From: Fibrobacter sp. UWT2
Lineage (GTDB): Bacteria; Fibrobacterota; Fibrobacteria; Fibrobacterales; Fibrobacteraceae
Direction: 5' to 3'
NCBI RefSeq assembly: GCF_900142545.1
Contig: NZ_FRBF01000004.1
Location: 1 to 64,000 of the forward strand
DNA: 64,000 nucleotides
The notes beneath the pieces were generated by a model. The model was not told where the DNA came from and did not search any database. It was given only the letters and a program-made list of their open reading frames with translations. Positions 1 to 64,000 of this stretch are shown here, piece after piece. How positions within the stretch are numbered: the first letter of the stretch is position 1; every line of letters starts with the position of its first letter. Both the position numbers and the translations under genes were made by a program.

Positions 1-110
1 AGTGTCAGGCCGTCAACGCGTGCAACGCGTTGCTAGTATCCTAGGGCTATGCCCGTATATGAAGAACCGCCGGCTATGCCGGCGGGTCACTTTTTACTTG
101 CTACCGATTT
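1..110. repeat. Cluster of short GC-rich hairpins at the left edge
   Basis: Three perfect inverted repeats lie close together: 14-20 pairs with 26-32 (7 bp, 5-base loop), 44-47 pairs with 51-54 (GGGC, loop TAT) and 67-74 pairs with 78-85 (8 bp, loop TAT). The last two share the core GGCTATGCC. They resemble the triloop palindromes at 3850-3865 and 16100-16250. No gene is visible in bases 1-168; the upstream part of a repeat element or a terminator region of a gene outside the window are both possible. Confidence 0.5.
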
Positions 111-174
111 TTTTCTTTGTGAAAAGGCTTTTTGAAAGTATATTTAAGAGGCAAGTGTTGGGTGAGGATTGGAT

Positions 175-1671
175 ATGAAAAAACGTTTTGTAATCTCGAG
201 TATTGTGGCTTTGTCGGCGTCGTTCGCGTTCGCCGACCCGCCGGCGAATTTTAGCGGTTGGGAAAAGGTATTCGAAGACAACTTCGACGGCACAAGCCTC
301 GACAAGTCTAAATGGAACCCGACGTACAACTGGGGCCCCACTCACAACCACCGTGCCTATTGTGCCGAAGAGAACGTGATTGTCTCTGACGGTACGCTCA
401 AACTTAAAGGCGAAAAGAAAAAGCACCCCGATGCTAGCGGCAGAACGGCCAAGTTCAACGGTAAAGAAATCCCGGTTGACTACACATCGGGTGCCATTGA
501 TACCAAGGGAAAATTTGAAGTCAAGTACGGTTATATCGAAGGCCGTTTCAAGGCTCCGTCGCAAAAGGGAACCTGGCCTGCCTTCTGGACACTGCAAGAC
601 GGCTGGCCTCCGGAAATTGATATTTTGGAAATTCCCGCTTCGCGCAAACAGCACCATTACTACTTGCATTACACCGACCCGAGCTGGTACAACAGTCACG
701 GTTCGGCTTGGGACCACGAAGCTTCCTTCGGCGGTCATAAGGATGATGACGTGGATCGTTCCGCAGGATTCCACAACTACGGCGTGGAATGGGACGAAGG
801 GACTCTCAGCTTTTACTTTGACGATAAAAAGTTCGCAAGCTACAATCGCCCGACCGAAATCAAGCAGCTCGCGGCGCAGTACATTATCGTGAACCTTGCT
901 ATTGGTGGCTGGGCTGGTGATGATATTGATATCACGACGGATAAGCCTGCGTATTTTGAAGCGGACTGGGTGCGCGTGTGGCAAGCTAAGCCTGCGAAAC
1001 CCGATACGGTACGCATTTTCTCGATGAATTTTGGAACCTGCATGGTGCGGACGGCTGAAGATAAACTTGCGCTTGGCGATTGCAATGGCGACAATGCCGT
1101 CGCAACAATTACGCCGCTTTCTTCAACGACTTACCGCATCAACTTCGGTGACTTGTCGATTGATACTCCGAACGAGTCGACTGATGCCGGCATTACAATG
1201 GGCTTGTACAAGTGGAATGCGGGCGGACACCAGAAGGTCGTGATGGAAAAACAGTCCGGCTACGAAGGCTCCGTGGTGCGCATGAAGATGCAACACAGCA
1301 ACATGTACTTGCGTGCAACGACGGATGGCGAACGCGTGGTGCAGAGCTGGTCCGATGACTGGGAATGGAACCAGATGTGGCGCCTGTTGCCGGATACGGC
1401 TACGGTCGATTCTGGCCGAACCGCACTCGGTAATTTTGCAAGCGTGTACGGAACCTCGGTGCATTATGCCGATGGACAGTTGTTTGTAGAACTGGCGAGT
1501 GCTTTCAAAAATGGGGCGACAGTTCGCGTTCTGGATTTGCAGGGCCGCGAAGTCATGCGCAAGCAGACTATGCACGGTGTTGCGTTGAATGTAGGTTCGT
1601 TGCCCGCCGGCTTATACCATGTCGCGGTAAGCGACGGCAAATGCGTTGATGTCAAACGGTTCAAGAAGTAG
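175..1671 (+). CDS. Secreted GH16 beta-glucanase (laminarinase-type) with C-terminal sorting-like domain
   Basis: A 498-residue secreted endo-acting glycoside hydrolase, family GH16, expected to cut beta-1,3 or mixed-linkage glucans. The N-terminus (MKKRFVISS... ending SFAFA) is a clear signal peptide. The catalytic motif E147-I-D149-I-L-E152 is seen, with the extra bulge residue typical of the laminarinase branch; classical lichenases lack it. The catalytic domain runs to about residue 270. A second domain (about 280-415, Trp-rich, perhaps beta-trefoil-like) may bind sugar. The last 80 residues contain VRVLDLQGREV and LPAGLYHVAV, resembling type IX secretion C-terminal domains. The start is ATG 175, eight bases after GAGG at 163-166, rather than TTG 169. 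Substrate is inferred, not shown. Confidence 0.9.
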   Translation: MKKRFVISSIVALSASFAFADPPANFSGWEKVFEDNFDGTSLDKSKWNPTYNWGPTHNHRAYCAEENVIVSDGTLKLKGEKKKHPDASGRTAKFNGKEIPVDYTSGAIDTKGKFEVKYGYIEGRFKAPSQKGTWPAFWTLQDGWPPEIDILEIPASRKQHHYYLHYTDPSWYNSHGSAWDHEASFGGHKDDDVDRSAGFHNYGVEWDEGTLSFYFDDKKFASYNRPTEIKQLAAQYIIVNLAIGGWAGDDIDITTDKPAYFEADWVRVWQAKPAKPDTVRIFSMNFGTCMVRTAEDKLALGDCNGDNAVATITPLSSTTYRINFGDLSIDTPNESTDAGITMGLYKWNAGGHQKVVMEKQSGYEGSVVRMKMQHSNMYLRATTDGERVVQSWSDDWEWNQMWRLLPDTATVDSGRTALGNFASVYGTSVHYADGQLFVELASAFKNGATVRVLDLQGREVMRKQTMHGVALNVGSLPAGLYHVAVSDGKCVDVKRFKK

Positions 1672-1674
1672 AAC

Positions 1675-2559
1675 TTAGAACCAGTATCCGAGCGATGTGT
1701 TGGCGGTCGGGTAGACGCCGCCGTTAAAGTAGAGACTGCTGAGGAGCGTTGCTCCGAGAGAAACTTTCCAGTGGTTGTTAATCCACTTGGAGGCTCCGAT
1801 GTATTGGCTCAATACGAAGGGTAAGTCAACGCGTGTCCTGAAACCGAAATCCTGCTCGATGGCGGGCAAGTAGATCATCGGCGAGTAGGAAAGAGCGAAA
1901 CTGTTCCAGTAAAAAGAAGTGTAGGCGCCGCCACCAAGGCGTGCTTGCCATACGTACTTTTCTTTGAAATGCTTGACTTCGGAAGTTTCGGTGCAGCCGG
2001 TGCTTTTTGTATAGGTGGTACATTCGTAGTAGTCGAACGAAGCCTCGCCTAGGTCATAGAGTCCCAAATCAAAGTAAGCCCCCACTTCGAAATGTTTCTT
2101 GTTGATTCCGCCGGTGACGCGCGCGTATAGGCCGGGATCCAATCCGAGGGAGTAACCCCATGACAAGTCGCTACTCGATTTGAACAGGTGAGTGAATGCG
2201 AGCGAAACGGGGAACCGGTTTCGCTTGTAGCGGAAGTCCTTGATCTTGGTTCTTGACATGATGGTAAAATCGCCATCGTCAGAAACTAGGGGGTCAATGT
2301 CGCTTTCTTTCAGTCCGGTGTTGTGGACGTCCTTCATTTTCATTTCATCTTTCGTGGTATAGTTGAGCGAAAGAGAAAGTCCCTTGATCGAAGAGTTGTT
2401 CGGGAGTTCTTTGCCGATGCCGGTAAAATTGTCGGGAACACCGATTTCGAAGGTTCCTTGCGTCAGGTTGCCCTGCCTGTAGATAGGGTTGGTACAGCCC
2501 GTAAAGAGTACGGTGCAAGAGAGTCCTGCCAGCAGAGCTTTTAAGTGAAAATGCCTCAT
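1675..2559 (-). CDS. Outer-membrane lipoprotein, probable beta-barrel, unknown function
   Basis: A 294-residue lipoprotein. The N-terminus is a lipoprotein signal with lipobox LFTGC (Cys near residue 21). The rest is rich in alternating hydrophobic and aromatic residues with many Gly, and it ends in Gly-Tyr-Trp-Phe, a terminal aromatic typical of outer-membrane beta-barrels. Two Cys in the middle (YECTT...GCTE) could form a disulphide. ATG 2559 is preceded by GAGG at five bases. It is convergent with the GH16 gene three bases away. I recognise no family; a surface or porin-like role is only inferred from shape. Confidence 0.7.
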   Translation of the reverse strand: MRHFHLKALLAGLSCTVLFTGCTNPIYRQGNLTQGTFEIGVPDNFTGIGKELPNNSSIKGLSLSLNYTTKDEMKMKDVHNTGLKESDIDPLVSDDGDFTIMSRTKIKDFRYKRNRFPVSLAFTHLFKSSSDLSWGYSLGLDPGLYARVTGGINKKHFEVGAYFDLGLYDLGEASFDYYECTTYTKSTGCTETSEVKHFKEKYVWQARLGGGAYTSFYWNSFALSYSPMIYLPAIEQDFGFRTRVDLPFVLSQYIGASKWINNHWKVSLGATLLSSLYFNGGVYPTANTSLGYWF

Positions 2560-2583
2560 TGTTTCCTCTTCCCCCCGGAAGTG

Positions 2584-3777
2584 TTACACAACTTGAACGA
2601 GCAATCCCTTGAGGTACTGGCCTTCGGGGAAGGCTGTATTCACGGGGTGGTCGGCGGGTTGGCCGAAGCGTTCAATGATTTGAACGCGCCGATGTGCATC
2701 GGCGGCGGCATCCGCGATAATCTTCTGGAATAAGTCCATTTCCATAAGGCCCGAGCAGCTGAAGGTCGCGAGCATGCCGCCTTCGGCCAAGAGCTTCATG
2801 GCGAGCAGGTTGATGTCCTTGTAGCCGCGGGCACCCTTCTGGAGGTTGTCCTTGCTTTCTACGAACTTGGGCGGGTCCAGCACGATGAGGTCGAATGTTT
2901 CGGCCTTGTCGCGGCACTTGCGCAGATACTGGAACACGTCGGCTTCCACATGTGTGGCGTGAGCGGTGCTGAGCTTGTTGCGCATGATGCCTTCCTTGGC
3001 GAGCTTGAGAGCGTCCTTGGATACATCCACCTGATAAACTTTTTCGCAACCGCCGCGGAGAGCGTAGAGCCCGAAGCCGCCGGTATAGCAGAAACAGTTC
3101 AGAACCTTCTTGCCCTTGGAAATTTCGCCAATGCGGCGACGAGCATCGCGCTGGTCCAGGTAGTAACCGGTCTTGTGACCGTTCTTCACGTCGATGGGGA
3201 AGAGGATTCCGTTTTCGTTAATGATGACTGGTTCGTCCGGCACTTCGCCGTAGACGCAACCGGTGCGCAGCTGCAGGCCTTCTTTCTTGCGCACGTCGGA
3301 ATCGCAGCGTTCGTAAATGCCGCGGCAGTGCGTCTTTTCGGCGAGCAGCTCGTAAATGTCTTTGCGGTGGACTTCGGCGCCGGCGGCGAGGATTTCCACG
3401 GAGTAAATGTCGGCGTACTTGTCGATGATGCAGCCTGGAATGCCGTCGTTCTCGGCGTTAATCAGGCGGAAGGCGGATTCCTTGTCATCGATGTCAAAGC
3501 CGCGGCTCTTGCGTGCAGCGATCGCGCGGTCGAGCAAGTCGCTAAAAAATTCGCGGTCAATGTTTGCCTTTTCGCCGAACGTCCAGAAGCGCCCGCGGAT
3601 CTGGGACTTGGGCGAGTACGCCGCAAGACCCAGAAAGTCGCTCTTGTAGCTGTAAACTTCAACGGTGTCGCCAAGTTCCGGGTCGCCGATGACTTCGTCA
3701 ACGGCTCCGCTAAAAATCCAGGGGTGATAACGCAGTGCGGACTTTTCGCGTCCGGCTTTCAAGGTAATTGCTTTCAT
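2584..3777 (-). CDS. rlmI: Class I SAM-dependent rRNA cytosine-C5 methyltransferase, RlmI-like
   Basis: A 397-residue cytosolic enzyme of the RlmI family, which methylates C5 of a cytosine in 23S rRNA (C1962 in E. coli). An N-terminal PUA-like region (to about residue 75) is followed by a central domain and a Rossmann methyltransferase fold. Visible motifs are the SAM-binding FCYTGGFGLYALRGG, the catalytic LDPPKF and a TFSCSG motif holding the nucleophilic Cys. Length fits the family. No Shine-Dalgarno precedes ATG 3777; instead a TAAATTTG box ends five bases before it. The exact target base is inferred from the family. Confidence 0.85.
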   Translation of the reverse strand: MKAITLKAGREKSALRYHPWIFSGAVDEVIGDPELGDTVEVYSYKSDFLGLAAYSPKSQIRGRFWTFGEKANIDREFFSDLLDRAIAARKSRGFDIDDKESAFRLINAENDGIPGCIIDKYADIYSVEILAAGAEVHRKDIYELLAEKTHCRGIYERCDSDVRKKEGLQLRTGCVYGEVPDEPVIINENGILFPIDVKNGHKTGYYLDQRDARRRIGEISKGKKVLNCFCYTGGFGLYALRGGCEKVYQVDVSKDALKLAKEGIMRNKLSTAHATHVEADVFQYLRKCRDKAETFDLIVLDPPKFVESKDNLQKGARGYKDINLLAMKLLAEGGMLATFSCSGLMEMDLFQKIIADAAADAHRRVQIIERFGQPADHPVNTAFPEGQYLKGLLVQVV

Positions 3778-3782
3778 GGATT

Positions 3783-3790
3783 CAAATTTA
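3783..3790 (-). promoter_or_regulatory. TAAATTTG promoter box, 5 bases before rlmI start
   Basis: Reads TAAATTTG on the minus strand. It matches the Bacteroidota -7 consensus TAnnTTTG. With transcription starting a few bases downstream, the rlmI message would have almost no leader. Confidence 0.55.
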
Positions 3791-3826
3791 GAAATAATGT
3801 AGACTTTTGAAGATGCTCTCTTTTTC

Positions 3827-3834
3827 TATCTTTG
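3827..3834 (+). promoter_or_regulatory. TATCTTTG promoter box for VanZ-like gene
   Basis: TATCTTTG lies 43 bases before ATG 3878. The leader between them contains the repeat module at 3840-3877. Confidence 0.4.
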
Positions 3835-3838
3835 GGCC

Positions 3839-3877
3839 CATACCTCAAAGCGCCAAAGGCGCGACCTCATACCTAAG
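3839..3877. repeat. Intergenic repeat module with GCGCC-AAA-GGCGC hairpin
   Basis: Contains CATACCTC, AAAGC, the palindrome GCGCC/AAA/GGCGC and CCTCATACCT. The same words recur at 16095-16260, and related words at 26985-27020. It sits in the 5' leader of the VanZ-like gene, right up to its start codon. Confidence 0.5.
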
Positions 3878-4306
3878 ATGTTTGAATCGCTATTTGACAA
3901 ATACCCCTTCTTTAGAGCGGTGCCCTGCGTGCTCTGCATGGCGATCATTTTTAAGATTTCTTCGCTGACGAATGAACAGCTGCAGGATTTTCCGCATATT
4001 TGGGATAAACTGGCCCACTTTTGCGAATACGCAACGCTTGCCGGTTGCTATGCTATGCTCTGGACTCGGGGCGAATGGTCCAAGCGCCAGTGGCTGCGTG
4101 TGCTTGTGGTAGGTGTACTCGCTTTGATTTACGGCTGTACCGACGAATACCACCAGAGTTTTGTGGAAGGCCGCGACAGCAGCGTGCTTGACTTGGTGGC
4201 TGACTTGACCGGTGGACTCACGGGCGGCATTGTTTACGCCGTTGTCACGCGAATCTTGAATCGCTTTGACCCGGTGCCGGAAGAAAAAGTAGACAGTAGG
4301 CCGTAG
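3878..4306 (+). CDS. VanZ-like membrane protein
   Basis: A 142-residue integral membrane protein of the VanZ-like family. Four hydrophobic segments are visible (about 15-33, 48-64, 73-92 and 112-130). The family signature is present: Asp/His-rich WDKLAHFCEYATLAG, then CTDEYHQSFVEGRDSSVLDLVADLTGG. VanZ-type proteins act at the cytoplasmic membrane; teicoplanin resistance is known for VanZ itself, but most homologues have no assigned role. The start is ATG 3878, with no good Shine-Dalgarno. The last codons and the TAG stop lie inside a 7-bp tandem repeat (4290-4317), so the C-terminal VDSRP is repeat-derived. Confidence 0.8.
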   Translation: MFESLFDKYPFFRAVPCVLCMAIIFKISSLTNEQLQDFPHIWDKLAHFCEYATLAGCYAMLWTRGEWSKRQWLRVLVVGVLALIYGCTDEYHQSFVEGRDSSVLDLVADLTGGLTGGIVYAVVTRILNRFDPVPEEKVDSRP

Positions 4307-4317
4307 GAAGTAGACAG
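4290..4317. repeat. Four-unit heptamer tandem repeat (TAGNNNG)
   Basis: Units are TAGACAG, TAGGCCG, TAGGAAG and TAGACAG. The second and third units straddle the end of the VanZ-like gene, and the TAG of the third is its stop codon. The same heptamer family occurs at 8871-8887, 10463-10476 and 44188-44222. Confidence 0.85.
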
Positions 4318-4367
4318 TGTCATCCTGAGTCCTGAAACGAGTTCAGGATAAACAAGTCGAAGGATCC
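4318..4367. repeat. TCATCCTGAG...CGAAGGATCC-type dispersed repeat with hairpin
   Basis: Starts with TCATCCTGAG and ends with GTCGAAGGATCC, the two ends of a repeat often seen between genes in several bacterial phyla. Between them TCCTGAA (4330-4336) pairs with TTCAGGA (4342-4348) around a 5-base loop. It fills the gap between two convergent genes and may act as a transcription stop or be a mobile repeat relic. Confidence 0.45.
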
Positions 4368-5279
4368 TTACTCAAATTCTCCGAGTAATATTATTTCGCG
4401 GTGCAGTTGGATGCCGAATTTCTCGGCAACTCTTGCCTGCACGAATTTGCTTAAATTCATGATGTCTGCGGCGGTTGCTCCACCCACGTTTACGATGAAG
4501 TTCGCATGTACGGTGCTGACTTCGGCACCACCCATGCGGTAGCCCTTGAGGCCTGTCTGCTCAATGTAATAGCCCGGCGCAATTTGTGTGGGTGTGTCGG
4601 CGGCTCCGGCGGAAAGGCGCTTGAAGGTGGAGCCTGCATTCGGCATGTTCAGCGGCTGGCTTGCCTTGCGCTTCGCCATACATTCGGCGAGTTCCGCTTC
4701 GAGGTCAGCGACGGTCTTGCCTTCTGCACTTGCTGCGGGCAACTGGAATGTGGCGGAGACAATCGTTTCACCTAATTTTTGGAAGGCGCTTTGTCTGTAG
4801 CCGAAACCGCATTCGCTTGCGGCGTGCTCATGTAAGTTGCCGTCGGTGTCAATCGTCGTGACGGTGGTGCAGCAGGTTCCGATTTCTTGGCCGTAGGCAC
4901 CTGCGTTCATGTAAATCGCGCCACCCAAGGTTCCCGGAATTCCGGCGAGCTTGTGGATGCCTGCAAAACCTTGCTTCATCGCGTTGCGTGCAAACCTGCC
5001 CAGCGGAGTGGCGGCACCGACATGGAATGCTCCGTTTCCTAAATCATTTATTTCTGAAAATTTACCCGCAAGCGTAATCACGATGCCATCAAAGCCTTTG
5101 TCTGCAACCAGCAGGTTCGTGCCGTTCCCTAAAATAAAGTAGGGAAGCGCTTTTTCGTGCGCTAAGGCGAAAGCTTCCTTTAAATCGTCGGCATTTTCCG
5201 CTTTTACGAAATAGCGTGCCGGCCCTCCGACCTTAAAGGAAGTGTGCTTGCACATAGGTTCGTTTTCAGAAAGAATCAT
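4368..5279 (-). CDS. murB: UDP-N-acetylenolpyruvoylglucosamine reductase
   Basis: MurB, 303 residues, reduces UDP-GlcNAc-enolpyruvate to UDP-MurNAc with NADPH and FAD, an early cytosolic step of peptidoglycan synthesis. The FAD-binding signatures are seen: HTSFKVGGPARYF at the start, NGTNLLVADKGFDG and the loop IPGTLGGAIYMNAGAYG. The NAGSTFKR motif carries the catalytic Ser, and a Glu (REIILLGEFE) lies near the end. Length is normal for the shorter bacterial type. ATG 5279 has no Shine-Dalgarno but a TATATTTC box four bases upstream. It diverges from the primase-like gene 37 bases away, so both promoters share a short AT-rich gap. Confidence 0.96.
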   Translation of the reverse strand: MILSENEPMCKHTSFKVGGPARYFVKAENADDLKEAFALAHEKALPYFILGNGTNLLVADKGFDGIVITLAGKFSEINDLGNGAFHVGAATPLGRFARNAMKQGFAGIHKLAGIPGTLGGAIYMNAGAYGQEIGTCCTTVTTIDTDGNLHEHAASECGFGYRQSAFQKLGETIVSATFQLPAASAEGKTVADLEAELAECMAKRKASQPLNMPNAGSTFKRLSAGAADTPTQIAPGYYIEQTGLKGYRMGGAEVSTVHANFIVNVGGATAADIMNLSKFVQARVAEKFGIQLHREIILLGEFE

Positions 5280-5283
5280 AGCA

Positions 5284-5291
5284 GAAATATA
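5284..5291 (-). promoter_or_regulatory. TATATTTC box, 4 bases before murB start
   Basis: Reads TATATTTC on the minus strand, one base off TAnnTTTG, immediately before murB. On the other strand TATTATTT at 5302-5309 could serve the divergent primase-like gene (7 bases before ATG 5317). Confidence 0.45.
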
Positions 5292-5316
5292 GAATTCTTG
5301 CTATTATTTCTCCACC

Positions 5317-6441
5317 ATGACCAACGAAGAACTGAAACAATTCAAGTCGGCTATTTCGATTACGGCCGTTGCGCAGAGCCTGGGAGTAGAAGTCTCTCAT
5401 GGCAAATGCCGTTGTTTCTTTCCGCAGCGTCATTCGCATGGTGACCGTACGCCGTCGGTTTCGATTTCCGAAGAACGCGGAACTTTCCGTTGCTGGGTTT
5501 GCGACGATGTTCGCGGCGACGTGATTTCGTTGGTTCAACTGGTAAAGGATTGCGGCTTTACCGAAGCGCTGAACTGGCTCATGGAACAGTACCCGTTCCT
5601 GGTGCCAGCCTCCGCCCGTAAGGAAATGGCGAAAATCGCCGAACGTGCTGCCAATGCGGCGGCACGTCCGCGTACGACAAGTGCGCCTGCGGCTCGCGTG
5701 CCCGAAGTGGCCCTGCCGCCTGAACCTGAGGAACCGCCGCTGGTTTCTGACGATGACCGCAAAAAGATTATCCTTTCGTTCCTCAAACGCTTAAGCCCTG
5801 TCGACAATACGCCTGCGGGCAAGTGGCTCGCTCGCCGTCGCATCTACAAGCCCGTGTGGGACAAGATGCTTTTGCGCACCATTACCAATTACGAAGAGGT
5901 GAACAACAGCCTCAAGGCGGACTTTGGCGAAGAGGTGCTGAAGTACGTGGGTCTCTTTAACGACAAGGGCCATTTGCGTTACTACAAGCACCCGTTGATT
6001 TTCCCGTATCTGGACCCGCAGCGCAGAGCGTTCTATTTCCAGTCTCGCGCCATCGATAACACGGTGGTGCCCAAGGAACTTAACTTGCGCGGCACGGTAC
6101 CGTACCCGTACAATATGGTGGCGCTGGACCAAAAACCGGGTTGGGTCTATTTGTGCGAAGGCGTGGTCGATACGCTCACGTTTTTAGGACAAAGGATCAA
6201 TGCGGTCGGAATTCCCGGTGTCCGCAGCTTCAAAGTGGAGTGGTTGAATCTTTTTAGAAACAAAAACGTGGTTCTTTGTCTGGATCATGATGAAGCAGGC
6301 CGTTCAGGCATGGAATATATCGGCAACTTGTTCACACAAGCGGGCATTCATAATGTAATTTTAGGCGAAGGGATGGAAAACTTGCCCACGGCCATGAAAG
6401 AAGGTGAAGACATCAATGATTGGTTCGGAGGAAAGAAGTAA
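5317..6441 (+). CDS. DnaG-like primase/Toprim protein, short form
   Basis: A 374-residue protein related to DNA primase. Near the N-terminus is a CHC2-type zinc ribbon (C33, H39, C59 and C62, in CRCFFPQRH and RCWVCDD). A Pro/Ala-rich linker follows (about 110-145), then a primase core, and a Toprim domain near the end with YLCEGVVDTL and VVLCLDHDEAGRSG supplying the acidic residues. It is much shorter than full DnaG (about 600 residues) and lacks an obvious helicase-binding domain. It could be a second, specialised primase or a Toprim nuclease-like protein. It overlaps mtgA by one base (TAATG), so the two are probably co-translated. No Shine-Dalgarno precedes ATG 5317. Confidence 0.75.
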   Translation: MTNEELKQFKSAISITAVAQSLGVEVSHGKCRCFFPQRHSHGDRTPSVSISEERGTFRCWVCDDVRGDVISLVQLVKDCGFTEALNWLMEQYPFLVPASARKEMAKIAERAANAAARPRTTSAPAARVPEVALPPEPEEPPLVSDDDRKKIILSFLKRLSPVDNTPAGKWLARRRIYKPVWDKMLLRTITNYEEVNNSLKADFGEEVLKYVGLFNDKGHLRYYKHPLIFPYLDPQRRAFYFQSRAIDNTVVPKELNLRGTVPYPYNMVALDQKPGWVYLCEGVVDTLTFLGQRINAVGIPGVRSFKVEWLNLFRNKNVVLCLDHDEAGRSGMEYIGNLFTQAGIHNVILGEGMENLPTAMKEGEDINDWFGGKK

Positions 6442-7472
6442 TGGATAAAGTGAAGTTGTATTTTGGTAAGGTCAAGGACTTTTTTAAGTGGTTCGTGAAC
6501 ACGACGTTTGCTCGTGTTGCGGGTGTTATACTCAAGTGGCTTTACCGGATTATCAATTTCATTATCCGTCAGGCTTTGTTGATCCTGATTATCTATTCGG
6601 CCATTTTCTCGGCGGCAGCGTCTTACGCCTTGTACCGAGCCTTTATTTACGGCTACGATATTTACGACGGCGTGGCACAGCTTAAAGATACTCAGCCCGA
6701 AATGAGCAAGTATATGGAGGCTCTGCGCGATTCGAACCCGAATATCGAAATCAAGCACACCTACGTGCCGCTTGATTCCATTAGCCCGTACCTGCGCAAG
6801 GCGGTCATTGCAAGCGAAGATGCCGGTTTCTACTTCCATCCGGGATTTGACATTCGTGCCATTGCCGAAGCCTTGGATGCAAACCAGATGGCGGGGAAGA
6901 CCAAGTTCGGAGGCTCTACGATTACGCAGCAGCTCGCGAAGAACCTGTTCTTGAGCGGGGAACGCTCCTTCAACCGCAAGTTCAAGGAACTTGCCTACGC
7001 GCTCCTGATGGAACATGAGCTCGGCAAGGACCGCATTCTGGAACTGTACCTGAATTACGCCCAGTGGGGCAAGGATATCTTTGGCTGTCAGGAAGCCTGC
7101 CGTACCTATTACAAGAAGAGCTGCGCCAAGCTGAGTGTCGATCAGGCTATCAACCTGGCTGCCATGCTCGCAAGCCCGGGCAAGCATCACCCGAACATGC
7201 GCGAAAGCCAGTTCATGGCCAAGCGTCGCGCCGTGATTTACCAGAACATGTTCCCCAAGAAGGACAGCGTGCTGGTGGATTCCTTGCGCCAGCTGATGGC
7301 TCCGATTCCCAAAGACAGTGCTGCCAAGGCAAAGGCATCGGAAAAATCTATAGAAAAGAGCCCGGCTAAAAACCCGGACAAAAAGCCCGAGAAGGCTCCG
7401 GAGAAAAATTCGTCGAAGACCTCTGAAAAGTCGGCGAAAGCTCCCGCGAAAGCCTCTACCAAAAAGAAATAA
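6441..7472 (+). CDS. mtgA: Monofunctional biosynthetic peptidoglycan transglycosylase (GT51)
   Basis: A 343-residue membrane-anchored glycosyltransferase that polymerises lipid II into glycan strands, with no transpeptidase domain. A hydrophobic anchor lies near residues 35-70. GT51 motifs are seen: ASEDAGFYFHPGFD (catalytic Glu126), KFGGSTITQQLAKNLFL, RKFKELAYALLMEHELGK and LELYLNYAQWG. After the domain, the last 50 residues form a Lys/Pro/Ala/Ser-rich basic tail, unusual for MtgA. ATG 6441 overlaps the primase-like stop codon and is eight bases after GGAGGA (6427-6432); this sets the start, rather than TTG 6420. Confidence 0.9.
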   Translation: MDKVKLYFGKVKDFFKWFVNTTFARVAGVILKWLYRIINFIIRQALLILIIYSAIFSAAASYALYRAFIYGYDIYDGVAQLKDTQPEMSKYMEALRDSNPNIEIKHTYVPLDSISPYLRKAVIASEDAGFYFHPGFDIRAIAEALDANQMAGKTKFGGSTITQQLAKNLFLSGERSFNRKFKELAYALLMEHELGKDRILELYLNYAQWGKDIFGCQEACRTYYKKSCAKLSVDQAINLAAMLASPGKHHPNMRESQFMAKRRAVIYQNMFPKKDSVLVDSLRQLMAPIPKDSAAKAKASEKSIEKSPAKNPDKKPEKAPEKNSSKTSEKSAKAPAKASTKKK

Positions 7473-7479
7473 AAGTTTC

Positions 7480-7487
7480 TATATTTG
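7480..7487 (+). promoter_or_regulatory. TATATTTG promoter box for argG
   Basis: Lies 33 bases before ATG 7521. Between them is the Shine-Dalgarno AAAGGA (about 7507-7512), so this is a normal leadered gene using the same box. Confidence 0.55.
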
Positions 7488-7520
7488 ACTTGTCTAAAAT
7501 TTTCTTAAAGGACGCTAAAA

Positions 7521-8792
7521 ATGGCTAAGAAAGAATCCAAGAAGAAGGTTGTCCTCGCTTATAGCGGTGGACTCGATACTTCCATCATCATCCCCTGGCT
7601 CAAGGAAAACTACGACTGCGAAGTGATCGCTTTCGCTGCCGACCTCGGTCAGAACGACTTCCCGGACGCTAAGGCCCTCGAAGACAAGGCTCTCAAGACT
7701 GGCGCTTCCAAGTGCTACGTTCTTGACCTCAAGAAGGAATTCCTCGAAGACTACGTTTGGCCGACCGTTCGCGCCGGTGCTAAGTACGAAGGAACCTACC
7801 TCCTGGGTACCTCTTTCGCCCGTCCGCTCATCGCCAAGTACCAGGTGAAGATTGCTGAAAAGGAAGGCGCCTACGCTGTTGCTCACGGTGCTACCGGTAA
7901 GGGTAACGACCAGGTCCGTTTTGAACTGACCTACGCCGCTCTCAACCCGAAGCTTGAAATCATTGCTCCGTGGAAGGACCCGAAGTGGACGTTCCACAGC
8001 CGTGAAGACGCTATCGACTACGCTGCCGCTCACAAGATTCCGCTCAACGGCATCAGCAAGAAGAAGATCTACTCCGAAGACGGTAACCTGTGGCACCTCT
8101 CTCACGAAGGTGGCGTTCTGGAATTCCCGGAACAGGAACACAAGTACGAATTCCTCAAGCACACCAACACGTATGAAAAGGCCCCGAACAAGGCTGATCA
8201 CGTGACGATTACCTTCGATAAGGGTAATCCGGTTGCTATCGACGGCAAGAAGATGGGCGCTGTCGAACTCCTCGAATACCTGAACAAGATTGGTGGCAAG
8301 AACGCTTGCGGTCTCTTGGACATCGTCGAAAACCGCCTCGTCGGCCTGAAGAGCCGCGGCGTGTACGAAACTCCGGGTGGCACGCTCCTGTACAAGGCTC
8401 ACGAATGCCTGCAGCAGCTCGTGCTCGACAAGGAAACTTTGTTCGAAGCCCAGAAGATGTCTATGACCTATGCCAACCTCGTGTACAATGGCCAGTGGTT
8501 CACTCCGCTCCGCCAGGCTATGGATGCCTTCTTCGCTGAAGTGAATAAGGTTGTTACCGGTGACGTGACCCTCAAGCTCTATAAGGGTAACATTATTCCG
8601 GCCGGCATCAAGAGCCCCTACAGCCTCTACGACATGGGCCTCGGTGGATTCACCGACGTTGACATGTACGACCAGAAGGACGCAACGGGCTTCATCCGCT
8701 GCTATGGCCTCCCGCTCAAGACGCGTGCTCTGTTGCTCGGCAACAAGACCAACGTCGACTTCGGCAAGCCGGTTGTTCTTCCGAAAAAGTAA
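7521..8792 (+). CDS. argG: Argininosuccinate synthase
   Basis: ArgG, 423 residues, joins citrulline and aspartate using ATP to make argininosuccinate, the penultimate arginine step, in the cytosol. The N-terminal PP-loop AYSGGLDTS is the ATP pyrophosphatase motif, and [11 protein letters not shown] is the second family signature. Length matches the family. Its codon use is strongly biased (mostly GCT, GGT, AAG, CTC), suggesting high expression. It has its own promoter box and a strong terminator. arg genes are not clustered here. Confidence 0.97.
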
Positions 8793-8820
8793 AGAGACAG
8801 CTCGCACAAGCGTGCGTCTA

Positions 8821-8861
8821 AAAAATCCTCGGTTCAGTTTATCTGACCGAGGATTTTTTTT
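8821..8861. terminator. Bidirectional terminator after argG
   Basis: AAAAATCCTCGG (8821-8832) pairs with CCGAGGATTTTT (8847-8858), extended by TCAG/CTGA, with A and T runs on both sides. It serves argG and the convergent gene at 8885. The stem core AATCCTCGG is reused at 10429-10461. Confidence 0.9.
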
Positions 8862-8870
8862 AACTTCAAA

Positions 8871-8887
8871 CTTCCTACTGCCTACTA
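8871..8887. repeat. Heptamer repeat (CTTCCTA CTGCCTA CTA)
   Basis: Two full CNNNCTA units followed by CTA, which is the TAG stop codon of the minus-strand gene. Same family as 4290-4317. Confidence 0.75.
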
Positions 8888-9385
8888 GAATTCAAACATA
8901 TACCCAGCTCCCCATAGGAGCATCGGGGCGTCGTGCTCGACGAACTTTTGAGTGGGAACGCTAATTTGTGTGTAGAACCCGTACAGGTGAGACCACAGTT
9001 CTATAGAAACGTCACCGATTTCTTTGAAGTTGTGGGGGTATAGGGTAGGGCCGTTGGCCTTGTTGATTTCCTTGTGCATCCCGTTGGGGGCTCTGGCGTA
9101 TTCGTAACCGCCGCCGAGGCCTGCGTCAAGGTGAAAGGGGTTGCCGTAAAAGAAGGTCCAGAGCAGGCTTCCTCGAACGCCGCACCAAAAGTCGTTGGTA
9201 TTGTGTAGAAAACCCATTCCCTGTGCACGGAACATGACTTCTTTGTAGCCGACACCGGCGACGGCGACAATCGGGGTTTGGTTCCTGATTCCCAGGCCGG
9301 CGTTAAAACGCCAGTTGTCTGCATGGCTAAAAACGGCTAAAAAAAGAACGAATAGGAACGTGCAAAAAAAACGGGGGCGAAACAT
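8885..9385 (-). CDS. Small exported protein, probable outer-membrane beta-barrel
   Basis: A 166-residue protein with a signal peptide (MFRPRFF..., cleavage after FSHA). The mature part is Gly- and aromatic-rich with alternating strands and ends in MFEF, a terminal Phe typical of outer-membrane proteins. No family is recognised. ATG 9385 has no Shine-Dalgarno, but TATATTTG lies four bases before it. It shares the argG terminator with its convergent neighbour. Confidence 0.65.
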   Translation of the reverse strand: MFRPRFFCTFLFVLFLAVFSHADNWRFNAGLGIRNQTPIVAVAGVGYKEVMFRAQGMGFLHNTNDFWCGVRGSLLWTFFYGNPFHLDAGLGGGYEYARAPNGMHKEINKANGPTLYPHNFKEIGDVSIELWSHLYGFYTQISVPTQKFVEHDAPMLLWGAGYMFEF

Positions 9386-9389
9386 AGTT

Positions 9390-9397
9390 CAAATATA
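9390..9397 (-). promoter_or_regulatory. TATATTTG box, 4 bases before the 9385 start
   Basis: Reads TATATTTG then AACT then ATG on the minus strand, the clearest leaderless arrangement in the window along with mutL. Confidence 0.6.
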
Positions 9398-9499
9398 GAC
9401 AAAACTTATCAATATACTCGCAAAAACCTGTTTTTATTCCTATATTGTTTTGCATAAAACTCGGCCCGCCGTAGCACGGACCACAAAAAAGGAATCAAT

Positions 9500-10396
9500 A
9501 TGAAGATGAAATCACTTATCAAGGCTTGCGCATTCGCTTGCGCTTTTGCCGCTCCTGCAATGGCTGAAGGTGGCATGTTCGAAGGGACTCTCCCGGAAAA
9601 CTGGACCGCTGACGTGGTCGCTGCAGTTCGCTATAACTGGTACAACTTCAGCAACTGGCAGAAGGACGGTACCTCGAACTATACTTGGCTCGTGACCTAC
9701 GATGCCGACGTTCAGGGTAAGTGGAAAGTCGCCAACTGGCGTAACCTCATCGACATTGACCTCGGTCAGACTTGGACCAAGGGCGTGGGCAAGCGTAAGT
9801 CCAACGACCGCCTCTTCTGGGAATCCATGCTTGACTTCAACATGACCGAAGTCCTCAAGCCCTACGTTGGTAACCGCTTTGAAACTCAGTTCATGGCTGG
9901 CTACGAATATAGCGAAGACGAAGATGGCAACGAAGTCAGAACCGCAATTTCTAGCTTCATGGATCCTGCATACGAAACGCAGGTTGCCGGTCTTGCTTAC
10001 GTTCCGAACGAAAACTTCTCTCAGCGCCTCGGCTTTGCAAACCGTATGACCATTTCTAGGGGCTACGGCTATGCTGACAAGCATTATAAGGAAAAGGTCG
10101 AAGCTGGTCAGAGAGGTTCCATTAAGGAGTTCCGCGACGAACCCGGTCTCGAATCTATCACCGAAGCCAAGTATGCCTTCTCTGACATCGTGAGCTTCAA
10201 GACCCGTCTGTGGGCCTTCACCAACTTCGAAGGTACTGAACAGATTGATGGCCTTTGGGAAAACCTGCTCTCTGTGATGATTGCACCGCTCGTTGAACTC
10301 CAGGTTGGCTTCGACATGGCCTACGACTGGGATCTCGACGAAGATACGCAGTACAAGAGCATGGTGCTCTTCGGTCTGACCTGGCGCTGGTTCTAA
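9500..10396 (+). CDS. Exported DUF3078-like outer-membrane protein
   Basis: A 298-residue protein with a signal peptide (MKMKSLIKACAFACAFAAPAMA). The mature part starts with a Trp/Asn/Tyr-rich region (RYNWYNFSNWQKDGTSNY) resembling the DUF3078 family of Bacteroidota-type outer-membrane proteins, and ends in WRWF, a typical barrel end. Strongly biased codons suggest abundance. ATG 9500 follows AAGGA at about six bases. Function is not known; an abundant structural or porin-like barrel is my inference. Confidence 0.75.
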   Translation: MKMKSLIKACAFACAFAAPAMAEGGMFEGTLPENWTADVVAAVRYNWYNFSNWQKDGTSNYTWLVTYDADVQGKWKVANWRNLIDIDLGQTWTKGVGKRKSNDRLFWESMLDFNMTEVLKPYVGNRFETQFMAGYEYSEDEDGNEVRTAISSFMDPAYETQVAGLAYVPNENFSQRLGFANRMTISRGYGYADKHYKEKVEAGQRGSIKEFRDEPGLESITEAKYAFSDIVSFKTRLWAFTNFEGTEQIDGLWENLLSVMIAPLVELQVGFDMAYDWDLDEDTQYKSMVLFGLTWRWF

Positions 10397-10428
10397 TCGC
10401 AGCGAAGCAGCTCTTTAAATCAACAGAT

Positions 10429-10461
10429 AAAAAAATCCTCGGCTTAGCCGAGGATTTTTTT
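10429..10461. terminator. Bidirectional terminator between convergent genes
   Basis: AAAAAATCCTCGGC pairs with GCCGAGGATTTTTT around a TTA loop. Serves the DUF3078-like gene and rdgB. It has the same stem core as the argG terminator. Confidence 0.92.
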
Positions 10462-10462
10462 A

Positions 10463-10476
10463 CTTCCTACTGTCTA
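10463..10476. repeat. Heptamer repeat (CTTCCTA CTGTCTA)
   Basis: Two CNNNCTA units. The last CTA is the TAG stop of rdgB. The terminator-plus-heptamer arrangement is almost the same as at 8821-8887. Confidence 0.75.
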
Positions 10477-11097
10477 CTTCTCCAAATCCGCTTTCATCGC
10501 CCTAATGGCATTTCCGCGGTGGCTGATGCCTTTCTTTTCTGCAAGTTCCATCTGCGCGAAGGTGCGGTCGAATCCGTCAGGAACAAACAGCGGATCGTAT
10601 CCGAATCCCATGTCACCGACGGGGGCGAAGTTGATTTGCCCGCGGCATTCGCCTTCGTAAATCTTCGGTTCGCTCACGGTCCACTTGCCGTCGACTTCAG
10701 CGACTTTCTGGTAGGAGAGTGCGCAGAAGTAGCGGGCGGTGCGGTCCTTGACGCCTTCCAACTTTTGCATCAGCTTGTCGTTGTTGGCTTGGTCGTTGCC
10801 GTGGTAGCCGCAGTAGCGGGCGCTGTAAATGCCCGGTTCGCCGTTCAGCGCAAAAACCTCGAGGCCGGAATCGTCTGCAAGTACCGAGGCTTCGATCTTC
10901 TTTTCGCAGAGCCACTTGGCTACGGTGCTTGACTTGATGATGGCGTTCGCTTCAAAGGAATCGCCGTCTTCGACGATGTCCCCTTCGAAGCCGATGTCCT
11001 TGAGGGTCTTGAATTCCTTGTTCTCGGTTCCGAGAATGTGGGCGAAGTCCCTGATTTTCCCGGGGTTGCCCGTAGCGATAACAAATAAATGCTTCAT
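10474..11097 (-). CDS. rdgB: Non-canonical purine NTP pyrophosphatase (HAM1/RdgB)
   Basis: A 207-residue cytosolic enzyme that hydrolyses dITP, XTP and ITP to the monophosphates, keeping damaged purines out of DNA and RNA. Visible motifs are VIATGNPGK at the N-terminus, EDGDSFEANA, LADDSGLEV with the catalytic acid, GEPGIYSARYCG, FGYDPLFVPDG and a terminal SHRGNAI. ATG 11097 overlaps the stop of the TM2 gene by one base (TAATG), so translation is coupled. An upstream in-frame extension of 55 residues is Arg-rich and unlike the family, and I reject it. Confidence 0.95.
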   Translation of the reverse strand: MKHLFVIATGNPGKIRDFAHILGTENKEFKTLKDIGFEGDIVEDGDSFEANAIIKSSTVAKWLCEKKIEASVLADDSGLEVFALNGEPGIYSARYCGYHGNDQANNDKLMQKLEGVKDRTARYFCALSYQKVAEVDGKWTVSEPKIYEGECRGQINFAPVGDMGFGYDPLFVPDGFDRTFAQMELAEKKGISHRGNAIRAMKADLEK

Positions 11098-11288
11098 TAG
11101 TACTTTTCCGGTTTCATGACGATAAGGATGGCGTCGACGACAATGCCTACGCCGCAGAGACCGCCGGTGCAAAGCCAGAGAATACCGGTCCAAATTTTGC
11201 CTTCGTAAAAACGGTGCAGACCCAGATAGCCCAGCAAAATGCAAAGGGCGAGGGCAATCCACTTGTTATGTTCACCTTGAGCGGGCAT
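11097..11288 (-). CDS. TM2 domain membrane protein
   Basis: A 63-residue protein with two transmembrane helices (about 10-27 and 33-56). The TM2 signature is seen: KWIALALCILLGYLGLHRFYEG, followed by a Gly-rich second helix with Asp (VDAILIVMKPEKY). Function in bacteria is unknown. ATG 11288 follows AAGGAG at about six bases, and a TATATTTG box lies 26 bases upstream. It is the first gene of a two-gene unit with rdgB. Confidence 0.85.
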   Translation of the reverse strand: MPAQGEHNKWIALALCILLGYLGLHRFYEGKIWTGILWLCTGGLCGVGIVVDAILIVMKPEKY

Positions 11289-11314
11289 AAAAAACTCCTT
11301 GGTTTAAGGCAATC

Positions 11315-11322
11315 CAAATATA
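11315..11322 (-). promoter_or_regulatory. TATATTTG promoter box for TM2-rdgB
   Basis: Minus-strand TATATTTG, 26 bases before ATG 11288, with a Shine-Dalgarno in between. Confidence 0.5.
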
Positions 11323-11361
11323 GAAAATAGCGGTGCGTCCAAAATTTTCTACATTGGAGTT

Positions 11362-12006
11362 GTGCTCCACGTATTTAAACACGAAATGCGCTTGATATTT
11401 AGGGATCCCCGATTCTGGATTCCTTTCATTATTCCGCCAGTGATTTTGGCGGCAAGCCAGGCGATTGCCGTGTCGCGTTATGGTGGGCAGATTATGCAGG
11501 GCATGGAAGGTTATATGATGCTTCTGCTGGGGTGCCTCATGGCTCCCATGGGTTCGCCCCTAGCGGCTGACAGTTTTGCGGGGGAGCGCGAACGTAATTC
11601 GCTCGAGCTTTTGCAACTGTCTCCGATTGCACCCGTTAAACTCTTTTGGGGCAAGCTTTTGGCGGTGTTGCCGTTCCCGGTAGCGTTCTCGCTTTTGGCG
11701 GAATTTGCTTACTGGTTTTCTCATCCTGAAATTTCTACGACAGTGGCGATGGCGTCTATTCTCGGGGCTTTTTCTGCGGTTCTCCTGACCACTTCGTTTT
11801 CGCTGATGCTTTCGCTTCGGGTAAAGACGGTGCGTGCTGCAGCGCATCTTTCGCTGTTCGTGGTGGTTCCGCTTTTGCTGCTGGTGCAGCTGGGGCACGA
11901 GGCCTTTTTGCAGGGGCTGTTTGTTCCGTCGGTGTTTTTTGTCCTGTCTGTGGTGGTATGTGCCGCCGCGATTTTCGGGGGCATGCGCAAGTTTGTGAGC
12001 CTGTAG
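11362..12006 (+). CDS. ABC-2 type permease subunit
   Basis: A 214-residue cytoplasmic-membrane protein with six hydrophobic segments (about 18-35, 47-68, 95-117, 122-145, 154-172 and 182-203). The stretch DSFAGERERNSLELLQLSPI is typical of ABC-2 exporters such as NosY or GldF-like permeases. No ATP-binding partner lies nearby, so the ATPase must be encoded elsewhere. GTG 11362 is the longest start but GGAG (11356-11359) is only two bases away. ATG 11386 would remove eight residues. Confidence 0.75.
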   Translation: MLHVFKHEMRLIFRDPRFWIPFIIPPVILAASQAIAVSRYGGQIMQGMEGYMMLLLGCLMAPMGSPLAADSFAGERERNSLELLQLSPIAPVKLFWGKLLAVLPFPVAFSLLAEFAYWFSHPEISTTVAMASILGAFSAVLLTTSFSLMLSLRVKTVRAAAHLSLFVVVPLLLLVQLGHEAFLQGLFVPSVFFVLSVVVCAAAIFGGMRKFVSL

Positions 12007-12061
12007 CTCGCCATTTGCCGATTTTTGCCTAAAATCGCCGATTTTTCTAAAAAAAGAGTTC

Positions 12062-12087
12062 AAAGCGCCTTAAGGGGCGCTTTTTTT
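12062..12087 (+). terminator. Terminator after ABC-2 permease gene
   Basis: AAAGCGCC pairs with GGCGCTTT around TTAAGG, followed by a T run. Confidence 0.88.
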
Positions 12088-12128
12088 ATTCTTAGAATTC
12101 CTTAAAATGCGATATGTAAAAAATATTT

Positions 12129-12141
12129 TTGAGAACATTTT
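12129..12141. repeat. 13-bp direct repeat, copy 1 (TTGAGAACATTTT)
   Basis: Identical to 12272-12284, 143 bases downstream. Possible binding site. Confidence 0.5.
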
Positions 12142-12143
12142 AG

Positions 12144-12174
12144 AAATGGCGATTTTTATTTAAAATCGCCATTT
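12144..12174. other. Perfect 13-bp inverted repeat
   Basis: AAATGGCGATTTT (12144-12156) pairs with its complement at 12162-12174 around TATTT. It has T-rich flanks and could be a second terminator or an operator. Confidence 0.5.
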
Positions 12175-12271
12175 TCTTGTTTTATGCGCTAGAATAACGA
12201 AAAAAGTGCATTTTATTTTTGAAATGCCTATTGACTTTTGGTTGTTTTGATTATAAATTTTGAGAAGAAAT

Positions 12272-12284
12272 TTGAGAACATTTT
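12272..12284. repeat. 13-bp direct repeat, copy 2 (TTGAGAACATTTT)
   Basis: Lies 43 bases before the pectate lyase start. Directly upstream, TTTTGAGAAGAAATTT (12259-12274) is a partial third copy. Confidence 0.5.
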
Positions 12285-12326
12285 CGAGCGTGGTGGCTTG
12301 AAATGACAAAATAAGGGATGGATGAT

Positions 12327-14093
12327 ATGGTTAAAACACAGAAAAACTGGTATAGAACTCTTGCCGTAGGCGCAGCATTGGGCGCAGCCCTCGCAACTTC
12401 CGCGATTGCGGCCACGTCACCTGATTTTCCGCTGACGGGCTGGGCGACCCAAAACGGCAGCACCACTGGCGGAGCCAATTACGGCACAGTCACCGTTGAC
12501 AACGTCAGCGATCTTAAAAGCTACGCCAAAGCGGGCAACAAAACAATCTACATCAAGCCTGGTACTTATGCAGGTACCGTGGAAGTCGGTAGCAACGTTA
12601 CCCTTTACGGCTATCCTGGAGTCACAATCACTCAGCCGTCCAAAGGAAGCGGTATCAAGATTTCCGGCTCCAAGAACGTGATTGTTCGAAACATTTCTGT
12701 GCAAGGTGTTGGTGCGGTCGATGAAGATGATGAAGACTGCTTACAAATAAACCATGAAGCAAAAAACATTTGGATTGACCATGTTCATGTCTACGACGGG
12801 CACGACGGTAACATGGACATTGTAAACCAGTCTGATTATATTACAGTCTCGTGGAGCAAATTCACCTATACGTCCAAATCTAAGAACCATCAATTTTCCA
12901 ATCTTTTCGGCAATAGTGATTCAAAAACTGCAGATGCTAACGCCTTGAAGATTACCGCACACCACAACTGGTGGGGTGATGGTGTAAAGGAACGTATGCC
13001 CCGCGTGAGATTTGGCCAGGTTCATGTGGTCAACAACCTCTACACAAGCTCTGCTGCAAGCTATTGTGTTCGTGCCGGCATGAAGGCAAACATCCGTGTC
13101 GAAAGCAATGTGTTCATCGGCGTAAAAAATCCTTTGGATTACAACAATCAGTCCAAAGAAGATGCCAAAGTTTCGATGATTAACAACTATTACGAAAAGA
13201 CCTCCGGCAACACAACAGGCCAAGGAACTGCGTTCACGCCGCCATACCAAATGAGCGTTACCGATGTGAGTAATCAGGCAAAAGCTTACGCGCTCCGCGA
13301 TTCCATCCAGGCTTACGCTGGCCCAACGCTCCCGGCTCCGGGTAGCTCGCAGGTGACTCCGGTTTCTTCTTCTAGTGTGCAGCAGTCCAGCTCTTCGCAG
13401 GCAAAGTCCAGCAGCAGCGTTGTGCCTGCATCGAGTTCTTCTGCCAAGTCCAGCTCGTCGCAGACGCCTGTCGCGGGCGAGGCTAGCCTCACCAAGCACG
13501 GCTCGGGCAGTGCGACCCAGGAAGTTGCCCAGGGTGCCTCTATCGTGGAATTCTACTACACGATTGAAGGCGCAACAGGCGCCACCGTAACGGGCCTTCC
13601 GCAGGGTGTGACGGGTACGCTCAAGGGTCTTGACTATTACATTTCGGGCACTGTCGCTTCTACGGCTGCACCGGGTGCCTACAAGTTCACCGTGACGACG
13701 ACGGGTGCTTCCAAGAATGCGTCCAAGAGCGGAACGATTACGGTTACCGGTACGGGAACTTCTGCTCCGACGTCTAGTTCGGGTGTTGCGGAGTCAAGCT
13801 CCTCGCAAACGGAAGAACCGAAGTCTAGTTCCTCTGAAACGGTCGTAAGTTCCAGCTCTGAAACGAGTACCGCCATCATGGCGAACGTGCAGACTCCGCG
13901 CTTCAATGTCTCTGTCGAAGGTAGAACCTTGTCGGTGCAGGGCGCCACTCGTTCGGCTTACCTCCTTGATGCTCAGGGCAAGCTCGTTGCGAAGGTGAAT
14001 CCCTCGGGTAGCGCATGCTCTATCGCTGTTCCTCGCGCCGGTTCTTACCTCTTGCGAGTCGGCAACGAAATGCGTCAAGTTAACATACGATAG
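12327..14093 (+). CDS. Secreted pectate lyase, family PL1, multidomain
   Basis: A 588-residue secreted enzyme that cleaves polygalacturonate by beta-elimination with calcium. It has a signal peptide (cut after SAIAA). The PL1 parallel beta-helix domain runs to about residue 330 with DEDDEDCLQI, WIDHVHVYDGHDGNMDI (calcium-binding acids), ITAHHNWW and the catalytic Arg motif KERMPRVRFG. Next come a Ser-rich linker, an Ig-like domain (about 385-475), a second Ser-rich linker, and a C-terminal domain of about 70 residues with SIAVPRAGSYLLRVGN. That tail matches the tail of the protein at 28289-30163 and suggests a shared sorting route. Start ATG 12327 is nine bases after AAGGGA; ATG 12318 is too close. 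Confidence 0.93.
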   Translation: MVKTQKNWYRTLAVGAALGAALATSAIAATSPDFPLTGWATQNGSTTGGANYGTVTVDNVSDLKSYAKAGNKTIYIKPGTYAGTVEVGSNVTLYGYPGVTITQPSKGSGIKISGSKNVIVRNISVQGVGAVDEDDEDCLQINHEAKNIWIDHVHVYDGHDGNMDIVNQSDYITVSWSKFTYTSKSKNHQFSNLFGNSDSKTADANALKITAHHNWWGDGVKERMPRVRFGQVHVVNNLYTSSAASYCVRAGMKANIRVESNVFIGVKNPLDYNNQSKEDAKVSMINNYYEKTSGNTTGQGTAFTPPYQMSVTDVSNQAKAYALRDSIQAYAGPTLPAPGSSQVTPVSSSSVQQSSSSQAKSSSSVVPASSSSAKSSSSQTPVAGEASLTKHGSGSATQEVAQGASIVEFYYTIEGATGATVTGLPQGVTGTLKGLDYYISGTVASTAAPGAYKFTVTTTGASKNASKSGTITVTGTGTSAPTSSSGVAESSSSQTEEPKSSSSETVVSSSSETSTAIMANVQTPRFNVSVEGRTLSVQGATRSAYLLDAQGKLVAKVNPSGSACSIAVPRAGSYLLRVGNEMRQVNIR

Positions 14094-14113
14094 TTATTTC
14101 TCTATAGCAAAGT

Positions 14114-14130
14114 TCCGGACTTAGTCCGGA
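14114..14130. other. TCCGGAC-TTA-GTCCGGA hairpin
   Basis: A 7-bp perfect stem with a three-base loop, between the pectate lyase stop and the main terminator. Confidence 0.5.
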
Positions 14131-14131
14131 T

Positions 14132-14165
14132 AAAAAAATGCCGGATTTGTCATCCGGCATTTTTG
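14132..14165. terminator. Bidirectional terminator between pectate lyase gene and speA
   Basis: ATGCCGGAT pairs with ATCCGGCAT around a 5-base loop, with A run before and T run after. Fits both convergent genes. Confidence 0.9.
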
Positions 14166-14185
14166 CTTTGTAAGAACGTTTTCGC

Positions 14186-16084
14186 TTATTCTAGATACGT
14201 GTAACCGTACAGGCCGCTACGATAGATATTCAGGTATTCCTTACCTTCTTGCAAGGTAATCTTACCTTCTTTCACTGAGCGCGACACCCAGTTTTCCATG
14301 GTGCGCACCAGGGCCTTGTCGCTGAAGTTCACGTAGTCGAGCACGTCTTCTACGGATTCACCGTCAATCACCTTGTCGATTTCGTAACCGCCCTTGTCGT
14401 TGCAAACGATATGGACGGCGTTGGTGTCGCCAAAGAGGTTGTGCAAGTCACCGAGGATTTCCTGGTAAGCGCCCACGAGGTAAACCGCGATGTAGTACGG
14501 TTCGTCCTTCTTGAGTTCATGCAACGGGAGCGTGCGGCTCACGTCGCCACCGCGAACGAACATGTCAATTTTACCGTCGGAGTCGCAAGTGACATCCTGC
14601 AACGTCGTTTCGACAGTCGGTTCTTCGTTCAGGCGCTGGATCGGCATCAGCGGGAAAACTTGGTCCACGCCCCAGCTGTCCGGCAGGCTCTGGAACAAAC
14701 TGAAGTTGCAGAAGTACTTCTGGGCCAGCAGGCGCGGAAGTTCGCTGAGTTCATAAGGCGGATGGCGCAGGTCCTTGGCGAGCAAGTCGACCTTGCGCAC
14801 GATGCTCCAGAACAGGCGTTCGCACATGGCGCGAGTGGGCAAGTCGTAGTCGCCGACCTTGAAACCATTGAGCACGTCGTCGTTCAGCTGAATGGCGTCG
14901 TGCCAGCTTTCGAGCAAGTTTTTCGGGGTCAGTCCCTTGTAAATGCCGTAAAGGTCCTTCAGTGCATCGGGAGCATTTTCGTCGATTTCGTGAATGTTCT
15001 CGTCGAAGAATGCCTGGCCGGCAGTTTCAAGAACATTGAACACCAGAATGGAATGGTGAGCCGCAAGTGCACGGCCCGATTCCGCGATAATATTCGGGTG
15101 AGAAACGCCGCCGTTTTCGCAAGCTTCGTACATGGCGTACACCACGTCGTTGGCGTATTCCTGAATGGAATAGTTCACCGAGCTAGCGTTAGAGCTGCGG
15201 GTGCCGTCGTAATCGACACCGAGACCGCCACCTACGTCCACGAATTCAAGGGCCATGCCCATCTTCTTAATTTGTACGTAGAACTGCGAAACTTCGCGAA
15301 GGCCGCTCTTGATGTGGCGAATGTTGGTAATCTGGCTACCCAGGTGGAAATGGATGAGCTTCATGCAGTCTTCCATTTTCTCTTCCTTGATGTAGTCCAG
15401 GGCTTCCAACAGTTCAGAACTGTTCAGGCCGAACTTGCTGTGGTATCCGCCGGATTCTTCCCACTTGCCGCTACCGGAGCTGGCGAGCTTGATGCGAATA
15501 CCGATGTTCGGACGCACGCCGATGCGACGCGACAGTTCCACCACCAGGTGAAGCTCGTTCATCTTTTCGACGACGATGAAAATCTTCTTGCCCATCTTCT
15601 GTGCAAGGAGGGCGAGTTCGATAAAGTCTTCGTCCTTGTAGCCGTTGCAGATAATCAGCGAATCCGGATTATCCATGTTCGCAAGCACGGCGTGGAGTTC
15701 CGGCTTGGAGCCGGCTTCAAGACCGATGTTGAACTTCTTGCCGTGGCTCACGACTTCTTCGAGCACGGCACGCTGCTGGTTCACCTTGATCGGGAAGATG
15801 CTGTAATAGCTCCCGTTAAAGCCGTATTCCTTGCGGGACTTGTTAAAGCATTCGTTGATCTTCTCGATGCGGCTGTCCAGGATATCCGGGAAACGCAACA
15901 GCATCGGAGTAGAAACATCGCGGAGCGAAAGTTCTTGCACCAGTTCGTAAAGGTCAATGTCCGGACCGCCATCCTTGAGCGGATGTACCGTGGCATGGCC
16001 CTTTTCGTTGATGTCGAAGTAGTTTACGCCCCAACCCTTGACGTTGTACAAGTCGCGGGAATCGTCAATGCGCCATTTTTTCAT
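14186..16084 (-). CDS. speA: Biosynthetic arginine decarboxylase
   Basis: SpeA, 632 residues, a PLP enzyme that converts arginine to agmatine, the first step to putrescine. The PLP lysine lies in YSIFPIKVNQQ. The alanine-racemase-fold barrel contains EAGSKPEL, HFHLGSQITNI and the glycine-rich DVGGGLGVDYDG; IIAESGRALAAHHS follows. Size fits the long bacterial type. ATG 16084 is six bases after AAGGA, preferred to TTG 16090. It lies 176 bases downstream of a carboxynorspermidine dehydrogenase-like gene on the same strand, so a polyamine unit is likely. Confidence 0.96.
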   Translation of the reverse strand: MKKWRIDDSRDLYNVKGWGVNYFDINEKGHATVHPLKDGGPDIDLYELVQELSLRDVSTPMLLRFPDILDSRIEKINECFNKSRKEYGFNGSYYSIFPIKVNQQRAVLEEVVSHGKKFNIGLEAGSKPELHAVLANMDNPDSLIICNGYKDEDFIELALLAQKMGKKIFIVVEKMNELHLVVELSRRIGVRPNIGIRIKLASSGSGKWEESGGYHSKFGLNSSELLEALDYIKEEKMEDCMKLIHFHLGSQITNIRHIKSGLREVSQFYVQIKKMGMALEFVDVGGGLGVDYDGTRSSNASSVNYSIQEYANDVVYAMYEACENGGVSHPNIIAESGRALAAHHSILVFNVLETAGQAFFDENIHEIDENAPDALKDLYGIYKGLTPKNLLESWHDAIQLNDDVLNGFKVGDYDLPTRAMCERLFWSIVRKVDLLAKDLRHPPYELSELPRLLAQKYFCNFSLFQSLPDSWGVDQVFPLMPIQRLNEEPTVETTLQDVTCDSDGKIDMFVRGGDVSRTLPLHELKKDEPYYIAVYLVGAYQEILGDLHNLFGDTNAVHIVCNDKGGYEIDKVIDGESVEDVLDYVNFSDKALVRTMENWVSRSVKEGKITLQEGKEYLNIYRSGLYGYTYLE

Positions 16085-16090
16085 GTTCAA

Positions 16091-16260
16091 TCCTTCGGAT
16101 TGTAGCTATGAGGTCGGGCTTCGCCCTTTGAGCTGTGAGCTCGGTCGCCCTTATGCTTCGCTTCAGGGCTCCCTTTGGGTTCAAGTTAGGCGCCAAAGGC
16201 GCGAGAAAAAAACTCATACCCCAAAGCGACCGTAGGTCGCGTGCTCATAGCTCACAACCT
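16091..16260. repeat. Intergenic mosaic of GAGCTATGAG-type words and triloop palindromes
   Basis: Contains GGGC-TTC-GCCC, GCGCC-AAA-GGCGC and GCGACC-TAC-GGTCGC hairpins, each with a three-base loop, between words such as GCTATGAGGT, GAGCTGTGAGCTC, CTCATACC and GCTCATAGCTCAC. Parts recur at 3839-3877. It separates two genes of a probable operon and could affect message stability. Confidence 0.6.
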
Positions 16261-17535
16261 CTAGTCCACCAGCACCGGGTTAAAGTTTTCCTGCCAGGGG
16301 AGGCCGTACTTGGTGAGGGCTTCCATGAACGGATCCGGGTCGAATTCTTCGACGGTGTGCACGCCCGGCTTGTTCCACTTGCCGGTGAGCACCATCATGG
16401 CGCCGCACATAGCCGGAACGCCAGTCGTGTAGGCGATAGCCTGGCTGCCGAGTTCCTTGTAGCATTCCTGGTGGTCGCAGACGTTGTACAGGTAGTACGT
16501 CTTGTCCTTGCCGTCCTTCTTGCCCTTGAAAATGCAACCGATGTTGGTCTTACCGACGGTGCGGGGGCCGAGGCTTGCCGGATCCGGGAGCAGTGCCTTG
16601 AGGAACTGGATCGGAACGATGTCCTGACCCTGGAACTTGATCGGCTGGGTGCTGAGCATGCCCACGTCTTCGAGGCAACGCATGTGGTCGAGGTAGCTCT
16701 GACCGAACGTCATGAAGAAACGGATGCGCTTCACGCCCGGAATGTTCTGGGCGAGCGATTCGATTTCTTCGTGGTGCAACAGGTACATATCCTTCTGACC
16801 GACCTGGTCGAAGTTGTACACGCGCTTGATGCTCATGGCCGGGATTTCAACCCAGTGACCCTTGCCGTTAGCGTCGGTGTCCCAGTAGCTACCCGGAGCA
16901 GAGACTTCGCGAAGGTTGATTTCGGGGTTGAAGTTGGTGGCGAACTTGTAACCATGGTCGCCGCCGTTGCAGTCGAGAATGTCGATTTCTTCGATGGTGT
17001 CGAACTGGTGCTTCAGGGCATAGGCGCAGTATGCCTGGGAAACACCCGGGTCGAAACCAGAACCGAGCAGAGCCGTGAGACCGGCCTTTTCAAACTTTTC
17101 TTTGTATGCCCACTGCCAGCTATAGTCGAAGTAGGCGCTGAAACCCTGTTCCTTGCAGCGCTTGTCGTAGACCTTGCGCCATTCCGGATCGTCGATGTTT
17201 TCGGGTTCGTAGTTAGCCGTGTCCATATAGTTCACGCCGCATTCGAGGCAGGCGTCCATAATGGCCAAGTCCTGGTAGGGGAGAGCGATGTTCATCACCA
17301 GGTCGGGCTTGTATTCTTTAATAAGAGCAGAGACATTTTCGGCCTTGTCGGCGTCAACGGCTGCAGTCGTAATGACCGTCTTTGTATTCGGGCGGAGTTC
17401 CTGGGCCAGCTTTTCGCAGTTTTCGCGATGGCGGCTTGCGATACAGATTTCGCTAAAAACTTCGCTGCAGGTGCAGCACTTCTTGATAGCAACTGTGGCA
17501 ACGGCGCCACAACCGATAATCAATGCTCTTGCCAT
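16261..17535 (-). CDS. Carboxynorspermidine/carboxyspermidine dehydrogenase-like (saccharopine dehydrogenase family)
   Basis: A 424-residue NAD(P)-dependent enzyme of the LYS1-like family. An N-terminal Rossmann fold starts with ARALIIGCGAVATVA, and family motifs include ALPYQDLAIMDACLE, TGVPAMCG and GSGFDPGVSQAY. In the alternative spermidine pathway this enzyme condenses aspartate semialdehyde with a diamine to give carboxyspermidine or carboxynorspermidine, and NspC then decarboxylates it. The nearby speA supports that role over lysine metabolism. nspC is not in the window. ATG 17535 fits GAGG about twelve bases upstream better than ATG 17553 does. The leader holds a CGGGAT/ATCCCG hairpin near 17572-17588. 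Confidence 0.85.
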   Translation of the reverse strand: MARALIIGCGAVATVAIKKCCTCSEVFSEICIASRHRENCEKLAQELRPNTKTVITTAAVDADKAENVSALIKEYKPDLVMNIALPYQDLAIMDACLECGVNYMDTANYEPENIDDPEWRKVYDKRCKEQGFSAYFDYSWQWAYKEKFEKAGLTALLGSGFDPGVSQAYCAYALKHQFDTIEEIDILDCNGGDHGYKFATNFNPEINLREVSAPGSYWDTDANGKGHWVEIPAMSIKRVYNFDQVGQKDMYLLHHEEIESLAQNIPGVKRIRFFMTFGQSYLDHMRCLEDVGMLSTQPIKFQGQDIVPIQFLKALLPDPASLGPRTVGKTNIGCIFKGKKDGKDKTYYLYNVCDHQECYKELGSQAIAYTTGVPAMCGAMMVLTGKWNKPGVHTVEEFDPDPFMEALTKYGLPWQENFNPVLVD

Positions 17536-17680
17536 TTTTTGTTTTTTCCTCATTTGTTGAGAGTTAATCCATCGGGATGGCGATCCCGGTAGAGTATGTT
17601 GATGCCGTAAATTTAGGAAATAAAAAAAAGATTCACTTTGAAAAAATCCCCAAATTGTATTTAAACGAAATTTTTTTTAT

Positions 17681-17688
17681 TATATTTG
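17681..17688 (+). promoter_or_regulatory. TATATTTG promoter box for tRNA gene
   Basis: Lies eight bases before the mature tRNA 5' end, which gives an independent anchor for how far this box sits from the transcription start. Confidence 0.6.
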
Positions 17689-17696
17689 GCTTGCAC

Positions 17697-17770
17697 GGAG
17701 CTTTAGCTCAATTGGTTAGAGCAGCGGACTCATAACCCGCGGGTTCCGGGTTCAAGTCCCGGAGGCTCCA
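17697..17770 (+). tRNA. tRNA with CAU anticodon (Met elongator, or Ile2 if lysidine-modified)
   Basis: A 74-base cloverleaf. The acceptor GGAGCTT pairs with AGGCTCC (one T-G wobble), the D arm is AGCTC...GAGC, the anticodon CAT is at 17731-17733, and the T arm CCGGG/CCCGG encloses TTCAAGT. The first base pair is intact, so it is not the initiator. CCA is not encoded. The innermost anticodon-stem pair is an A-C mismatch. Met versus Ile2 cannot be settled by eye. Confidence 0.93.
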
Positions 17771-17772
17771 CG

Positions 17773-17808
17773 AAAGTCCTTGGTTTTTCAAAACCAGGGA
17801 CTTTTTTC
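17773..17808 (+). terminator. Terminator after tRNA
   Basis: A 14-bp stem (AAGTCCTTGGTTTT with its near-perfect complement) around TC, followed by six Ts. Confidence 0.9.
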
Positions 17809-17816
17809 TATCTTTT
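17809..17816 (+). promoter_or_regulatory. TATCTTTT box before coaX
   Basis: Followed by TTGAC and GTG 17822. A weaker match to the box used elsewhere, five bases before the chosen coaX start. Confidence 0.3.
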
Positions 17817-17821
17817 TTGAC

Positions 17822-18661
17822 GTGAAAAAGAATTTGGAAAAGACTGAAACGATTTCTTTTGTGGTCGATGTGGGCAACTCCCACACGGTGATTGGAATTT
17901 TTAAGGATACCAAGGTTGTTGATTATTGGCGCTTGACTACCCGCAAGGAAACCACTTCCGACGAGGTGATGAACAAGGTGGGTGGTCTCTTGAGGTTTTC
18001 CAAGATTAAGTCGGAAGAGATTACCCATGTGGGCCTTTCTACGGTGGTGCCCGCCTTGGAACGCCCCTGGATCAAGGCTCTGGATTCCTTGCTTAAAAAG
18101 CGCGTGCAGGTGGTGAATTCCAAAAACTGCATGGGCTTGCAGATCAATTACCAGAACCCGTCTATGGCCGGTGCCGACCGCTTGTGCAATGTAGTTGCCA
18201 TGCGCGAGGCTGGCTTCAAGAATGCGATTGTCGTGGATATGGGGACCGCAACCACTTTTGACGTCATGAAGGATGGCGCCTTTGCAGGTGGCGTGATTAT
18301 TCCCGGCATTAACGCAAGCTTGGATGCCTTGACGGAAAAGGCCGCACGCCTTTTGCCCGTGACTATTGAATGGCCCGATGCTGTAGTGGCAGACAATACC
18401 GATGACGCTATCCGTGCAGGTCTTCTGTACGGGTTCCTGGCACAGCTGGAGTTCCTAATCGGAAAAATCAAGAAGGAAATGGGTTGTGATGACATGCCTG
18501 TTTATGCAACCGGTGGTTGGGGAAAAACCATCGCTCGCAGGACCTCCTTGATTGACAAGTACGATCCGTTCTTGACTCTGCGAGGAATACGCCTAGTAGC
18601 GTTGAACGGAACGGCGACTTCGGCTTACGGCGAGGAATCGCGGGACGCCGAGGAAGAATAA
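17822..18661 (+). CDS. coaX: Type III pantothenate kinase
   Basis: CoaX, 279 residues, phosphorylates pantothenate in the first step of coenzyme A synthesis, in the cytosol. The ASKHA-fold motifs are seen: VVDVGNSHTVIGI (phosphate loop), MAGADRLCNVVA and VVDMGTATTFDV, then GVIIPGI. Length is near the usual 255-270. The open frame extends back to 17780 but would run through the tRNA terminator, so GTG 17822 is the best start; TTG 17834 is an alternative. No clear Shine-Dalgarno is seen. Confidence 0.92.
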   Translation: MKKNLEKTETISFVVDVGNSHTVIGIFKDTKVVDYWRLTTRKETTSDEVMNKVGGLLRFSKIKSEEITHVGLSTVVPALERPWIKALDSLLKKRVQVVNSKNCMGLQINYQNPSMAGADRLCNVVAMREAGFKNAIVVDMGTATTFDVMKDGAFAGGVIIPGINASLDALTEKAARLLPVTIEWPDAVVADNTDDAIRAGLLYGFLAQLEFLIGKIKKEMGCDDMPVYATGGWGKTIARRTSLIDKYDPFLTLRGIRLVALNGTATSAYGEESRDAEEE

Positions 18662-18690
18662 TTTTTCTCAAGTAAGAAGGGGAAAGACAT

Positions 18691-19713
18691 ATGCCAAAAA
18701 AGATTCTCGAAAATCTTTCGGAGAATCGGACCTTAATCTTTTTGATTATGTGTCTGTGCGTTCACATTTTTAATGTGTTCCTGTTTTGGACGTTTGGGCT
18801 TTTCCCGTTGGTGGTTCTGAATGCCATTAGTTCTGTGTTATACGTTGCTTTCTTGACAATTTTTAAGGATGAAAATCTCAGAATTTCCTTTGCCTACTTC
18901 GAAATCATTTTTTTCTCTGCCATGACGGAATTGATTTCTGGCGGCCATTTTGGTACCTTGACTTTTGTTATTGGCATGGAGGCGGTGATTTTCTTTATGC
19001 TGCCTTATTCCAACAGGAAAAAACACATATATCAGCTTATTGGTGCTGTGCTTGCGGTTGCAATTAGCTTGATTTCCGTTTTTAATTATTCCCTTTATCC
19101 AGAACTGATGGATTTGGTTCTGCATCACAGCTCTTTTGTGAAAGTCTTGAACTTGATCATTACGCTGTTCTCGCTGTTCTATTTGACCAACCTTTATTTG
19201 GTGGAACTGAGAACCACTCGCGAAAAGTTGGACTACAACAGTAATCATGACGTGTTGACCGGCCTCTATAACCGTCGATTCTTTGAAGGCATCATGAAAC
19301 GTAGCAAAGAGGAAAAAGAAACCTCTTACTCCGTGGCTATGTTGGATGTGGATGACTTCAAGAAAATTAACGATACATACGGCCATGAAACGGGTGACAG
19401 AGTCCTTGCGGCGGTAAGTAAATGTATTGAAGCTAGCCTGCCCGAAAATGCGGTTGCGGTTCGTTGGGGCGGTGAAGAATTTGTGTTGTACTTACCGCAA
19501 GTGGATAGTGCTCAGACTTTGGATGTTTTGAACGATTTCCGAGCCAAGCTTTCGAAGCAGGAGATTTATCACAAGGGAAATCGTGTTGTCATTACGGCGA
19601 CGATCGGCCTTTGCACGGGTGAAAGTATTGCTGACTACGAGGAATACATCCGTCAAGCAGACGAAAAGCTGTATTGGGGCAAGCAGCACGGCAAGAACCA
19701 GATCGTTAAATAG
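18691..19713 (+). CDS. Membrane diguanylate cyclase (GGDEF)
   Basis: A 340-residue protein. Six hydrophobic segments fill residues 15-175, and a short linker leads to a GGDEF domain (about 182-335). It begins with NHDVLTGLYNRRFF and has the metal-binding Asp in MLDVDDFKKINDTYGHETGD. The active-site loop is RWGGEEF (GGEEF at 260-264), an active-type variant that makes cyclic di-GMP from two GTP. The RxxD inhibitory site expected just before the loop is absent (LPEN is there instead). The input signal sensed by the membrane part is unknown. GAAGGGG lies seven to nine bases before ATG 18691. Confidence 0.93.
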   Translation: MPKKILENLSENRTLIFLIMCLCVHIFNVFLFWTFGLFPLVVLNAISSVLYVAFLTIFKDENLRISFAYFEIIFFSAMTELISGGHFGTLTFVIGMEAVIFFMLPYSNRKKHIYQLIGAVLAVAISLISVFNYSLYPELMDLVLHHSSFVKVLNLIITLFSLFYLTNLYLVELRTTREKLDYNSNHDVLTGLYNRRFFEGIMKRSKEEKETSYSVAMLDVDDFKKINDTYGHETGDRVLAAVSKCIEASLPENAVAVRWGGEEFVLYLPQVDSAQTLDVLNDFRAKLSKQEIYHKGNRVVITATIGLCTGESIADYEEYIRQADEKLYWGKQHGKNQIVK

Positions 19714-19744
19714 CTATATTATGCTCATATAATTGGAGCTTAAT

Positions 19745-20686
19745 ATGCGTTGTCTAGTTACTGGTGGAGCTGGGTTTTTGGGAAGCCACTTGTGTGAACG
19801 TCTTTTGAACGACGGACACGAGGTGATTTGCCTTGACAACTACTTTACGGGTCGTTTGATGAATGTCGACCACCTGCGCGACAATCATCGCTTCGAACTG
19901 ATCCGCCACGATGTGACAGAACCGATTCTGTTGGAAGTGGACCGCATCTTTAACTTGGCATGCCCCGCAAGCCCCATCCATTACCAGTTTAATCCGGTAA
20001 AGACCATCAAGACTAGCGTGATGGGTGCCATCAATATGCTTGGCATGGCCAAGCGCGTAAAAGCACGCATCTTGCAGGCAAGCACCAGCGAAGTCTATGG
20101 CGATCCGGCCGTGCATCCGCAGACCGAAGACTATTGGGGAAACGTGAACCCGATCGGCATCCGTAGCTGCTACGACGAAGGCAAACGCGTCGCCGAAACC
20201 CTGTTCATGGATTACCACCGCCAGAACAATGTGGATATCCGCATCGTGCGAATTTTTAACACCTACGGCCCGCGCATGCTCATGAACGATGGCCGCGTCG
20301 TCAGTAACTTTATTGTGCAGGCGCTCAAGGGCGAAGACATCACCATTTACGGTGACGGTAGCCAGACCCGTAGCTTCTGCTATGTAGACGACTTGATCGA
20401 AGGCTTTATCCGCATGATGAACCAGGACAAGATTATTGGACCGGTCAACATCGGAAATCCTGGCGAATTTACGATGCTGGAACTTGCCAAAGAAGTGCTC
20501 GAACTCACGAGTTCCAAAAGCAAGATCGTGTACAAGCCGCTTCCGGGTGATGACCCCAAAATGCGCCGTCCGAACATCGACCTTGCAAAATCCGCTCTCG
20601 GCTGGGAGCCGACGATTCCCTTGCGTCAGGGCCTCGAAAAGACGATTGTGTATTTCGACAAGCTTTTAAAAGACAATAAACAATAA
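19745..20686 (+). CDS. UDP-glucuronate decarboxylase-like SDR epimerase (UXS)
   Basis: A 313-residue extended short-chain dehydrogenase. [16 protein letters not shown] binds NAD. The catalytic set is STSEVYGDP with Ser/Thr and SCYDEGKR in place of the usual YxxxK (Tyr then Lys four on). [25 protein letters not shown] and [14 protein letters not shown] are strongly UXS-like. UXS converts UDP-glucuronate to UDP-xylose, a precursor for surface polysaccharides. ATG 19745 is six bases after GGAG; TTG 19733 is rejected. trpS follows 16 bases later. Confidence 0.9.
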
Positions 20687-20702
20687 ACCCTAAAATCGTT
20701 CC

Positions 20703-21698
20703 ATGAAAAAAATTTCACTCACGGGCATCAAGCCCACCGGCACTCCTCACTTGGGTAACTACTTGGGCGCAATCCGCCCGGCTCTTGAACTTTCGAAGAC
20801 CTACGATACGGTTTACTTCATTGCCGACTACCATGCTCTTACTACGGTGCAGAACGGCGCCGAAATGCGTGCCAACATCTACAAGATTGCGGCAACCTGG
20901 CTTGCACTCGGCTTGAACCCCGAAGAGGGCCTGTTCTACAAGCAGAGCGACATTCCTGAAATTTTTGAACTTAGCTGGGCACTCAGCTGCTTTACGCCGA
21001 AGGGATTCATGAACCGCGCCCACGCCTACAAGGACAAGGTGGCGAAGAACGAAGCCGCCGGCGAAGATCCGGATGCCAACGTGAACATGGGTCTTTACTG
21101 CTACCCGTGCTTGATGGATGCCGACATTTTGATGTTCAGCGCAGACATCGTGCCGGTCGGCAAGGACCAGAAACAGCACGTGGAATTCGCCCGCGATATC
21201 GCCATTAAGTTCAACAAGCATTTTGGCGAAGACGTATTCACCATTCCGGAACCGGTATTCCAGGAAACCACCGGTATCATTCCGGGTCTCGACGGCCGCA
21301 AGATGAGTAAGTCTTACGACAACGTCATCGATATCTTCCTCGAAAGCAAGGCTCTCAAGAAGAAAATCGGCAAGATCGTGACGAACTCCCAGGGCATCGA
21401 AGAACCCAAGGATCCGGATACTTGCAACGTGTTCAAGCTGTACAAGCTGTTTGCAACTCCGGAGCAGACCGAAGCTTTGGCCGCCCGCTACCGCGCCGGA
21501 GGCATGGGCTGGGGCCACGCCAAGCAGGAACTGCAGAATGTTCTCGAAGAACACCTCGGTGCCGCCCGCGAAAAGTACTTCTACCTGCTCGACCATACCG
21601 AAGAAATCGACAAGATTCTTGCCTACGGTAAGGAAAAGGCTCGCGTGAAGTCTAAGGCGATGATGGAGAAGGTCCGCTCGCTGCTCGGTACTTATTAA
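20703..21698 (+). CDS. trpS: Tryptophanyl-tRNA synthetase
   Basis: A 331-residue class I aminoacyl-tRNA synthetase that charges tRNA-Trp. The first signature is GIKPTGTPHLGNYLGAIRP (HLGN for HIGH) and the second is DGRKMSKSYDN (KMSKS). FIADYHALTT and MDADILMFSADIVPVGKDQKQHVEFARD are family hallmarks. Length is normal. No Shine-Dalgarno is obvious before ATG 20703; it may be read with the UXS gene upstream. Its stop overlaps that of the convergent OLD-family gene by four bases. Confidence 0.97.
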   Translation: MKKISLTGIKPTGTPHLGNYLGAIRPALELSKTYDTVYFIADYHALTTVQNGAEMRANIYKIAATWLALGLNPEEGLFYKQSDIPEIFELSWALSCFTPKGFMNRAHAYKDKVAKNEAAGEDPDANVNMGLYCYPCLMDADILMFSADIVPVGKDQKQHVEFARDIAIKFNKHFGEDVFTIPEPVFQETTGIIPGLDGRKMSKSYDNVIDIFLESKALKKKIGKIVTNSQGIEEPKDPDTCNVFKLYKLFATPEQTEALAARYRAGGMGWGHAKQELQNVLEEHLGAAREKYFYLLDHTEEIDKILAYGKEKARVKSKAMMEKVRSLLGTY

Positions 21699-23488
21699 TT
21701 CCCGCGGCTACCTTCAATAATCCATCTACACAACTCCTCGATGCTATCGTAATCGGGGAGTGTTTTTATAAAGTTCGGCGATTTGCTGCGCTCGATGAAC
21801 TTGCTCCAGGTCTGTTCGTTCTTGGCTTCGAGACCTAAATGTTCTTCGATGGCGCCGCGTGTCCACACCCAAATGCCTTGGTTGCGGAGCTTGGCGTGAA
21901 TGCTGCGAATGGGCTGTTGCGCTTCTTCCATTTCGGCCATCATGGCGTAGGCGGTAGAGGCGCTAATGTTGCTGTGCTTGTTGACGGGGAGTCCGTTCAC
22001 CAGGCGCAGGTGATTGTGGAAGGCAAGTTCGCGGAACAGGTCGCGGCAGTACTTGATGTCGGGATCGTTCGCCTCCAGGAATCCGTCGCGGGTCGCAGTC
22101 GTAAAGGCGTAATCCAAATCCACGATAGCGCGCACGGGCATATCCATAGCGTCGAGCACCTGCATACTCTTGCGGGTGTTGCTCACGCCGCCTTGGCGAA
22201 CGAGCGCGCATTTAATGAGGGCGAAGGACTGCCCGGTAATACGTTCGAAAAGCGCCGGAAGCACGCGCCATTCGGTCTTTCCTTCGGTCAAAAGTACGTA
22301 GTCGGCAAACAATAGTTCGTTGCTGTTACTGAGGCTGAACAGCATCTGCAACTGGCTCGGAGCGTCTTGCACCACCTGGTGCACGGCGTCTTCCATTCGC
22401 TTGCGCATATAAGTGCCGCGCTCTTTGTTCTTGCGAATGAGTAGCGAGGTGCTGACGTCTTCGCTGGTAACCATCTGGGCGCTGTGGGTGGCGAATACCA
22501 CCTGGTAGCCTTCATTCGAAAGGTTCTTGAGGGCGACACGCACGAGTTCCACTGCTTGCGGGTGCAAGTAAAGTTCCGGCGAATCAATCAGTAACAGCGT
22601 GCGGCTCAGGTAATGGTTGTGGTGGTGCTTCTTGACATCGGCCAGGTAACGCACCAAGGCCATTTGAATCGCACGTTTGCTTCCTTCGCCCATGCAGCTG
22701 ATGTCTCGTTCGAAACCGTCATCTTCGTCGATGACTTTGAGGCTTGCGCTCTTGAGGAACGTTTCAAGAGTCGGCATGGGAATGTCGAATTCGACTTTAA
22801 CGCTCGGGAACAGCGGCGAAAGTTTTTCGTTGACTTCACGGTCAAAGATGCTAATTTCTGCGGCGCGGTTTTCGCTGTCCGGCGAAAGCAAGTCTGCGAA
22901 TTTGTTCAAAAGCGTATTGATTTCGTTGCCGAATCGGCGTTCGAGCGGCTTGAAAATTTCGTGCAGAAGCTTGGTGAACGCCTGGTTCCCTTCAAAATCC
23001 CAAATGGCAATCGATTCGGGGAACATGCGGTGATAGGCGAACTTGAACGCTTCATTGGGGCGAACCCATTCGCGCTTGTCGCCCTTGCGGTGATTGCTCG
23101 GCACGAACACGAAAAGTTCGAGACTTTCCGGGTTTTCGTTAGGGATGCGCTGCACCTTTTTGACGCGCAGGCGGCCAGGGCCTTGCGGCGTGTTCTGCAA
23201 AAAAGGTCTCACTTCGGCGGCGTATTCTTCGCCTAGGCGGTTCAGCACCTGCTCTGTAATGCCGTCGAAAACACCGATGACTTCAACGGAGCTGTTCGGG
23301 TCGTCAAAGTACGAAATGTCCAGCGAAAATTTGGACAAAAGCCAGCGAATGCCCATCAAAATGTTCGTTTTACCGGCGTTATTGTAGCCGATAAGTGCAG
23401 TAAAGCTACTGAGCGGAAACGTCTGCCTCTGAATTGAACGCAGATTCGAAATAGTAATCTCAGATAATCTCAGTGCTTGCTGTGTCAT
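21695..23488 (-). CDS. OLD-family ATPase/Toprim nuclease, stand-alone
   Basis: A 597-residue protein with an ABC-type ATPase (residues 1-380) and a C-terminal Toprim domain (about 390-500), the OLD (overcoming lysogenisation defect) layout. The Walker A motif is GYNNAGKTN (34-42), the signature-like CMGEGSKR is near 265, and Walker B is LLLIDSPELYLHP near 300. The usual catalytic Glu after the Walker B Asp is Ser here. Toprim acids are in LLTEGKTEW and IVDLDYAF. OLD nucleases cut DNA and some act in phage defence (GajA of Gabija), but no UvrD-like GajB partner is present, so it is a class 1-type lone OLD. It diverges from bamA. Confidence 0.88.
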   Translation of the reverse strand: MTQQALRLSEITISNLRSIQRQTFPLSSFTALIGYNNAGKTNILMGIRWLLSKFSLDISYFDDPNSSVEVIGVFDGITEQVLNRLGEEYAAEVRPFLQNTPQGPGRLRVKKVQRIPNENPESLELFVFVPSNHRKGDKREWVRPNEAFKFAYHRMFPESIAIWDFEGNQAFTKLLHEIFKPLERRFGNEINTLLNKFADLLSPDSENRAAEISIFDREVNEKLSPLFPSVKVEFDIPMPTLETFLKSASLKVIDEDDGFERDISCMGEGSKRAIQMALVRYLADVKKHHHNHYLSRTLLLIDSPELYLHPQAVELVRVALKNLSNEGYQVVFATHSAQMVTSEDVSTSLLIRKNKERGTYMRKRMEDAVHQVVQDAPSQLQMLFSLSNSNELLFADYVLLTEGKTEWRVLPALFERITGQSFALIKCALVRQGGVSNTRKSMQVLDAMDMPVRAIVDLDYAFTTATRDGFLEANDPDIKYCRDLFRELAFHNHLRLVNGLPVNKHSNISASTAYAMMAEMEEAQQPIRSIHAKLRNQGIWVWTRGAIEEHLGLEAKNEQTWSKFIERSKSPNFIKTLPDYDSIEELCRWIIEGSRGN

Positions 23489-23587
23489 ACCCTGAATGTA
23501 TATAAAAAGTGTGGGGTGCGAACACTAAAAATGCCGTTTTTTTACTTTTTGACAAGTTTTGCGCGGGTCTACCGCTTGTAACTTTTG

Positions 23588-23595
23588 TATTTTTG
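23588..23595 (+). promoter_or_regulatory. TATTTTTG box before bamA
   Basis: Matches TAnnTTTG-type boxes. It places transcription start near 23600, so upstream in-frame GTG 23509 and TTG 23593 would not be in the message. Confidence 0.45.
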
Positions 23596-23604
23596 TCCCG
23601 AATT

Positions 23605-26406
23605 TTGTTTATAGGTAGGTTTATTCTGCGCTTTCGCTGGCTGTTTTTATTTGCTGTGTTTGTAGGGCTTGCTCAGGCCCAGCTTTTGGACATGTCCGAA
23701 ATGTCCGAGAGCTATATGGTCGAAAATAAGATCCATAAGGTCAAGGTCGAAGGAACCGTCCACATGGACGATCGCGCTGTCCTTAGCCGTATCGGTATTC
23801 GCGATGGTCAAAGCTATTCTCCGACGGCGCTGACCGAAAAGGTGCAGTCCTCGGTGACCTCCCTTTACAAGTCCGGTCTTTTTGACGATGTGACCGCCTG
23901 GATTGACTACGTGGGCGATGGCACCGATGTCGACCTCATTTTCAAGATTAAAGAACTTCCTGCTTTGGATACGGCCGTGTTCGAAGGCTGCGACGAAGAA
24001 TCCGAAGAAGACTTGAAGCTGAAGGTTCGCTTGATTCCGGGCCAGGTCTACAGCAAGAGCCAGCTGGAACGCGACCGTCAGGCTATTTTGGATTACTACC
24101 ACGCCGAAGGTTACCTGCTTGCCGAAGTGGGCTACCGCGAAACTCCGGTGGACGAAAACAAGAACTTGGTGACCTTCATTGTCCGCGAAGGCGAAAAGGT
24201 CAAGGTTCGCCAGTTTGATATTCAAGGAAACGACCACGTTCCTGCCGAAGACATCATGGAACACATGGTGACCAAGCTGGACCAGTGGTGGGGTGGCGGC
24301 GAATTCAAGGAAAACATCTTTGAAGCCGACCGCGACACGGTGTTGAATGCCATTCGCCATTTTGGCTATCTGGATGCCGAACTGACGGAATACAGCGCCG
24401 AATACTTGCCGGACTCCACCTGCCTGTTCTATATGGGCCGCATGGTTCCGATGGGTGAAAACCTGGAAGTCCTTTACAAGCAGTTGAACCTCGCTTTGGG
24501 CGACTCCGCAACGCCGCTTTACAAGATGGCGGGTAAGCCCACGATGCAGGTGACGCACTTCTTCCGCAACCACCGCGAAGTGGGTGCAATGCCTTGGGTG
24601 ACTAGACCTAAGGTCACGGTCAAGACCGAAGAAGATGCCTGGAAGATGTTGAACGACATTATCCGCTACGAAACCTCCCGTAAGGAATTCCTGGATATCG
24701 TCGATGGCCGCAAGTGGAACAACCCGAAAATCAACGATCTCCGCAAGATTAAGAAGCGTTCTACTTATGAAGAAAAGCTCATGGTCCGTTACATGATCGA
24801 AGACATGTTCCCGGCCCTCAACAAGTACGACAACATCAAGACCTCCAGCGCCATCTTGATTCATATCCACATGAACGAAGGCCGCCGGTACTACATGGGC
24901 TCGCTGCACTTCTCGGGCAACGAAGTCCTGAACGACAAGATGCTTGCCTACGCTTACCGCCTGGATAGTGGCGAAGTCTTTGACCAGTATAAGTATGACG
25001 CTTCTCGCAAGGCCCTTCTGGATGCCTACCGCGAAGACGGTTACCTGTTTGCTCAGTACGAAGAAACCCGTACGTTCGAAAACGATTCGATTGTGAACCT
25101 GTCTTACCGCATGACCGAAGGCCTGCCCGCCCAGATTCATAAGGTTCATATCCACGGTAACACCAAGACGAACGAAAAGGTGATTCGCCGCGAAGTGCGT
25201 CTGTATCCGGGTGACACCTACCGCCAGTCTGCCCTGGAACGTAGCTTCCGTGAAATTATGCAGCTGAACTACTTCGACATGGTCGTGCCCGACATCAAGG
25301 TGGTGGGCGAACAGGAAGTCGACCTCGACTTTACCGTTCAAGAAAAGGAAGCCGGTACCGGTCAGTTCAGCTTGGGCGTTTCTTATAGCGAAAGTGACGG
25401 CATCGTGGGTACGGCAAGCGTGTCTATCCCGAACTGCTGTATGGGTGACGGCCAGGCCGCATCGTTCAGTGTGGAATACGGTGAAGACAAGAAGAGCGCT
25501 GCCATCAGCTTCCAGGAACCCTGGTTTATGGACAAGCCGATTACCTTGGGTGCAAGCCTCAGCTACTCTTGGTGGAACATGTCCAAGTATGACGACCCCG
25601 ACATTACCCGTTACGGTGGATCCGTTTACCTGGGTAAGCGCCTCAAGTGGCCCGATGACTACTTCTACGGACAGATCGGTTACAGCTGGCTCATGAACAA
25701 GCAGGGCCCGAATATCGACGACAGCTACGTGGTTTACACCGGTGTGGAATCGGCTTTGAACTTCCGCCTGTTGCGTGACGACAAGAACCTGCCGCAGTTC
25801 CCGACCGAAGGCTCCCGCTACGTGCTCGATATTCAGTGGGCTGACGACGCCTTGTTCAGTGACTTTAACTTCGTGAAGACGGAACTTACGATTAAGTGGT
25901 GGTTCCCGCTGTTCCGCGACCGCTTGGCAATCGCACTTACCAACCAGTACGGCGTGATTGTGGGTGACCAGTTGCAGTACCGTACCCTTTACACCATGGG
26001 TGGCGTGATGGGTTACGAAGGCATGATGCGTGGTTACAGCTCGGGCTCTATCGGTTACCGCCGCTTGGGCCGCAGCTACCAGTACACCGGTGCTGAACTT
26101 CAGCTCGGCCTTGTGCCGCAGACATTCTACCTGTTGCCGTTCTTCTTTGATGCCGGTAACGTGTTCGGTGAACGCTACAACCCGCGTACCAAGGTGCCGA
26201 AGCCGAGCAGGAACCCGCTCAGCGAATGGGATCCGACCAGTCTCAAGAAGGATATCGGTTTCGGTTTCCGCGTGATTGTGCCGATGCTCGGTATTATCGG
26301 ATTCGACTTTGCTTGGCCGCTTGATGTGGGTGAAACTTATAGTGGTTTGCAGCGTACCGAAGTGGGCGACATGCAGTTCAACTTTGTTATCGGTCAAGGA
26401 TTCTAA
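23605..26406 (+). CDS. bamA: Outer membrane protein assembly factor BamA (Omp85)
   Basis: A large BamA, about 930 residues against about 800 usually. It inserts beta-barrel proteins into the outer membrane. A signal peptide ends FVGLAQA. Five POTRA domains follow (first: KIHKVKVEGTVHMDD; fifth: IHKVHIHGNTKTNEKVIRREV), then a 16-strand barrel with the VRGF-type loop region (MRGYSSGS) and a terminal Phe. POTRA3 is interrupted by about 140 extra residues (about 24415-24845). The start is uncertain: no ATG or GTG follows the promoter box. TTG 23605, or ATT 23623/CTG 23626 just after TAGGTAGG, are candidates. skp follows nine bases later. Confidence 0.93.
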   Translation: MFIGRFILRFRWLFLFAVFVGLAQAQLLDMSEMSESYMVENKIHKVKVEGTVHMDDRAVLSRIGIRDGQSYSPTALTEKVQSSVTSLYKSGLFDDVTAWIDYVGDGTDVDLIFKIKELPALDTAVFEGCDEESEEDLKLKVRLIPGQVYSKSQLERDRQAILDYYHAEGYLLAEVGYRETPVDENKNLVTFIVREGEKVKVRQFDIQGNDHVPAEDIMEHMVTKLDQWWGGGEFKENIFEADRDTVLNAIRHFGYLDAELTEYSAEYLPDSTCLFYMGRMVPMGENLEVLYKQLNLALGDSATPLYKMAGKPTMQVTHFFRNHREVGAMPWVTRPKVTVKTEEDAWKMLNDIIRYETSRKEFLDIVDGRKWNNPKINDLRKIKKRSTYEEKLMVRYMIEDMFPALNKYDNIKTSSAILIHIHMNEGRRYYMGSLHFSGNEVLNDKMLAYAYRLDSGEVFDQYKYDASRKALLDAYREDGYLFAQYEETRTFENDSIVNLSYRMTEGLPAQIHKVHIHGNTKTNEKVIRREVRLYPGDTYRQSALERSFREIMQLNYFDMVVPDIKVVGEQEVDLDFTVQEKEAGTGQFSLGVSYSESDGIVGTASVSIPNCCMGDGQAASFSVEYGEDKKSAAISFQEPWFMDKPITLGASLSYSWWNMSKYDDPDITRYGGSVYLGKRLKWPDDYFYGQIGYSWLMNKQGPNIDDSYVVYTGVESALNFRLLRDDKNLPQFPTEGSRYVLDIQWADDALFSDFNFVKTELTIKWWFPLFRDRLAIALTNQYGVIVGDQLQYRTLYTMGGVMGYEGMMRGYSSGSIGYRRLGRSYQYTGAELQLGLVPQTFYLLPFFFDAGNVFGERYNPRTKVPKPSRNPLSEWDPTSLKKDIGFGFRVIVPMLGIIGFDFAWPLDVGETYSGLQRTEVGDMQFNFVIGQGF

Positions 26407-26415
26407 GGAGGCTCT

Positions 26416-26931
26416 ATGCTTAAGCGTCTGCTGATCGTTTTGGTTCTCGCATTTGCGACGGTCTCGTTTGCCGAAGACGGCCTGCGCATTGCGCATGTGG
26501 ACTCCAAGCTGATTTTTGACGGCTACAAGGGTACCAAGAAAGCCCAGGAAGAATACGACCGTCAGGTGGCTAAGTGGGAACAGCAAGGCAACTTGCTGCA
26601 GAAGGAACTCGCTGCCATCAAGGAAAAGTTGGACAAGCAGGTGCTCATGCTCAGCGACGAAAAGAAGCGCGAGCTCGAAGCCGAGTACAACAAGAAAGAT
26701 ATGGAACTCAAGAGCTTTATCGACCGCGTGTACGGTCGTAAGGGCGAACTGATTTCTGAAAACGAAAAGGTGAGCGGACCGATCATTCAGCTGATCCGCA
26801 AGGCCATCAATGAAATCGCCCTGCAGGAAGGCTACGACATGGTGGTTGACCGTGCAACGGGCGCCGTGGTGTTCTGGAAGAAAGAAAATGACCTGACTCA
26901 GAAAGTTCTGGATTACCTGAACAATCGATAG
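26416..26931 (+). CDS. skp: Periplasmic chaperone Skp/OmpH
   Basis: A 171-residue periplasmic chaperone that holds unfolded outer-membrane proteins for BamA. A signal peptide (cut after VSFA) is followed by the family start LRIAHVDSKLIFDGYKGTKKA, a long coiled coil rich in Lys, Glu and Gln (about 40-120), and the closing region AINEIALQEGYDMVVDR. ATG 26416 is preceded by AAGGAGG at five bases, the strongest Shine-Dalgarno in the area. The bamA-skp order is conserved in many Gram-negative bacteria. Confidence 0.93.
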   Translation: MLKRLLIVLVLAFATVSFAEDGLRIAHVDSKLIFDGYKGTKKAQEEYDRQVAKWEQQGNLLQKELAAIKEKLDKQVLMLSDEKKRELEAEYNKKDMELKSFIDRVYGRKGELISENEKVSGPIIQLIRKAINEIALQEGYDMVVDRATGAVVFWKKENDLTQKVLDYLNNR

Positions 26932-26954
26932 TTTTCGAAAAGTCTGAAAAATTT

Positions 26955-26986
26955 AAAACCTCGCTCATCGCGAGGTTTTCTTTTTT
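26955..26986 (+). terminator. Terminator after bamA-skp
   Basis: AAAACCTCGC pairs with GCGAGGTTTT around TCATC, followed by C and six Ts. Confidence 0.92.
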
Positions 26987-27026
26987 CTCAAGCCTCACTC
27001 CTCAGAGCGCAGCGACCTCATCGCTA
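26987..27026. repeat. Related intergenic repeat words (CTCAAGCCTCACTCCTC, AGCG-hairpin)
   Basis: CCTCACTCCTCAG and GCGACCTCATCGC resemble the modules at 3839-3877 and 16091-16260. Lies between convergent genes. Confidence 0.35.
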
Positions 27027-28199
27027 TTAGTAAGCGCCTTCGCCCTTGAACACGACCTTGAAGGTCTTGAGGATGAGCGAGACGTCGTCGCTCAGCTTGC
27101 CGTTGCGTTTGATGTAGTCGTTGTCCAAACGCATCTGGCCTTCGAAGCTGATGTTGCTGCGGCCGCTGACCTGCCAAATGCAGGTGAGACCTGGCGTCAC
27201 GGAAAGACGCATGCGGTGCCAGGGCTCGTATTCCGCCACTTCAGACGGAATCGGCGGACGCGGACCGACAATGGACATGTCGCCCTTGAGAATGTTGAAG
27301 AACTGCGGCAGTTCGTCGAGGCTGAACTTGCGGAGCACGTGACCGAACGGATAGATACGCGGGTCGTTCTTCATCTTGAAGGTCTTGCCGCCCGTTTCGT
27401 TCTGGGCCAGGAGTTCTTTTTTGCGCTCTTCGGCATCCACATACATGCTGCGGAACTTGTACATGGTGAATAGCTTGCCGTTCTTGCCTACGCGGGTCTG
27501 CTTGAAAATGATGGGACCCTTGGGGTCGCTGAGCTTGACGGCGGCGGCGCAGAACAGGAGCAGGGGAGAGCAGAGCACGATCGCAATGCTGGTACAGGTC
27601 ACGTCTACAAAACGCTTGACCATGTGGCGGTAGCGAATGGTGTGCGGGTGTTCCCAGATATGGTCGAGGTTCAGGCGGCAAAGCGAGAAAAATCGGCCGT
27701 TTGCGCTGTTGAAATCCTTAATCTTTTCTTCGAGTTCCAGGTTTTCTTTTTCCTGGAGGCCGGTATAGATGTAGGCTTCGAAGATAGGCTTCTTGGGGTT
27801 GATGCGGAGCGTCTGGATCAGGCCTGCATCGTTCAGCTTGTGCAGAATCTCTTTGCGAATCGATTCCAGCACCGAGAGGTCGGAATTCAGCAAGATAATG
27901 CCGAGACCGCTGCCGTCGGAAAGGTAGCCTAAAACATCAATGAAGCGTAAATGCGAAAACATCGTCAAGATGCTGATTCGCCAGGTGTTTTCGACGGTCT
28001 TGTTCGGGCTGCCCCAACCAAAGAAGTCGTACTGGTGCGAATACATCTTGATGTACAGGAATGGCTTGCGGGTGCGGTTCGCCCTCATGAATTCTTCGTT
28101 CAAACGCGTTCTAAAGAGCTTTGTCGGGTAGACAATGTTCTTTAGCTTTTGCTCGTCGAGAATTGAGCCGATTGCCGGATTGACCGATTCCTGTTCCAT
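27027..28199 (-). CDS. Priming glycosyltransferase (polyprenol-phosphate sugar transferase) with degenerate GGDEF-like N-domain
   Basis: A 390-residue protein. The C-terminal half (from about residue 190) is a bacterial sugar transferase that moves a sugar-phosphate from a UDP-sugar to undecaprenyl phosphate, starting polysaccharide synthesis. Its motifs are KRFVDVTCTSIAIVLCSPLLL (membrane anchor), IIFKQTRVGKNGKLFTMYKFRSM, LRKFSLDELPQFFNILKGDMSIVGPRPP and TPGLTCIWQVSGRS. The N-terminal half lacks the usual membrane helices; instead FRTRLNEEFMRANR...VLGYLSDGSGLGIILL looks like a decayed GGDEF domain. ATG 28199 is five bases after a TATATTTA box with no Shine-Dalgarno. Confidence 0.88.
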   Translation of the reverse strand: MEQESVNPAIGSILDEQKLKNIVYPTKLFRTRLNEEFMRANRTRKPFLYIKMYSHQYDFFGWGSPNKTVENTWRISILTMFSHLRFIDVLGYLSDGSGLGIILLNSDLSVLESIRKEILHKLNDAGLIQTLRINPKKPIFEAYIYTGLQEKENLELEEKIKDFNSANGRFFSLCRLNLDHIWEHPHTIRYRHMVKRFVDVTCTSIAIVLCSPLLLFCAAAVKLSDPKGPIIFKQTRVGKNGKLFTMYKFRSMYVDAEERKKELLAQNETGGKTFKMKNDPRIYPFGHVLRKFSLDELPQFFNILKGDMSIVGPRPPIPSEVAEYEPWHRMRLSVTPGLTCIWQVSGRSNISFEGQMRLDNDYIKRNGKLSDDVSLILKTFKVVFKGEGAY

Positions 28200-28204
28200 G
28201 GCGC

Positions 28205-28212
28205 TAAATATA
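28205..28212 (-). promoter_or_regulatory. TATATTTA box, 5 bases before the priming transferase start
   Basis: Reads TATATTTA, GCGCC, ATG on the minus strand. It fixes the start at 28199 and argues against TTG 28235. Confidence 0.5.
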
Positions 28213-28288
28213 GTTACTTGTAACTGCTTAGGCAAAGTTGAACTTTCAATTATTGTATCTTTCTAATCGGAATTAAAGAGGAGATTTT

Positions 28289-30163
28289 ATGAAATTCACG
28301 ATTTCAATTTTTACGGGAGTTATTTTTACAGCCTTGTCTGCAAATGCGGCGACTATTACTTCAAAAATACCAGCTTTGTCGGACAGTTGTTATCAGATTT
28401 CAGATGCCGCCGAACTTTACGGATTTGCAGACATTGTGAATGGTACAGGAGAGGGTGACCCTCAAGGGAACGTGTGTGGAAAACTGACTCAGGATATCGT
28501 GGTGAATGAATCTGTGCTAAATTCCGAAGGCGAATTGAATTCGCAAAAGGATTTTGTCCCGTGGGTTCCGATGAAAGATTTTTCGGGAAAGTTTGATGGG
28601 AACAACCATGTTATATATGGATTGTATTTTAATGGCAACGGTGACAAAAGTGTGGGCTTATTTGAAAATGCGTCAGGCTTTCAAATATTAAACCTCGGTC
28701 TTGAAGACTTTTATTTCGCGGGAAAAGAAAATGTGGGCGCCTTTGTTGGCTTTGTAAACGATTATTCGAAAAACCAAATGGAAATAACGAATTCCTATGC
28801 CGCAGGCTTGGTTGAGGGTGAATCTGGCGTAGGAGGCTTTATTGGAAGCGCAACATGGCATAAGGGATCGCTGTATATATCGAACAGTTACAACCTGTCT
28901 ATGGTGAAAGGTTTGTACGAAGTGGGGGGATTCATTGGGAGTAAATATGAAGACGATGTCTATATAATAAAATCCTATAATTCAGGGGTGGTTTCCGGTA
29001 AGGAGGCTGTTGGTGGATTTGTTGGTTGGGCAAGTAAGGGCGTTCTCGGGGTTTACCAAAGCTATAATGCCGGAAAAGTTGTCGGACAGATGTATGTTGG
29101 CGGCTTATTAGGCAAAGCGACTTCTTTCGAATACGCTCTTTTCAAAAATGTCTACAACAAGGGTGCCGTAGAAGGTGGCTCGAGTGTTGGTGGGCTTGTT
29201 GGTTATGGAGAAGGCGCAGACCTTATTGGTGGTGGCGTTACTATTGCTAATGCGTATAATGCTGTGCATGTTTCCTACGATGCAGATTCTTCACTAAAAG
29301 CAGGAACTATTCTCGGGTATGGATATGGTGACGGCGATATCAGATTTGAAAATTGTTTTTTTGTGGAGCAAGAGGATATTCTTGTTGCTAATGTGTCGGA
29401 TACAACTAACAAGGTAATAGAAGATGTTCTAGGTGTTACCGAAGAACGTTTAATGGGTGGAGTTATTGCTGGTTATTTACGAGGCTGGATTGAAACTTAC
29501 CGTAACGGTTCTTATGTGGAAAATGGCGCCGATGGTCTCGTATGGGCCGAAGACCCTGCTGGCCAGGTGCTCCCGCATTTTGATTGGAGTAACACGAAAC
29601 ACTATGTATTTTTCGTTTTAGATGAAGGCGGCAAAATCGAAAAAGGTCATGAGCTGAAGTATTATGAAGAAGGTGTGGCGACAGCGCTTCCCGATGCACA
29701 ATTCGTGACTCGCGAAGGGTTCTATTTTGCGGGTTGGTATGATAACAGGCAATTTTTGGGGAATGCTGTCACTTCGGTGAGCCCCAAAGCGACTGGTACA
29801 CAGATCTTTTATGCCAAGTGGACTACACCCCCAGTTTCGAGCTCTAGCGAAGAATCCTCTTCGAGCGTATCTAGCAGTTCTTCTGATGCGTCAAGCTCCT
29901 CTGAGACGCCGAGCTCGAGTAGCGAACAGACTACTTCCTTTGAGCGAATGCCGTTGCCGCAGTTTAGCGTGAGCGTTGTAAATCGCACCTTGCAGGTGGC
30001 AGGAGCCCGTGCGGGCGACAGGTATGTATTGTTCGATATGCAGGGCAATGTGGTGCTCCGTGGAACCGCAAATAGCGCGAATTTCAGCATCGCGGTGCCT
30101 GTTTCGGGGAATTATGTGCTTCGAATCGGGAATGGAAGCCGCAAGGTGTCTGTGAGATTCTAG
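28289..30163 (+). CDS. Secreted GLUG-repeat surface protein with C-terminal sorting-like domain
   Basis: A 624-residue protein with a signal peptide (cut after SANA). From about residue 130 to 330 there are repeats of the GLUG type, VGGFIG/VGGLVG followed by a SYN/AYN stretch. An InlB-type repeat follows (FYFAGWYDNRQ...FYAKW, about 475-512), then a Ser-rich linker, then a C-terminal domain with SIAVPVSGNYVLRIGN. That tail matches the pectate lyase tail. GLUG and InlB repeats suggest adhesion or surface structure; no catalytic domain is seen. Codon use is more AT-rich than in its neighbours. ATG 28289 follows AGAGGAG at about six bases. Confidence 0.85.
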   Translation: MKFTISIFTGVIFTALSANAATITSKIPALSDSCYQISDAAELYGFADIVNGTGEGDPQGNVCGKLTQDIVVNESVLNSEGELNSQKDFVPWVPMKDFSGKFDGNNHVIYGLYFNGNGDKSVGLFENASGFQILNLGLEDFYFAGKENVGAFVGFVNDYSKNQMEITNSYAAGLVEGESGVGGFIGSATWHKGSLYISNSYNLSMVKGLYEVGGFIGSKYEDDVYIIKSYNSGVVSGKEAVGGFVGWASKGVLGVYQSYNAGKVVGQMYVGGLLGKATSFEYALFKNVYNKGAVEGGSSVGGLVGYGEGADLIGGGVTIANAYNAVHVSYDADSSLKAGTILGYGYGDGDIRFENCFFVEQEDILVANVSDTTNKVIEDVLGVTEERLMGGVIAGYLRGWIETYRNGSYVENGADGLVWAEDPAGQVLPHFDWSNTKHYVFFVLDEGGKIEKGHELKYYEEGVATALPDAQFVTREGFYFAGWYDNRQFLGNAVTSVSPKATGTQIFYAKWTTPPVSSSSEESSSSVSSSSSDASSSSETPSSSSEQTTSFERMPLPQFSVSVVNRTLQVAGARAGDRYVLFDMQGNVVLRGTANSANFSIAVPVSGNYVLRIGNGSRKVSVRF

Positions 30164-30172
30164 CCAAAATTC

Positions 30173-30180
30173 TATATTTG
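30173..30180 (+). promoter_or_regulatory. TATATTTG promoter box for hom
   Basis: Lies 30 bases before ATG 30211, with GGAG (30200-30203) in between. Confidence 0.5.
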
Positions 30181-30210
30181 CCCCGTAAAAATTTAAAATG
30201 GAGACGCCTT

Positions 30211-31500
30211 ATGTTGCGTATTGGTCTTATTGGTACTGGAACCGTCGGTGGCGGTGTTATCCAGATTCTGGAACAGAAGATTGCCGAATACAAGGAAAAA
30301 CTCGGTGTTGAATTGGAATTGGCTTGCATTTGCGCCAAGTCCGAAGAAGAAGTTGCCCCGTACAAGGCAAAGGGCTACAAGGTTTCGACCAACGCCGACG
30401 AAATGATTGCCGGTAACGATATCGATGTGCTCGTGGAGCTCGCCGGTGGCTACAACATGCCGCGCAAGTGGATCCTCGCTGCCCTCGAAAGCGGCAAGCA
30501 CGTGGTGACTGCCAACAAGGCTCTCCTCGCCAAGTACGGCCACGAAATTTTCCCGCTTGCAGCCAAGAACGGTCTGCATGTGCTGTTCGAAGCAGCCGTG
30601 GGCGGTGGCATTCCTATCATCCGTAGCCTGCAGGAAGGCTTGCTCGGCTCTACGGTGGAACACCTGAGCTGCATCATTAACGGTACTTGTAACTACATCC
30701 TCAGCCGCATGGCCGACGAAGGCCTGGACTTCGACGTGGTTCTGAAGGATGCCCAGAAGCTCGGCTTTGCCGAAGCTGACCCGACCTTCGATATCGAAGG
30801 TATCGACTCCGCTCATAAGACTGCCTTGCTCGCTAGCCTCTGCAGCGGCCACCGCGTGGACTTCGAAAAGATTCACGTGACGGGTATTTCCAAGATTACC
30901 GCCCAGGATATCGCATTCGCCAAGGAACTTGGCTGCTGCGTGAAGCTCCTCGGCATCTATCACCGCGACGGTGACCGCGTGGACGCCCGTGTCCATCCGT
31001 GCTTCGTTTCTAACGAAAACCTGCTCTCTAACGTGAACGGCGTAATCAACGCTGTGTACCTCAAGTGCGACAACCTGGGCGAAACCGTTCAGACTGGCGC
31101 CGGTGCAGGCCGTTTGCCGACTGCTTCTGCTGTCGTAGCCGACCTCGTTTCCTTGGCCCGCTCTGTGGATCAGGGTAAGCGTAAGGCACTCCCGATGGGC
31201 TGGTTCAACGTCGACAACTCTGCAACGCTCGTTCCTATTTCGGAAACTTCGGCCCGCTACTACCTGCGCTTCACCTCTCGTGACGCTTGCGGTGTGCTCG
31301 CCAAGATTACCAGCATCCTCGCCGAAAACAACATCTCTATCGAAACCATTATCCAGAAGAACGTGAACGACCCGGGTAAGGTTTCTATCGTGGTGATTAC
31401 CGAAAAGACTCAGGATTGCAAGACCTCTAAGGCTGTGGACGCTATCGACGCCCTGCCCGAAATTGTCGAAAAGAGCCAGGTGATCCGTTTCCTCGCCTAA
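30211..31500 (+). CDS. hom: Homoserine dehydrogenase
   Basis: A 429-residue cytosolic enzyme that reduces aspartate semialdehyde to homoserine for threonine and methionine synthesis. RIGLIGTGTVGGGV binds NAD(P), and the catalytic region has NGTCNYILSRM, GFAEADPTFDIEGIDSAHK and GAGAGRLPTASAVVADL. A C-terminal ACT domain (about 350-425) is the usual site for threonine feedback. There is no aspartate kinase fusion. ATG 30211, seven bases after GGAG, is preferred over an upstream frame start at 30178. Confidence 0.96.
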   Translation: MLRIGLIGTGTVGGGVIQILEQKIAEYKEKLGVELELACICAKSEEEVAPYKAKGYKVSTNADEMIAGNDIDVLVELAGGYNMPRKWILAALESGKHVVTANKALLAKYGHEIFPLAAKNGLHVLFEAAVGGGIPIIRSLQEGLLGSTVEHLSCIINGTCNYILSRMADEGLDFDVVLKDAQKLGFAEADPTFDIEGIDSAHKTALLASLCSGHRVDFEKIHVTGISKITAQDIAFAKELGCCVKLLGIYHRDGDRVDARVHPCFVSNENLLSNVNGVINAVYLKCDNLGETVQTGAGAGRLPTASAVVADLVSLARSVDQGKRKALPMGWFNVDNSATLVPISETSARYYLRFTSRDACGVLAKITSILAENNISIETIIQKNVNDPGKVSIVVITEKTQDCKTSKAVDAIDALPEIVEKSQVIRFLA

Positions 31501-31555
31501 AAACAGCGAAAAACGGAAAATCTGAAACTTTGCAATTTGGTAATTTAGGGTTGTT

Positions 31556-33007
31556 ATGATTCGCGCCGCTACATTGGAACGCATTCTCGTTATCCTTTCG
31601 GATTTCGTGGCGTTATCGATTTGTTTTGTTCTCGCCTTCTGGGTGCAGTTCCACAGTGGCTGGATTGCCGACAAATATGACCCGAGTAAAGTGTTTACGG
31701 ATTATGCCCACATGGGACTTGTCCTGAATGTGGGCTGGATTCTGCTCTTTATTTGTGCAGGCCTTTACCGCTCCTGGTTGCTCATGTCGAGAACGCACCA
31801 GACCTTGCGCGTGTTGCGTGCTGTGCTTATCGGCATCGTGATTATTATCGCTATGCTGTTTGGTGCGGAATTTATCGGCAAGATCATGGTGAACGAACCG
31901 CTCAACCAGGGTTACCTGTACGGTTCCCGTTTCCCGTGGATTTTTATTTATGGCGGCTTTGCGCTGTTCCTGGTGATTCTCTTTAGAATGCTTATTTACC
32001 GCTGCCTGCGCAGGCTCTTGAGCCTTGGCTTTGGCGCGAATAACATTCTGGTGCTGGGTGCAACTGAAGCGGGCAAGAAAATTGCCGAAGCGCTTGCGAA
32101 GACTCCTGAACGCGGTCAGCGCGTGGTGGGCTTTGTCGATGAACGTTACCAGGTCATGGAACATGAATTTGCGAATGTGCCGGTGCTTGGTAAGTATGCA
32201 GACTTGGCTTCGCTCATTAAAAAGTACAAGGTGACGGGTATCATTATTGCGCACGAAAGTTCTTCGCCGCAAGAAATCATGCGCGTGCTTGTGTGGGTGT
32301 GTGACCAACCGGTTCACATTTATCTGGTTCCCGAACTTTACAGCGTGATTCATGGTCAGTTCAAGGCTAACCTGGTTTATGGCTTTGAACTTCAGGAACT
32401 GTTTGCCTTTACCATGCCGCTTTGGCAGCTGCGTGTGAAGCGCGCGATTGACATTCTGTTTGGCGCCTTCCTCGGCATGATTTCTTTCCCGGTTTGCGTG
32501 CTCGCCGCTATTGCGATTAAGCTTGAAGACCATGGCCCGGTGTTCTATTCCCAGGAACGCATTGGCTTGTACGGCAAGCCGTTTACGGTTTACAAGTTCC
32601 GTACCATGCGTACCGATGCCGAAAAGTTCGGTGCCCAGTGGGCTACTAAAGACGACCCCCGCATTACCAAGGTGGGCAAGTTCTTGCGCAAGACCCGTAT
32701 CGATGAACTTCCGCAAATTTTGTGTGTGCTTAAAGGTGACATGAGCATGGTGGGACCGCGTCCGGAACGTGCCGTGTTCATCAGCAAGCTTCGCGAAGAA
32801 ATTCCGTTCTATATTAGCCGCCTGAAAATGAAGCCGGGTCTGACCGGTTGGGCTCAGGTGTGCCACCATTACGATACCAGCACCGAAGACGTGAAAATCA
32901 AGCTGCAGTACGATATGTATTACTTTGAAAACATGAGTTTGCTTCTTGACTTCCAGATCTTGGTGCGCACTGTTTATGTTGTTCTAACCGGTAAGGGAGC
33001 GCAGTAA
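31556..33007 (+). CDS. Undecaprenyl-phosphate sugar phosphotransferase (WbaP/WcaJ type)
   Basis: A 483-residue inner-membrane priming transferase. Four transmembrane helices (about 10-125) precede a Rossmann-like domain (NILVLGATEAGKKIAEAL), a fifth hydrophobic segment (near 297-320) and the catalytic sugar transferase domain with VFYSQERIGLYGKPFTVYKFRTM, LRKTRIDELPQILCVLKGDMSMVGPRPE and MKPGLTGWAQV. It loads the first sugar-phosphate onto undecaprenyl phosphate for capsule or O-antigen. This is the second such enzyme in the window, in the classical architecture, unlike that at 27027. It overlaps nadC by one base (TAATG). Confidence 0.92.
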   Translation: MIRAATLERILVILSDFVALSICFVLAFWVQFHSGWIADKYDPSKVFTDYAHMGLVLNVGWILLFICAGLYRSWLLMSRTHQTLRVLRAVLIGIVIIIAMLFGAEFIGKIMVNEPLNQGYLYGSRFPWIFIYGGFALFLVILFRMLIYRCLRRLLSLGFGANNILVLGATEAGKKIAEALAKTPERGQRVVGFVDERYQVMEHEFANVPVLGKYADLASLIKKYKVTGIIIAHESSSPQEIMRVLVWVCDQPVHIYLVPELYSVIHGQFKANLVYGFELQELFAFTMPLWQLRVKRAIDILFGAFLGMISFPVCVLAAIAIKLEDHGPVFYSQERIGLYGKPFTVYKFRTMRTDAEKFGAQWATKDDPRITKVGKFLRKTRIDELPQILCVLKGDMSMVGPRPERAVFISKLREEIPFYISRLKMKPGLTGWAQVCHHYDTSTEDVKIKLQYDMYYFENMSLLLDFQILVRTVYVVLTGKGAQ

Positions 33008-33870
33008 TGTACGGCGACAATTCGACTCCGATTTTTCCGACTGAAGATGCTTTGACCATGATCCGTCTGGCTTTGGCCGAAGACGTTCGCACGGGTGACG
33101 TGACGAGCGAATGGACGATCCCTGCCGACCAGAAGCAACATGCTCGTTTGATTGCCAAGGAAGATGGTGTGCTTGCAGGCCTTCCGGTGATTGAACTTGT
33201 GTTTCAGGAACTCAAGGCAAATGTGAAGGTGACTCTCCATAAGAAAGACGGCGATGTCGTGAAGAAGGGTGACCTGATTGCCGAAATGGACGGTACGACG
33301 CACGAACTCTTGACGGGCGAACGCACGCTTTTGAATTTTATCCAGCAGCTTTCCGGTGTGGCAACGGTTGCCCATACTTTCCAGGAAGCTTTGAAGGCTG
33401 GTAAAACTAAAGTTCTCGATACCCGCAAGACGGTTCCCGGTTTCCGCACTTTGCAGAAGTACGCCGTTCGCGTGGGTGGCGGTTCTAACCATCGCATGGG
33501 CCTCTTTGACATGGTGCTCGTGAAGGACAACCACATTGCTGCCGCAGGTGGCGTTCTCCAGGCTCTCGAAGTCGTGAAGAAGAACAACAAGCAGAACTTG
33601 ATGGTCGAAATGGAAGTCGAAAATTTTGACCAGCTGCGCGCTCTCCTGAACAAGGGTGTCGACGTCATCATGCTTGACAACATGAGCAACGAAATGATGG
33701 CCGAAGCCTTGAAGATTATCAAGGAAAGTGGCGACAAGTGCCTGGTCGAAGGTTCCGGCAACATGACGCTCGAACGTGCCAAGGAAATCGCGACGCTCGG
33801 CCTCGACTATATTTCGGTCGGTGCCCTTACACATAGTGTAAAGGCTCTCGACATTTCGATGAGAATATAG
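33007..33870 (+). CDS. nadC: Nicotinate-nucleotide pyrophosphorylase (quinolinate phosphoribosyltransferase)
   Basis: NadC, 287 residues, makes nicotinate mononucleotide from quinolinate and PRPP in NAD synthesis. Signatures seen: AEDVRTGDVTSEW, ERTLLNFIQQLSGVAT, the PRPP/substrate motif LDTRKTVPGFRTLQKYAVRVGGG, NHRMGLFDMVLVKDNH and the closing VEGSGNMTLERA. Length matches. ATG 33007 shares a base with the preceding stop codon, so it is translated with the sugar transferase, although the functions are unrelated. Confidence 0.96.
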   Translation: MYGDNSTPIFPTEDALTMIRLALAEDVRTGDVTSEWTIPADQKQHARLIAKEDGVLAGLPVIELVFQELKANVKVTLHKKDGDVVKKGDLIAEMDGTTHELLTGERTLLNFIQQLSGVATVAHTFQEALKAGKTKVLDTRKTVPGFRTLQKYAVRVGGGSNHRMGLFDMVLVKDNHIAAAGGVLQALEVVKKNNKQNLMVEMEVENFDQLRALLNKGVDVIMLDNMSNEMMAEALKIIKESGDKCLVEGSGNMTLERAKEIATLGLDYISVGALTHSVKALDISMRI

Positions 33871-33886
33871 ACCGTTCGCGCCAATG

Positions 33887-33907
33887 GCCTAAAAAGGGCG
33901 TTTAGGC
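33887..33907 (+). other. GCCTAAA/TTTAGGC hairpin
   Basis: A 7-bp stem with a 7-base loop just after nadC, in the leader region before maeB. Confidence 0.4.
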
Positions 33908-33943
33908 TCCCTTTGGACGGCAAAAAAATACTTCTTTCTTAAA

Positions 33944-33980
33944 TGGGTACAAAAATCTTTACAGTACCCTTTCTTTTTTC
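33944..33980 (+). terminator. Possible terminator after nadC
   Basis: GGGTAC (33945-33950) pairs with GTACCC (33964-33969), followed by a T-rich run. The loop is long, so this is tentative. The maeB promoter box follows directly. Confidence 0.5.
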
Positions 33981-33988
33981 TATTTTTG
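33981..33988 (+). promoter_or_regulatory. TATTTTTG promoter box for maeB
   Basis: Lies 56 bases before ATG 34045. The leader ends with the Shine-Dalgarno AAGGAG. Confidence 0.5.
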
Positions 33989-34044
33989 CGCCCGAAAATT
34001 GAACTTTCGCGGCTTTAGATGCTGGCGAAAATAAGGAGAAAAGA

Positions 34045-36366
34045 ATGAGCAAGGATTTAAAAGAAAAAGCTCTTGAATACCACGCCATGGGCAAGCCCGG
34101 CAAAATTGAAATCGTGCCGACCAAGCCGCATAGCACGCAGACCGACTTGGGTCTTGCTTACACTCCGGGTGTAGCTGTTCCTTGCTTGGAAATCGAAAAG
34201 GATAACAACCTCGCTTACGAATACACCGGCAAGGGTAACCTCGTTGCTGTGATCAGTAACGGTACCGCAGTGCTCGGCCTTGGCGACATTGGCGCCCTCG
34301 CTGGTAAGCCGGTGATGGAAGGTAAGGCACTCCTCTTCAAGATTTACGCTGGTATTGATGTGTTCGACATCGAAATCAACGAAAAGGATCCGAAGAAGTT
34401 TATCGAAATCGTGAAGGGTATCGCCCCGACGTTCGGCGGCATCAACCTCGAAGACATCAAGGCTCCGGAATGTTTCGAAATCGAAGATACCTTGAAGGCT
34501 GAACTTGATATCCCCGTGATGCACGATGACCAGCACGGTACGGCTATCATTTCTTCTGCAGGCCTCTTGAACGCAATCGAAGTGGCTGGCAAGAGCATTC
34601 GCAATGTGAAGATGGTTGTGAACGGTGCCGGCGCCGCCGCCTGTGCTTGTACTCGCTTGTATTTGTCGCTCGGTCTCAAGAAAGAAAATCTTGTGATGTG
34701 CGACAGTAAGGGTGTCATTCGCAAGGACCGCAAGGGCCTTACCGAAGCGAAGGCTTTCTTTGCGACCGACCGCACCGATATCGAGACGCTTGCCGATGCT
34801 ATGAAGGGCGCCGATGTGTTCGTCGGCCTCTCCAAGGCTAACGTTCTGACTCGCGAAATGGTCCGCAGCATGGCCGACCAGCCGATTGTTTTCGCGCTCG
34901 CCAACCCGAACCCCGAAATCAGCTACGAAGAAGCCATGGCAAGCCGTGGCGACCTGATTTTTGCAACGGGCCGCAGCGACTATCCGAACCAGGTGAACAA
35001 CGTTATCGGTTTCCCGTACATTTTCCGCGGGGCCCTCGACGTTCGCGCTACTTGCATCAATGAACACATGAAGCACGCTGCCGTGCGCGCCATTGCAGCC
35101 CTTGCCCACAAGCCGGTTCCGGATGTGGTGAACATTGCTTACAACTCCCAGCGCTTTACCTTCGGTAAGGAATACTTGATTCCGAAGCCGCTGGATCCGC
35201 GCCTGTTGACCGACGTGTCTATCGCTGTGGCCAAGGCCGCTATCGAAAGTGGCGTGGCCCGCAAGCCGATTACCGATTGGGACGCCTACTACGACCGTCT
35301 GCGCGACATGATGGGTTACGACAACAAGCTTATCCGTCAGTTCAGCGATACGGCTCGCAGCAACCCGAAGCGCGTGGTGTTTGCCGAAAGCAACCTCAAC
35401 ATGCTCAAGGCTGCAGTGCAGGCCAAGACCGAAGGCGTTGCACACCCGATTCTGCTCGGCAACCCCGAACGTATTCAGATTATCGCTCAGCGCGAACAGC
35501 TCGACCTTACGGGCATCAAGATTGTGAACCCGCGTTCTCCGGAAGAATTCGAACGCCGTCGCAAGTATGCTGAAATCTACGCCGAAGAAAACGGCCGTAA
35601 CGGTGTGACGCTCGATGAAGCCCGCGATGACATGTTTGAACCGAACCACTTCGGTATGATGATGGTGAAGGTCGGCGATGCAGACGCCCTTATTTCTGGT
35701 GGTTACTCCAAGTATTCCGAAACGATTGAACTCGCCAAGGAAATCATCGGTATCCGCGAAGAATACAAGCACTTCGGCGCTATGCACATTTTGAGCACTC
35801 GCAAGGGTACGTTCTTCCTGGCCGATACGCTGGTGAACCGCGACCCCGATGCAGAAACCCTCGTGGATATCGTCAAGCTCACTCACGACGCCGTGCGCTT
35901 CTTCGCTCACGAACCGGTGATGGCGATGCTCAGCTACGCCAACTTCGGTTCTGACAAGGGTGCTCCGCGCGGAACGTCCAACACCGCCCGCGAAGCCGTG
36001 CGCTTGATTCACGAACAGTATCCGGATTACGTGATCGACGGCGAAATGCAGGTGAACGTGGCCCTGGATAAGGATCTGCGCGACACCAAGTACCCGTTCA
36101 ACAAGATCAAGGGCCAGACAGTCAATACGCTCATCTTCCCGTGCCTCTCTTCTGCAAATACCACTTGCAAGATGCTCCTCGAAATGGGCGTGGGCGAATC
36201 TATCGGTCCTGTGCAGATGGGCTTGAACAAGCCGGTGCACTTCACCGACTCCGACGCCTCTGTTCACGACATCTTCAACCTAACGGTGGCTGCTGTGATC
36301 GACGCTATCGTTCAGGAAAAGAAGGACGAAGAAAAGAGCCGCAAAAAGTTCGACAAGATGTGGTAG
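34045..36366 (+). CDS. maeB: NADP-dependent malic enzyme with phosphotransacetylase-like C-domain
   Basis: A 773-residue cytosolic enzyme that oxidatively decarboxylates malate to pyruvate, producing NADPH. The malic domain (1-430) shows [40 protein letters not shown], the metal acids in [14 protein letters not shown] and [11 protein letters not shown]. The C-terminal part (about 430-770) resembles phosphate acetyltransferase (PTA_PTB), usual in MaeB and thought to be regulatory. The start is set by AAGGAG before ATG 34045. Biased codons suggest high expression. Its end overlaps the convergent gene at 36305 by 62 bases. Confidence 0.95.
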
Positions 36367-37120
36367 CACGCTGCCCGTTGACTTTGAAAGCCTTGTCCGG
36401 AGAACCGGATGAGGCTTTTTGTTTTGCCGATAGTAATGCTCTAGTTTGTTTTAAACTTGTCGGAGCCGCAGGGAACTTGAGGTCCGGGCAAGTATTCAGC
36501 GTATCGAGAAGGATGGTAAATTCTCCTGCAACGGCCGCATATGCGAGCGGAACATCGACTATGTCGATATCCTCTCCTCCGTTCCTTCTTCTCTTCTCGG
36601 GCGGGTTGAATTCGCAGCCGGTGTAACCGAATTCCTTGCTATAATATTTCTGGCACAATTCAAACACGTGCGTCACGAGGGAATCCGCCTGTTCGGCAGT
36701 ACCCTTGAAAACTCCGGCCTTCTGCAAGCGTGGAAATTCGTCCTTGTACACATCTTTGTGCTTCACAGTGAAAAGCGAGTCTGTGCGTGTGCTCTCGTCA
36801 TCGGAGTAGGTGACTCGAGCTACCTTGACCACCTTCTCGGTGACAATCACGATCATGGTGGAGTCCAGTTCGGACCTGTAGACCCATGCTGTATCGGTGC
36901 CGGAGGCGTTCTTGACTGTGGGCTCGCGCAGGCTCATCTTGGAAAGGTCCAAGTAGTCGCCTTCGAACAGGTAGAGGGCTGTCGCTGGGTAGCCCAGGTA
37001 GATGTCGGTGCTGCCTCCCGTGCCCTGATGGTGGGTGACGTTGCATTCCGCCGCCTGTAGGGTTGCTGTGCCGATGCCTGCGGCGAATACGCCCGCACAT
37101 AGAAATTTTGTGAAATTCAT
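36305..37120 (-). CDS. Exported protein of unknown function
   Basis: A 271-residue protein with a signal peptide (cut near TLQAAE). The mature part has several Cys (NVTHH, ELCQKYYSKEFGYTGCEFNPPE, NTCPDLKFPA) and no motif I recognise. The last 62 bases lie antisense to the end of maeB, and the maeB terminator falls within this frame, so the C-terminal 30 or so residues look unplanned; an ancestral stop may have been lost. ATG 37120 follows AAAGGAG at about six bases. It is probably periplasmic or surface exposed. Confidence 0.65.
   Translation of the reverse strand: MNFTKFLCAGVFAAGIGTATLQAAECNVTHHQGTGGSTDIYLGYPATALYLFEGDYLDLSKMSLREPTVKNASGTDTAWVYRSELDSTMIVIVTEKVVKVARVTYSDDESTRTDSLFTVKHKDVYKDEFPRLQKAGVFKGTAEQADSLVTHVFELCQKYYSKEFGYTGCEFNPPEKRRRNGGEDIDIVDVPLAYAAVAGEFTILLDTLNTCPDLKFPAAPTSLKQTRALLSAKQKASSGSPDKAFKVNGQRATTSCRTFCGSFLRPSFPER
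36388..36420 (+). terminator. Terminator after maeB
   Basis: AAGCCTTGTCCGG pairs with CCGGATGAGGCTT around AGAA (two wobble or mismatched positions), followed by a T run. Lies inside the convergent coding frame. Confidence 0.75.
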
Positions 37121-37218
37121 ACTCTTTTCTCCTTTTAGTCCATCTTAAGAAGATAGTAAAAAAGGGGAGTGATTTAAGGAATGCGCAAAAACGAGTGATT
37201 TGAGTCAACGAAAAATGA

Positions 37219-37247
37219 AAAGAGGTGCCCGCATGGGGCACCTCTTT
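37219..37247 (-). terminator. Terminator after valS
   Basis: AAAGAGGTGCCC pairs perfectly with GGGCACCTCTTT, a 12-bp stem around 5 bases, with a T-rich tail on the minus strand. Confidence 0.9.
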
Positions 37248-37267
37248 AAATTGGATTGTCGCTGCGA

Positions 37268-40015
37268 CTACTTCAGTTCTTTAAGAGCCGCTTCGTTCTT
37301 CGCGATAATGTCTTGCTGCGTTGCGAGCTTGGTTCTTTCAGCATTGACGACGGCTTCGGGGGCGCCGCTGACGAACTTCTGGTTCGAAAGCTTCTTCTCG
37401 ATGCTGGCGGCGAATGCCTTGGCCTTTTCGATTTCCTTTTCGAGGCGGGCGATTTCTGCAGCCGGGTCGAGGATACCTTCCAGCGGGATGTAGAGTTCGC
37501 CGCCGGGCACCACGGCGCTGGCGCTGAACTTCGGCTTGGCTGCCTTCACGGCGACACTCAGGTCAGAAAGGCCCGAGAGTTCGGTGATGATTGCCATGCA
37601 GTCCTTCACGCTGGCTTCCGTTGCAGCATCGTCGACGCTCACCACGGCGCTGAGCTTGGTAGCGGGGCTCACGTTGTAGCGGCCACGCACGCCACGCACG
37701 CTTTCCACCACGGCAAATGCCTGGTCGAATGCGGCTTCGATCTTCGCGTCGATGAGCGATTCGTCGGCCTTGGGCCATGCGCGGCTGATGACCATTTCGC
37801 TGCCCTGGAACAGGATGCTGTTGAGTTCTTCGGTAATGAACGGCATCACCGGGTGCAACAGGTCGAGCACGTTCTTCAGCACGTAGCTGAGGATAGCCAT
37901 GGCGTTCTTCTTTTCGGCGGTGAGCGTTTCGCTGTTGATCACGGCCTTCTTGATTTCAAGGTAGCTGGAGCATACGTCGTCCCACACGAAGCGGTACAGG
38001 AACCCGGCGAGTTCGGCGAAGTGGTATTCTTCGAGCATGCGGGTGGCGTCCTTGATGGTCGTCTGCAGGCGGCTAAGAATCCACTTGTCTTCGAGGGCGA
38101 ACAAGCTCTTGTCCATCGGGAGCTCGGCGGCCAAAGCGCCGGCCTGTTCGAGTTGCGGGTAAAGGAAGCGGCAGGCGTTCCACAGCTTGTTGCTGAAGTT
38201 ACGGCCGATTTCGAACTTTTCGCTGGTGTTGATTTCGCGGCCATCCGGCTGCTTTTCCTTCTTCACCGGCAGACGCACGTCCTGGTTGTCAGTGCAGAGG
38301 CTTGCCATCACAAAGCGCAGGGCGTCGGTACCGTACTTCTCTTCGATATCCATCGGGTCCACGCCGTTGCCCTTGGACTTGCTCATGGTCTGGCCATTGC
38401 CGTCCAAAATCTTCGGGTGGATGTACACCGTGTGGAACGGAGCCGTACCCATGTTTTCCTGGCTGAAGAGCACCATGCGGGCGACCCACAGCGTAATGAT
38501 GTCGCGGCTCGTCACGAGCACGCTGGTGGGGTAGTAGCGCTTGAGCGTGTCGGTGTTTTCCGGCCAGCCCATCGTGGAGTGCGGCCACAAGCCACTGGAG
38601 AACCACGTGTCGAGCACGTCTTCTTCCTGCTTGAGTACGCGACCCGGAACTGCGTCTTCCTTCAGGTCTTCTTCCTGGCTACACACGAGGTAGCCGCCGT
38701 TTTCGGCCTTGTAGAAGTAGATGTCGTCGCGGCCAGCAAATGCGGCCTTCAATTCGTCTTCGCTAGCGTCGGTGTGCCAGATAGGAATGCGGTGGCCCCA
38801 CCAGAGCTGACGGCTGATGCACCAGTCGCGCTTTTCGGCGAGCCAGTCGAGATACTTGTTGGCGTAACGTTCGGGGATAATCTTGATTTCGCCCGACTTC
38901 ACTGCGTTCATCGCGTTTTCGGCGAGCACGTCCATCTTCACGAACCACTGGTCGCTGAGGTACGGCTCGATCACAGTCTTGGAACGGTCAGAGTGACCCA
39001 CGTCCATTTCGTGGTCTTCCACCTTGATCAAAAGTCCGAGTTCTTCGAGACCAGCCACCACGGCGTCGCGTGCGGCCTGGCCCTTAAGGCCCTGGAACTT
39101 GCCGGCGTTCTCGTTCAAGCTACCGTCATCGTTCATGATGTTAATCATCGGGAGCTTGTGGCGAAGACCCGTCGCATAGTCGTTCGGGTCATGAGCCGGA
39201 GTCACCTTCACGGAACCCGTACCGAAGTCCTTGTCCACCAAGATAGCATCGGCAATCACCGGAATTTCGCGGTCAACGAACGGCACCTTCAGCATCTTGC
39301 CGATGAACTGCGCATAGCGTTCGTCGTTCGGGTGCACGGCGAGGGCGGTATCGCCCATGATCGTTTCCGGACGGGTCGTAGAAACGGGGATGAATCCCGA
39401 ACCGTCGGCCAGAGGATACTTGAATGTCCAGAAGTGGCCCTTCACGTGTTCGTAGTAGATTTCGTCGTCGGCAACGGCGGTCTGAAGCTTGGTATCCCAG
39501 TTCACCAGGCGCTTGCCACGGTAAATCAGGCCCTTCTTGAACAGGTTGAAGAAGGCGTGACGCACGGCCTTTGCGCAAACCGGGTCCAACGTAAAGCGCT
39601 GGCGGCTCCAGTCGCAGCTAACGCCGAGGCTCTTGAGCTGCTTCGTAATGCGGGCTTCGTATTCGTCCTTCCACTTCCAAATGCGTTCCACCAGGGCGTC
39701 GCGGCCAATGTCGTGGCGGGTCTTGTGTTCGTCCTGGAAAAGACGCTTTTCGACGACTGCCTGCGTGGCGATACCGGCATGGTCCGTACCCGGAATCCAC
39801 AGCGTGTCGCGGCCCGTCTTGCGGCGATAGCGTACCAAAATGTCCTGGAGCGTATCGTTCAGCGCATGTCCCAAATGGAGTGCGCCGGTAACGTTCGGGG
39901 GCGGAATCACGACCGAGAACGGTTCGCCCTTTCCGCTGGGTGCAAAACTGTTATTCTCTGCCCAGGTCTTATGCCACCGGGCTTCCACATCTTTAGAATT
40001 GTAACGAGTTTCCAT
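37268..40015 (-). CDS. valS: Valyl-tRNA synthetase
   Basis: ValS, 915 residues, a class I synthetase that charges tRNA-Val and edits mischarged threonine. Seen motifs: PPPNVTGALHLGHALNDT (HIGH as HLGH), the editing domain TTRPETIMGDTALAVHPNDERY, GRDTLWIPGTDHAGIATQ, and QTMSKSKGNGVDPMD (MSKSK for KMSKS). A C-terminal coiled coil (about 850-915, LEKEIEKAKAFAASIEKKL) is typical of ValRS. ATG 40015 begins METRYNSKDVEARW. It lacks a Shine-Dalgarno and lies eight bases after TAAATTTG. GTG 40024 overlaps the box and is less likely. Confidence 0.97.
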   Translation of the reverse strand: METRYNSKDVEARWHKTWAENNSFAPSGKGEPFSVVIPPPNVTGALHLGHALNDTLQDILVRYRRKTGRDTLWIPGTDHAGIATQAVVEKRLFQDEHKTRHDIGRDALVERIWKWKDEYEARITKQLKSLGVSCDWSRQRFTLDPVCAKAVRHAFFNLFKKGLIYRGKRLVNWDTKLQTAVADDEIYYEHVKGHFWTFKYPLADGSGFIPVSTTRPETIMGDTALAVHPNDERYAQFIGKMLKVPFVDREIPVIADAILVDKDFGTGSVKVTPAHDPNDYATGLRHKLPMINIMNDDGSLNENAGKFQGLKGQAARDAVVAGLEELGLLIKVEDHEMDVGHSDRSKTVIEPYLSDQWFVKMDVLAENAMNAVKSGEIKIIPERYANKYLDWLAEKRDWCISRQLWWGHRIPIWHTDASEDELKAAFAGRDDIYFYKAENGGYLVCSQEEDLKEDAVPGRVLKQEEDVLDTWFSSGLWPHSTMGWPENTDTLKRYYPTSVLVTSRDIITLWVARMVLFSQENMGTAPFHTVYIHPKILDGNGQTMSKSKGNGVDPMDIEEKYGTDALRFVMASLCTDNQDVRLPVKKEKQPDGREINTSEKFEIGRNFSNKLWNACRFLYPQLEQAGALAAELPMDKSLFALEDKWILSRLQTTIKDATRMLEEYHFAELAGFLYRFVWDDVCSSYLEIKKAVINSETLTAEKKNAMAILSYVLKNVLDLLHPVMPFITEELNSILFQGSEMVISRAWPKADESLIDAKIEAAFDQAFAVVESVRGVRGRYNVSPATKLSAVVSVDDAATEASVKDCMAIITELSGLSDLSVAVKAAKPKFSASAVVPGGELYIPLEGILDPAAEIARLEKEIEKAKAFAASIEKKLSNQKFVSGAPEAVVNAERTKLATQQDIIAKNEAALKELK

Positions 40016-40023
40016 AGTGGGCA

Positions 40024-40031
40024 CAAATTTA
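40024..40031 (-). promoter_or_regulatory. TAAATTTG box, 8 bases before valS start
   Basis: Reads TAAATTTG, then TGCCCACT, then ATG on the minus strand. Confidence 0.5.
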
Positions 40032-40032
40032 G

Positions 40033-40059
40033 AAAAAAGGAGGCCTCAGGGAGGTCTCC
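40033..40059 (-). terminator. Terminator after the Ser-rich lipoprotein gene
   Basis: On the minus strand GGAGaCCTC pairs with GAGGcCTCC around CCT, followed by TTTTTT. It immediately precedes the valS promoter box. Confidence 0.7.
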
Positions 40060-40090
40060 ATGGTTGTAAAGAGTGCTTTTTCGCTAGCTT

Positions 40091-41185
40091 TTAATTCTCT
40101 TTGTCCAGGCAATCTTTGATTTGCTTGAGGATGAATTCCTTGTGCACCTCGATTCGTTCCTGGAAGGTCGGGTTCACGGTGGTGTCGCCGTTGCAGATTT
40201 GTTTTTTGGGGAGAACCTCTACCGATGCATAGGAACTGCTAATCCGGATATGGGACAGGCAACTGGAATCGCTTTCCGAAAGGTTGCCGCCAGCAGCATT
40301 CTTGGTGCTGTCCAAAAGAGCTTGCATGTCTTCATTGAAGATTTTTTCCATCTCCGGAGTAGTGGCGAAATCGTCCTTTTGGCAAAGCGGAGACGGAGGC
40401 GGAACGCTATTGCTAGAATTCGGCTCGGCGCTAGAACTGGATAGGAATTTTTCGGGGTATTTTTCCCTGTAATCCTTGGGAGTGTAGAGAAGTCGACCAT
40501 CTCCTTCAATCAAACCGCCCTTGTTGGGATCATCATCATTTTGTAAAGAATGGAGGGTGTTGTAAGAATAGATGTTTCCGTCAGAACACTTGTATATGGG
40601 TGATGGCGTACTGACGTGAGTACAGGAGGTTGAGAACGTGCCGTATAGGCAGACTTCCATGTCTATAGTGGGTTCATTATCTTCGTCTTCAAGGTCTCTT
40701 AGCTCCTTCAGAGTTCGGGTTTGGTTCTCGGCGAGTTGCTTCTTTTTCCAGTTGACGTTTGCCTGATGGTCTTCTGCATCAAGGCATCTGCCGCCGTCGT
40801 CGTCGAGTGTGTGAACGCAGGTGATTGAGGTGTCGCTTGCGAGTCTGAACTTTTTATCAGAGCTTTGGCTTGAACTGGGTTCAGCCGATTCGCTGGAACT
40901 AGAAACGGCTGCATCTTCAGAAGAAGCGGGATCAGTGCAGTCGCCATCGCAGGAGTCAGAACTGGAAATGGCGCCCGAGTCAAGATCAATGACGGCTTGA
41001 ACGCCGTAAAGGGCGACCATGCCGCCGTCGTCAATCGTTGAGTTTGAGTCGGGGATTAGGGTGGCGGGGGCCTCATTGGTGGTTCCGCCTGCAGCAGAAA
41101 CGCTTTCGCTATCGCCTCCGCAGCTTGCCCAGAAGAATGCGGTTGATGATAATAAGACTTTTTTCCAGTGTTTACGAATATTCAT
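40091..41185 (-). CDS. Ser-rich lipoprotein of unknown function
   Basis: A 364-residue lipoprotein with lipobox WASC (Cys about 22) after a hydrophobic signal. A long acidic and Ser-rich stretch (about 70-110, runs of SSSSES type) acts as a spacer. The distal part contains about ten Cys, likely disulphide-bonded, and a second SSSS spacer near 260. No domain is recognised. ATG 41185 follows GAGGAG at five bases. It probably sits on the outer membrane and reaches outward, as is common for fibre-degrading Fibrobacter proteins. Confidence 0.75.
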   Translation of the reverse strand: MNIRKHWKKVLLSSTAFFWASCGGDSESVSAAGGTTNEAPATLIPDSNSTIDDGGMVALYGVQAVIDLDSGAISSSDSCDGDCTDPASSEDAAVSSSSESAEPSSSQSSDKKFRLASDTSITCVHTLDDDGGRCLDAEDHQANVNWKKKQLAENQTRTLKELRDLEDEDNEPTIDMEVCLYGTFSTSCTHVSTPSPIYKCSDGNIYSYNTLHSLQNDDDPNKGGLIEGDGRLLYTPKDYREKYPEKFLSSSSAEPNSSNSVPPPSPLCQKDDFATTPEMEKIFNEDMQALLDSTKNAAGGNLSESDSSCLSHIRISSSYASVEVLPKKQICNGDTTVNPTFQERIEVHKEFILKQIKDCLDKEN

Positions 41186-41212
41186 AAGTTCTCCTCGATT
41201 TTCTATAACATA

Positions 41213-41238
41213 AAAATACCCTTTTGCGAGGGTATTTT
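41213..41238 (-). terminator. Terminator after DUF4832-like gene
   Basis: AAAATACCCT pairs with AGGGTATTTT around TTTGCG. Lies 50 bases past the stop at 41288 and before the lipoprotein start. Confidence 0.8.
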
Positions 41239-41287
41239 CTACTAAAAAATGATTTTGTTATGGATTATTTGTATAAAATCGTGTAAA

Positions 41288-42808
41288 CTAGTGTCTTAAA
41301 ATGGGGTAGTAGGCGCCTTTGGCGGCTTTTCCCGGAATGTTTCGGCCTTTAAGGTCGATTTTGCTGGTGCGAGCCTTGCCGATATTGCCGCTGTTTAGAA
41401 TGCGAGCCCCTGCAATGGCTGTGGTTCCGTTTTCGTCAAGGAGTCCTTCGATGACTGCGGCGCTGCCGTCGAGGCTTGCCTTGTAGGGAATGGTCGCGTC
41501 TTTCAGAATCTTGTCGCTGGTAATAGTGACTTCGGGCGTTTCGCTATCGCCGATTTGGATTCCCGCTACAGTAAAGGTTGCTTCTTTGCCTGGCAAGAGG
41601 CCCTTGAGAGACTTTTCGCTGCGTATGCCCTTTACGGTCACGTAGGCGTTGTGGTAAAGCGGGGCAATGCCGATATTTTTCACGCGGATGGCTGCTGAAA
41701 CTTTGTTGACTGCATAGCCTGTGATTTCGAACTTGTAACCTGCATAGGAACTTGCCTCGTACACGCGATCCTTGGTGGCATATTTGCCTTCGGGTGCGTC
41801 GTTACCAATGACGTATGTCATGTGGTATTTGGCGGCGGCATCTTCCCAGGTAACGCCGTAAAGGCCTGCAGGGTTCAGGAATTCATGCTGGTCCTTGTCG
41901 TCGTAGTAGCTGATTTCACCACCCGCAGGGGCGCTTTGCCAGCGGTCGGTACCCATGGTCTGCCAGTTCTTTTCGTTGTTTCCGTCACCCTGCGAAATGT
42001 CGTGTTCCTTGTGCATAAAGGAATCGTCGAATAGGCCGAATTTGAGCCCGAGCAAGGTTTTATTGCCTGCGATGGGGGTGTATTCGTCATCGGCGGCGTC
42101 AATCGAAATGCTCCAAGGAGTCTCTACGAACAAAGTGTCAAGATGCCTTAGGAAATGACTTTGGTAGTCCTTGGAAGGAAAGTTTGTACCTAGTTGGAGC
42201 TTGGTGCCGTAAATATGGTATTCGGCCCAGTGCCCGAAACCGGCCTGCACAAATGCAATGCGTGGATCTTTGTCGTATTTTGCGGCAAAGTCGGCGTAGA
42301 ATTGCTTGTAGAACCATTGGAGCGATGTGCTGCTCCAGTCGGCGTAGTAGGTGGGACCGTCGCCACCCGGGTTCTCGGAGAAGGTTTCCAGGTAATTGCT
42401 ATTTGCTAAGAAGTAGTTGGGGACGGCGGTGGCGCCTTTCACGCCTTCGGTGCAGTTGGGAGCGTTTTCGATGGTTTCGTTCGGATACTCGATGCGGAAT
42501 CGTACGATGGCCTGGTGTCCGCGGCTCTTGATGTCTTCGAGCAATTTTTCGAAACTGCTCCAGTCGTAGTTCAGTTTGTCGCCGGTCATGCCGGTCACTA
42601 CGGCGCAGGGAAGGCAATATGAGAATTCCAGAGAAATGGAACTCTGCAAGTTTTTCTGGCTTTTCGCTTGGTCGGGCCAGAAAACGATTCCCTTCATGGG
42701 CTCGAGCGATTCAATGCTCTTGTTGAGTGCAACGGAACGGTCCGCTGCAAATGTTGCAGTCGCCAGAAACGCAACCGCGCCCCCTGCGATTATCCAATTT
42801 TTCACCAT
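41288..42808 (-). CDS. Secreted DUF4832-like protein, probable TIM-barrel glycosidase relative
   Basis: A 506-residue exported protein (signal peptide cut near TFAA). Residues about 30-330 look like a TIM barrel: GIVFWPDQ, IVRFRIEYPNET, IAFVQAGFGHWAEYHIYG, WSISIDAADDEY and GLKFGLFDDSF. The last of these recalls DUF4874/DUF4832 proteins related to glycoside hydrolases. A beta-sandwich follows (EITGYAVNKVSAAIRVKNIGIAPLYHNAYVTV). The tail has KIDLKGRNIPGKAAKGAYYPI, similar to the tail of the adjacent GH18. Activity is not known. ATG 42808 is five bases after GGAG. Confidence 0.75.
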   Translation of the reverse strand: MVKNWIIAGGAVAFLATATFAADRSVALNKSIESLEPMKGIVFWPDQAKSQKNLQSSISLEFSYCLPCAVVTGMTGDKLNYDWSSFEKLLEDIKSRGHQAIVRFRIEYPNETIENAPNCTEGVKGATAVPNYFLANSNYLETFSENPGGDGPTYYADWSSTSLQWFYKQFYADFAAKYDKDPRIAFVQAGFGHWAEYHIYGTKLQLGTNFPSKDYQSHFLRHLDTLFVETPWSISIDAADDEYTPIAGNKTLLGLKFGLFDDSFMHKEHDISQGDGNNEKNWQTMGTDRWQSAPAGGEISYYDDKDQHEFLNPAGLYGVTWEDAAAKYHMTYVIGNDAPEGKYATKDRVYEASSYAGYKFEITGYAVNKVSAAIRVKNIGIAPLYHNAYVTVKGIRSEKSLKGLLPGKEATFTVAGIQIGDSETPEVTITSDKILKDATIPYKASLDGSAAVIEGLLDENGTTAIAGARILNSGNIGKARTSKIDLKGRNIPGKAAKGAYYPILRH

Positions 42809-42844
42809 ACACACTCCGTTTCGAAAAACTTCGTCTTTACAAAT

Positions 42845-44059
42845 CTATCGCCTTGAGCGTTTGGAGTCAAGTAAAATTATGGATTTTTTGCCTTGAACTC
42901 GGTGCCCGCGAATGTCAATTTGCTTGCCGGCTGCGCTGTTGGTGCGAATATTGCCATTGCGAATCTTTTTGATTGCGGTGCCGTCGTCTTGCAGAGCGAT
43001 GGCGATGCTGTCGAGAATCGGGTTGCCGGTGCCTTCGATATAGTCGTGCGAAACTTCCCAGACCATGATGCCAGCATAGCCGTTTTCTTTGACCCAGCGG
43101 CTTTTGACGGCAGAAGAGTGCGGGTCTTCGAAGGTGACGTAGCCGGTGGACGATACGCCGTAGGGTTCTACGGCGACGCTGTCATAAAAATATTCCCAGT
43201 CAGTATTCGTGACGATGTCCTTGTAGGCGACTTGCTTTGCGGAACCCTTGGTGAAATCGGTGCCGGGGCCCGTGGCGCCCTTGAATTCAAACCCGAATGA
43301 GGGAATTCCGAAGACCATTTTTTCAGTCGGAACGCCGCGCTTTTTCCAATAGTCGCGGGTTTCTTCCCATGACCAGGTGGTGTAACCTTCGTGCGGGTAG
43401 AGTGGCGAATCGAACATGGCTTTTTCATCCCAGTCGCCGGTCATGTCGTAGGTCATGAATCCGAACCAGTCCAGATTTTTCACGAGGACTTCGGGCGTAA
43501 ACCATTTGCCGTAATAGGGCGAGCAGGGGAGCGCTGCTGAAAGGCTCTTGTCTTTGGGGAGAGCCTCACGGAGTTCGGTGAGCAACTTGCTGTAGGCAAT
43601 CGTGTCGGCTTCGGGCACGGGGTTGTATTCCCATTCCCAGTCCATGTCGAGACCATCGAGGTTATGGTCGGCGACGAATTGTACAAGGTTTTCGACGAAC
43701 TTGCCACGAAGAGCGTCATCCGATGCGATGGGAACAAAATTTTCGCTTTGCCCGCCACCGCCGAGCGAAACAATTACCTTGGTGCCTGCGGCATGCGCAA
43801 GCGTTACCATGGAATCAAGCGCGCTCGGATCGTCAGCGGCATCGCCTTTGAGCGAACCATCCGTATTCGGTGTAATGAAACTCCACAGCACATGAGTCAA
43901 TTTGTCATACGGGACCTTGTCTACTGTGTATGGGGGCTTGTGCCATTTTCCCCAGTCGGGGTAATAGCCGATGAACAGCGGTGCTGCCCATACCGAAGAG
44001 GCTCCGGCGATGGCTAAAAATGTACCGGCAATATTTATCCAATGCTTAAGAACTTTCAT
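42845..44059 (-). CDS. Secreted GH18 chitinase-like protein
   Basis: A 404-residue exported glycoside hydrolase family 18 protein (signal peptide cut after VWAA). The catalytic motif DxxDxDxE is present as DGLDMDWE with Glu142 as proton donor, and KVIVSLGGGG is the substrate-side strand signature. FGFMTYDMTGDWD and GIMVWEVSHDY fit the barrel. Family members cut chitin or related N-acetylglucosamine glycans, and some act on peptidoglycan or N-glycans. The tail contains QIDIRGHRVQGKKSIILL, like its downstream neighbour. ATG 44059 is four bases after GGGAGG. It may be transcribed with the gene at 41288, 36 bases downstream. Confidence 0.9.
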   Translation of the reverse strand: MKVLKHWINIAGTFLAIAGASSVWAAPLFIGYYPDWGKWHKPPYTVDKVPYDKLTHVLWSFITPNTDGSLKGDAADDPSALDSMVTLAHAAGTKVIVSLGGGGQSENFVPIASDDALRGKFVENLVQFVADHNLDGLDMDWEWEYNPVPEADTIAYSKLLTELREALPKDKSLSAALPCSPYYGKWFTPEVLVKNLDWFGFMTYDMTGDWDEKAMFDSPLYPHEGYTTWSWEETRDYWKKRGVPTEKMVFGIPSFGFEFKGATGPGTDFTKGSAKQVAYKDIVTNTDWEYFYDSVAVEPYGVSSTGYVTFEDPHSSAVKSRWVKENGYAGIMVWEVSHDYIEGTGNPILDSIAIALQDDGTAIKKIRNGNIRTNSAAGKQIDIRGHRVQGKKSIILLDSKRSRR

Positions 44060-44187
44060 CAATCCTCCCGAAGGATTTGCGTATTTTCAAAATAATATTT
44101 TTTTATGAATAGAGTATGCCTGTTTGCTAGTTTTTTGCTTCGCCCATAATCCCCTAGTCCCTAAATCTTATCCCCAACTATAAACCA

Positions 44188-44222
44188 CTGTCTACTGCCT
44201 ACCGCCTACTTCCTACTGTTTA
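44188..44222. repeat. Five-unit heptamer tandem repeat before der
   Basis: Units CTGTCTA, CTGCCTA, CCGCCTA, CTTCCTA and CTGTTTA. Directly followed by the TATATTTA box of der. Longest copy of this family in the window. Confidence 0.9.
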
Positions 44223-44223
44223 C

Positions 44224-44231
44224 TATATTTA
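44224..44231 (+). promoter_or_regulatory. TATATTTA box, 6 bases before der start
   Basis: TATATTTA, CACTTG, ATG 44238. There is no Shine-Dalgarno. Confidence 0.5.
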
Positions 44232-44237
44232 CACTTG

Positions 44238-45680
44238 ATGAAATTACCTGTCGTATGTATTGTTGGACGCCCGAACGTGGGCAAGTCCTCTCTTTTTAAC
44301 CGAATCTTGGGGCGTCGTGCCGCAGTCGTTTCTGACCGCGACGGCGTGACCCGCGATAGGCATTACCAGACGGCCAATTACAAGGGCCATGAATTTACGG
44401 TGGTCGATACCGGCGGATTCTTGCCGGACGATTCCATCGACGTGCTCGCCGATAGCGTGCGCACGCAGATTTTTAATGCCGTCGAAGAGTCCGACCTGGT
44501 GCTCTTTATGGTCGATGTCCGCGTGGGCATTACCAAGCTCGACGAACAGTTTGCCCGTATGGTCCGCAAGCTCGACAAGAAGGTGATTCTTGTTGCGAAC
44601 AAGAGCGAAAACGGTGCCGATCGTCAAGAAAGCTACGAGTTCCTGAAACTCGGTTTTGGCTTGCCTCGTACTATCAGCGCACTCACGGGCTATGCCTGCC
44701 TTTCGTTGATGGACGAAGTTATTGCGGTGCTTCCGACTCCCGTTCGCGGTGAACGTCGCGAAGAGCGCCCGATTCGCTTTGCCATTCTTGGCCGCCCGAA
44801 TGCCGGCAAGAGCACGCTTCTGAACCGCTTGCTGAACGAAGACCGTGCCGTGGTGTCCGATATTCCGGGTACGACCCGCGACTCCATTGACTGCGACTTT
44901 GCGGTTGATGGCCAAAAGTTCGTGGTGACTGATACGGCTGGCCTACGCAAGAAGGCGAAGGTCGAAGACGAAGTTGAAATTTTCAGCAACATGCGTACCC
45001 TCGAAAGTATCCGCCGTTCCGACGTGTCGGTACTTATGGTAGACTGCACCCGCGGTCTCGAAGTCCAGGACTTCCGCATTATTACCGAAATCCGCAAGGC
45101 GGGCAAGGGCCTGGTGCTCGTGCTCAACAAGTGGGACATTTTCCCGGACAAGACCGAAAAATCCTTTGACCACATGGTCAAGGAAATGCTCGAACGCGAA
45201 CCGATGCTTGAATACGTGCCGATTATTTCGGCGAGTGCCAAGGAAGGCCAACGCGTTAACCGCATTGTCCAGGCCATTCAGACGGTGTATGCCAACTGCC
45301 GTCGCGTCCTTGGCCGCGACCGCGTCGCTACCGCCTTTGCAAGCTTCTTGGAAAAGAATCCGGTGCCGAGCCAGAACGCCCGTACCGTTCAGCTTACCCG
45401 TGCCTGCCAGATTATGGTGGAACCGCCGGTAATCGCTATCGAAACCCGTACGCCGGAACTGGTGGCCGATTCTTACAAGCGTTACTTGCTCAAACAGTTT
45501 TACGAAGAATTCCAGCTGCAGGGTGCGCCCCTCCGCTTGAACTTCGACCAGAAATTAACCCTTAGAAAGGATGAAGATCTTGAACAGTTTACTGAGTCTT
45601 CCAATAGCGTACTTGCTGGGGTCAATCCCCAGCGCGATCTGGATCGCAAAAATCGCAAAGGGAAAGTCGTTCGACATTAG
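44238..45680 (+). CDS. der: Ribosome biogenesis GTPase Der (EngA)
   Basis: Der, 480 residues, a double GTPase needed for 50S ribosome assembly. The first G domain shows GRPNVGKSSLFN, DTGGF and NKSE; the second shows GRPNAGKSTLLN, DTAGLRKKAK and NKWD. A KH-like C-terminal domain ends near LRLNFDQ. About 35 further residues overlap plsY in another frame and are not typical of the family. ATG 44238 is chosen over TTG 44235. Confidence 0.96.
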   Translation: MKLPVVCIVGRPNVGKSSLFNRILGRRAAVVSDRDGVTRDRHYQTANYKGHEFTVVDTGGFLPDDSIDVLADSVRTQIFNAVEESDLVLFMVDVRVGITKLDEQFARMVRKLDKKVILVANKSENGADRQESYEFLKLGFGLPRTISALTGYACLSLMDEVIAVLPTPVRGERREERPIRFAILGRPNAGKSTLLNRLLNEDRAVVSDIPGTTRDSIDCDFAVDGQKFVVTDTAGLRKKAKVEDEVEIFSNMRTLESIRRSDVSVLMVDCTRGLEVQDFRIITEIRKAGKGLVLVLNKWDIFPDKTEKSFDHMVKEMLEREPMLEYVPIISASAKEGQRVNRIVQAIQTVYANCRRVLGRDRVATAFASFLEKNPVPSQNARTVQLTRACQIMVEPPVIAIETRTPELVADSYKRYLLKQFYEEFQLQGAPLRLNFDQKLTLRKDEDLEQFTESSNSVLAGVNPQRDLDRKNRKGKVVRH

Positions 45681-46248
45681 AGACTACGGCTCCAAGAATG
45701 CGGGCCTCACCAACACGTTCCGCGTGCTCGGTTGGAAACCCGCCCTTCCGGTCGTTTTTCTTGATTTGCTCAAGGGTTTCTTTGGCCCGTGGATTGCCAT
45801 GAAAATGTGCGAAGCGCAGGTGGCTGCCGGTGGTGCCGACTATTCTCACTGGGTTCCGCTTGTTGCAGGTCTCTTGGTGATTCTTGGTCACAGCTTCACT
45901 TGCTTTGCCGGTTTCCGCGGCGGTAAGGGCGTGCTTGCCGCTTTGGGTGTGTTCTTGGCCCTTTGCCCGATTACGGCTCTTAGCGCTTTCGGCGTGTGGA
46001 TTATCCTTACGTTTTCGACCAAGTATGTGTCGGTGGGTAGCATTGGCGCCTGCGTCGCTCTCGGCGCATTTGCCGTGATGGGTTTCCTTAAGTTGCCGTT
46101 CCCGCCCGACGATATTAACTTGGGCCTGATGATTACCTGCCTTATCGTGGCCGTTTTCGTGATTGTGAAGCACAAATCCAACATTAAGCGCCTTATGAAC
46201 GGCACTGAAAACGGTTTTGGCAGCAAGCGCAAGACTCCTAAGGCGTAA
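45571..46248 (+). CDS. plsY: Glycerol-3-phosphate acyltransferase PlsY
   Basis: PlsY, up to 225 residues, an inner-membrane enzyme that transfers an acyl group from acyl-phosphate to glycerol-3-phosphate, giving lysophosphatidate. Five or six membrane segments and the three family motifs are seen: LGSIPSAIWIAK, GSKNAGLTNTFRVLG and GFRGGKGVLAALG. The frame overlaps der by 110 bases. ATG 45571 abuts AGAAAGG; TTG 45580, about eight bases after AAAGG, fits spacing better. gpsA follows, supplying its substrate. Confidence 0.94.
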   Translation: MKILNSLLSLPIAYLLGSIPSAIWIAKIAKGKSFDIRDYGSKNAGLTNTFRVLGWKPALPVVFLDLLKGFFGPWIAMKMCEAQVAAGGADYSHWVPLVAGLLVILGHSFTCFAGFRGGKGVLAALGVFLALCPITALSAFGVWIILTFSTKYVSVGSIGACVALGAFAVMGFLKLPFPPDDINLGLMITCLIVAVFVIVKHKSNIKRLMNGTENGFGSKRKTPKA

Positions 46249-46290
46249 TTATTGTAGATTATAGGAAAAAGTGATAGGCGAGGTTTTATT

Positions 46291-47322
46291 ATGAAGGTTA
46301 CTGTACTTGGAACAGGTGGCTGGGGACTTTCCCTTGGCCAGGTGGTGTACGAAAATAAGAATGAAGTGATGTTCTGGACCAATTCCCAGGCCGAAGTGGA
46401 CCTGCTCTCTACGGAACACCAGTACAAGGACAAACTCCCGGGCGTGATTTTCCCGGCAGACTTTAAGTATACGACCGATATGAACGCCGCCCTCGAAGGC
46501 TGCGATATGGTTTTGATTGTGGTGCCGAGCCAGTTTATGGGCGGTGTCGCCAAGAATCTTGGCAAGTGGACTCCGGCCAAGGGCAAGGAACCGGTGGTGG
46601 TCTGTGCTACGAAGGGTATTCTCGAAGGCACGAACCAGCTCATGAGCGAAGTGCTCCTCGAAAACGTTCCTTGGCTCACCGAAGACAAAATGGTTGCCTT
46701 TAGTGGCCCGTCTCACGCCGAAGAAGTCAGCCGACACATTCTGACGGCGATTGTCTCTGCTTGCGTGAACGAAGAATCTGCAAAGCTCGTGCAGAAGGCC
46801 ATGAGCTGCTCTTACCTGCGCGTTTACACCTCTACCGATATCGTGGGTGTGGAACTCTGCGGTTCCGTGAAGAACGTAATCGCCATTGCTTCTGGTGTGC
46901 TTTATGGTCTCGAAGCCGGTGGCAAGTACAAGATTGGCGACAACACTCGTGCCGCTATCCTCACTCGCGGTCAGGCTGAAATGTGCCGTCTCGGTAAGGC
47001 TCTCGGCGCAAAGCCCGAAACCTTTGCTGGCCTTGCCGGTATGGGCGACTTGATTGTGACTTGCCTTTCTCAGCACAGCCGCAACCGCTATGTGGGTGAA
47101 CACATCGGCAGGGGCGAAACTATCGAACAGGTCCTCGGCGGCATGAAGATGGTGGCCGAAGGCGTTCCGACTTGCAAGAGCACCAAGGCTCTCGCTGACA
47201 AGCTCGGCGTCGAAATGCCGATCGTAAATGCCGTTCACGCCCTCCTTTTCGAAGGCAAGAACGTGGACGATGTTATCAAGGAAATGTGGGACCGCGAACT
47301 CAAGACGGAAGTCTGGGAATAA
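46291..47322 (+). CDS. gpsA: Glycerol-3-phosphate dehydrogenase [NAD(P)+]
   Basis: GpsA, 343 residues, reduces dihydroxyacetone phosphate to sn-glycerol-3-phosphate, the backbone for phospholipids. The N-terminal Rossmann motif is TVLGTGGWGLSLGQV; GVELCGSVKNVIAIASG holds the catalytic Lys, and NTRAAILTRGQAEM is the substrate-binding signature. Length is normal. It follows plsY by 42 bases, so the der-plsY-gpsA order groups two consecutive lipid steps. Confidence 0.97.
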   Translation: MKVTVLGTGGWGLSLGQVVYENKNEVMFWTNSQAEVDLLSTEHQYKDKLPGVIFPADFKYTTDMNAALEGCDMVLIVVPSQFMGGVAKNLGKWTPAKGKEPVVVCATKGILEGTNQLMSEVLLENVPWLTEDKMVAFSGPSHAEEVSRHILTAIVSACVNEESAKLVQKAMSCSYLRVYTSTDIVGVELCGSVKNVIAIASGVLYGLEAGGKYKIGDNTRAAILTRGQAEMCRLGKALGAKPETFAGLAGMGDLIVTCLSQHSRNRYVGEHIGRGETIEQVLGGMKMVAEGVPTCKSTKALADKLGVEMPIVNAVHALLFEGKNVDDVIKEMWDRELKTEVWE

Positions 47323-47327
47323 TCGCT

Positions 47328-48797
47328 TTAGAACCTTACAGAAATTCCCAAGTGGGTCGCAAATCCGTTACGGAATGCGACCCCTTTTTCTGTTTCTAGA
47401 TCGCCGGATTTCTTCTCTTGTTCAGGAGTGACAGGTGTGTCGATTCCGGAGGGCGTGTCGCCGCCGGGACTGGTGGCTGGGTCGCCTTCGCTGCCGTTGC
47501 TTTCGCCGGGCAAGAATTCCTTGTAGCTTGAATAAACAGGAGCCAGCTGCGTAACGCTGTAATCCAAGGCGATGGTGACTGAACCTTCGCGGCGGAGTTC
47601 TGCCCCAAGGGAAAGAATGCCGCCGGCACTCTTCAGTTCTCGCCGATAGATTTCATGCTGCTTGTTATAGGTCAGCAGAATGAGTGTCTCGATTTGCTTG
47701 TCCATGTCAATGGCACCGCTGGCGTAGTAACTGTCAAGAGCCACACGTGGATTAAAGGAATATTTGCGACCTAAGTGCCACTGGTATTCTGCACCGCCGA
47801 TGACACCCATTGCGTCGAGGTCTGCGTCAATACGGAACATCTTCTGCAAGAAACTGAAGGAAAGGGATTTTAGAACAGAGGTGGGGAGAGCCCTGTTGGG
47901 AGCGAGTGTCTCAAAAAAGCGGTCCTGGTTCGCTTCGATCTTTCCGGCGACGTGGACGTAATTCAAGTTCGTTTTCAGGTTCTTGTAATTCCATTGGGCT
48001 AAAAGCCAGTGCAATTGTGCGTCAAGAGGCACGTACATAAAGCGCTTGTAGCTTGATTCCTGATGGAAAATCCCGTATAGGTAAATGTCGGCATTGATGT
48101 AGTTGTATTCCAGGCTTAAACGGCTTTGCCCGAGCTTGGCTCCGTATTCGCCGCGGGCCATCATCACGCTGATAGAATCCCTGATGTAATATTCCTTGTC
48201 CGGATTTTCAGGTGAAGACTGCAGGTATGTGCCCGAGATGCCAAAGTGATGAATGCCTGGGTTGATTTCGGCGGAAATGTTACGGGCAAGCAAGTGGGTT
48301 TCCCAATCTACTGAAATTTCGGGAACGACATCGTTCTTGTTTTCAGAGATCCAGCGTATGTTACCCAGTTCTACAGAACCGCGGGCTATGCTTGTGCCGA
48401 TGCGGAAAAAGTCATCTGCCGAGTGTATGGCCAAGGTTGACTTTACAAAGGGCAGACTGCTGACATCGACACCGAGAGTAATGTATTTGAATTCGCTTTC
48501 AAAACCGATGCTGGCGATATCGAGGCTGTTGAAGCCTTTTACATCCCATTGGTCGGTGTAGCGACCTTGGTAGGTGATGTGCCTAAGGTCGCCGTAGATT
48601 TTAAGGTTTTGAACTTCAAGCTGATCGTTGATGCCGCATTGCCTTGCCGAGAACTGCTTGTCGCTGGTATGCAGCAAAAAGAGCCCACCGCAGTCGGTGA
48701 ACCCGAGGTTGCTTAAAGAATGGGCCGCAATATTTGCGACCCCTAGAATAAATAATATTTTATTTGCGACTTTCACGAAAGGCGTTAGTAATCCCAT
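47328..48797 (-). CDS. Probable outer-membrane beta-barrel protein, unknown
   Basis: A 489-residue protein with a hydrophobic N-terminus (ANKILFILGVANIAAHS), then a long series of alternating strands (DLRHITYQGRYTDQW, LSLEYNYINADIYLYGIF, LNYVHVAGKIEAN) and a terminal SVRF with Phe. A Pro/Glu/Gly-rich loop (SNGSEGDPATSPGG) lies near residue 440. No family is recognised. ATG 48797 overlaps the end of the preceding lipoprotein gene by 13 bases; GTG 48776 is an alternative. It is co-transcribed with that lipoprotein, which suggests that they work together at the outer membrane. Confidence 0.7.
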   Translation of the reverse strand: MGLLTPFVKVANKILFILGVANIAAHSLSNLGFTDCGGLFLLHTSDKQFSARQCGINDQLEVQNLKIYGDLRHITYQGRYTDQWDVKGFNSLDIASIGFESEFKYITLGVDVSSLPFVKSTLAIHSADDFFRIGTSIARGSVELGNIRWISENKNDVVPEISVDWETHLLARNISAEINPGIHHFGISGTYLQSSPENPDKEYYIRDSISVMMARGEYGAKLGQSRLSLEYNYINADIYLYGIFHQESSYKRFMYVPLDAQLHWLLAQWNYKNLKTNLNYVHVAGKIEANQDRFFETLAPNRALPTSVLKSLSFSFLQKMFRIDADLDAMGVIGGAEYQWHLGRKYSFNPRVALDSYYASGAIDMDKQIETLILLTYNKQHEIYRRELKSAGGILSLGAELRREGSVTIALDYSVTQLAPVYSSYKEFLPGESNGSEGDPATSPGGDTPSGIDTPVTPEQEKKSGDLETEKGVAFRNGFATHLGISVRF

Positions 48798-50623
48798 TCG
48801 TCATTGTAGGTGTAATCATCCCAGTCGTCATCGTCGTCTTCTTCCGATTCGGTGGCGATGATTTTCCAGAACTTATCAGCAGTCATGCCAGGGAGCACGC
48901 CGCCGAAGGTGATATCCGGGAAGATGATGTACTTACCGAAATCGCGAACTTCGTAGTCTTTGAGCTTGTCGCCTTCGACATAGCCGTTTACAAGAGCCTG
49001 GTAAGAAATGGTCTTCTTGCCGCTAGCATCCGTAAAGTAGAAGATGTTGTCGGTTGCATCCTGGTAGGCGGTTGCAAAGAGGTGCGTGCCGTTTTCAACC
49101 TTACAAACGTTAGAGCTGAGCTTAATCGGCGAGGGGACCGTTACGTTAGCGTCGTCGTCATCGCCATAATAGCTCTTAGATTCACCGAAGGTGATGGTGC
49201 AGTTGTCCAACTTCATGCTGTAGCACTTGTAGGTGTAGCCGCCATCCTTGTAGTCAACGTCCATGCACACTTGCCACTTGTAGTCCAACGGTTCTTCGTC
49301 GTCCCAAGAGTAGGCTTCGCGAGTCCATGCACTAAAGTAATCGACTGTGCCGGCCTTCGTAACCTGCTTTTCGAGTTCCCTTTCAAGTTCCATATCAACG
49401 TAGGACTGATAAGCATCCATGTCTTCGGACCAGTAGAATCCGTCAACCGGAACCTGCCATTCCGAGGCGTCGTTAATGTGGTGGTACGGCAGGTAGTCCT
49501 GGAATCCGTCGGTAATGTCAAAGAACTTGGAGATGTTGATCGTAACCTTGGAACCGCGGGGGAGAGTCACTTCGACACCAGTGCGGAGTCCTTGACGGTA
49601 ATGTTCCAAAGAATCGATTGCCTTCTGGAAGTCTGCTGCGCTTACGTCAGACATTTCGCCGTCGCCCACGATGTAGGGGTCGTTCTTCTGAGTGGCGGTG
49701 CCATTCTTGGATTCTTCGATACCGTACTGCAGGCCGAGTTCCACGTAAGAGATGGCGCTGTCCAGCAAGTTCGGAATGTTCTTGTAGCTCGTCTTCCAGC
49801 TGCTGTAAACAGTCGTCAAGGAGCTCTTTGTGTCAAACATCTTTTGCATCTGCTTCACGGCCAATTCCGGAACTTCACGAGAGCGGTCTGCTTCGTTCAT
49901 CCAGTCGTAGCTGCCGTTGTCGGAAATGTCGATATTGATGCTTGCACCAAAGGTAAGGATTGCCTTGGCGACAAAGAGTGCGCCCAATGCCGGAGCGAAT
50001 TCGCCGCGGTCCAGTTCATAGGTGCGGTCTTCATAAGTGTACTTGCAGGTGAAGTCCTTGTTGTTCACCACGCTTCTCATGTAGATGACGGCGGAGTCCA
50101 AAGAAGGAATTGCCTGAGCCATGGCCGTCTGGGCTACGCTGGTCAGCAACTTGCCGTCAGAGGTCACGAGAATCTTGTTGAAGTCTTCGACGCCCATATC
50201 CGCAAGGTCTTGCTTGTTAGAAACGGTGTCGATAAAGCCCTTGATTTCCTTGTTGTTCACCAAGTCGGTGACGATGCTCAAAGCGTAACCCAGCTGGGCT
50301 TCGCAGTTGTTGGGGTGTGCATCAAGAACGCCCTTGAAAGTTGCCTTGGTTTGGGCACTGAATGCCTGTGCGGTGCGGAAATCGCCATCATCCAAGCTCT
50401 TCAGGATGTCGGCGATGTTTGCCTTTGCCGATTCGAGCTGCTGCGTGACGCTAGCATCCGTAGAAACTTCACAACCGGATACGTCGAAACTCGGGGTGTC
50501 CGGGATGTCTGCGGGTGTAGACGGGTTGTTGTCGTTGGAACTGCTGCTGCCACTATCGCCGCAGCCCGCCAAAAGTGACATGGCACTTACGGCACATACA
50601 AAGAATTTTTTTGAAAATCCCAT
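48785..50623 (-). CDS. Large lipoprotein of unknown function with acidic tail
   Basis: A 612-residue lipoprotein: signal MGFSKKFFVCAVSAM and lipobox LLAGC, then a Ser/Asn/Asp/Pro spacer. An N-terminal helical region (about 55-150, with LKSLDDGDFRTAQAF and NNCEAQLGYALSIV) looks repeat-like, perhaps TPR. The C-terminal half is beta-rich with several Cys and ends in a very acidic tail (ESEEDDDDDWDDYTYNDEWDY). No family is recognised. ATG 50623 follows GGAGG at about eight bases, preferred to an in-frame start five codons upstream. It forms a unit with the beta-barrel gene downstream. Confidence 0.75.
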   Translation of the reverse strand: MGFSKKFFVCAVSAMSLLAGCGDSGSSSSNDNNPSTPADIPDTPSFDVSGCEVSTDASVTQQLESAKANIADILKSLDDGDFRTAQAFSAQTKATFKGVLDAHPNNCEAQLGYALSIVTDLVNNKEIKGFIDTVSNKQDLADMGVEDFNKILVTSDGKLLTSVAQTAMAQAIPSLDSAVIYMRSVVNNKDFTCKYTYEDRTYELDRGEFAPALGALFVAKAILTFGASINIDISDNGSYDWMNEADRSREVPELAVKQMQKMFDTKSSLTTVYSSWKTSYKNIPNLLDSAISYVELGLQYGIEESKNGTATQKNDPYIVGDGEMSDVSAADFQKAIDSLEHYRQGLRTGVEVTLPRGSKVTINISKFFDITDGFQDYLPYHHINDASEWQVPVDGFYWSEDMDAYQSYVDMELERELEKQVTKAGTVDYFSAWTREAYSWDDEEPLDYKWQVCMDVDYKDGGYTYKCYSMKLDNCTITFGESKSYYGDDDDANVTVPSPIKLSSNVCKVENGTHLFATAYQDATDNIFYFTDASGKKTISYQALVNGYVEGDKLKDYEVRDFGKYIIFPDITFGGVLPGMTADKFWKIIATESEEDDDDDWDDYTYNDEWDY

Positions 50624-50721
50624 AACGGTTTCCTCCATTTGTTATTGTTAAAGAAAAATAACAAAAAAGTCGCCTAATTGCAAACAAAAAAACAAGTTTT
50701 TTTTTCAAAGGTGATGAAATG

Positions 50722-51663
50722 CTATTTCTTGCTGATAATCAGCACGATTGCACCTTGAATTGCCTGGAAAAGCAGCGGAATATAGCCCAGAAGTCCTGCG
50801 GAAAGCACGATAGGGGCGGGAATTCCTAAAATACCGGTAAAAAGGGCCACTTGAACGCCTTCGCGGACTCCAATACCGTTCAAAGAGATGGGTAACATTG
50901 AAACAATGGTGGTAATGCTAGTGAAAACCACCAAAATACTGATGTCGATGCTTTGGCCGACGGCCTTAAAATAGGCGAATGCCATGAAAAGGGTCAAGAG
51001 TTGCAACCACAGGGAATCCAAAGACGATAGAACAACTTGTTTTTTATACTGCCTGTAAATGGACAGGCTTTTCTGCATTTTGGGGATGAAGGTGAGTTTG
51101 TTTAAAATGAACGCGGGAACTGGAATTTTATCCGAAAAAAGGCAAAGAATCACAATGACCATGCAGACTAAAAGGGCGATGGTCATAATTAGGGTGTAAA
51201 TAAAAGGGATTTCCGCTTTGCTTAAGGCGAAGGGGAGCGCAATAAAGAAGCAGAGGAACATGGCCAAAAGGCCCTGAATGCGGGCGAGGAACACTGCCGA
51301 AATGGATTGGCTCGTCTGGTTGAATTTTTTCCCGAAAGCCAAGGATTTTACGGCGTCGCCACCAAAGCCCGTGGGGAGCAGGTTGTTGAAGAAGTACCCC
51401 ATGGCGGTGTAGGCGTAGTAAGTCTTGAAGGGAATTTCGGGGCCTTGTACCGAAAGGCCTTTCCAGCGGTTTGCCTGGATAACCATGATCAGTGTTGCCG
51501 CAACGAGGGTGGCAAGAACCCATGGTGCCATCCCGAGGCTCCAGTTCTCGGCTACGCTTGCAAGCGGAATCTTGTAAAAGATGTAGGCAAAACCACCCAC
51601 GCTAACGATTAGCTGGAGTATCCGCTTGACAAAGAGCTTAGAAACTGTCTTATCGGCTGCCAT
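50722..51663 (-). CDS. Lysylphosphatidylglycerol synthase-type membrane protein (flippase-like)
   Basis: A 313-residue polytopic membrane protein of the LPG_synthase_TM/UPF0104 family with about eight helices. The family signature NNLLPTGFGGDAVKSLAFGKK (near 92-112) and LPISLNGIGVREGVQVALF are visible. Relatives include the membrane part of MprF and AglD-like proteins, implicated in lipid or glycolipid handling. The catalytic LPG domain is absent, so a transport or glycosyl role is possible. ATG 51663 has no Shine-Dalgarno but TATTATTG six bases upstream. It diverges from the methyltransferase gene. Confidence 0.82.
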   Translation of the reverse strand: MAADKTVSKLFVKRILQLIVSVGGFAYIFYKIPLASVAENWSLGMAPWVLATLVAATLIMVIQANRWKGLSVQGPEIPFKTYYAYTAMGYFFNNLLPTGFGGDAVKSLAFGKKFNQTSQSISAVFLARIQGLLAMFLCFFIALPFALSKAEIPFIYTLIMTIALLVCMVIVILCLFSDKIPVPAFILNKLTFIPKMQKSLSIYRQYKKQVVLSSLDSLWLQLLTLFMAFAYFKAVGQSIDISILVVFTSITTIVSMLPISLNGIGVREGVQVALFTGILGIPAPIVLSAGLLGYIPLLFQAIQGAIVLIISKK

Positions 51664-51669
51664 TGACTA

Positions 51670-51677
51670 CAATAATA
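51670..51677 (-). promoter_or_regulatory. TATTATTG box, 6 bases before the LPG-type gene
   Basis: Minus-strand TATTATTG, TAGTCA, ATG. Confidence 0.4.
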
Positions 51678-51699
51678 GCATTTTTGACAAATAAAAAAT

Positions 51700-51707
51700 T
51701 ATATTTG
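51700..51707 (+). promoter_or_regulatory. TATATTTG promoter box for methyltransferase gene
   Basis: Sixteen bases before ATG 51724, with AGAGG (51714-51718) as Shine-Dalgarno. Confidence 0.5.
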
Positions 51708-51723
51708 CGCAAAAGAGGTTTTT

Positions 51724-52347
51724 ATGTACCGGAATAAAGCGCGTTATGATGTGGCCAAATTGGTGCCCAGTGATGTCAAGAGTGTCCTTGAAATTGGTGC
51801 TGGCGCCGGACTGAACTATGTAATTTATCCGAAAGACGCTTACAAGGTGGCGATTGAACCTGAAAATCGCACCGATACGCATACGATTGACAAGGTTCCG
51901 GGCGGTTTTAACGAATACCACCACGTGTTTTACGAACAGTACACCGAAGACAAAAAGTTTGATCTCGTGGTCATGTGCGATGTGCTGGAACATGTGAACG
52001 ATCCGGTTGACCTCATCAATTTCTGCAAAAAGCATCTCAATCCGGAAGGTCATATTCTCGTGTCGCTTCCGAATTTCTGCTGTGCCGAAAACCTTTTGAA
52101 AATCATCATTACCCGCGATTTCCGCTACTTTAAGCCGGACGAGGGTGAACATGCGCTGGGCGTTCTGGATATCAACCACAAGACCTTCTGGACCAAGAAG
52201 AGCTTTGTCCGCTTCGCTAAGGAAAACGGTCTCGAAATCGAAAAGATCGTGGGTATTCGCAAGCAGCTGAAGTTCATGCCTGGCCTTTTGAGCCATTCCA
52301 GCTTTATCCCGTTCCAGTACGGGTTCTTGACAAAACTAAAGAAATAA
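51724..52347 (+). CDS. Class I SAM-dependent methyltransferase
   Basis: A 207-residue cytosolic methyltransferase. VLEIGAGAGLNYVIYP is SAM motif I, DLVVMCDVLEHVNDP is motif II/IV and GHILVSLPNF is motif V/VI. The type (Methyltransf_11/23) is common in polysaccharide or lipid loci, often acting on sugars. The neighbouring GT4 glycosyltransferase suggests a glycan substrate, but that is inferred. Its end overlaps the GT4 gene end by 12 bases. Confidence 0.85.
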   Translation: MYRNKARYDVAKLVPSDVKSVLEIGAGAGLNYVIYPKDAYKVAIEPENRTDTHTIDKVPGGFNEYHHVFYEQYTEDKKFDLVVMCDVLEHVNDPVDLINFCKKHLNPEGHILVSLPNFCCAENLLKIIITRDFRYFKPDEGEHALGVLDINHKTFWTKKSFVRFAKENGLEIEKIVGIRKQLKFMPGLLSHSSFIPFQYGFLTKLKK

Positions 52348-53439
52348 ACTTTCGGCTGTTTCGCGGATTTTCTTGGCGCTATCTTCCCAAGAGAATCTGG
52401 AAACCCAGGCGTCAATTTCGGCGTCGTATTTGCCCTTGTCGTCAATCGATTTTTCAAGGGTGTCGGCGATGCTTGCCGGGTTGGTGGGGTTGAAGTAGTT
52501 GGCCACATTGCCGCCTACTTCGGGCATCGACGAGGTGTTGGAGCAGGCCACGGGAGTGCCGCAGGCGAATGCTTCGAGAATGGGCAGGCCGAATCCTTCG
52601 TACAGCGAGGGCAGAACGAAAAGGTCTGCCAGGTTGTAGAAGTTCACCAGGTCGTCTTGGCTCACCATGCCGGCGTGGATAGTCAAGTCCTCAATTCCCA
52701 ATTCTTTTTCTTGGGTGGCCTTGGTGCGCCCGTCAAAGGCCTTGCCTACAAAAATCAGGCGGCAGTTTTCTTTGCCCTTCATTTGGGCAAAACCCTTAAG
52801 TAGACCATTCAAGTTCTTGTGTGGCAACAAGTTGCCGACGTACAAGAGAATCTTCTTGTCTCGGGGAATGTTGAATTTCTCGTACAGGTAGTCGTACTCT
52901 TGGGGAGTCTTGCGGACGAATTCTTTTCCGACTCCAGAGGGAATGACCCTTATCTTGGATTCGTCGGTCTTGTATAGGCGCAACAGGTCCCGTTTAGTGC
53001 TTTCGGAAACGACGATAATCTTGTCGGCGCGCTTGCTAATGAACCAGAAGATGAACTTGAAGTACCAATGCACGATTTTCATCGGCAAGAATTCGGGGTA
53101 AATCAAGTGCGTGAGATCATGGATCGTCGCAATCATCTTGCCGCGGTAGAACAAGGGCACGTTGCAGTGGGGAATGTGCAAAACGTCTGGCTTTTCGCGG
53201 TAGAGAGCCCGGTAGGGGAATTTAAGCTGTTCCTTGTAGCCGTAAATGCCGCAGATGAACGGAATGTGCTTGGGCACGTCCTTGTAGGCTACCAATTCTT
53301 CGGGATTCCCGAGGGCGATTTCGTAACCCACGTTCTTTAACCAATGCTGGATGCAGGTGCCAATACCGGAACGGGCGACCATTCGGGCGTCAATCGCGAT
53401 TTTCAAATCCGGCTTTGGGGCGTTGCTTTTCATGTTCAT
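52336..53439 (-). CDS. GT4-family glycosyltransferase
   Basis: A 367-residue GT-B glycosyltransferase. The N-terminal part has [18 protein letters not shown], the central part has [14 protein letters not shown] and IPSGVGKEF, and the C-terminal domain has [20 protein letters not shown] and the donor motif [28 protein letters not shown] (E...G...E). It would add a sugar from a nucleotide donor to a surface glycan. No Shine-Dalgarno precedes ATG 53439; TATTTTCG ends four bases upstream. Substrate unknown. Confidence 0.92.
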
Positions 53440-53443
53440 TTTG

Positions 53444-53451
53444 CGAAAATA
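53444..53451 (-). promoter_or_regulatory. TATTTTCG box, 4 bases before GT4 start
   Basis: A weaker match (C in the seventh place) but in the same position as at mutL and 9385. Confidence 0.35.
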
Positions 53452-53578
53452 GGCTTTTTTTTACGAAAAATACATTTTTTGCAAAAATAAATGATGCGGG
53501 TTACATCTAAAATAAAAAAAATTGCAAATAAAGACAGTTTTTGTTATATTAATCTTACGAATGCGAATGGAGGACTTT

Positions 53579-55492
53579 ATGAGTCGAAAAATGGTGAAAT
53601 GGCTTTCGGCATCTTCTTTGATGTTCCTGGGAGCTTTTATTTGGGGATGTTCTGAATCGGATCCTGCTCCGGAAAATTTCGTTTCTGATGGAAATTCGGA
53701 GCTCCTGAAGAACGATGCCACGGGAATGTGGGCTCGTATTGATGAACTTGGAATTGCCGGCTATTTCGATTCTCTTTCGCAAAATGGCGGTGCTGTTGTT
53801 GACGTGTCGGCAAAGGTGAATGGCCGCTGCTCGTCGCCCGCCTTAGCAATGGACGAAAATACCCGTTACCTCGACGAATTGGAATCGCTGTTCGACGAAG
53901 GTGAACAGGTCGAAGGCGTCTGCGGCTATGGTCTTAAGTTGCAAGACGGTCAGGTGGCCCCCTTGGGCGTAAACCTGATTGATTCCATGAAGGTGGGAAC
54001 CGTAGAATTCTGGTTCCGCCCGAACGCTGATTTTTATGATGCTCCGCGTACCCTTATCGGAAACGATGGTGCCCGTGTTCATTTCTTCTACAAGAATGGC
54101 GAGCTTTACTTCCAGAAGAATCACCACAACCAGCATTACTATGTCAATGGTTCTGCCAAGCTTAAAGATGATGACTGGAACCTGATTGCGGGCCAGTGGG
54201 GTGACGGTTACATGAGCGTGTGGCTCAACGGCAAGATGGTTGCCCGTATGGAACATGACAAGGGCTATGCTCCGGCCACGCGCGGTATTCCGTTCGAAAA
54301 CTTGGTCGTGATCGGTTACAAGTCCGATTGCTGCATGGAAGGCCCCGGTCAGTATAGCGCAATGACTACTTCGGGTTCTTTCGACCAGTTCCGCATTTCG
54401 AACATTCCGCGTAACAAGATGACGGATGATTCTGTTACTGTTGCGACTAACGATGTTTCTGATACGGCTGATGTAGATACCGTTATTGCCGATACGGTAG
54501 TCGCTGATACCGCAAAGATCGATACGATGCCGCTGCCTTTGGATGTGTCGCTGTGGTCTTTGCTGGCAGCTCAGGGAACTCGCTACTTTGAGAAAGTAAC
54601 GCCTCCGGTGGCTTCGGCTGCCGTTAAAAAGTGCGCCGCACCCGCTCTTGTAATGGATGATTCTACCCTTTATCTGGATGAGTTGGAAACTGTTTACCGT
54701 GAAGGCGAACTGGTTGATGGCGTTTGCGGCAAGGCACTTTCTTTGAAGACCGGTGAAGTCGCTCCGACGGGAATCAATCTGATTGATGCGATGCCTGCAG
54801 GTACCGTTGAATTCTGGTTCCGCCCGAATGACGATTTCTCGGGAATTCCTGCCCGTACGCTCCTCGGTAACGATGGAGCCCGTGTTCACTTCTTCTACAA
54901 GAATGGTGCGCTTTACTTCCAGAAGAACCATCACAATGAACATTACTTTGTGAAGGCTACCGTGGAACTGCAGAAAGACTGGAACCTGATTGCCGGCCAG
55001 TGGGGAAACGGTTCTATGAGCCTCTGGCTGAATGGTCAACAGGTCGCTGTCATGGAACACAACGAAGGTTACGAAGCCGCCAATCGTGACATTCCGTACG
55101 AGAATTTGTTTGTGATTGGTTACAAGTCGGCCTGCTGCATGGAAGGCCCCGGTCAGGATACGCCGATGACGACTTCGGGTGCATACGACCAGCTGAGAAT
55201 CTCGAATGTGGTTCGCTACAATTCTGAAGATCAGTCCTCGGTACTTGAACCGGATACAACGATTGCCGCGGATACAACGATTGTCATGGATACGACGATT
55301 GCTATGGATACGATTTTGACCCCAGTGGACACCACTGCGACGATTGATCCTATTACCTCTTCAAATTCTCATGATTCGGCTTATGTTGATTCGATAGACT
55401 ATACAGACACGGAACGTTATCCGCTTGTCGTGTATGATTCTTTGGGTAGAGCGGCTATTTTTGGCATTCCCTTTGAAGATTCAAAAAATTAA
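53579..55492 (+). CDS. Lipoprotein with two tandem LamG-like domains
   Basis: A 637-residue lipoprotein (lipobox FIWGC). Two similar halves are visible. In the first, TVEFWFRPNADFYDAPRTL, GNDGARVHFFYKNGELYFQKNHHN and WNLIAGQWGDG occur near residues 140-215; the second repeats TVEFWFRPNDDFSGIPARTL and GNDGARVHFFYKNGALYFQKNHHN near 400-480. This is a concanavalin/LamG fold, often sugar- or protein-binding. Asp-Thr-rich linkers follow each half (DTVIADTVVADT; DTTIAADTTIVMDTTIAMDT). ATG 53579 is four bases after GGAGGA. Surface binding is inferred. Confidence 0.8.
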   Translation: MSRKMVKWLSASSLMFLGAFIWGCSESDPAPENFVSDGNSELLKNDATGMWARIDELGIAGYFDSLSQNGGAVVDVSAKVNGRCSSPALAMDENTRYLDELESLFDEGEQVEGVCGYGLKLQDGQVAPLGVNLIDSMKVGTVEFWFRPNADFYDAPRTLIGNDGARVHFFYKNGELYFQKNHHNQHYYVNGSAKLKDDDWNLIAGQWGDGYMSVWLNGKMVARMEHDKGYAPATRGIPFENLVVIGYKSDCCMEGPGQYSAMTTSGSFDQFRISNIPRNKMTDDSVTVATNDVSDTADVDTVIADTVVADTAKIDTMPLPLDVSLWSLLAAQGTRYFEKVTPPVASAAVKKCAAPALVMDDSTLYLDELETVYREGELVDGVCGKALSLKTGEVAPTGINLIDAMPAGTVEFWFRPNDDFSGIPARTLLGNDGARVHFFYKNGALYFQKNHHNEHYFVKATVELQKDWNLIAGQWGNGSMSLWLNGQQVAVMEHNEGYEAANRDIPYENLFVIGYKSACCMEGPGQDTPMTTSGAYDQLRISNVVRYNSEDQSSVLEPDTTIAADTTIVMDTTIAMDTILTPVDTTATIDPITSSNSHDSAYVDSIDYTDTERYPLVVYDSLGRAAIFGIPFEDSKN

Positions 55493-55517
55493 AAAATCAG
55501 AACCTGTTTAAACCAAG

Positions 55518-55541
55518 TCCCGCATCGCTGCGGGCTTTTTT
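55518..55541 (+). terminator. Terminator after LamG-like lipoprotein gene
   Basis: CCCGCA pairs with TGCGGG around TCGC, followed by C and six Ts. Confidence 0.85.
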
Positions 55542-55569
55542 CTTAGGCTCCATTTACTAAATTGCAGGT

Positions 55570-58500
55570 ATGGCTTTTGTTCACCTGCAAGTTCATTCTG
55601 AATTTTCTGTTTTACAGTCTTCTGCTCGTCTAGACGGTATTTTGGCTGCCGCTGCCGACGAAAACGCACCTGCAGTCGCCCTTACCGACCATGGCGCGAT
55701 GTTCGGTATTCTAGAAATTCAGACTCGCGGAAAAGACATGAACAAGGCCCGCAAAGAAAAGGGCCTCCCGCCGGTAAAGACAATTTACGGCTGCCACATT
55801 TATGTGGACACTTCGAGCGCGAACCAGAAAGATCCGATCACGTTTGAGCGATTGACGCTCCTGGTCGAAAACGAGGCGGGATATTATAACTTGCTCCGCA
55901 TTGTGAGTTACCGTTACGAAGACGGTGACCGCTGGGCAGAAATTCCGTCGGTGCCGCTGTCGGTTATCGAAGAGCATAAAGAAGGCATTATCGCCATTGC
56001 AGGCGATTTCTTTAGCAAGTACGGTCAGAGTGTAGCGGCGGGGCGCAATAGTGTTGCCCGCGAATACATGGAGGCCCTCGACAAGATTTTTGACCATGAC
56101 CATCTGTACATTTCGGTGTGCGACAACGGCGTGCCTCAGCAAAAGTTGCTGAACGATTTTAACGTACAGTTGGCTGGTGAACTCGGTCGTGAAATTGTGG
56201 CGGTCGCAGATGTCCATTACATTAAGGCCGAAGACGCCGAAGCACATAAGGTCTTGCGCTGCATTTCGCTTAAGGAAACGCTGAACGGTTTTGACGACAA
56301 GCGCTTTCCGACCGATAAGTTCTATTTCCGCAGCGAAGCCGAAATGGTGGAGTTGTTCGGGCATATTCCGGGCGCCATTGAGAATACGGTCAAGATTGCA
56401 GAACGCTGTAACTATACGGTGAAAACCGGTATCGGCGATGAATTCTGGCCGCGCTTCAAGATTCCCGATGAATTTTTGGCTTCTGAAGAATACCAAAGCA
56501 TCAAGGCCATCATGAAGGCGGAATTCGATGCGGAATATCCGGTCGTACGCGAACGCGAACTTAAGGGCGTCATCAAGGACAAGAAGAAAAAGGTGCAGGA
56601 GTCTTACTGCGCCGAAAAGGGGATTGAACCCGATGCCTTGACCGACGATGACAAAGCCGAAATCGAACGATTGTCTCAACCGGAATTCTTTGACGAAGCC
56701 GATAATAAGGCTTGGGATAAGGCGGTACATCGCTGGTGTAAGCCTGGCTCCGATTCTGACATCTACATTACGCACCTTTGTAATCAACGACTCCAGTGGC
56801 GTTTCCCGAAAGAGGACTTTAAGTTCCCTGCCCACGAAACCGATGTGGGTAAGCGCATGTACAAGGAACTGAACTGTATCCGCAACATGAACGTGGCGGG
56901 TTACCTCTTGATTGTGTGGGACTTTATCAACTGGTCTCGTGAACACGGAATTCCCGTAGGTCCGGGCCGTGGATCTGCTGCAGGTTCTCTAGTCACTTAC
57001 ATTATCGGTATTACCGACATCGACCCGCTCACCTTCGATCTCCTTTTTGAACGATTCCTGAACCCTGAACGTGTGTCCATGCCGGATATCGATACCGACT
57101 TTGCGGATCGTGACCGCGGTCGCGTGATTCAGTACGTGACGGACAAGTATGGCAAGGAATGCGTGGGCCAGATTATTACCTACGGTATGCTCAAGTCCAA
57201 AGCGGTGATTACCGACGTGGCTCGCGTCTTGGGACTTCCGCCTGCCGAAGCAAAGCAGATTACCAAGCTGTTCCCGCAGCGTACCTTGAACTTTAGCCTA
57301 AAGCAGGCTTGGACGGGTAAAGACAAGAAGGGCAACAACCTGGAAGATGGTTACAGCCCGGAACCCTTGCAGGCGATGATCGGTAGCCGCGCCAGCTACC
57401 AGAACCTTTGGGATATCGCTAAAAAGCTCGAAGATTTGCCGCGCCAGACGGGTGTGCATGCTTGCGGCGTGGTGATTACGCCGACCCCGATTTATAACCT
57501 TGCGCCTTTGTACCGTGCCGCCCCCGAAGATACTCCGGTGGTGATGTACGACAAGCATTACGCCGAAGACATCGGACTTTTGAAGATGGACTTCCTTGGC
57601 CTTATCAACTTGTCGATCATTCAAGACACGGTGAACATGGTCAAGAAGAATCGTTCGATTGAACTTGACATGGGTCATATTCCTTTGGATGATAAGGAAA
57701 CGTTCGACTTGCTCGGCAAGGGGATGACCACGACGGTGTTCCAGTTCGAATCTCCGGGTATGCAAAAATACCTGCGCGAACTGAAGCCCACCCGAATCTT
57801 TGACTTGATCGCTATGAACGCCCTGTATCGTCCGGGGCCGATTGACCAGATTCCGCACTTTATTGCCCGTAAGAACGGCCAAGAAGAAATCGACTGCTAT
57901 CACCCTGACTTGGAACAGGTGCTGGGTGAAACCTACGGCGTGATCGTGTACCAGGAACAGGTGATGAAACTGGCCCAGATTCTGGGTGGATACACCCTGG
58001 GTGGCGCTGACAACATCCGCCGTATCATGGCCAAAAAGATGCCTGAAAAGATGGCGAAACTCGAACCGGAGTTTTTCCAGAAATGCTTGGACAAGGGCTA
58101 CGATAAGGACATGATTCAAAAGGTGTGGAATGCGGTGCTCCCGTTCTGCGGATACGCATTCAACAAGAGTCATGCTGCAGCTTACGCTTACGTGGCATAC
58201 CAGACAGCATACCTGAAGGCGCATTATGGCCCTGAATACATGGCCGCTTCGATGACCTCGAAGATGGGTAAGACTGAAGATATCGTGACGATTATTCTGG
58301 AATGCAAGCGCCTCGATATCGAAGTGGTGTCGCCCAACATTAATGCGTCGATGGGCGAATTTGTGGCCAATAAAGAAGGCCAGATTCTGTTCGGCTTGGC
58401 GGGTATTCGTAACGTGGGCCTCGCTGTCGTCGAAGACATTATTGCCGAAAGAGAACGCCGTGGCAAGTTCAAGGACATTTTTGATTTCTGCAAGCGCGTG

Positions 58501-59430
58501 ACCGAATACCAGGGCGAACAAAAAGAAAAACGCCCGCCCATGAACAAGCGCCTTATCGAAAGCTTGATTATGGCTGGCGCCCTTGACGAATTCCCGGGCA
58601 ACCGCGCCGTACTCATGGCAACTGTGGACCGCGCCATGGAAGTGGCTGCCCGCAGCCAAGAAGATAAAGACCGCGGTCAGATGTCGCTCTTTGACATGGG
58701 CGGCGGAGCACCTTCTATGGATAGCTCTGCCGAAGTCCTCGAAGAAGCAGAAGAATGGTCTGCCATGGAAATGCTCAACAAGGAACGCGATGTGGTGGGC
58801 ATGTTCTTGTCGGGGCATCCGCTCGATGAATTCCGGCCGGAACTGCAGGGCTTTACCTCTTGCTCCTTGGACGAAGAAGAATTGGAACGTCACGAAGGCG
58901 GTACCGTGATTGTGGGCGGTGTGGTGACCAAGCTCCGTTCGATTGAAACCAAGCGCGGCGATACGATTGGCGCCGGCTCCATTCAAGACTTCCACGGCGA
59001 CTTGGAAATGTTCTTCAAGAAGGACCTGTGGGAAAAATTCCGCGACACCGTGGCGCTTGACGACCGCGTGCTGGTGAAGGGAACGCTTGAACACCAGCGT
59101 ATGGGTGATGGCATGCAGCTGGTTGTCGAAGAAGTCATCCAGCTGGACCGCGTACGTTCGGACATGGTGAGCCACATTCATGTGGTCTTCTATTCTTCGA
59201 TGGTGGATGACGCCTTTGCCGATAAACTTATGACGGCCATGGAAAAATATGAACCCTTTGAAGGGGAACGTGGCTGTGAAATCGTTGCCCACGTGGAAAC
59301 GGAATCGGGCAATGTCCATGTGCTTAGTCTCAAGAACAAGAAAGTGGTTTATACTCCCGAATTGTTGCAGTTTTTGCGCAAGGATCTAGGCGCCTTGAAG
59401 GTTTGGGTCTCGAACCGTGCCAAACGGTAA
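55570..59430 (+). CDS. dnaE: DNA polymerase III alpha subunit
   Basis: DnaE, 1286 residues, the replicative polymerase. It has a PHP domain (FVHLQVHSEFSVLQSSARLDG, ALTDHGAMFG), a C-family palm with catalytic acids in MPDIDTDFADRDRG (D506, D508, D510), and PGRGSAAGSLVTYIIGITDIDP, fingers with NKSHAAAYAYVAYQTAYLKAHY, a helix-hairpin-helix region, and an OB domain (VIVGGVVTKLRSIETKRGD) near 1110-1180. It is longer than E. coli DnaE (1160), with an acidic-basic insertion near residues 330-400. No clear Shine-Dalgarno precedes ATG 55570. It overlaps lpxB by 14 bases. Confidence 0.98.
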   Translation: MAFVHLQVHSEFSVLQSSARLDGILAAAADENAPAVALTDHGAMFGILEIQTRGKDMNKARKEKGLPPVKTIYGCHIYVDTSSANQKDPITFERLTLLVENEAGYYNLLRIVSYRYEDGDRWAEIPSVPLSVIEEHKEGIIAIAGDFFSKYGQSVAAGRNSVAREYMEALDKIFDHDHLYISVCDNGVPQQKLLNDFNVQLAGELGREIVAVADVHYIKAEDAEAHKVLRCISLKETLNGFDDKRFPTDKFYFRSEAEMVELFGHIPGAIENTVKIAERCNYTVKTGIGDEFWPRFKIPDEFLASEEYQSIKAIMKAEFDAEYPVVRERELKGVIKDKKKKVQESYCAEKGIEPDALTDDDKAEIERLSQPEFFDEADNKAWDKAVHRWCKPGSDSDIYITHLCNQRLQWRFPKEDFKFPAHETDVGKRMYKELNCIRNMNVAGYLLIVWDFINWSREHGIPVGPGRGSAAGSLVTYIIGITDIDPLTFDLLFERFLNPERVSMPDIDTDFADRDRGRVIQYVTDKYGKECVGQIITYGMLKSKAVITDVARVLGLPPAEAKQITKLFPQRTLNFSLKQAWTGKDKKGNNLEDGYSPEPLQAMIGSRASYQNLWDIAKKLEDLPRQTGVHACGVVITPTPIYNLAPLYRAAPEDTPVVMYDKHYAEDIGLLKMDFLGLINLSIIQDTVNMVKKNRSIELDMGHIPLDDKETFDLLGKGMTTTVFQFESPGMQKYLRELKPTRIFDLIAMNALYRPGPIDQIPHFIARKNGQEEIDCYHPDLEQVLGETYGVIVYQEQVMKLAQILGGYTLGGADNIRRIMAKKMPEKMAKLEPEFFQKCLDKGYDKDMIQKVWNAVLPFCGYAFNKSHAAAYAYVAYQTAYLKAHYGPEYMAASMTSKMGKTEDIVTIILECKRLDIEVVSPNINASMGEFVANKEGQILFGLAGIRNVGLAVVEDIIAERERRGKFKDIFDFCKRVTEYQGEQKEKRPPMNKRLIESLIMAGALDEFPGNRAVLMATVDRAMEVAARSQEDKDRGQMSLFDMGGGAPSMDSSAEVLEEAEEWSAMEMLNKERDVVGMFLSGHPLDEFRPELQGFTSCSLDEEELERHEGGTVIVGGVVTKLRSIETKRGDTIGAGSIQDFHGDLEMFFKKDLWEKFRDTVALDDRVLVKGTLEHQRMGDGMQLVVEEVIQLDRVRSDMVSHIHVVFYSSMVDDAFADKLMTAMEKYEPFEGERGCEIVAHVETESGNVHVLSLKNKKVVYTPELLQFLRKDLGALKVWVSNRAKR

Positions 59431-60484
59431 ACCCTACATACTTTTTTGCGCGGGCGAAGATTCGGGGGATTGCATCGGCGAACCCCTTGTAAAAGCGATA
59501 GCTTCTCAATATGTGGCAAAAGGCTCGGGCGGCAAGCGTATGCAGAACGCAGGGCTATTGCCATTAGTGGATTTCGAGAACTTGCCGGTGTCCGGCTTTG
59601 GCGATGTCTTGCCGAAGTACTTCGAGCTGCGCAAGAGTTTTAATAAGTTGAAAATCGCGTTGGAGTCGCCGGAGTGCCTCGGCCTGGTAGCGATTGATTA
59701 TCCGGGCTTCAACATGAAATTGGCGAAGCTGGCAGGGAAGTTGCGTAAGCCGGTTTTGTATGTGGCGCCCCCGCAAGTGTGGGCCTGGAAGCGTAAGCGT
59801 GCGCAAGTTCTAGCGAAAAATCCCTATGCTAAACTAGCGGTGTTCTTTGACTTTGAAGAGGCTGTTTATAAAGCTGCCGGTTGCAATGTTGTCCGCGTGC
59901 AACATCCTTTTTGCGAGGCTGATTCCGTTGCCTCTCATTCGTCAAAAAACATCCTTCTTTTTCCCGGGAGCCGCAAGTCCCAGGCCCTCCGTAATTTGCC
60001 CGTGTTTCTAAAAGCGGTGCAAAAGACACAGAATGTGATCTTGGTCGCCGCACGGCAGGAGCTGGTTCCCGCGTTTAAGAAGTATAATCTTCAAGTGGTT
60101 GTCGCTCCTCAAAGCGTTGAGGACCGCATGTCTCTTTATCGGAGTGCAGAATACGCCATTACTGCTCCTGGAACTGCCACCTTGGAATTAGCTCTGTCTG
60201 GAGTTCCCTTTACAGTATGTACCAGGCCGGATCCGCTGACCTATGTGCTTGGTCGTCTGTTTATCAAGACGAAATTTTTCGCCTTGCCGAACATCATACT
60301 GGGTCGTCTTGTGTTCCCAGAACACATCGTTTCCCCTTGGTGTACACGAAATAACGTGAACCTGTCGTGCACGAAGTGCGATGATGTAAGTGCGGAAATT
60401 CGTGAAAAACTTGCGGTCGGGAAAACCTTGGAGCAGTTAGCGTTTGAATTTCTTGGCCAACTCGTCGAGCGTGAACCGCAATAA
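59417..60484 (+). CDS. lpxB: Lipid-A-disaccharide synthase
   Basis: LpxB, 355 residues, joins UDP-2,3-diacylglucosamine and lipid X into the lipid A disaccharide at the inner membrane. The N-terminal CAGEDSGDCIGEPLV is the GExSGD signature; AIDYPGFNMKLAKLA, VAPPQVWAWKRKR and LFPGSRKSQ are family motifs, and APGTATLELALSGVPFTV lies near the end. GTG 59417 overlaps the dnaE stop, indicating coupling. The 3' end overlaps convergent mutL by 48 bases. It is slightly shorter than E. coli LpxB (382). Confidence 0.94.
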   Translation: MPNGKPYILFCAGEDSGDCIGEPLVKAIASQYVAKGSGGKRMQNAGLLPLVDFENLPVSGFGDVLPKYFELRKSFNKLKIALESPECLGLVAIDYPGFNMKLAKLAGKLRKPVLYVAPPQVWAWKRKRAQVLAKNPYAKLAVFFDFEEAVYKAAGCNVVRVQHPFCEADSVASHSSKNILLFPGSRKSQALRNLPVFLKAVQKTQNVILVAARQELVPAFKKYNLQVVVAPQSVEDRMSLYRSAEYAITAPGTATLELALSGVPFTVCTRPDPLTYVLGRLFIKTKFFALPNIILGRLVFPEHIVSPWCTRNNVNLSCTKCDDVSAEIREKLAVGKTLEQLAFEFLGQLVEREPQ

Positions 60485-62332
60485 GGTCGGGTGTCCGTAA
60501 GGCGACTTGAGCGGTTCCTCGGTCAGCATGAGCTGGCTTACGAGGGCGGCCATTTCTTCGGGCTTTAGCTTGTCGCCGGCCTGGTAAGCGTTGGTGCTTG
60601 CCCAAGCCTTGGCGATGGTGTCTTGGATTTTAACCATGTCACCTTCGCCCTTGCCTTCGTCGCCGATGCTATCCAAGAAATCCTTGACGGCCTTGATGGC
60701 GCGGGAAAGGGGAAGTGCGCTAGGAATGGCGCGAATCTGGTAGGTCTCGCCTCCAAAATGCTCAATGTAAAAGCCCAAATGCTTGAACTGGTCTTCAACG
60801 CTCTTGAGGGCTTCCACTTCCAGCTTGGAAAGTTCCAAAAGTTCCGGGAACAAAAGCTCCTGACTGTCGAGGGCGGACCCGTTTCTTAAAGTGGCAAGAG
60901 CTTGTTCATATAGAACGCGGGAATGGGCTGCATGTTGGTCAATGACCAAAAGTCCATTCGAATCGTCACCTGCGATGTAGGTGTTTGCAATCTGGAAAAA
61001 TGTCGGTGGCGTCCACTGTACAGCGGGCTCGGCAACTTCGTTCACCTTGCCTTCCAGCGAAATCACCTTGCCTGCTTCAGGCGTGCTGAACAAATCTTGA
61101 GCTAAATCGTTTTGCTGAACGCTCTTACGGGGCTTTTCGTAAGTGAATCCTGTGGTCGGGAAATTTGACATTTCGGGAATGTCCCCGCTGGATTCTTTGG
61201 TGGAAAAGCTTGGTGCGGGATTAGCGGCTGGCTTGAAGATTGGCTCCTCGAAACCGTAGGGCACCTTGGGGGTGTTGTCCTGCAGTTCGGTTTTGCCGGT
61301 GCCTGCAATTTCTTCGCTCAAGTCAATCAGCGGAGAATTAGCTTCCATGTCCTTGGTAAACGTGTCACGAATGGCGTGGGAGACGACCAGGAAAACCAAA
61401 TTTTGGTTTGCAAAACGGACTTCGCGCTTGGCGGGGTGCACGTTGACGTCAAATTCCATGTCGGGCATGTCCAGAAACAGCACCGAAACGGGCTTGCATT
61501 GGGCACCATAGGGCTCGTAGGCTTGCTGGACAGCCTTGCTCACCATCTTACTTTCGATGGGGCGGTTGCGAATAAACAAAAACTGGTGGTTGCGCTTGCC
61601 GTTTGTTTCTGTAGTGGGGGATACGTAACCCCAAACGTGTACGCCTGCTTCGGTGTAGTCGACCGGCAAAAGAACTTTGGCGATCTTGGAGCCGATAGCT
61701 TCGGCAATTCGGTTGCGGAGTTCGCCCGGAACGCCGGTAAACACGGTTTTTTCGCCGACTTTGTAGTCAAAGCGGATGTCGGGGTGCGCAATAGCTGTTT
61801 TTAGGACAACATCTAAAATTCGGGTGCTTTCGGCCGTTTCGCTGCTCAGGAAGTTGCGGCGAACGGGAGTGTTGTAAAACAGGTTTTCTACCAAAAAGGT
61901 GGTACCACGGCTGGCCTGAACGTCCTGTTTTTCGACAACGTTTCCGCCTTCAAGAAGAATGCGGCCGCTGTCGCCATCATCGGTAGCGCTGGTGATGGTT
62001 AATTTGGATACAGCGGCAATAGAGGCCACGGCTTCGCCTCTAAAACCATTTGTATGTAAATGGAACAGGTCGTCTGCACTGAAGAGTTTTGAGGTCGTGT
62101 GGCGCAAATAGCATAGGTCCAGATCGGCGGCGTTCATGCCTTTCCCGTTGTCTGAAACCTGGATTTTTTTCTTGCCGCCTTCTTCGATGGAAACCTGTAT
62201 ACGGGAGGCTCCTGCATCAATCGCATTTTCAATCAGCTCTTTTACTGCCGATGCGGGGCGCTCTATAACCTCGCCAGCAGCGATTTTATTGATGATTTCA
62301 TCCGATAAAACGTGTATTTCAGCCGATTTCAT
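60437..62332 (-). CDS. mutL: DNA mismatch repair protein MutL
   Basis: MutL, 631 residues, links MutS mismatch recognition to strand removal. The GHKL ATPase at the N-terminus has IAAGEVIERPASAVKELIENAIDAGA, DNGKGM, TNGFRGEAVASIAAVSKL and ASRGTTFLVENLFYNTPVR. A variable linker (about 340-430) leads to the C-terminal dimerisation domain. DQHAAHSRVLYE is present, but the DQHAxxE(x)4E endonuclease motif is incomplete here (Ser-Arg-Val after the His). ATG 62332 has no Shine-Dalgarno and is four bases after TATATTTG. Confidence 0.97.
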   Translation of the reverse strand: MKSAEIHVLSDEIINKIAAGEVIERPASAVKELIENAIDAGASRIQVSIEEGGKKKIQVSDNGKGMNAADLDLCYLRHTTSKLFSADDLFHLHTNGFRGEAVASIAAVSKLTITSATDDGDSGRILLEGGNVVEKQDVQASRGTTFLVENLFYNTPVRRNFLSSETAESTRILDVVLKTAIAHPDIRFDYKVGEKTVFTGVPGELRNRIAEAIGSKIAKVLLPVDYTEAGVHVWGYVSPTTETNGKRNHQFLFIRNRPIESKMVSKAVQQAYEPYGAQCKPVSVLFLDMPDMEFDVNVHPAKREVRFANQNLVFLVVSHAIRDTFTKDMEANSPLIDLSEEIAGTGKTELQDNTPKVPYGFEEPIFKPAANPAPSFSTKESSGDIPEMSNFPTTGFTYEKPRKSVQQNDLAQDLFSTPEAGKVISLEGKVNEVAEPAVQWTPPTFFQIANTYIAGDDSNGLLVIDQHAAHSRVLYEQALATLRNGSALDSQELLFPELLELSKLEVEALKSVEDQFKHLGFYIEHFGGETYQIRAIPSALPLSRAIKAVKDFLDSIGDEGKGEGDMVKIQDTIAKAWASTNAYQAGDKLKPEEMAALVSQLMLTEEPLKSPYGHPTLLRFTLDELAKKFKR

Positions 62333-62336
62333 GCCC

Positions 62337-62344
62337 CAAATATA
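62337..62344 (-). promoter_or_regulatory. TATATTTG box, 4 bases before mutL start
   Basis: Minus strand reads TATATTTG, GGGC, ATG, with no room for a ribosome binding site. Confidence 0.6.
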
Positions 62345-62445
62345 GCCTTTTGGGGGTGAAAATCATATTTTTTTTGCTAAATTAATAGTACGAAAAGGCT
62401 GAGTGGCGTTTTTCAAAAAATACCATTCAATAGAGTGAGGTAAAA

Positions 62446-63741
62446 GTGCTTTCTAACCTATTCCTTCAGTTGACTCACATTGAGTTGCTCATCTCATACC
62501 CTGTCAAGGACATCTTGACTCTAATTAAGCGTGATCCTCGTTTCAATGTCAAGTTGCTAAACGACATCTACTACGAAGATTCCTTTGTGGATGAGAGCGT
62601 TCACCGCCTGATGATGAACAATGTGGTAAACTGGCTCTATGAACGTGGCGAAAATCCGGACGAATTTGTGCAGCGCATTATGGACCGTTGCGCCACCTTC
62701 GAAGCGATTCCTGCTCGTAGCGTGCTTCGTTCTTACCTCCCGTACGTTTCGCAGTTCTATGCAACCGAAGACGTCCGTCAGCTCTGCCTCGATATTATTC
62801 CGAAACGTTATCCGCTGCTTTCCAATGCGAAGTTCCTCCGCCGCGAACTGACCGATGGTTTCCGCAAGGAATACTTCACCTATCGGTTTGACTCCCCGGG
62901 CATGCTGATTACGAACCCCATGCGCTGGTTCAACGGCCTGGTGCAGATCGGTGCAATTCTTTTGAACACTCCGCCTTACGAAAAGATCGAATACAAGGCT
63001 TGCCAGACCTCTTTTGTCGAAGCTCTTGAAAATCGTGCTACGGCCGAAGTCCGCGATGGCTTTGTGTATGTGAACGGAAAACAGGTAGGTGAATACAAGA
63101 CCTTTGGCGATTGCCTTGCTGAATATGGTCTTGAATGGGAATTTGAAGCCGAAAAGAAGATGGCTTGCATCCGCGCAACCGAAGATGTTGTCGACGAAAA
63201 GGTGGGTGCAACTCTGATTCAGAAGGGCTGCTATTACGGCGCACCGGCTAGCGTGGTCTACTTTGATTACAAGGCCAATGTGATCGCTCCGGAACCGTTC
63301 AACAAGCTCATGAGCGCAGTGGTCAAGCAGGAATTCGATTCTTGGGAACCCATCCAGAAGGCTCAGGAACAGTTGCTTGAAGCCATGAACGACTCCGTGA
63401 CAATCATCTACTACAAGAGCGATGATTCGATCTCGGTGAACAACAAGCACTTGATGCGTAATGTGCCTGCTCGTATTCTTCGTAACCTGCTCCGCGAATA
63501 CAGCGCTACCGGTCGTGAAGAATTTGAAAACCGTGAATTTAAGCGTGATCCGTCTATCTGCATGGATCCGCTGCGTCCGAACTTCGAAAGCCGCTTGAAC
63601 CGAGTCATTGCTCATATCAACGGTTCTGATGATCCGGAACATCCGTCTGAAGGCGTGAAGAAGTTCTTCGAAATTGAACGTCACCGCCGCGGTGGTTTCC
63701 GTTTCGTTCCGAAGTGCAAGATTATTTTCCGCGAAGAGTAA
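62446..63741 (+). CDS. Unrecognised cytosolic protein with possible C-terminal winged helix
   Basis: A 431-residue protein with no signal peptide or membrane helix. I recognise no family. The N-terminal 200 residues look helical (VDESVHRLMMNNVVNWLYERG, DGFRKEYFTYRFDSPG). The C-terminal part (about 325-431) has a helical stretch RILRNLLREYSATGREEFENREF, then FESRLNRVIAHING and the closing RHRRGGFRFVPK. This layout recalls the OmpR-type winged helix, where two helices precede a recognition helix and a G-x-R-F wing. A DNA-binding role is only suggested. Start GTG 62446 follows GAGG at five bases. Biased codons suggest good expression. Confidence 0.7.
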   Translation: MLSNLFLQLTHIELLISYPVKDILTLIKRDPRFNVKLLNDIYYEDSFVDESVHRLMMNNVVNWLYERGENPDEFVQRIMDRCATFEAIPARSVLRSYLPYVSQFYATEDVRQLCLDIIPKRYPLLSNAKFLRRELTDGFRKEYFTYRFDSPGMLITNPMRWFNGLVQIGAILLNTPPYEKIEYKACQTSFVEALENRATAEVRDGFVYVNGKQVGEYKTFGDCLAEYGLEWEFEAEKKMACIRATEDVVDEKVGATLIQKGCYYGAPASVVYFDYKANVIAPEPFNKLMSAVVKQEFDSWEPIQKAQEQLLEAMNDSVTIIYYKSDDSISVNNKHLMRNVPARILRNLLREYSATGREEFENREFKRDPSICMDPLRPNFESRLNRVIAHINGSDDPEHPSEGVKKFFEIERHRRGGFRFVPKCKIIFREE

Positions 63742-63826
63742 ACACCAGTTTACTGAATCCGAAAATGTAATTGAAACGGATTTAGAAAATAAGCAAATTG
63801 GTAGTTCTCAAGGGCAAATAAAAGGG

Positions 63827-63834
63827 TATATTTG
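63827..63834 (+). promoter_or_regulatory. TATATTTG box in the last intergenic region
   Basis: No coding start follows within 160 bases, but a terminator does, which suggests a non-coding transcript from about 63840. Confidence 0.45.
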
Positions 63835-63839
63835 GAATC

Positions 63840-63970
63840 GTGAACGGTAGAAGGGTAAATCCTGAAACGACTCTATCATTGCTCCCCTCCTGGTAGGTTC
63901 AAGGTTCCACATACCGATTCATATTTTCTCCTTCTTAGGAAAGGGTTCCCGCAAGGGAGCCCTTTCTTTC
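63840..63970 (+). ncRNA. Possible small RNA, about 130 bases
   Basis: A promoter-like TATATTTG box is followed by about 100 non-coding bases and a strong hairpin terminator (63940-63965). TGAAC (63841-63845) could pair with GTTCA (63897-63901). I see no match to 6S, SRP, tmRNA or RNase P signatures. It could also be the leader of a gene beyond the window. Confidence 0.3.
63940..63970 (+). terminator. Hairpin terminator
   Basis: AAAGGG-TTCCC pairs with GGGAG-CCCTTT around the tetraloop GCAA (11 bp, one wobble), followed by CTTTC. Confidence 0.7.
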
Positions 63971-63997
63971 ATTTGTTTCTTTAGAAACAAATGAAAG
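63966..63997. other. Perfect 14-bp inverted repeat at the right edge
   Basis: CTTTCATTTGTTTC (63966-63979) pairs with its exact complement at 63984-63997 around TTTA. AT-rich. Could be an operator or a second hairpin. Confidence 0.6.
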
Positions 63998-64000
63998 CTA

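Follow-up and report, generated by a model that had tools for sequence, protein, structure and literature searches.

Results

A fusion gene and its conserved neighbours

The DNA analysed here, referred to as the window, is a stretch of 64,000 nucleotides from Fibrobacter sp. UWT2 (NCBI RefSeq assembly GCF_900142545.1, contig NZ_FRBF01000004.1, positions 1 to 64,000 of the forward strand). An earlier note, made from the letters of the window, had described the gene of a priming glycosyltransferase, a phosphoglycosyl transferase (PGT), with an unusual front; its coordinates proved right, and the gene lies on the minus strand and encodes 390 residues. The features that define the locus are as follows.

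27027..28199, minus strand: gene of the GGDEF-like/PGT fusion, 390-residue product (open reading frame with its ATG at 28199 and its stop ending at 27027)
27672..28139, minus strand: predicted degenerate GGDEF-fold domain, residues 21-176 (AlphaFold2, fold search, alignment to canonical GGDEF domains)
27045..27617, minus strand: PGT catalytic domain (Bac_transf), residues 195-385 (Pfam)
27312..27317, minus strand: Asp295-Glu296 of SLDELPQ, an intact dyad aligned with the SLDELPQ of WbaP structures
30178..31500, plus strand: homoserine dehydrogenase, a divergent neighbour kept in the order (neighbourhood comparison)
31556..33007, plus strand: ordinary large PGT with a CoA_binding_3 front (3.2e-25; Pfam, NCBIfam), a neighbour kept in the order

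Residues 195-385 matched Bac_transf with an E-value of 1.5e-63, and the PF02397 score of 214 bits against a cut-off of 27 identifies the protein as a monotopic PGT, one of three above-cut-off Bac_transf matches in the genome. The Asp295-Glu296 dyad, which we take to be catalytic, is preserved, and the protein, judged by its family, would transfer sugar-1-phosphate to undecaprenyl phosphate. It has neither the build of the large monotopic PGTs (WbaP/WcaJ), with their transmembrane bundle and Rossmann-like cytoplasmic domain, nor that of the small ones, which consist of the catalytic domain alone, since it carries an extra domain of 190 residues. The CoA_binding_3 front was absent in the Pfam search, and no 19-residue window of the N-terminal segment exceeded a mean Kyte-Doolittle value of 1.47, which bears out the proposal that about 190 soluble residues replace the membrane and Rossmann front of WcaJ/WbaP enzymes; as the second PGT of the window (31556-33007) does have a CoA_binding_3 front, the contrast drawn in the earlier note is real. 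Consistently, the NCBIfam models TIGR03025, EpsZ, WbaP and WcaJ begin to align only at residues 145, 192, 189 and 155, respectively; TIGR03025 scored 279.6 bits against a cut-off of 295.55 and covered residues 145-390 only, while the EpsZ model NF041877, the second-best NCBIfam match (2.5e-80), was confined to the PGT part and fell below its cut-off. WbaP-type large PGTs (PDB 8t53, 30us) share with the fusion a C-terminal catalytic domain (profile over 167-390 with 8t53), the SLDELPQ motif and a C-terminal GAY, whereas the fusion lacks CoA_binding_3 and any stretch of transmembrane strength and has a pseudo-GGDEF front instead.

Of 71 loci of the order, 61 have homoserine dehydrogenase near the fusion, always on the opposite strand, and 59 have a large PGT; some of these 71 loci are the same contig seen twice, and some of the ten loci without homoserine dehydrogenase are cut by a contig end. 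Five loci (L050, L121, L123, L124 and L129) have room on the contig but no homoserine dehydrogenase gene. The gene at 28289-30163 (plus strand) encodes a 624-residue protein with a List_Bact_rpt repeat and a T9SS-type sorting tail barely below the cut-off, and genes of this type lie near the fusion in other loci too, at least in L042 and L062. Among the 23 loci from outside the order, a GFO/IDH/MocA gene was present in 14, a DegT aminotransferase gene in 9 and neither in nine; in L193 and L201 these assignments follow Pfam. A receiver-GGDEF gene upstream of the fusion was found in one of the 23 (L193), and in another (L197) a stand-alone copy of the N-terminal domain lies directly 5' of the fusion. 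Locus L193 (1909-2898 and 4188-5423) belongs to another family of the phylum, and its receiver-GGDEF gene lies about 1.3 kb upstream of the fused PGT and a sugar cluster.

The stand-alone paralogue of the N-terminal domain has a setting of its own, flanked on one side by a divergent DUF4954 gene and on the other by a GT4 gene in all 21 loci scanned, that of the window genome included. In the window genome (G000:C8, locus L225 6780-8437), the gene of this GGDEF-like protein with RxxD overlaps the GT4 glycosyltransferase gene, the same arrangement being seen in the 20 other loci; in neither Pfam nor NCBIfam did the protein match a family at E<=1.

The N-terminal domain is predicted to have a GGDEF fold

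The N-terminal 186 residues gave no above-cut-off Pfam family, and PF00990 was matched neither by the fusion protein at E<=5 nor by the 14 members of the N-domain alignment A2 at E<=10. Searched alone against Pfam and PDB sequences, the domain returned sub-threshold matches only, including the GGDEF structure 5euh (1.4), whose register agrees with that of the later alignment. Two other candidates arose at this level: BsuBI_PstI_RE_N (0.21 for the domain; 11 of 14 A2 members matched, the best at 0.0066), which was rejected on the fold result, and an Lrp-type protein, likewise sub-threshold (0.069).

The AlphaFold2 model of the domain, built with 48 sequences (mean pLDDT 78.8, pTM 0.78), comprises a short N-terminal helix followed by helix-strand-helix-strand-strand-helix-strand-helix-strand. 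With this model, Foldseek matched 30 PDB chains at E<=0.001; the 50 matches listed all contain a GGDEF domain, with TM-scores, by query length, of only 0.30-0.44. In VIA-align 2, the best match was 6khu (Z 7.8, rmsd 4.3, 122 aligned residues), a Z below 8 lying in the range that can mean merely a common arrangement; the 50 matches listed again all contain GGDEF, PelD (4dn0; Z 6.2, rmsd 3.9, 120 aligned) among them. The full-length model also found 6khu first (Z 8.6, rmsd 3.8, 121 aligned); its PGT half, with pLDDT below 50 from residue 243 onward, was not used. A viral fold library returned nothing at E<=0.001, its best match (1.1e-3) being a GGDEF protein.

Given the modest Z-scores and low TM-scores, sequence evidence for homology was sought, and since hhalign of the domain against the single diguanylate cyclase of the window detected nothing (E 0.92), wide profiles were built. 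With near-copies counted, they comprised 86 fusions of the order and 34 from elsewhere in the phylum, 23 stand-alone sequences and 33 GGDEF domains. The profile of the outside-order fusions matched GGDEF with an E-value of 1e-8 and a probability of 95.7 (reversed control 0.075), and it was itself matched by the order fusions at 1.4e-9. The stand-alone profile matched the order fusions at 1.7e-20 and GGDEF at 7.4e-5 (reversed 0.05). Similarity of the fusion domain to GGDEF at the profile level thus runs through its outside-order relatives; the direct comparison of the order fusions with GGDEF was weak, with an E-value of 8.6e-4 and a probability of 23.5 (reversed control 0.17). Of two outside-order N-domains searched in NCBIfam, that of L140 matched DgcR at 3.7e-4, far under the cut-off, and that of L193 gave no match. 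The predicted structure, the fold searches and the profiles together support a GGDEF fold for the domain and with it the GGDEF-like, decayed front proposed earlier; the earlier note had named a predicted fold unrelated to GGDEF as the outcome that would speak against its proposal, and the prediction returned a GGDEF-like one.

The N-domain profile also reached L141, L143 and L144 (E 1.3e-4 to 9.3e-4), proteins of about 285 residues that keep RxxD and carry PGDRF or SGDRF where GG[DE]EF would stand. The two that were scanned, L141 and L143, are PF00990 proteins at about 1e-27; this is possibly another receptor type.

The cyclase site is lost

The residues compared with those of canonical GGDEF domains and discussed below are the following.

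27906..27920, minus strand: SDGSG (94-98) at the place of GG[DE]EF (alignment to canonical GGDEF domains)
27936..27947, minus strand: RxxD motif R85-F-I-D88 at the place of the GGDEF I-site (alignment; directly before strand 89-92)
27849..27851, minus strand: E117 at the place of the third I-site residue (alignment; Arg/Lys in relatives)

In the alignment with 17 canonical domains of the same genome, the place of GG[DE]EF, a degenerate form of which the earlier note had read in this protein, is taken by SDGSG. As the canonical set was chosen for GG[DE]EF, the invariance of that motif within it is by construction; the beta1 Asp and the Lys and Asn-Asp of FKxxND were present in 17 of 17. At the places of the metal Asp, the Lys and the Asn-Asp, the fusion protein has Y53, D58 and G61-W62, so that none of the hallmarks of an active diguanylate cyclase is left, and the domain is, by its aligned residues, dead as a cyclase. 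The most decayed form found is that of genus g16 (L123, L124, L135), in which neither residue of RxxD is left and the hairpin is incomplete.

The genome itself is rich in c-di-GMP enzymes, with 30 GGDEF, 10 EAL and 1 PilZ matches. With so many GGDEF and EAL matches against one PilZ, c-di-GMP is probably present, and one would expect it to have receptors outside the PilZ family. The protein at 18691-19713, noted earlier as an active-type diguanylate cyclase, is indeed a GGDEF protein (PF00990, 1.1e-39) with GGEEF; in a genome with 30 GGDEF matches, it gives no special link to the fusion.

The I-site motif is complete in outside-order relatives and incomplete in the window protein

Residues of the c-di-GMP-binding I-site were compared after merging identical sequences. 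Both the RxxD motif and a Lys or Arg in third place occur in 33 of 33 aligned fusions from outside the order; among the matches listed, 60 relatives of G055, 34 fusions cover the N-terminal part, and all but one of these were used. The 34th (L207), which was filtered out, and L233, which was added later, have RxxD by eye. Fibrobacter fusions retain RxxD in 64 of 67 distinct sequences, the other three having Lys for Arg, but their third residue is acidic throughout, either Glu or Asp in all 67. RxxD is absent from all 13 fusions of other Fibrobacteraceae genera (Lys replaces Arg in 6) and from both fusions of the second family of the order. Such loss, together with the acidic third residue, indicates a ligand site without lasting selection in the order. 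Stand-alone sequences carry RxxD in 23 of 23 cases within the order, with Arg (21/23) or Asn (2/23) as third residue, and in 2 of 2 outside it, one of which (L138) represents the front part of a fusion gene that is split. For comparison, RxxD was present in 6 of 16 canonical GG[DE]EF domains of the window genome by pattern (30 GGDEF places, of which 21 gave the pattern, 16 of these with GG[DE]EF) and in 7 of 17 by alignment, and the third residue was Lys or Arg in 9 of 17.

Compared with a PelD-type receptor, the window protein thus has RxxD (R85-F-I-D88) but not the third basic residue, E117 standing at what is probably the position of PelD R402; two basic residues, R115-K116, adjoin it. According to PMC8461298, PelD absolutely requires R402. 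From the complete motif in the relatives and the acidic third residue here, binding of c-di-GMP is plausible for the relatives, where motif conservation supports it both for the outside-order fusions and for the stand-alone paralogues, whereas direct binding by the window fusion protein appears doubtful. Of the c-di-GMP-binding or dimerising role suggested in the earlier note, a dimerising or regulatory role therefore stands as the best guess, and c-di-GMP binding is doubtful for this protein, whose I-site is incomplete at E117.

Distribution of the fusion

In a first search of 60 genomes, the fusion was matched over residues 1-390 in 37 of 37 genomes of the same genus (its own included) at 75-100% identity, and hence is not a chance product; two genomes from the second family of the order also matched, one at 47% and one at 36%, the latter copy being cut by the contig end. 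Fusions also occur elsewhere in the order and in the phylum. The N-domain profile A2 found a match in 119 of 167 genomes of the phylum at E<=0.001, some through a stand-alone or PF00990 protein only. Within Fibrobacter, 79 of 80 genomes matched at better than 1e-90, in open frames at least 391 residues long, a count that refers to the N-domain; at least two A2 matches were present in 70 of the 80, the weaker ones, among the matches listed, in frames of 148-185 residues. Two short peptide patterns searched against genome contigs hit 58 loci, all of them titled Fibrobacter, Fibrobacterales or Fibrobacteraceae. One outside-order N-domain gave no match to plasmids (tblastn), nor did the viral contigs scanned. 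Similar fusions may be present in Geobacter-like bacteria. Among the papers listed on PGTs, degenerate GGDEF domains and c-di-GMP, titles and abstract openings contained no report of a GGDEF-PGT fusion, and a word search of PMC12550135 returned no mention of GGDEF fusions. In genome G084 the fusion is split into frames of 142 (N-domain) and 227 (PGT) residues (L210 4019-5114, also L138), and a whole copy is present as well (L179).

Origin of the fusion

Phylogenetic trees of the two parts, both with long branches, gave similar divisions. In the N-domain tree, a 100/99 branch separates the outside fusions from the fusions and stand-alone paralogues of the order; in the PGT tree, the order fusions cluster in a single clade (100/95), which a 99/94 branch divides from the fusions outside the order. 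When the fusions were forced into a joint clade, the AU test gave p 0.113 for the PGT part (L207, L230 and L231 having been dropped beforehand, and the group including the two short PGTs L138 and L239) and p 0.0552 for the N-domain (49 chosen rows), so that a single origin was not rejected. The tree splits make two independent fusions of GGDEF-like and PGT parts the likelier, not an established, history. That the parts were joined once, in the ancestor of the phylum, is allowed by both AU tests, but we consider it the less probable account, given the grouping of the order's N-domains with its own stand-alone paralogues and the well-supported separation of the order's PGT domains from the outside fusions.

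Discussion

The fold of the N-terminal domain, the decay of its catalytic residues, the conservation of its motifs and the gene neighbourhoods are all supported by the comparisons made here. As their best explanation, which we regard as reasonably probable, a dead GGDEF-fold domain would serve as a regulatory or dimerising platform of the PGT, ancestrally as a c-di-GMP receptor, with direct binding doubtful in the window protein. In this arrangement, a GGDEF-fold domain with a dead catalytic site appears to have taken the place of the membrane bundle and Rossmann front of the PGT. GGDEF domains form pairs, in many cases bridged by a c-di-GMP dimer at the I-site, and since large PGTs are also active as dimers, the GGDEF-like domain is most likely a regulatory and dimerising platform for the PGT. 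A complete I-site in the sister clades suggests that the enzyme there is probably switched directly by c-di-GMP. In Fibrobacter, where RxxD is kept but the third residue is acidic, the fused domain has probably turned structural or partner-binding and would itself bind c-di-GMP weakly or not at all. The stand-alone paralogue, with RxxD, mostly a third Arg and a gene encoded with GT4, would be a candidate c-di-GMP sensor in the same sugar pathway. Dimerisation, the ligand, the direction of control and the pairing with the paralogue are what we infer from these patterns.

Two other readings of the domain were weighed. It might be a soluble spacer or dimer scaffold that stands in for the cytoplasmic domain of large PGTs and takes no signal input; the domain is retained in the order while its ligand residues drift, and large PGTs are described as functional dimers (PMC12802240), but we hold this to be rather unlikely, as RxxD and a basic third residue persist in every aligned outside fusion (33/33) and the stand-alone paralogue keeps RxxD in the order. 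Least probable, and in our view quite doubtful, is that the window fusion is itself a c-di-GMP receptor, R85xxD88 bridging two GGDEF-like domains and turning the transferase on as in PelD, for although RxxD directly precedes strand 89-92 in most of the genus, basic residues adjoin E117 and the site is complete in outside-order fusions, the third residue is acidic throughout the genus, at the presumed place of the Arg that PelD reportedly requires, and RxxD is missing from the other genera of the family.

Returning to the pseudo-GGDEF domain as platform, a regulatory or dimerising role in the fusion is likely; control by c-di-GMP is plausible in the sister lineages and uncertain in the window protein. 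Surface-sugar production may thus be switched at its first step, by a second messenger or by a partner protein. A much wider picture, which as a whole we consider unlikely, would have c-di-GMP gate the first lipid-linked glycan step across much of Fibrobacterota: a dead GGDEF domain would have been joined to two PGT lineages independently, with the I-site bridging the dimer, and in Fibrobacter sensing would have moved to the stand-alone I-site paralogue coupled to GT4, which would pair with the fused pseudo-GGDEF domain to switch the PGT. A GGDEF-derived domain within the PGT itself would make the fusion a one-protein system for testing the control of undecaprenyl-phosphate commitment, and an evolutionary contrast, the I-site motif being complete outside the order, broken within it and kept by the stand-alone paralogue.

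Known systems offer partial parallels. PelD likewise has a dead GGDEF fold with RxxD (PMC8461298) and is tied to sugar polymer enzymes, and its recruitment of the GT4 enzyme PelF recalls the pairing of the stand-alone paralogue with a GT4 gene; PelD differs in having its own transmembrane helices and a GAF domain, no transferase fusion being described for it, and its third I-site Arg is lost in the window fusion. PopA and other I-site GGDEF effectors also combine a dead active site with a retained RxxD, but PopA works in the cell cycle and not in glycan synthesis (PMC12564702). The EpsZ model NF041877 aligns with the PGT part of the fusion; whereas EpsZ of Myxococcus xanthus is a large PGT under a separate receiver protein (EpsW), the window fusion carries its GGDEF-fold domain in the same chain. 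According to PMC12802240, EpsZ-EpsW is a case of post-translational PGT activation by a partner, with dimerisation inferred from models, and receiver domains occur in small PGTs; synthase-dependent polysaccharides are under direct c-di-GMP control, whereas the way in which Wzx/Wzy-type pathways are controlled after translation is only partly understood. In genome G080, five or more PGTs are of the fused kind (contigs C137, C160, C190, C263 and C316), which suggests several separately controlled glycan pathways.
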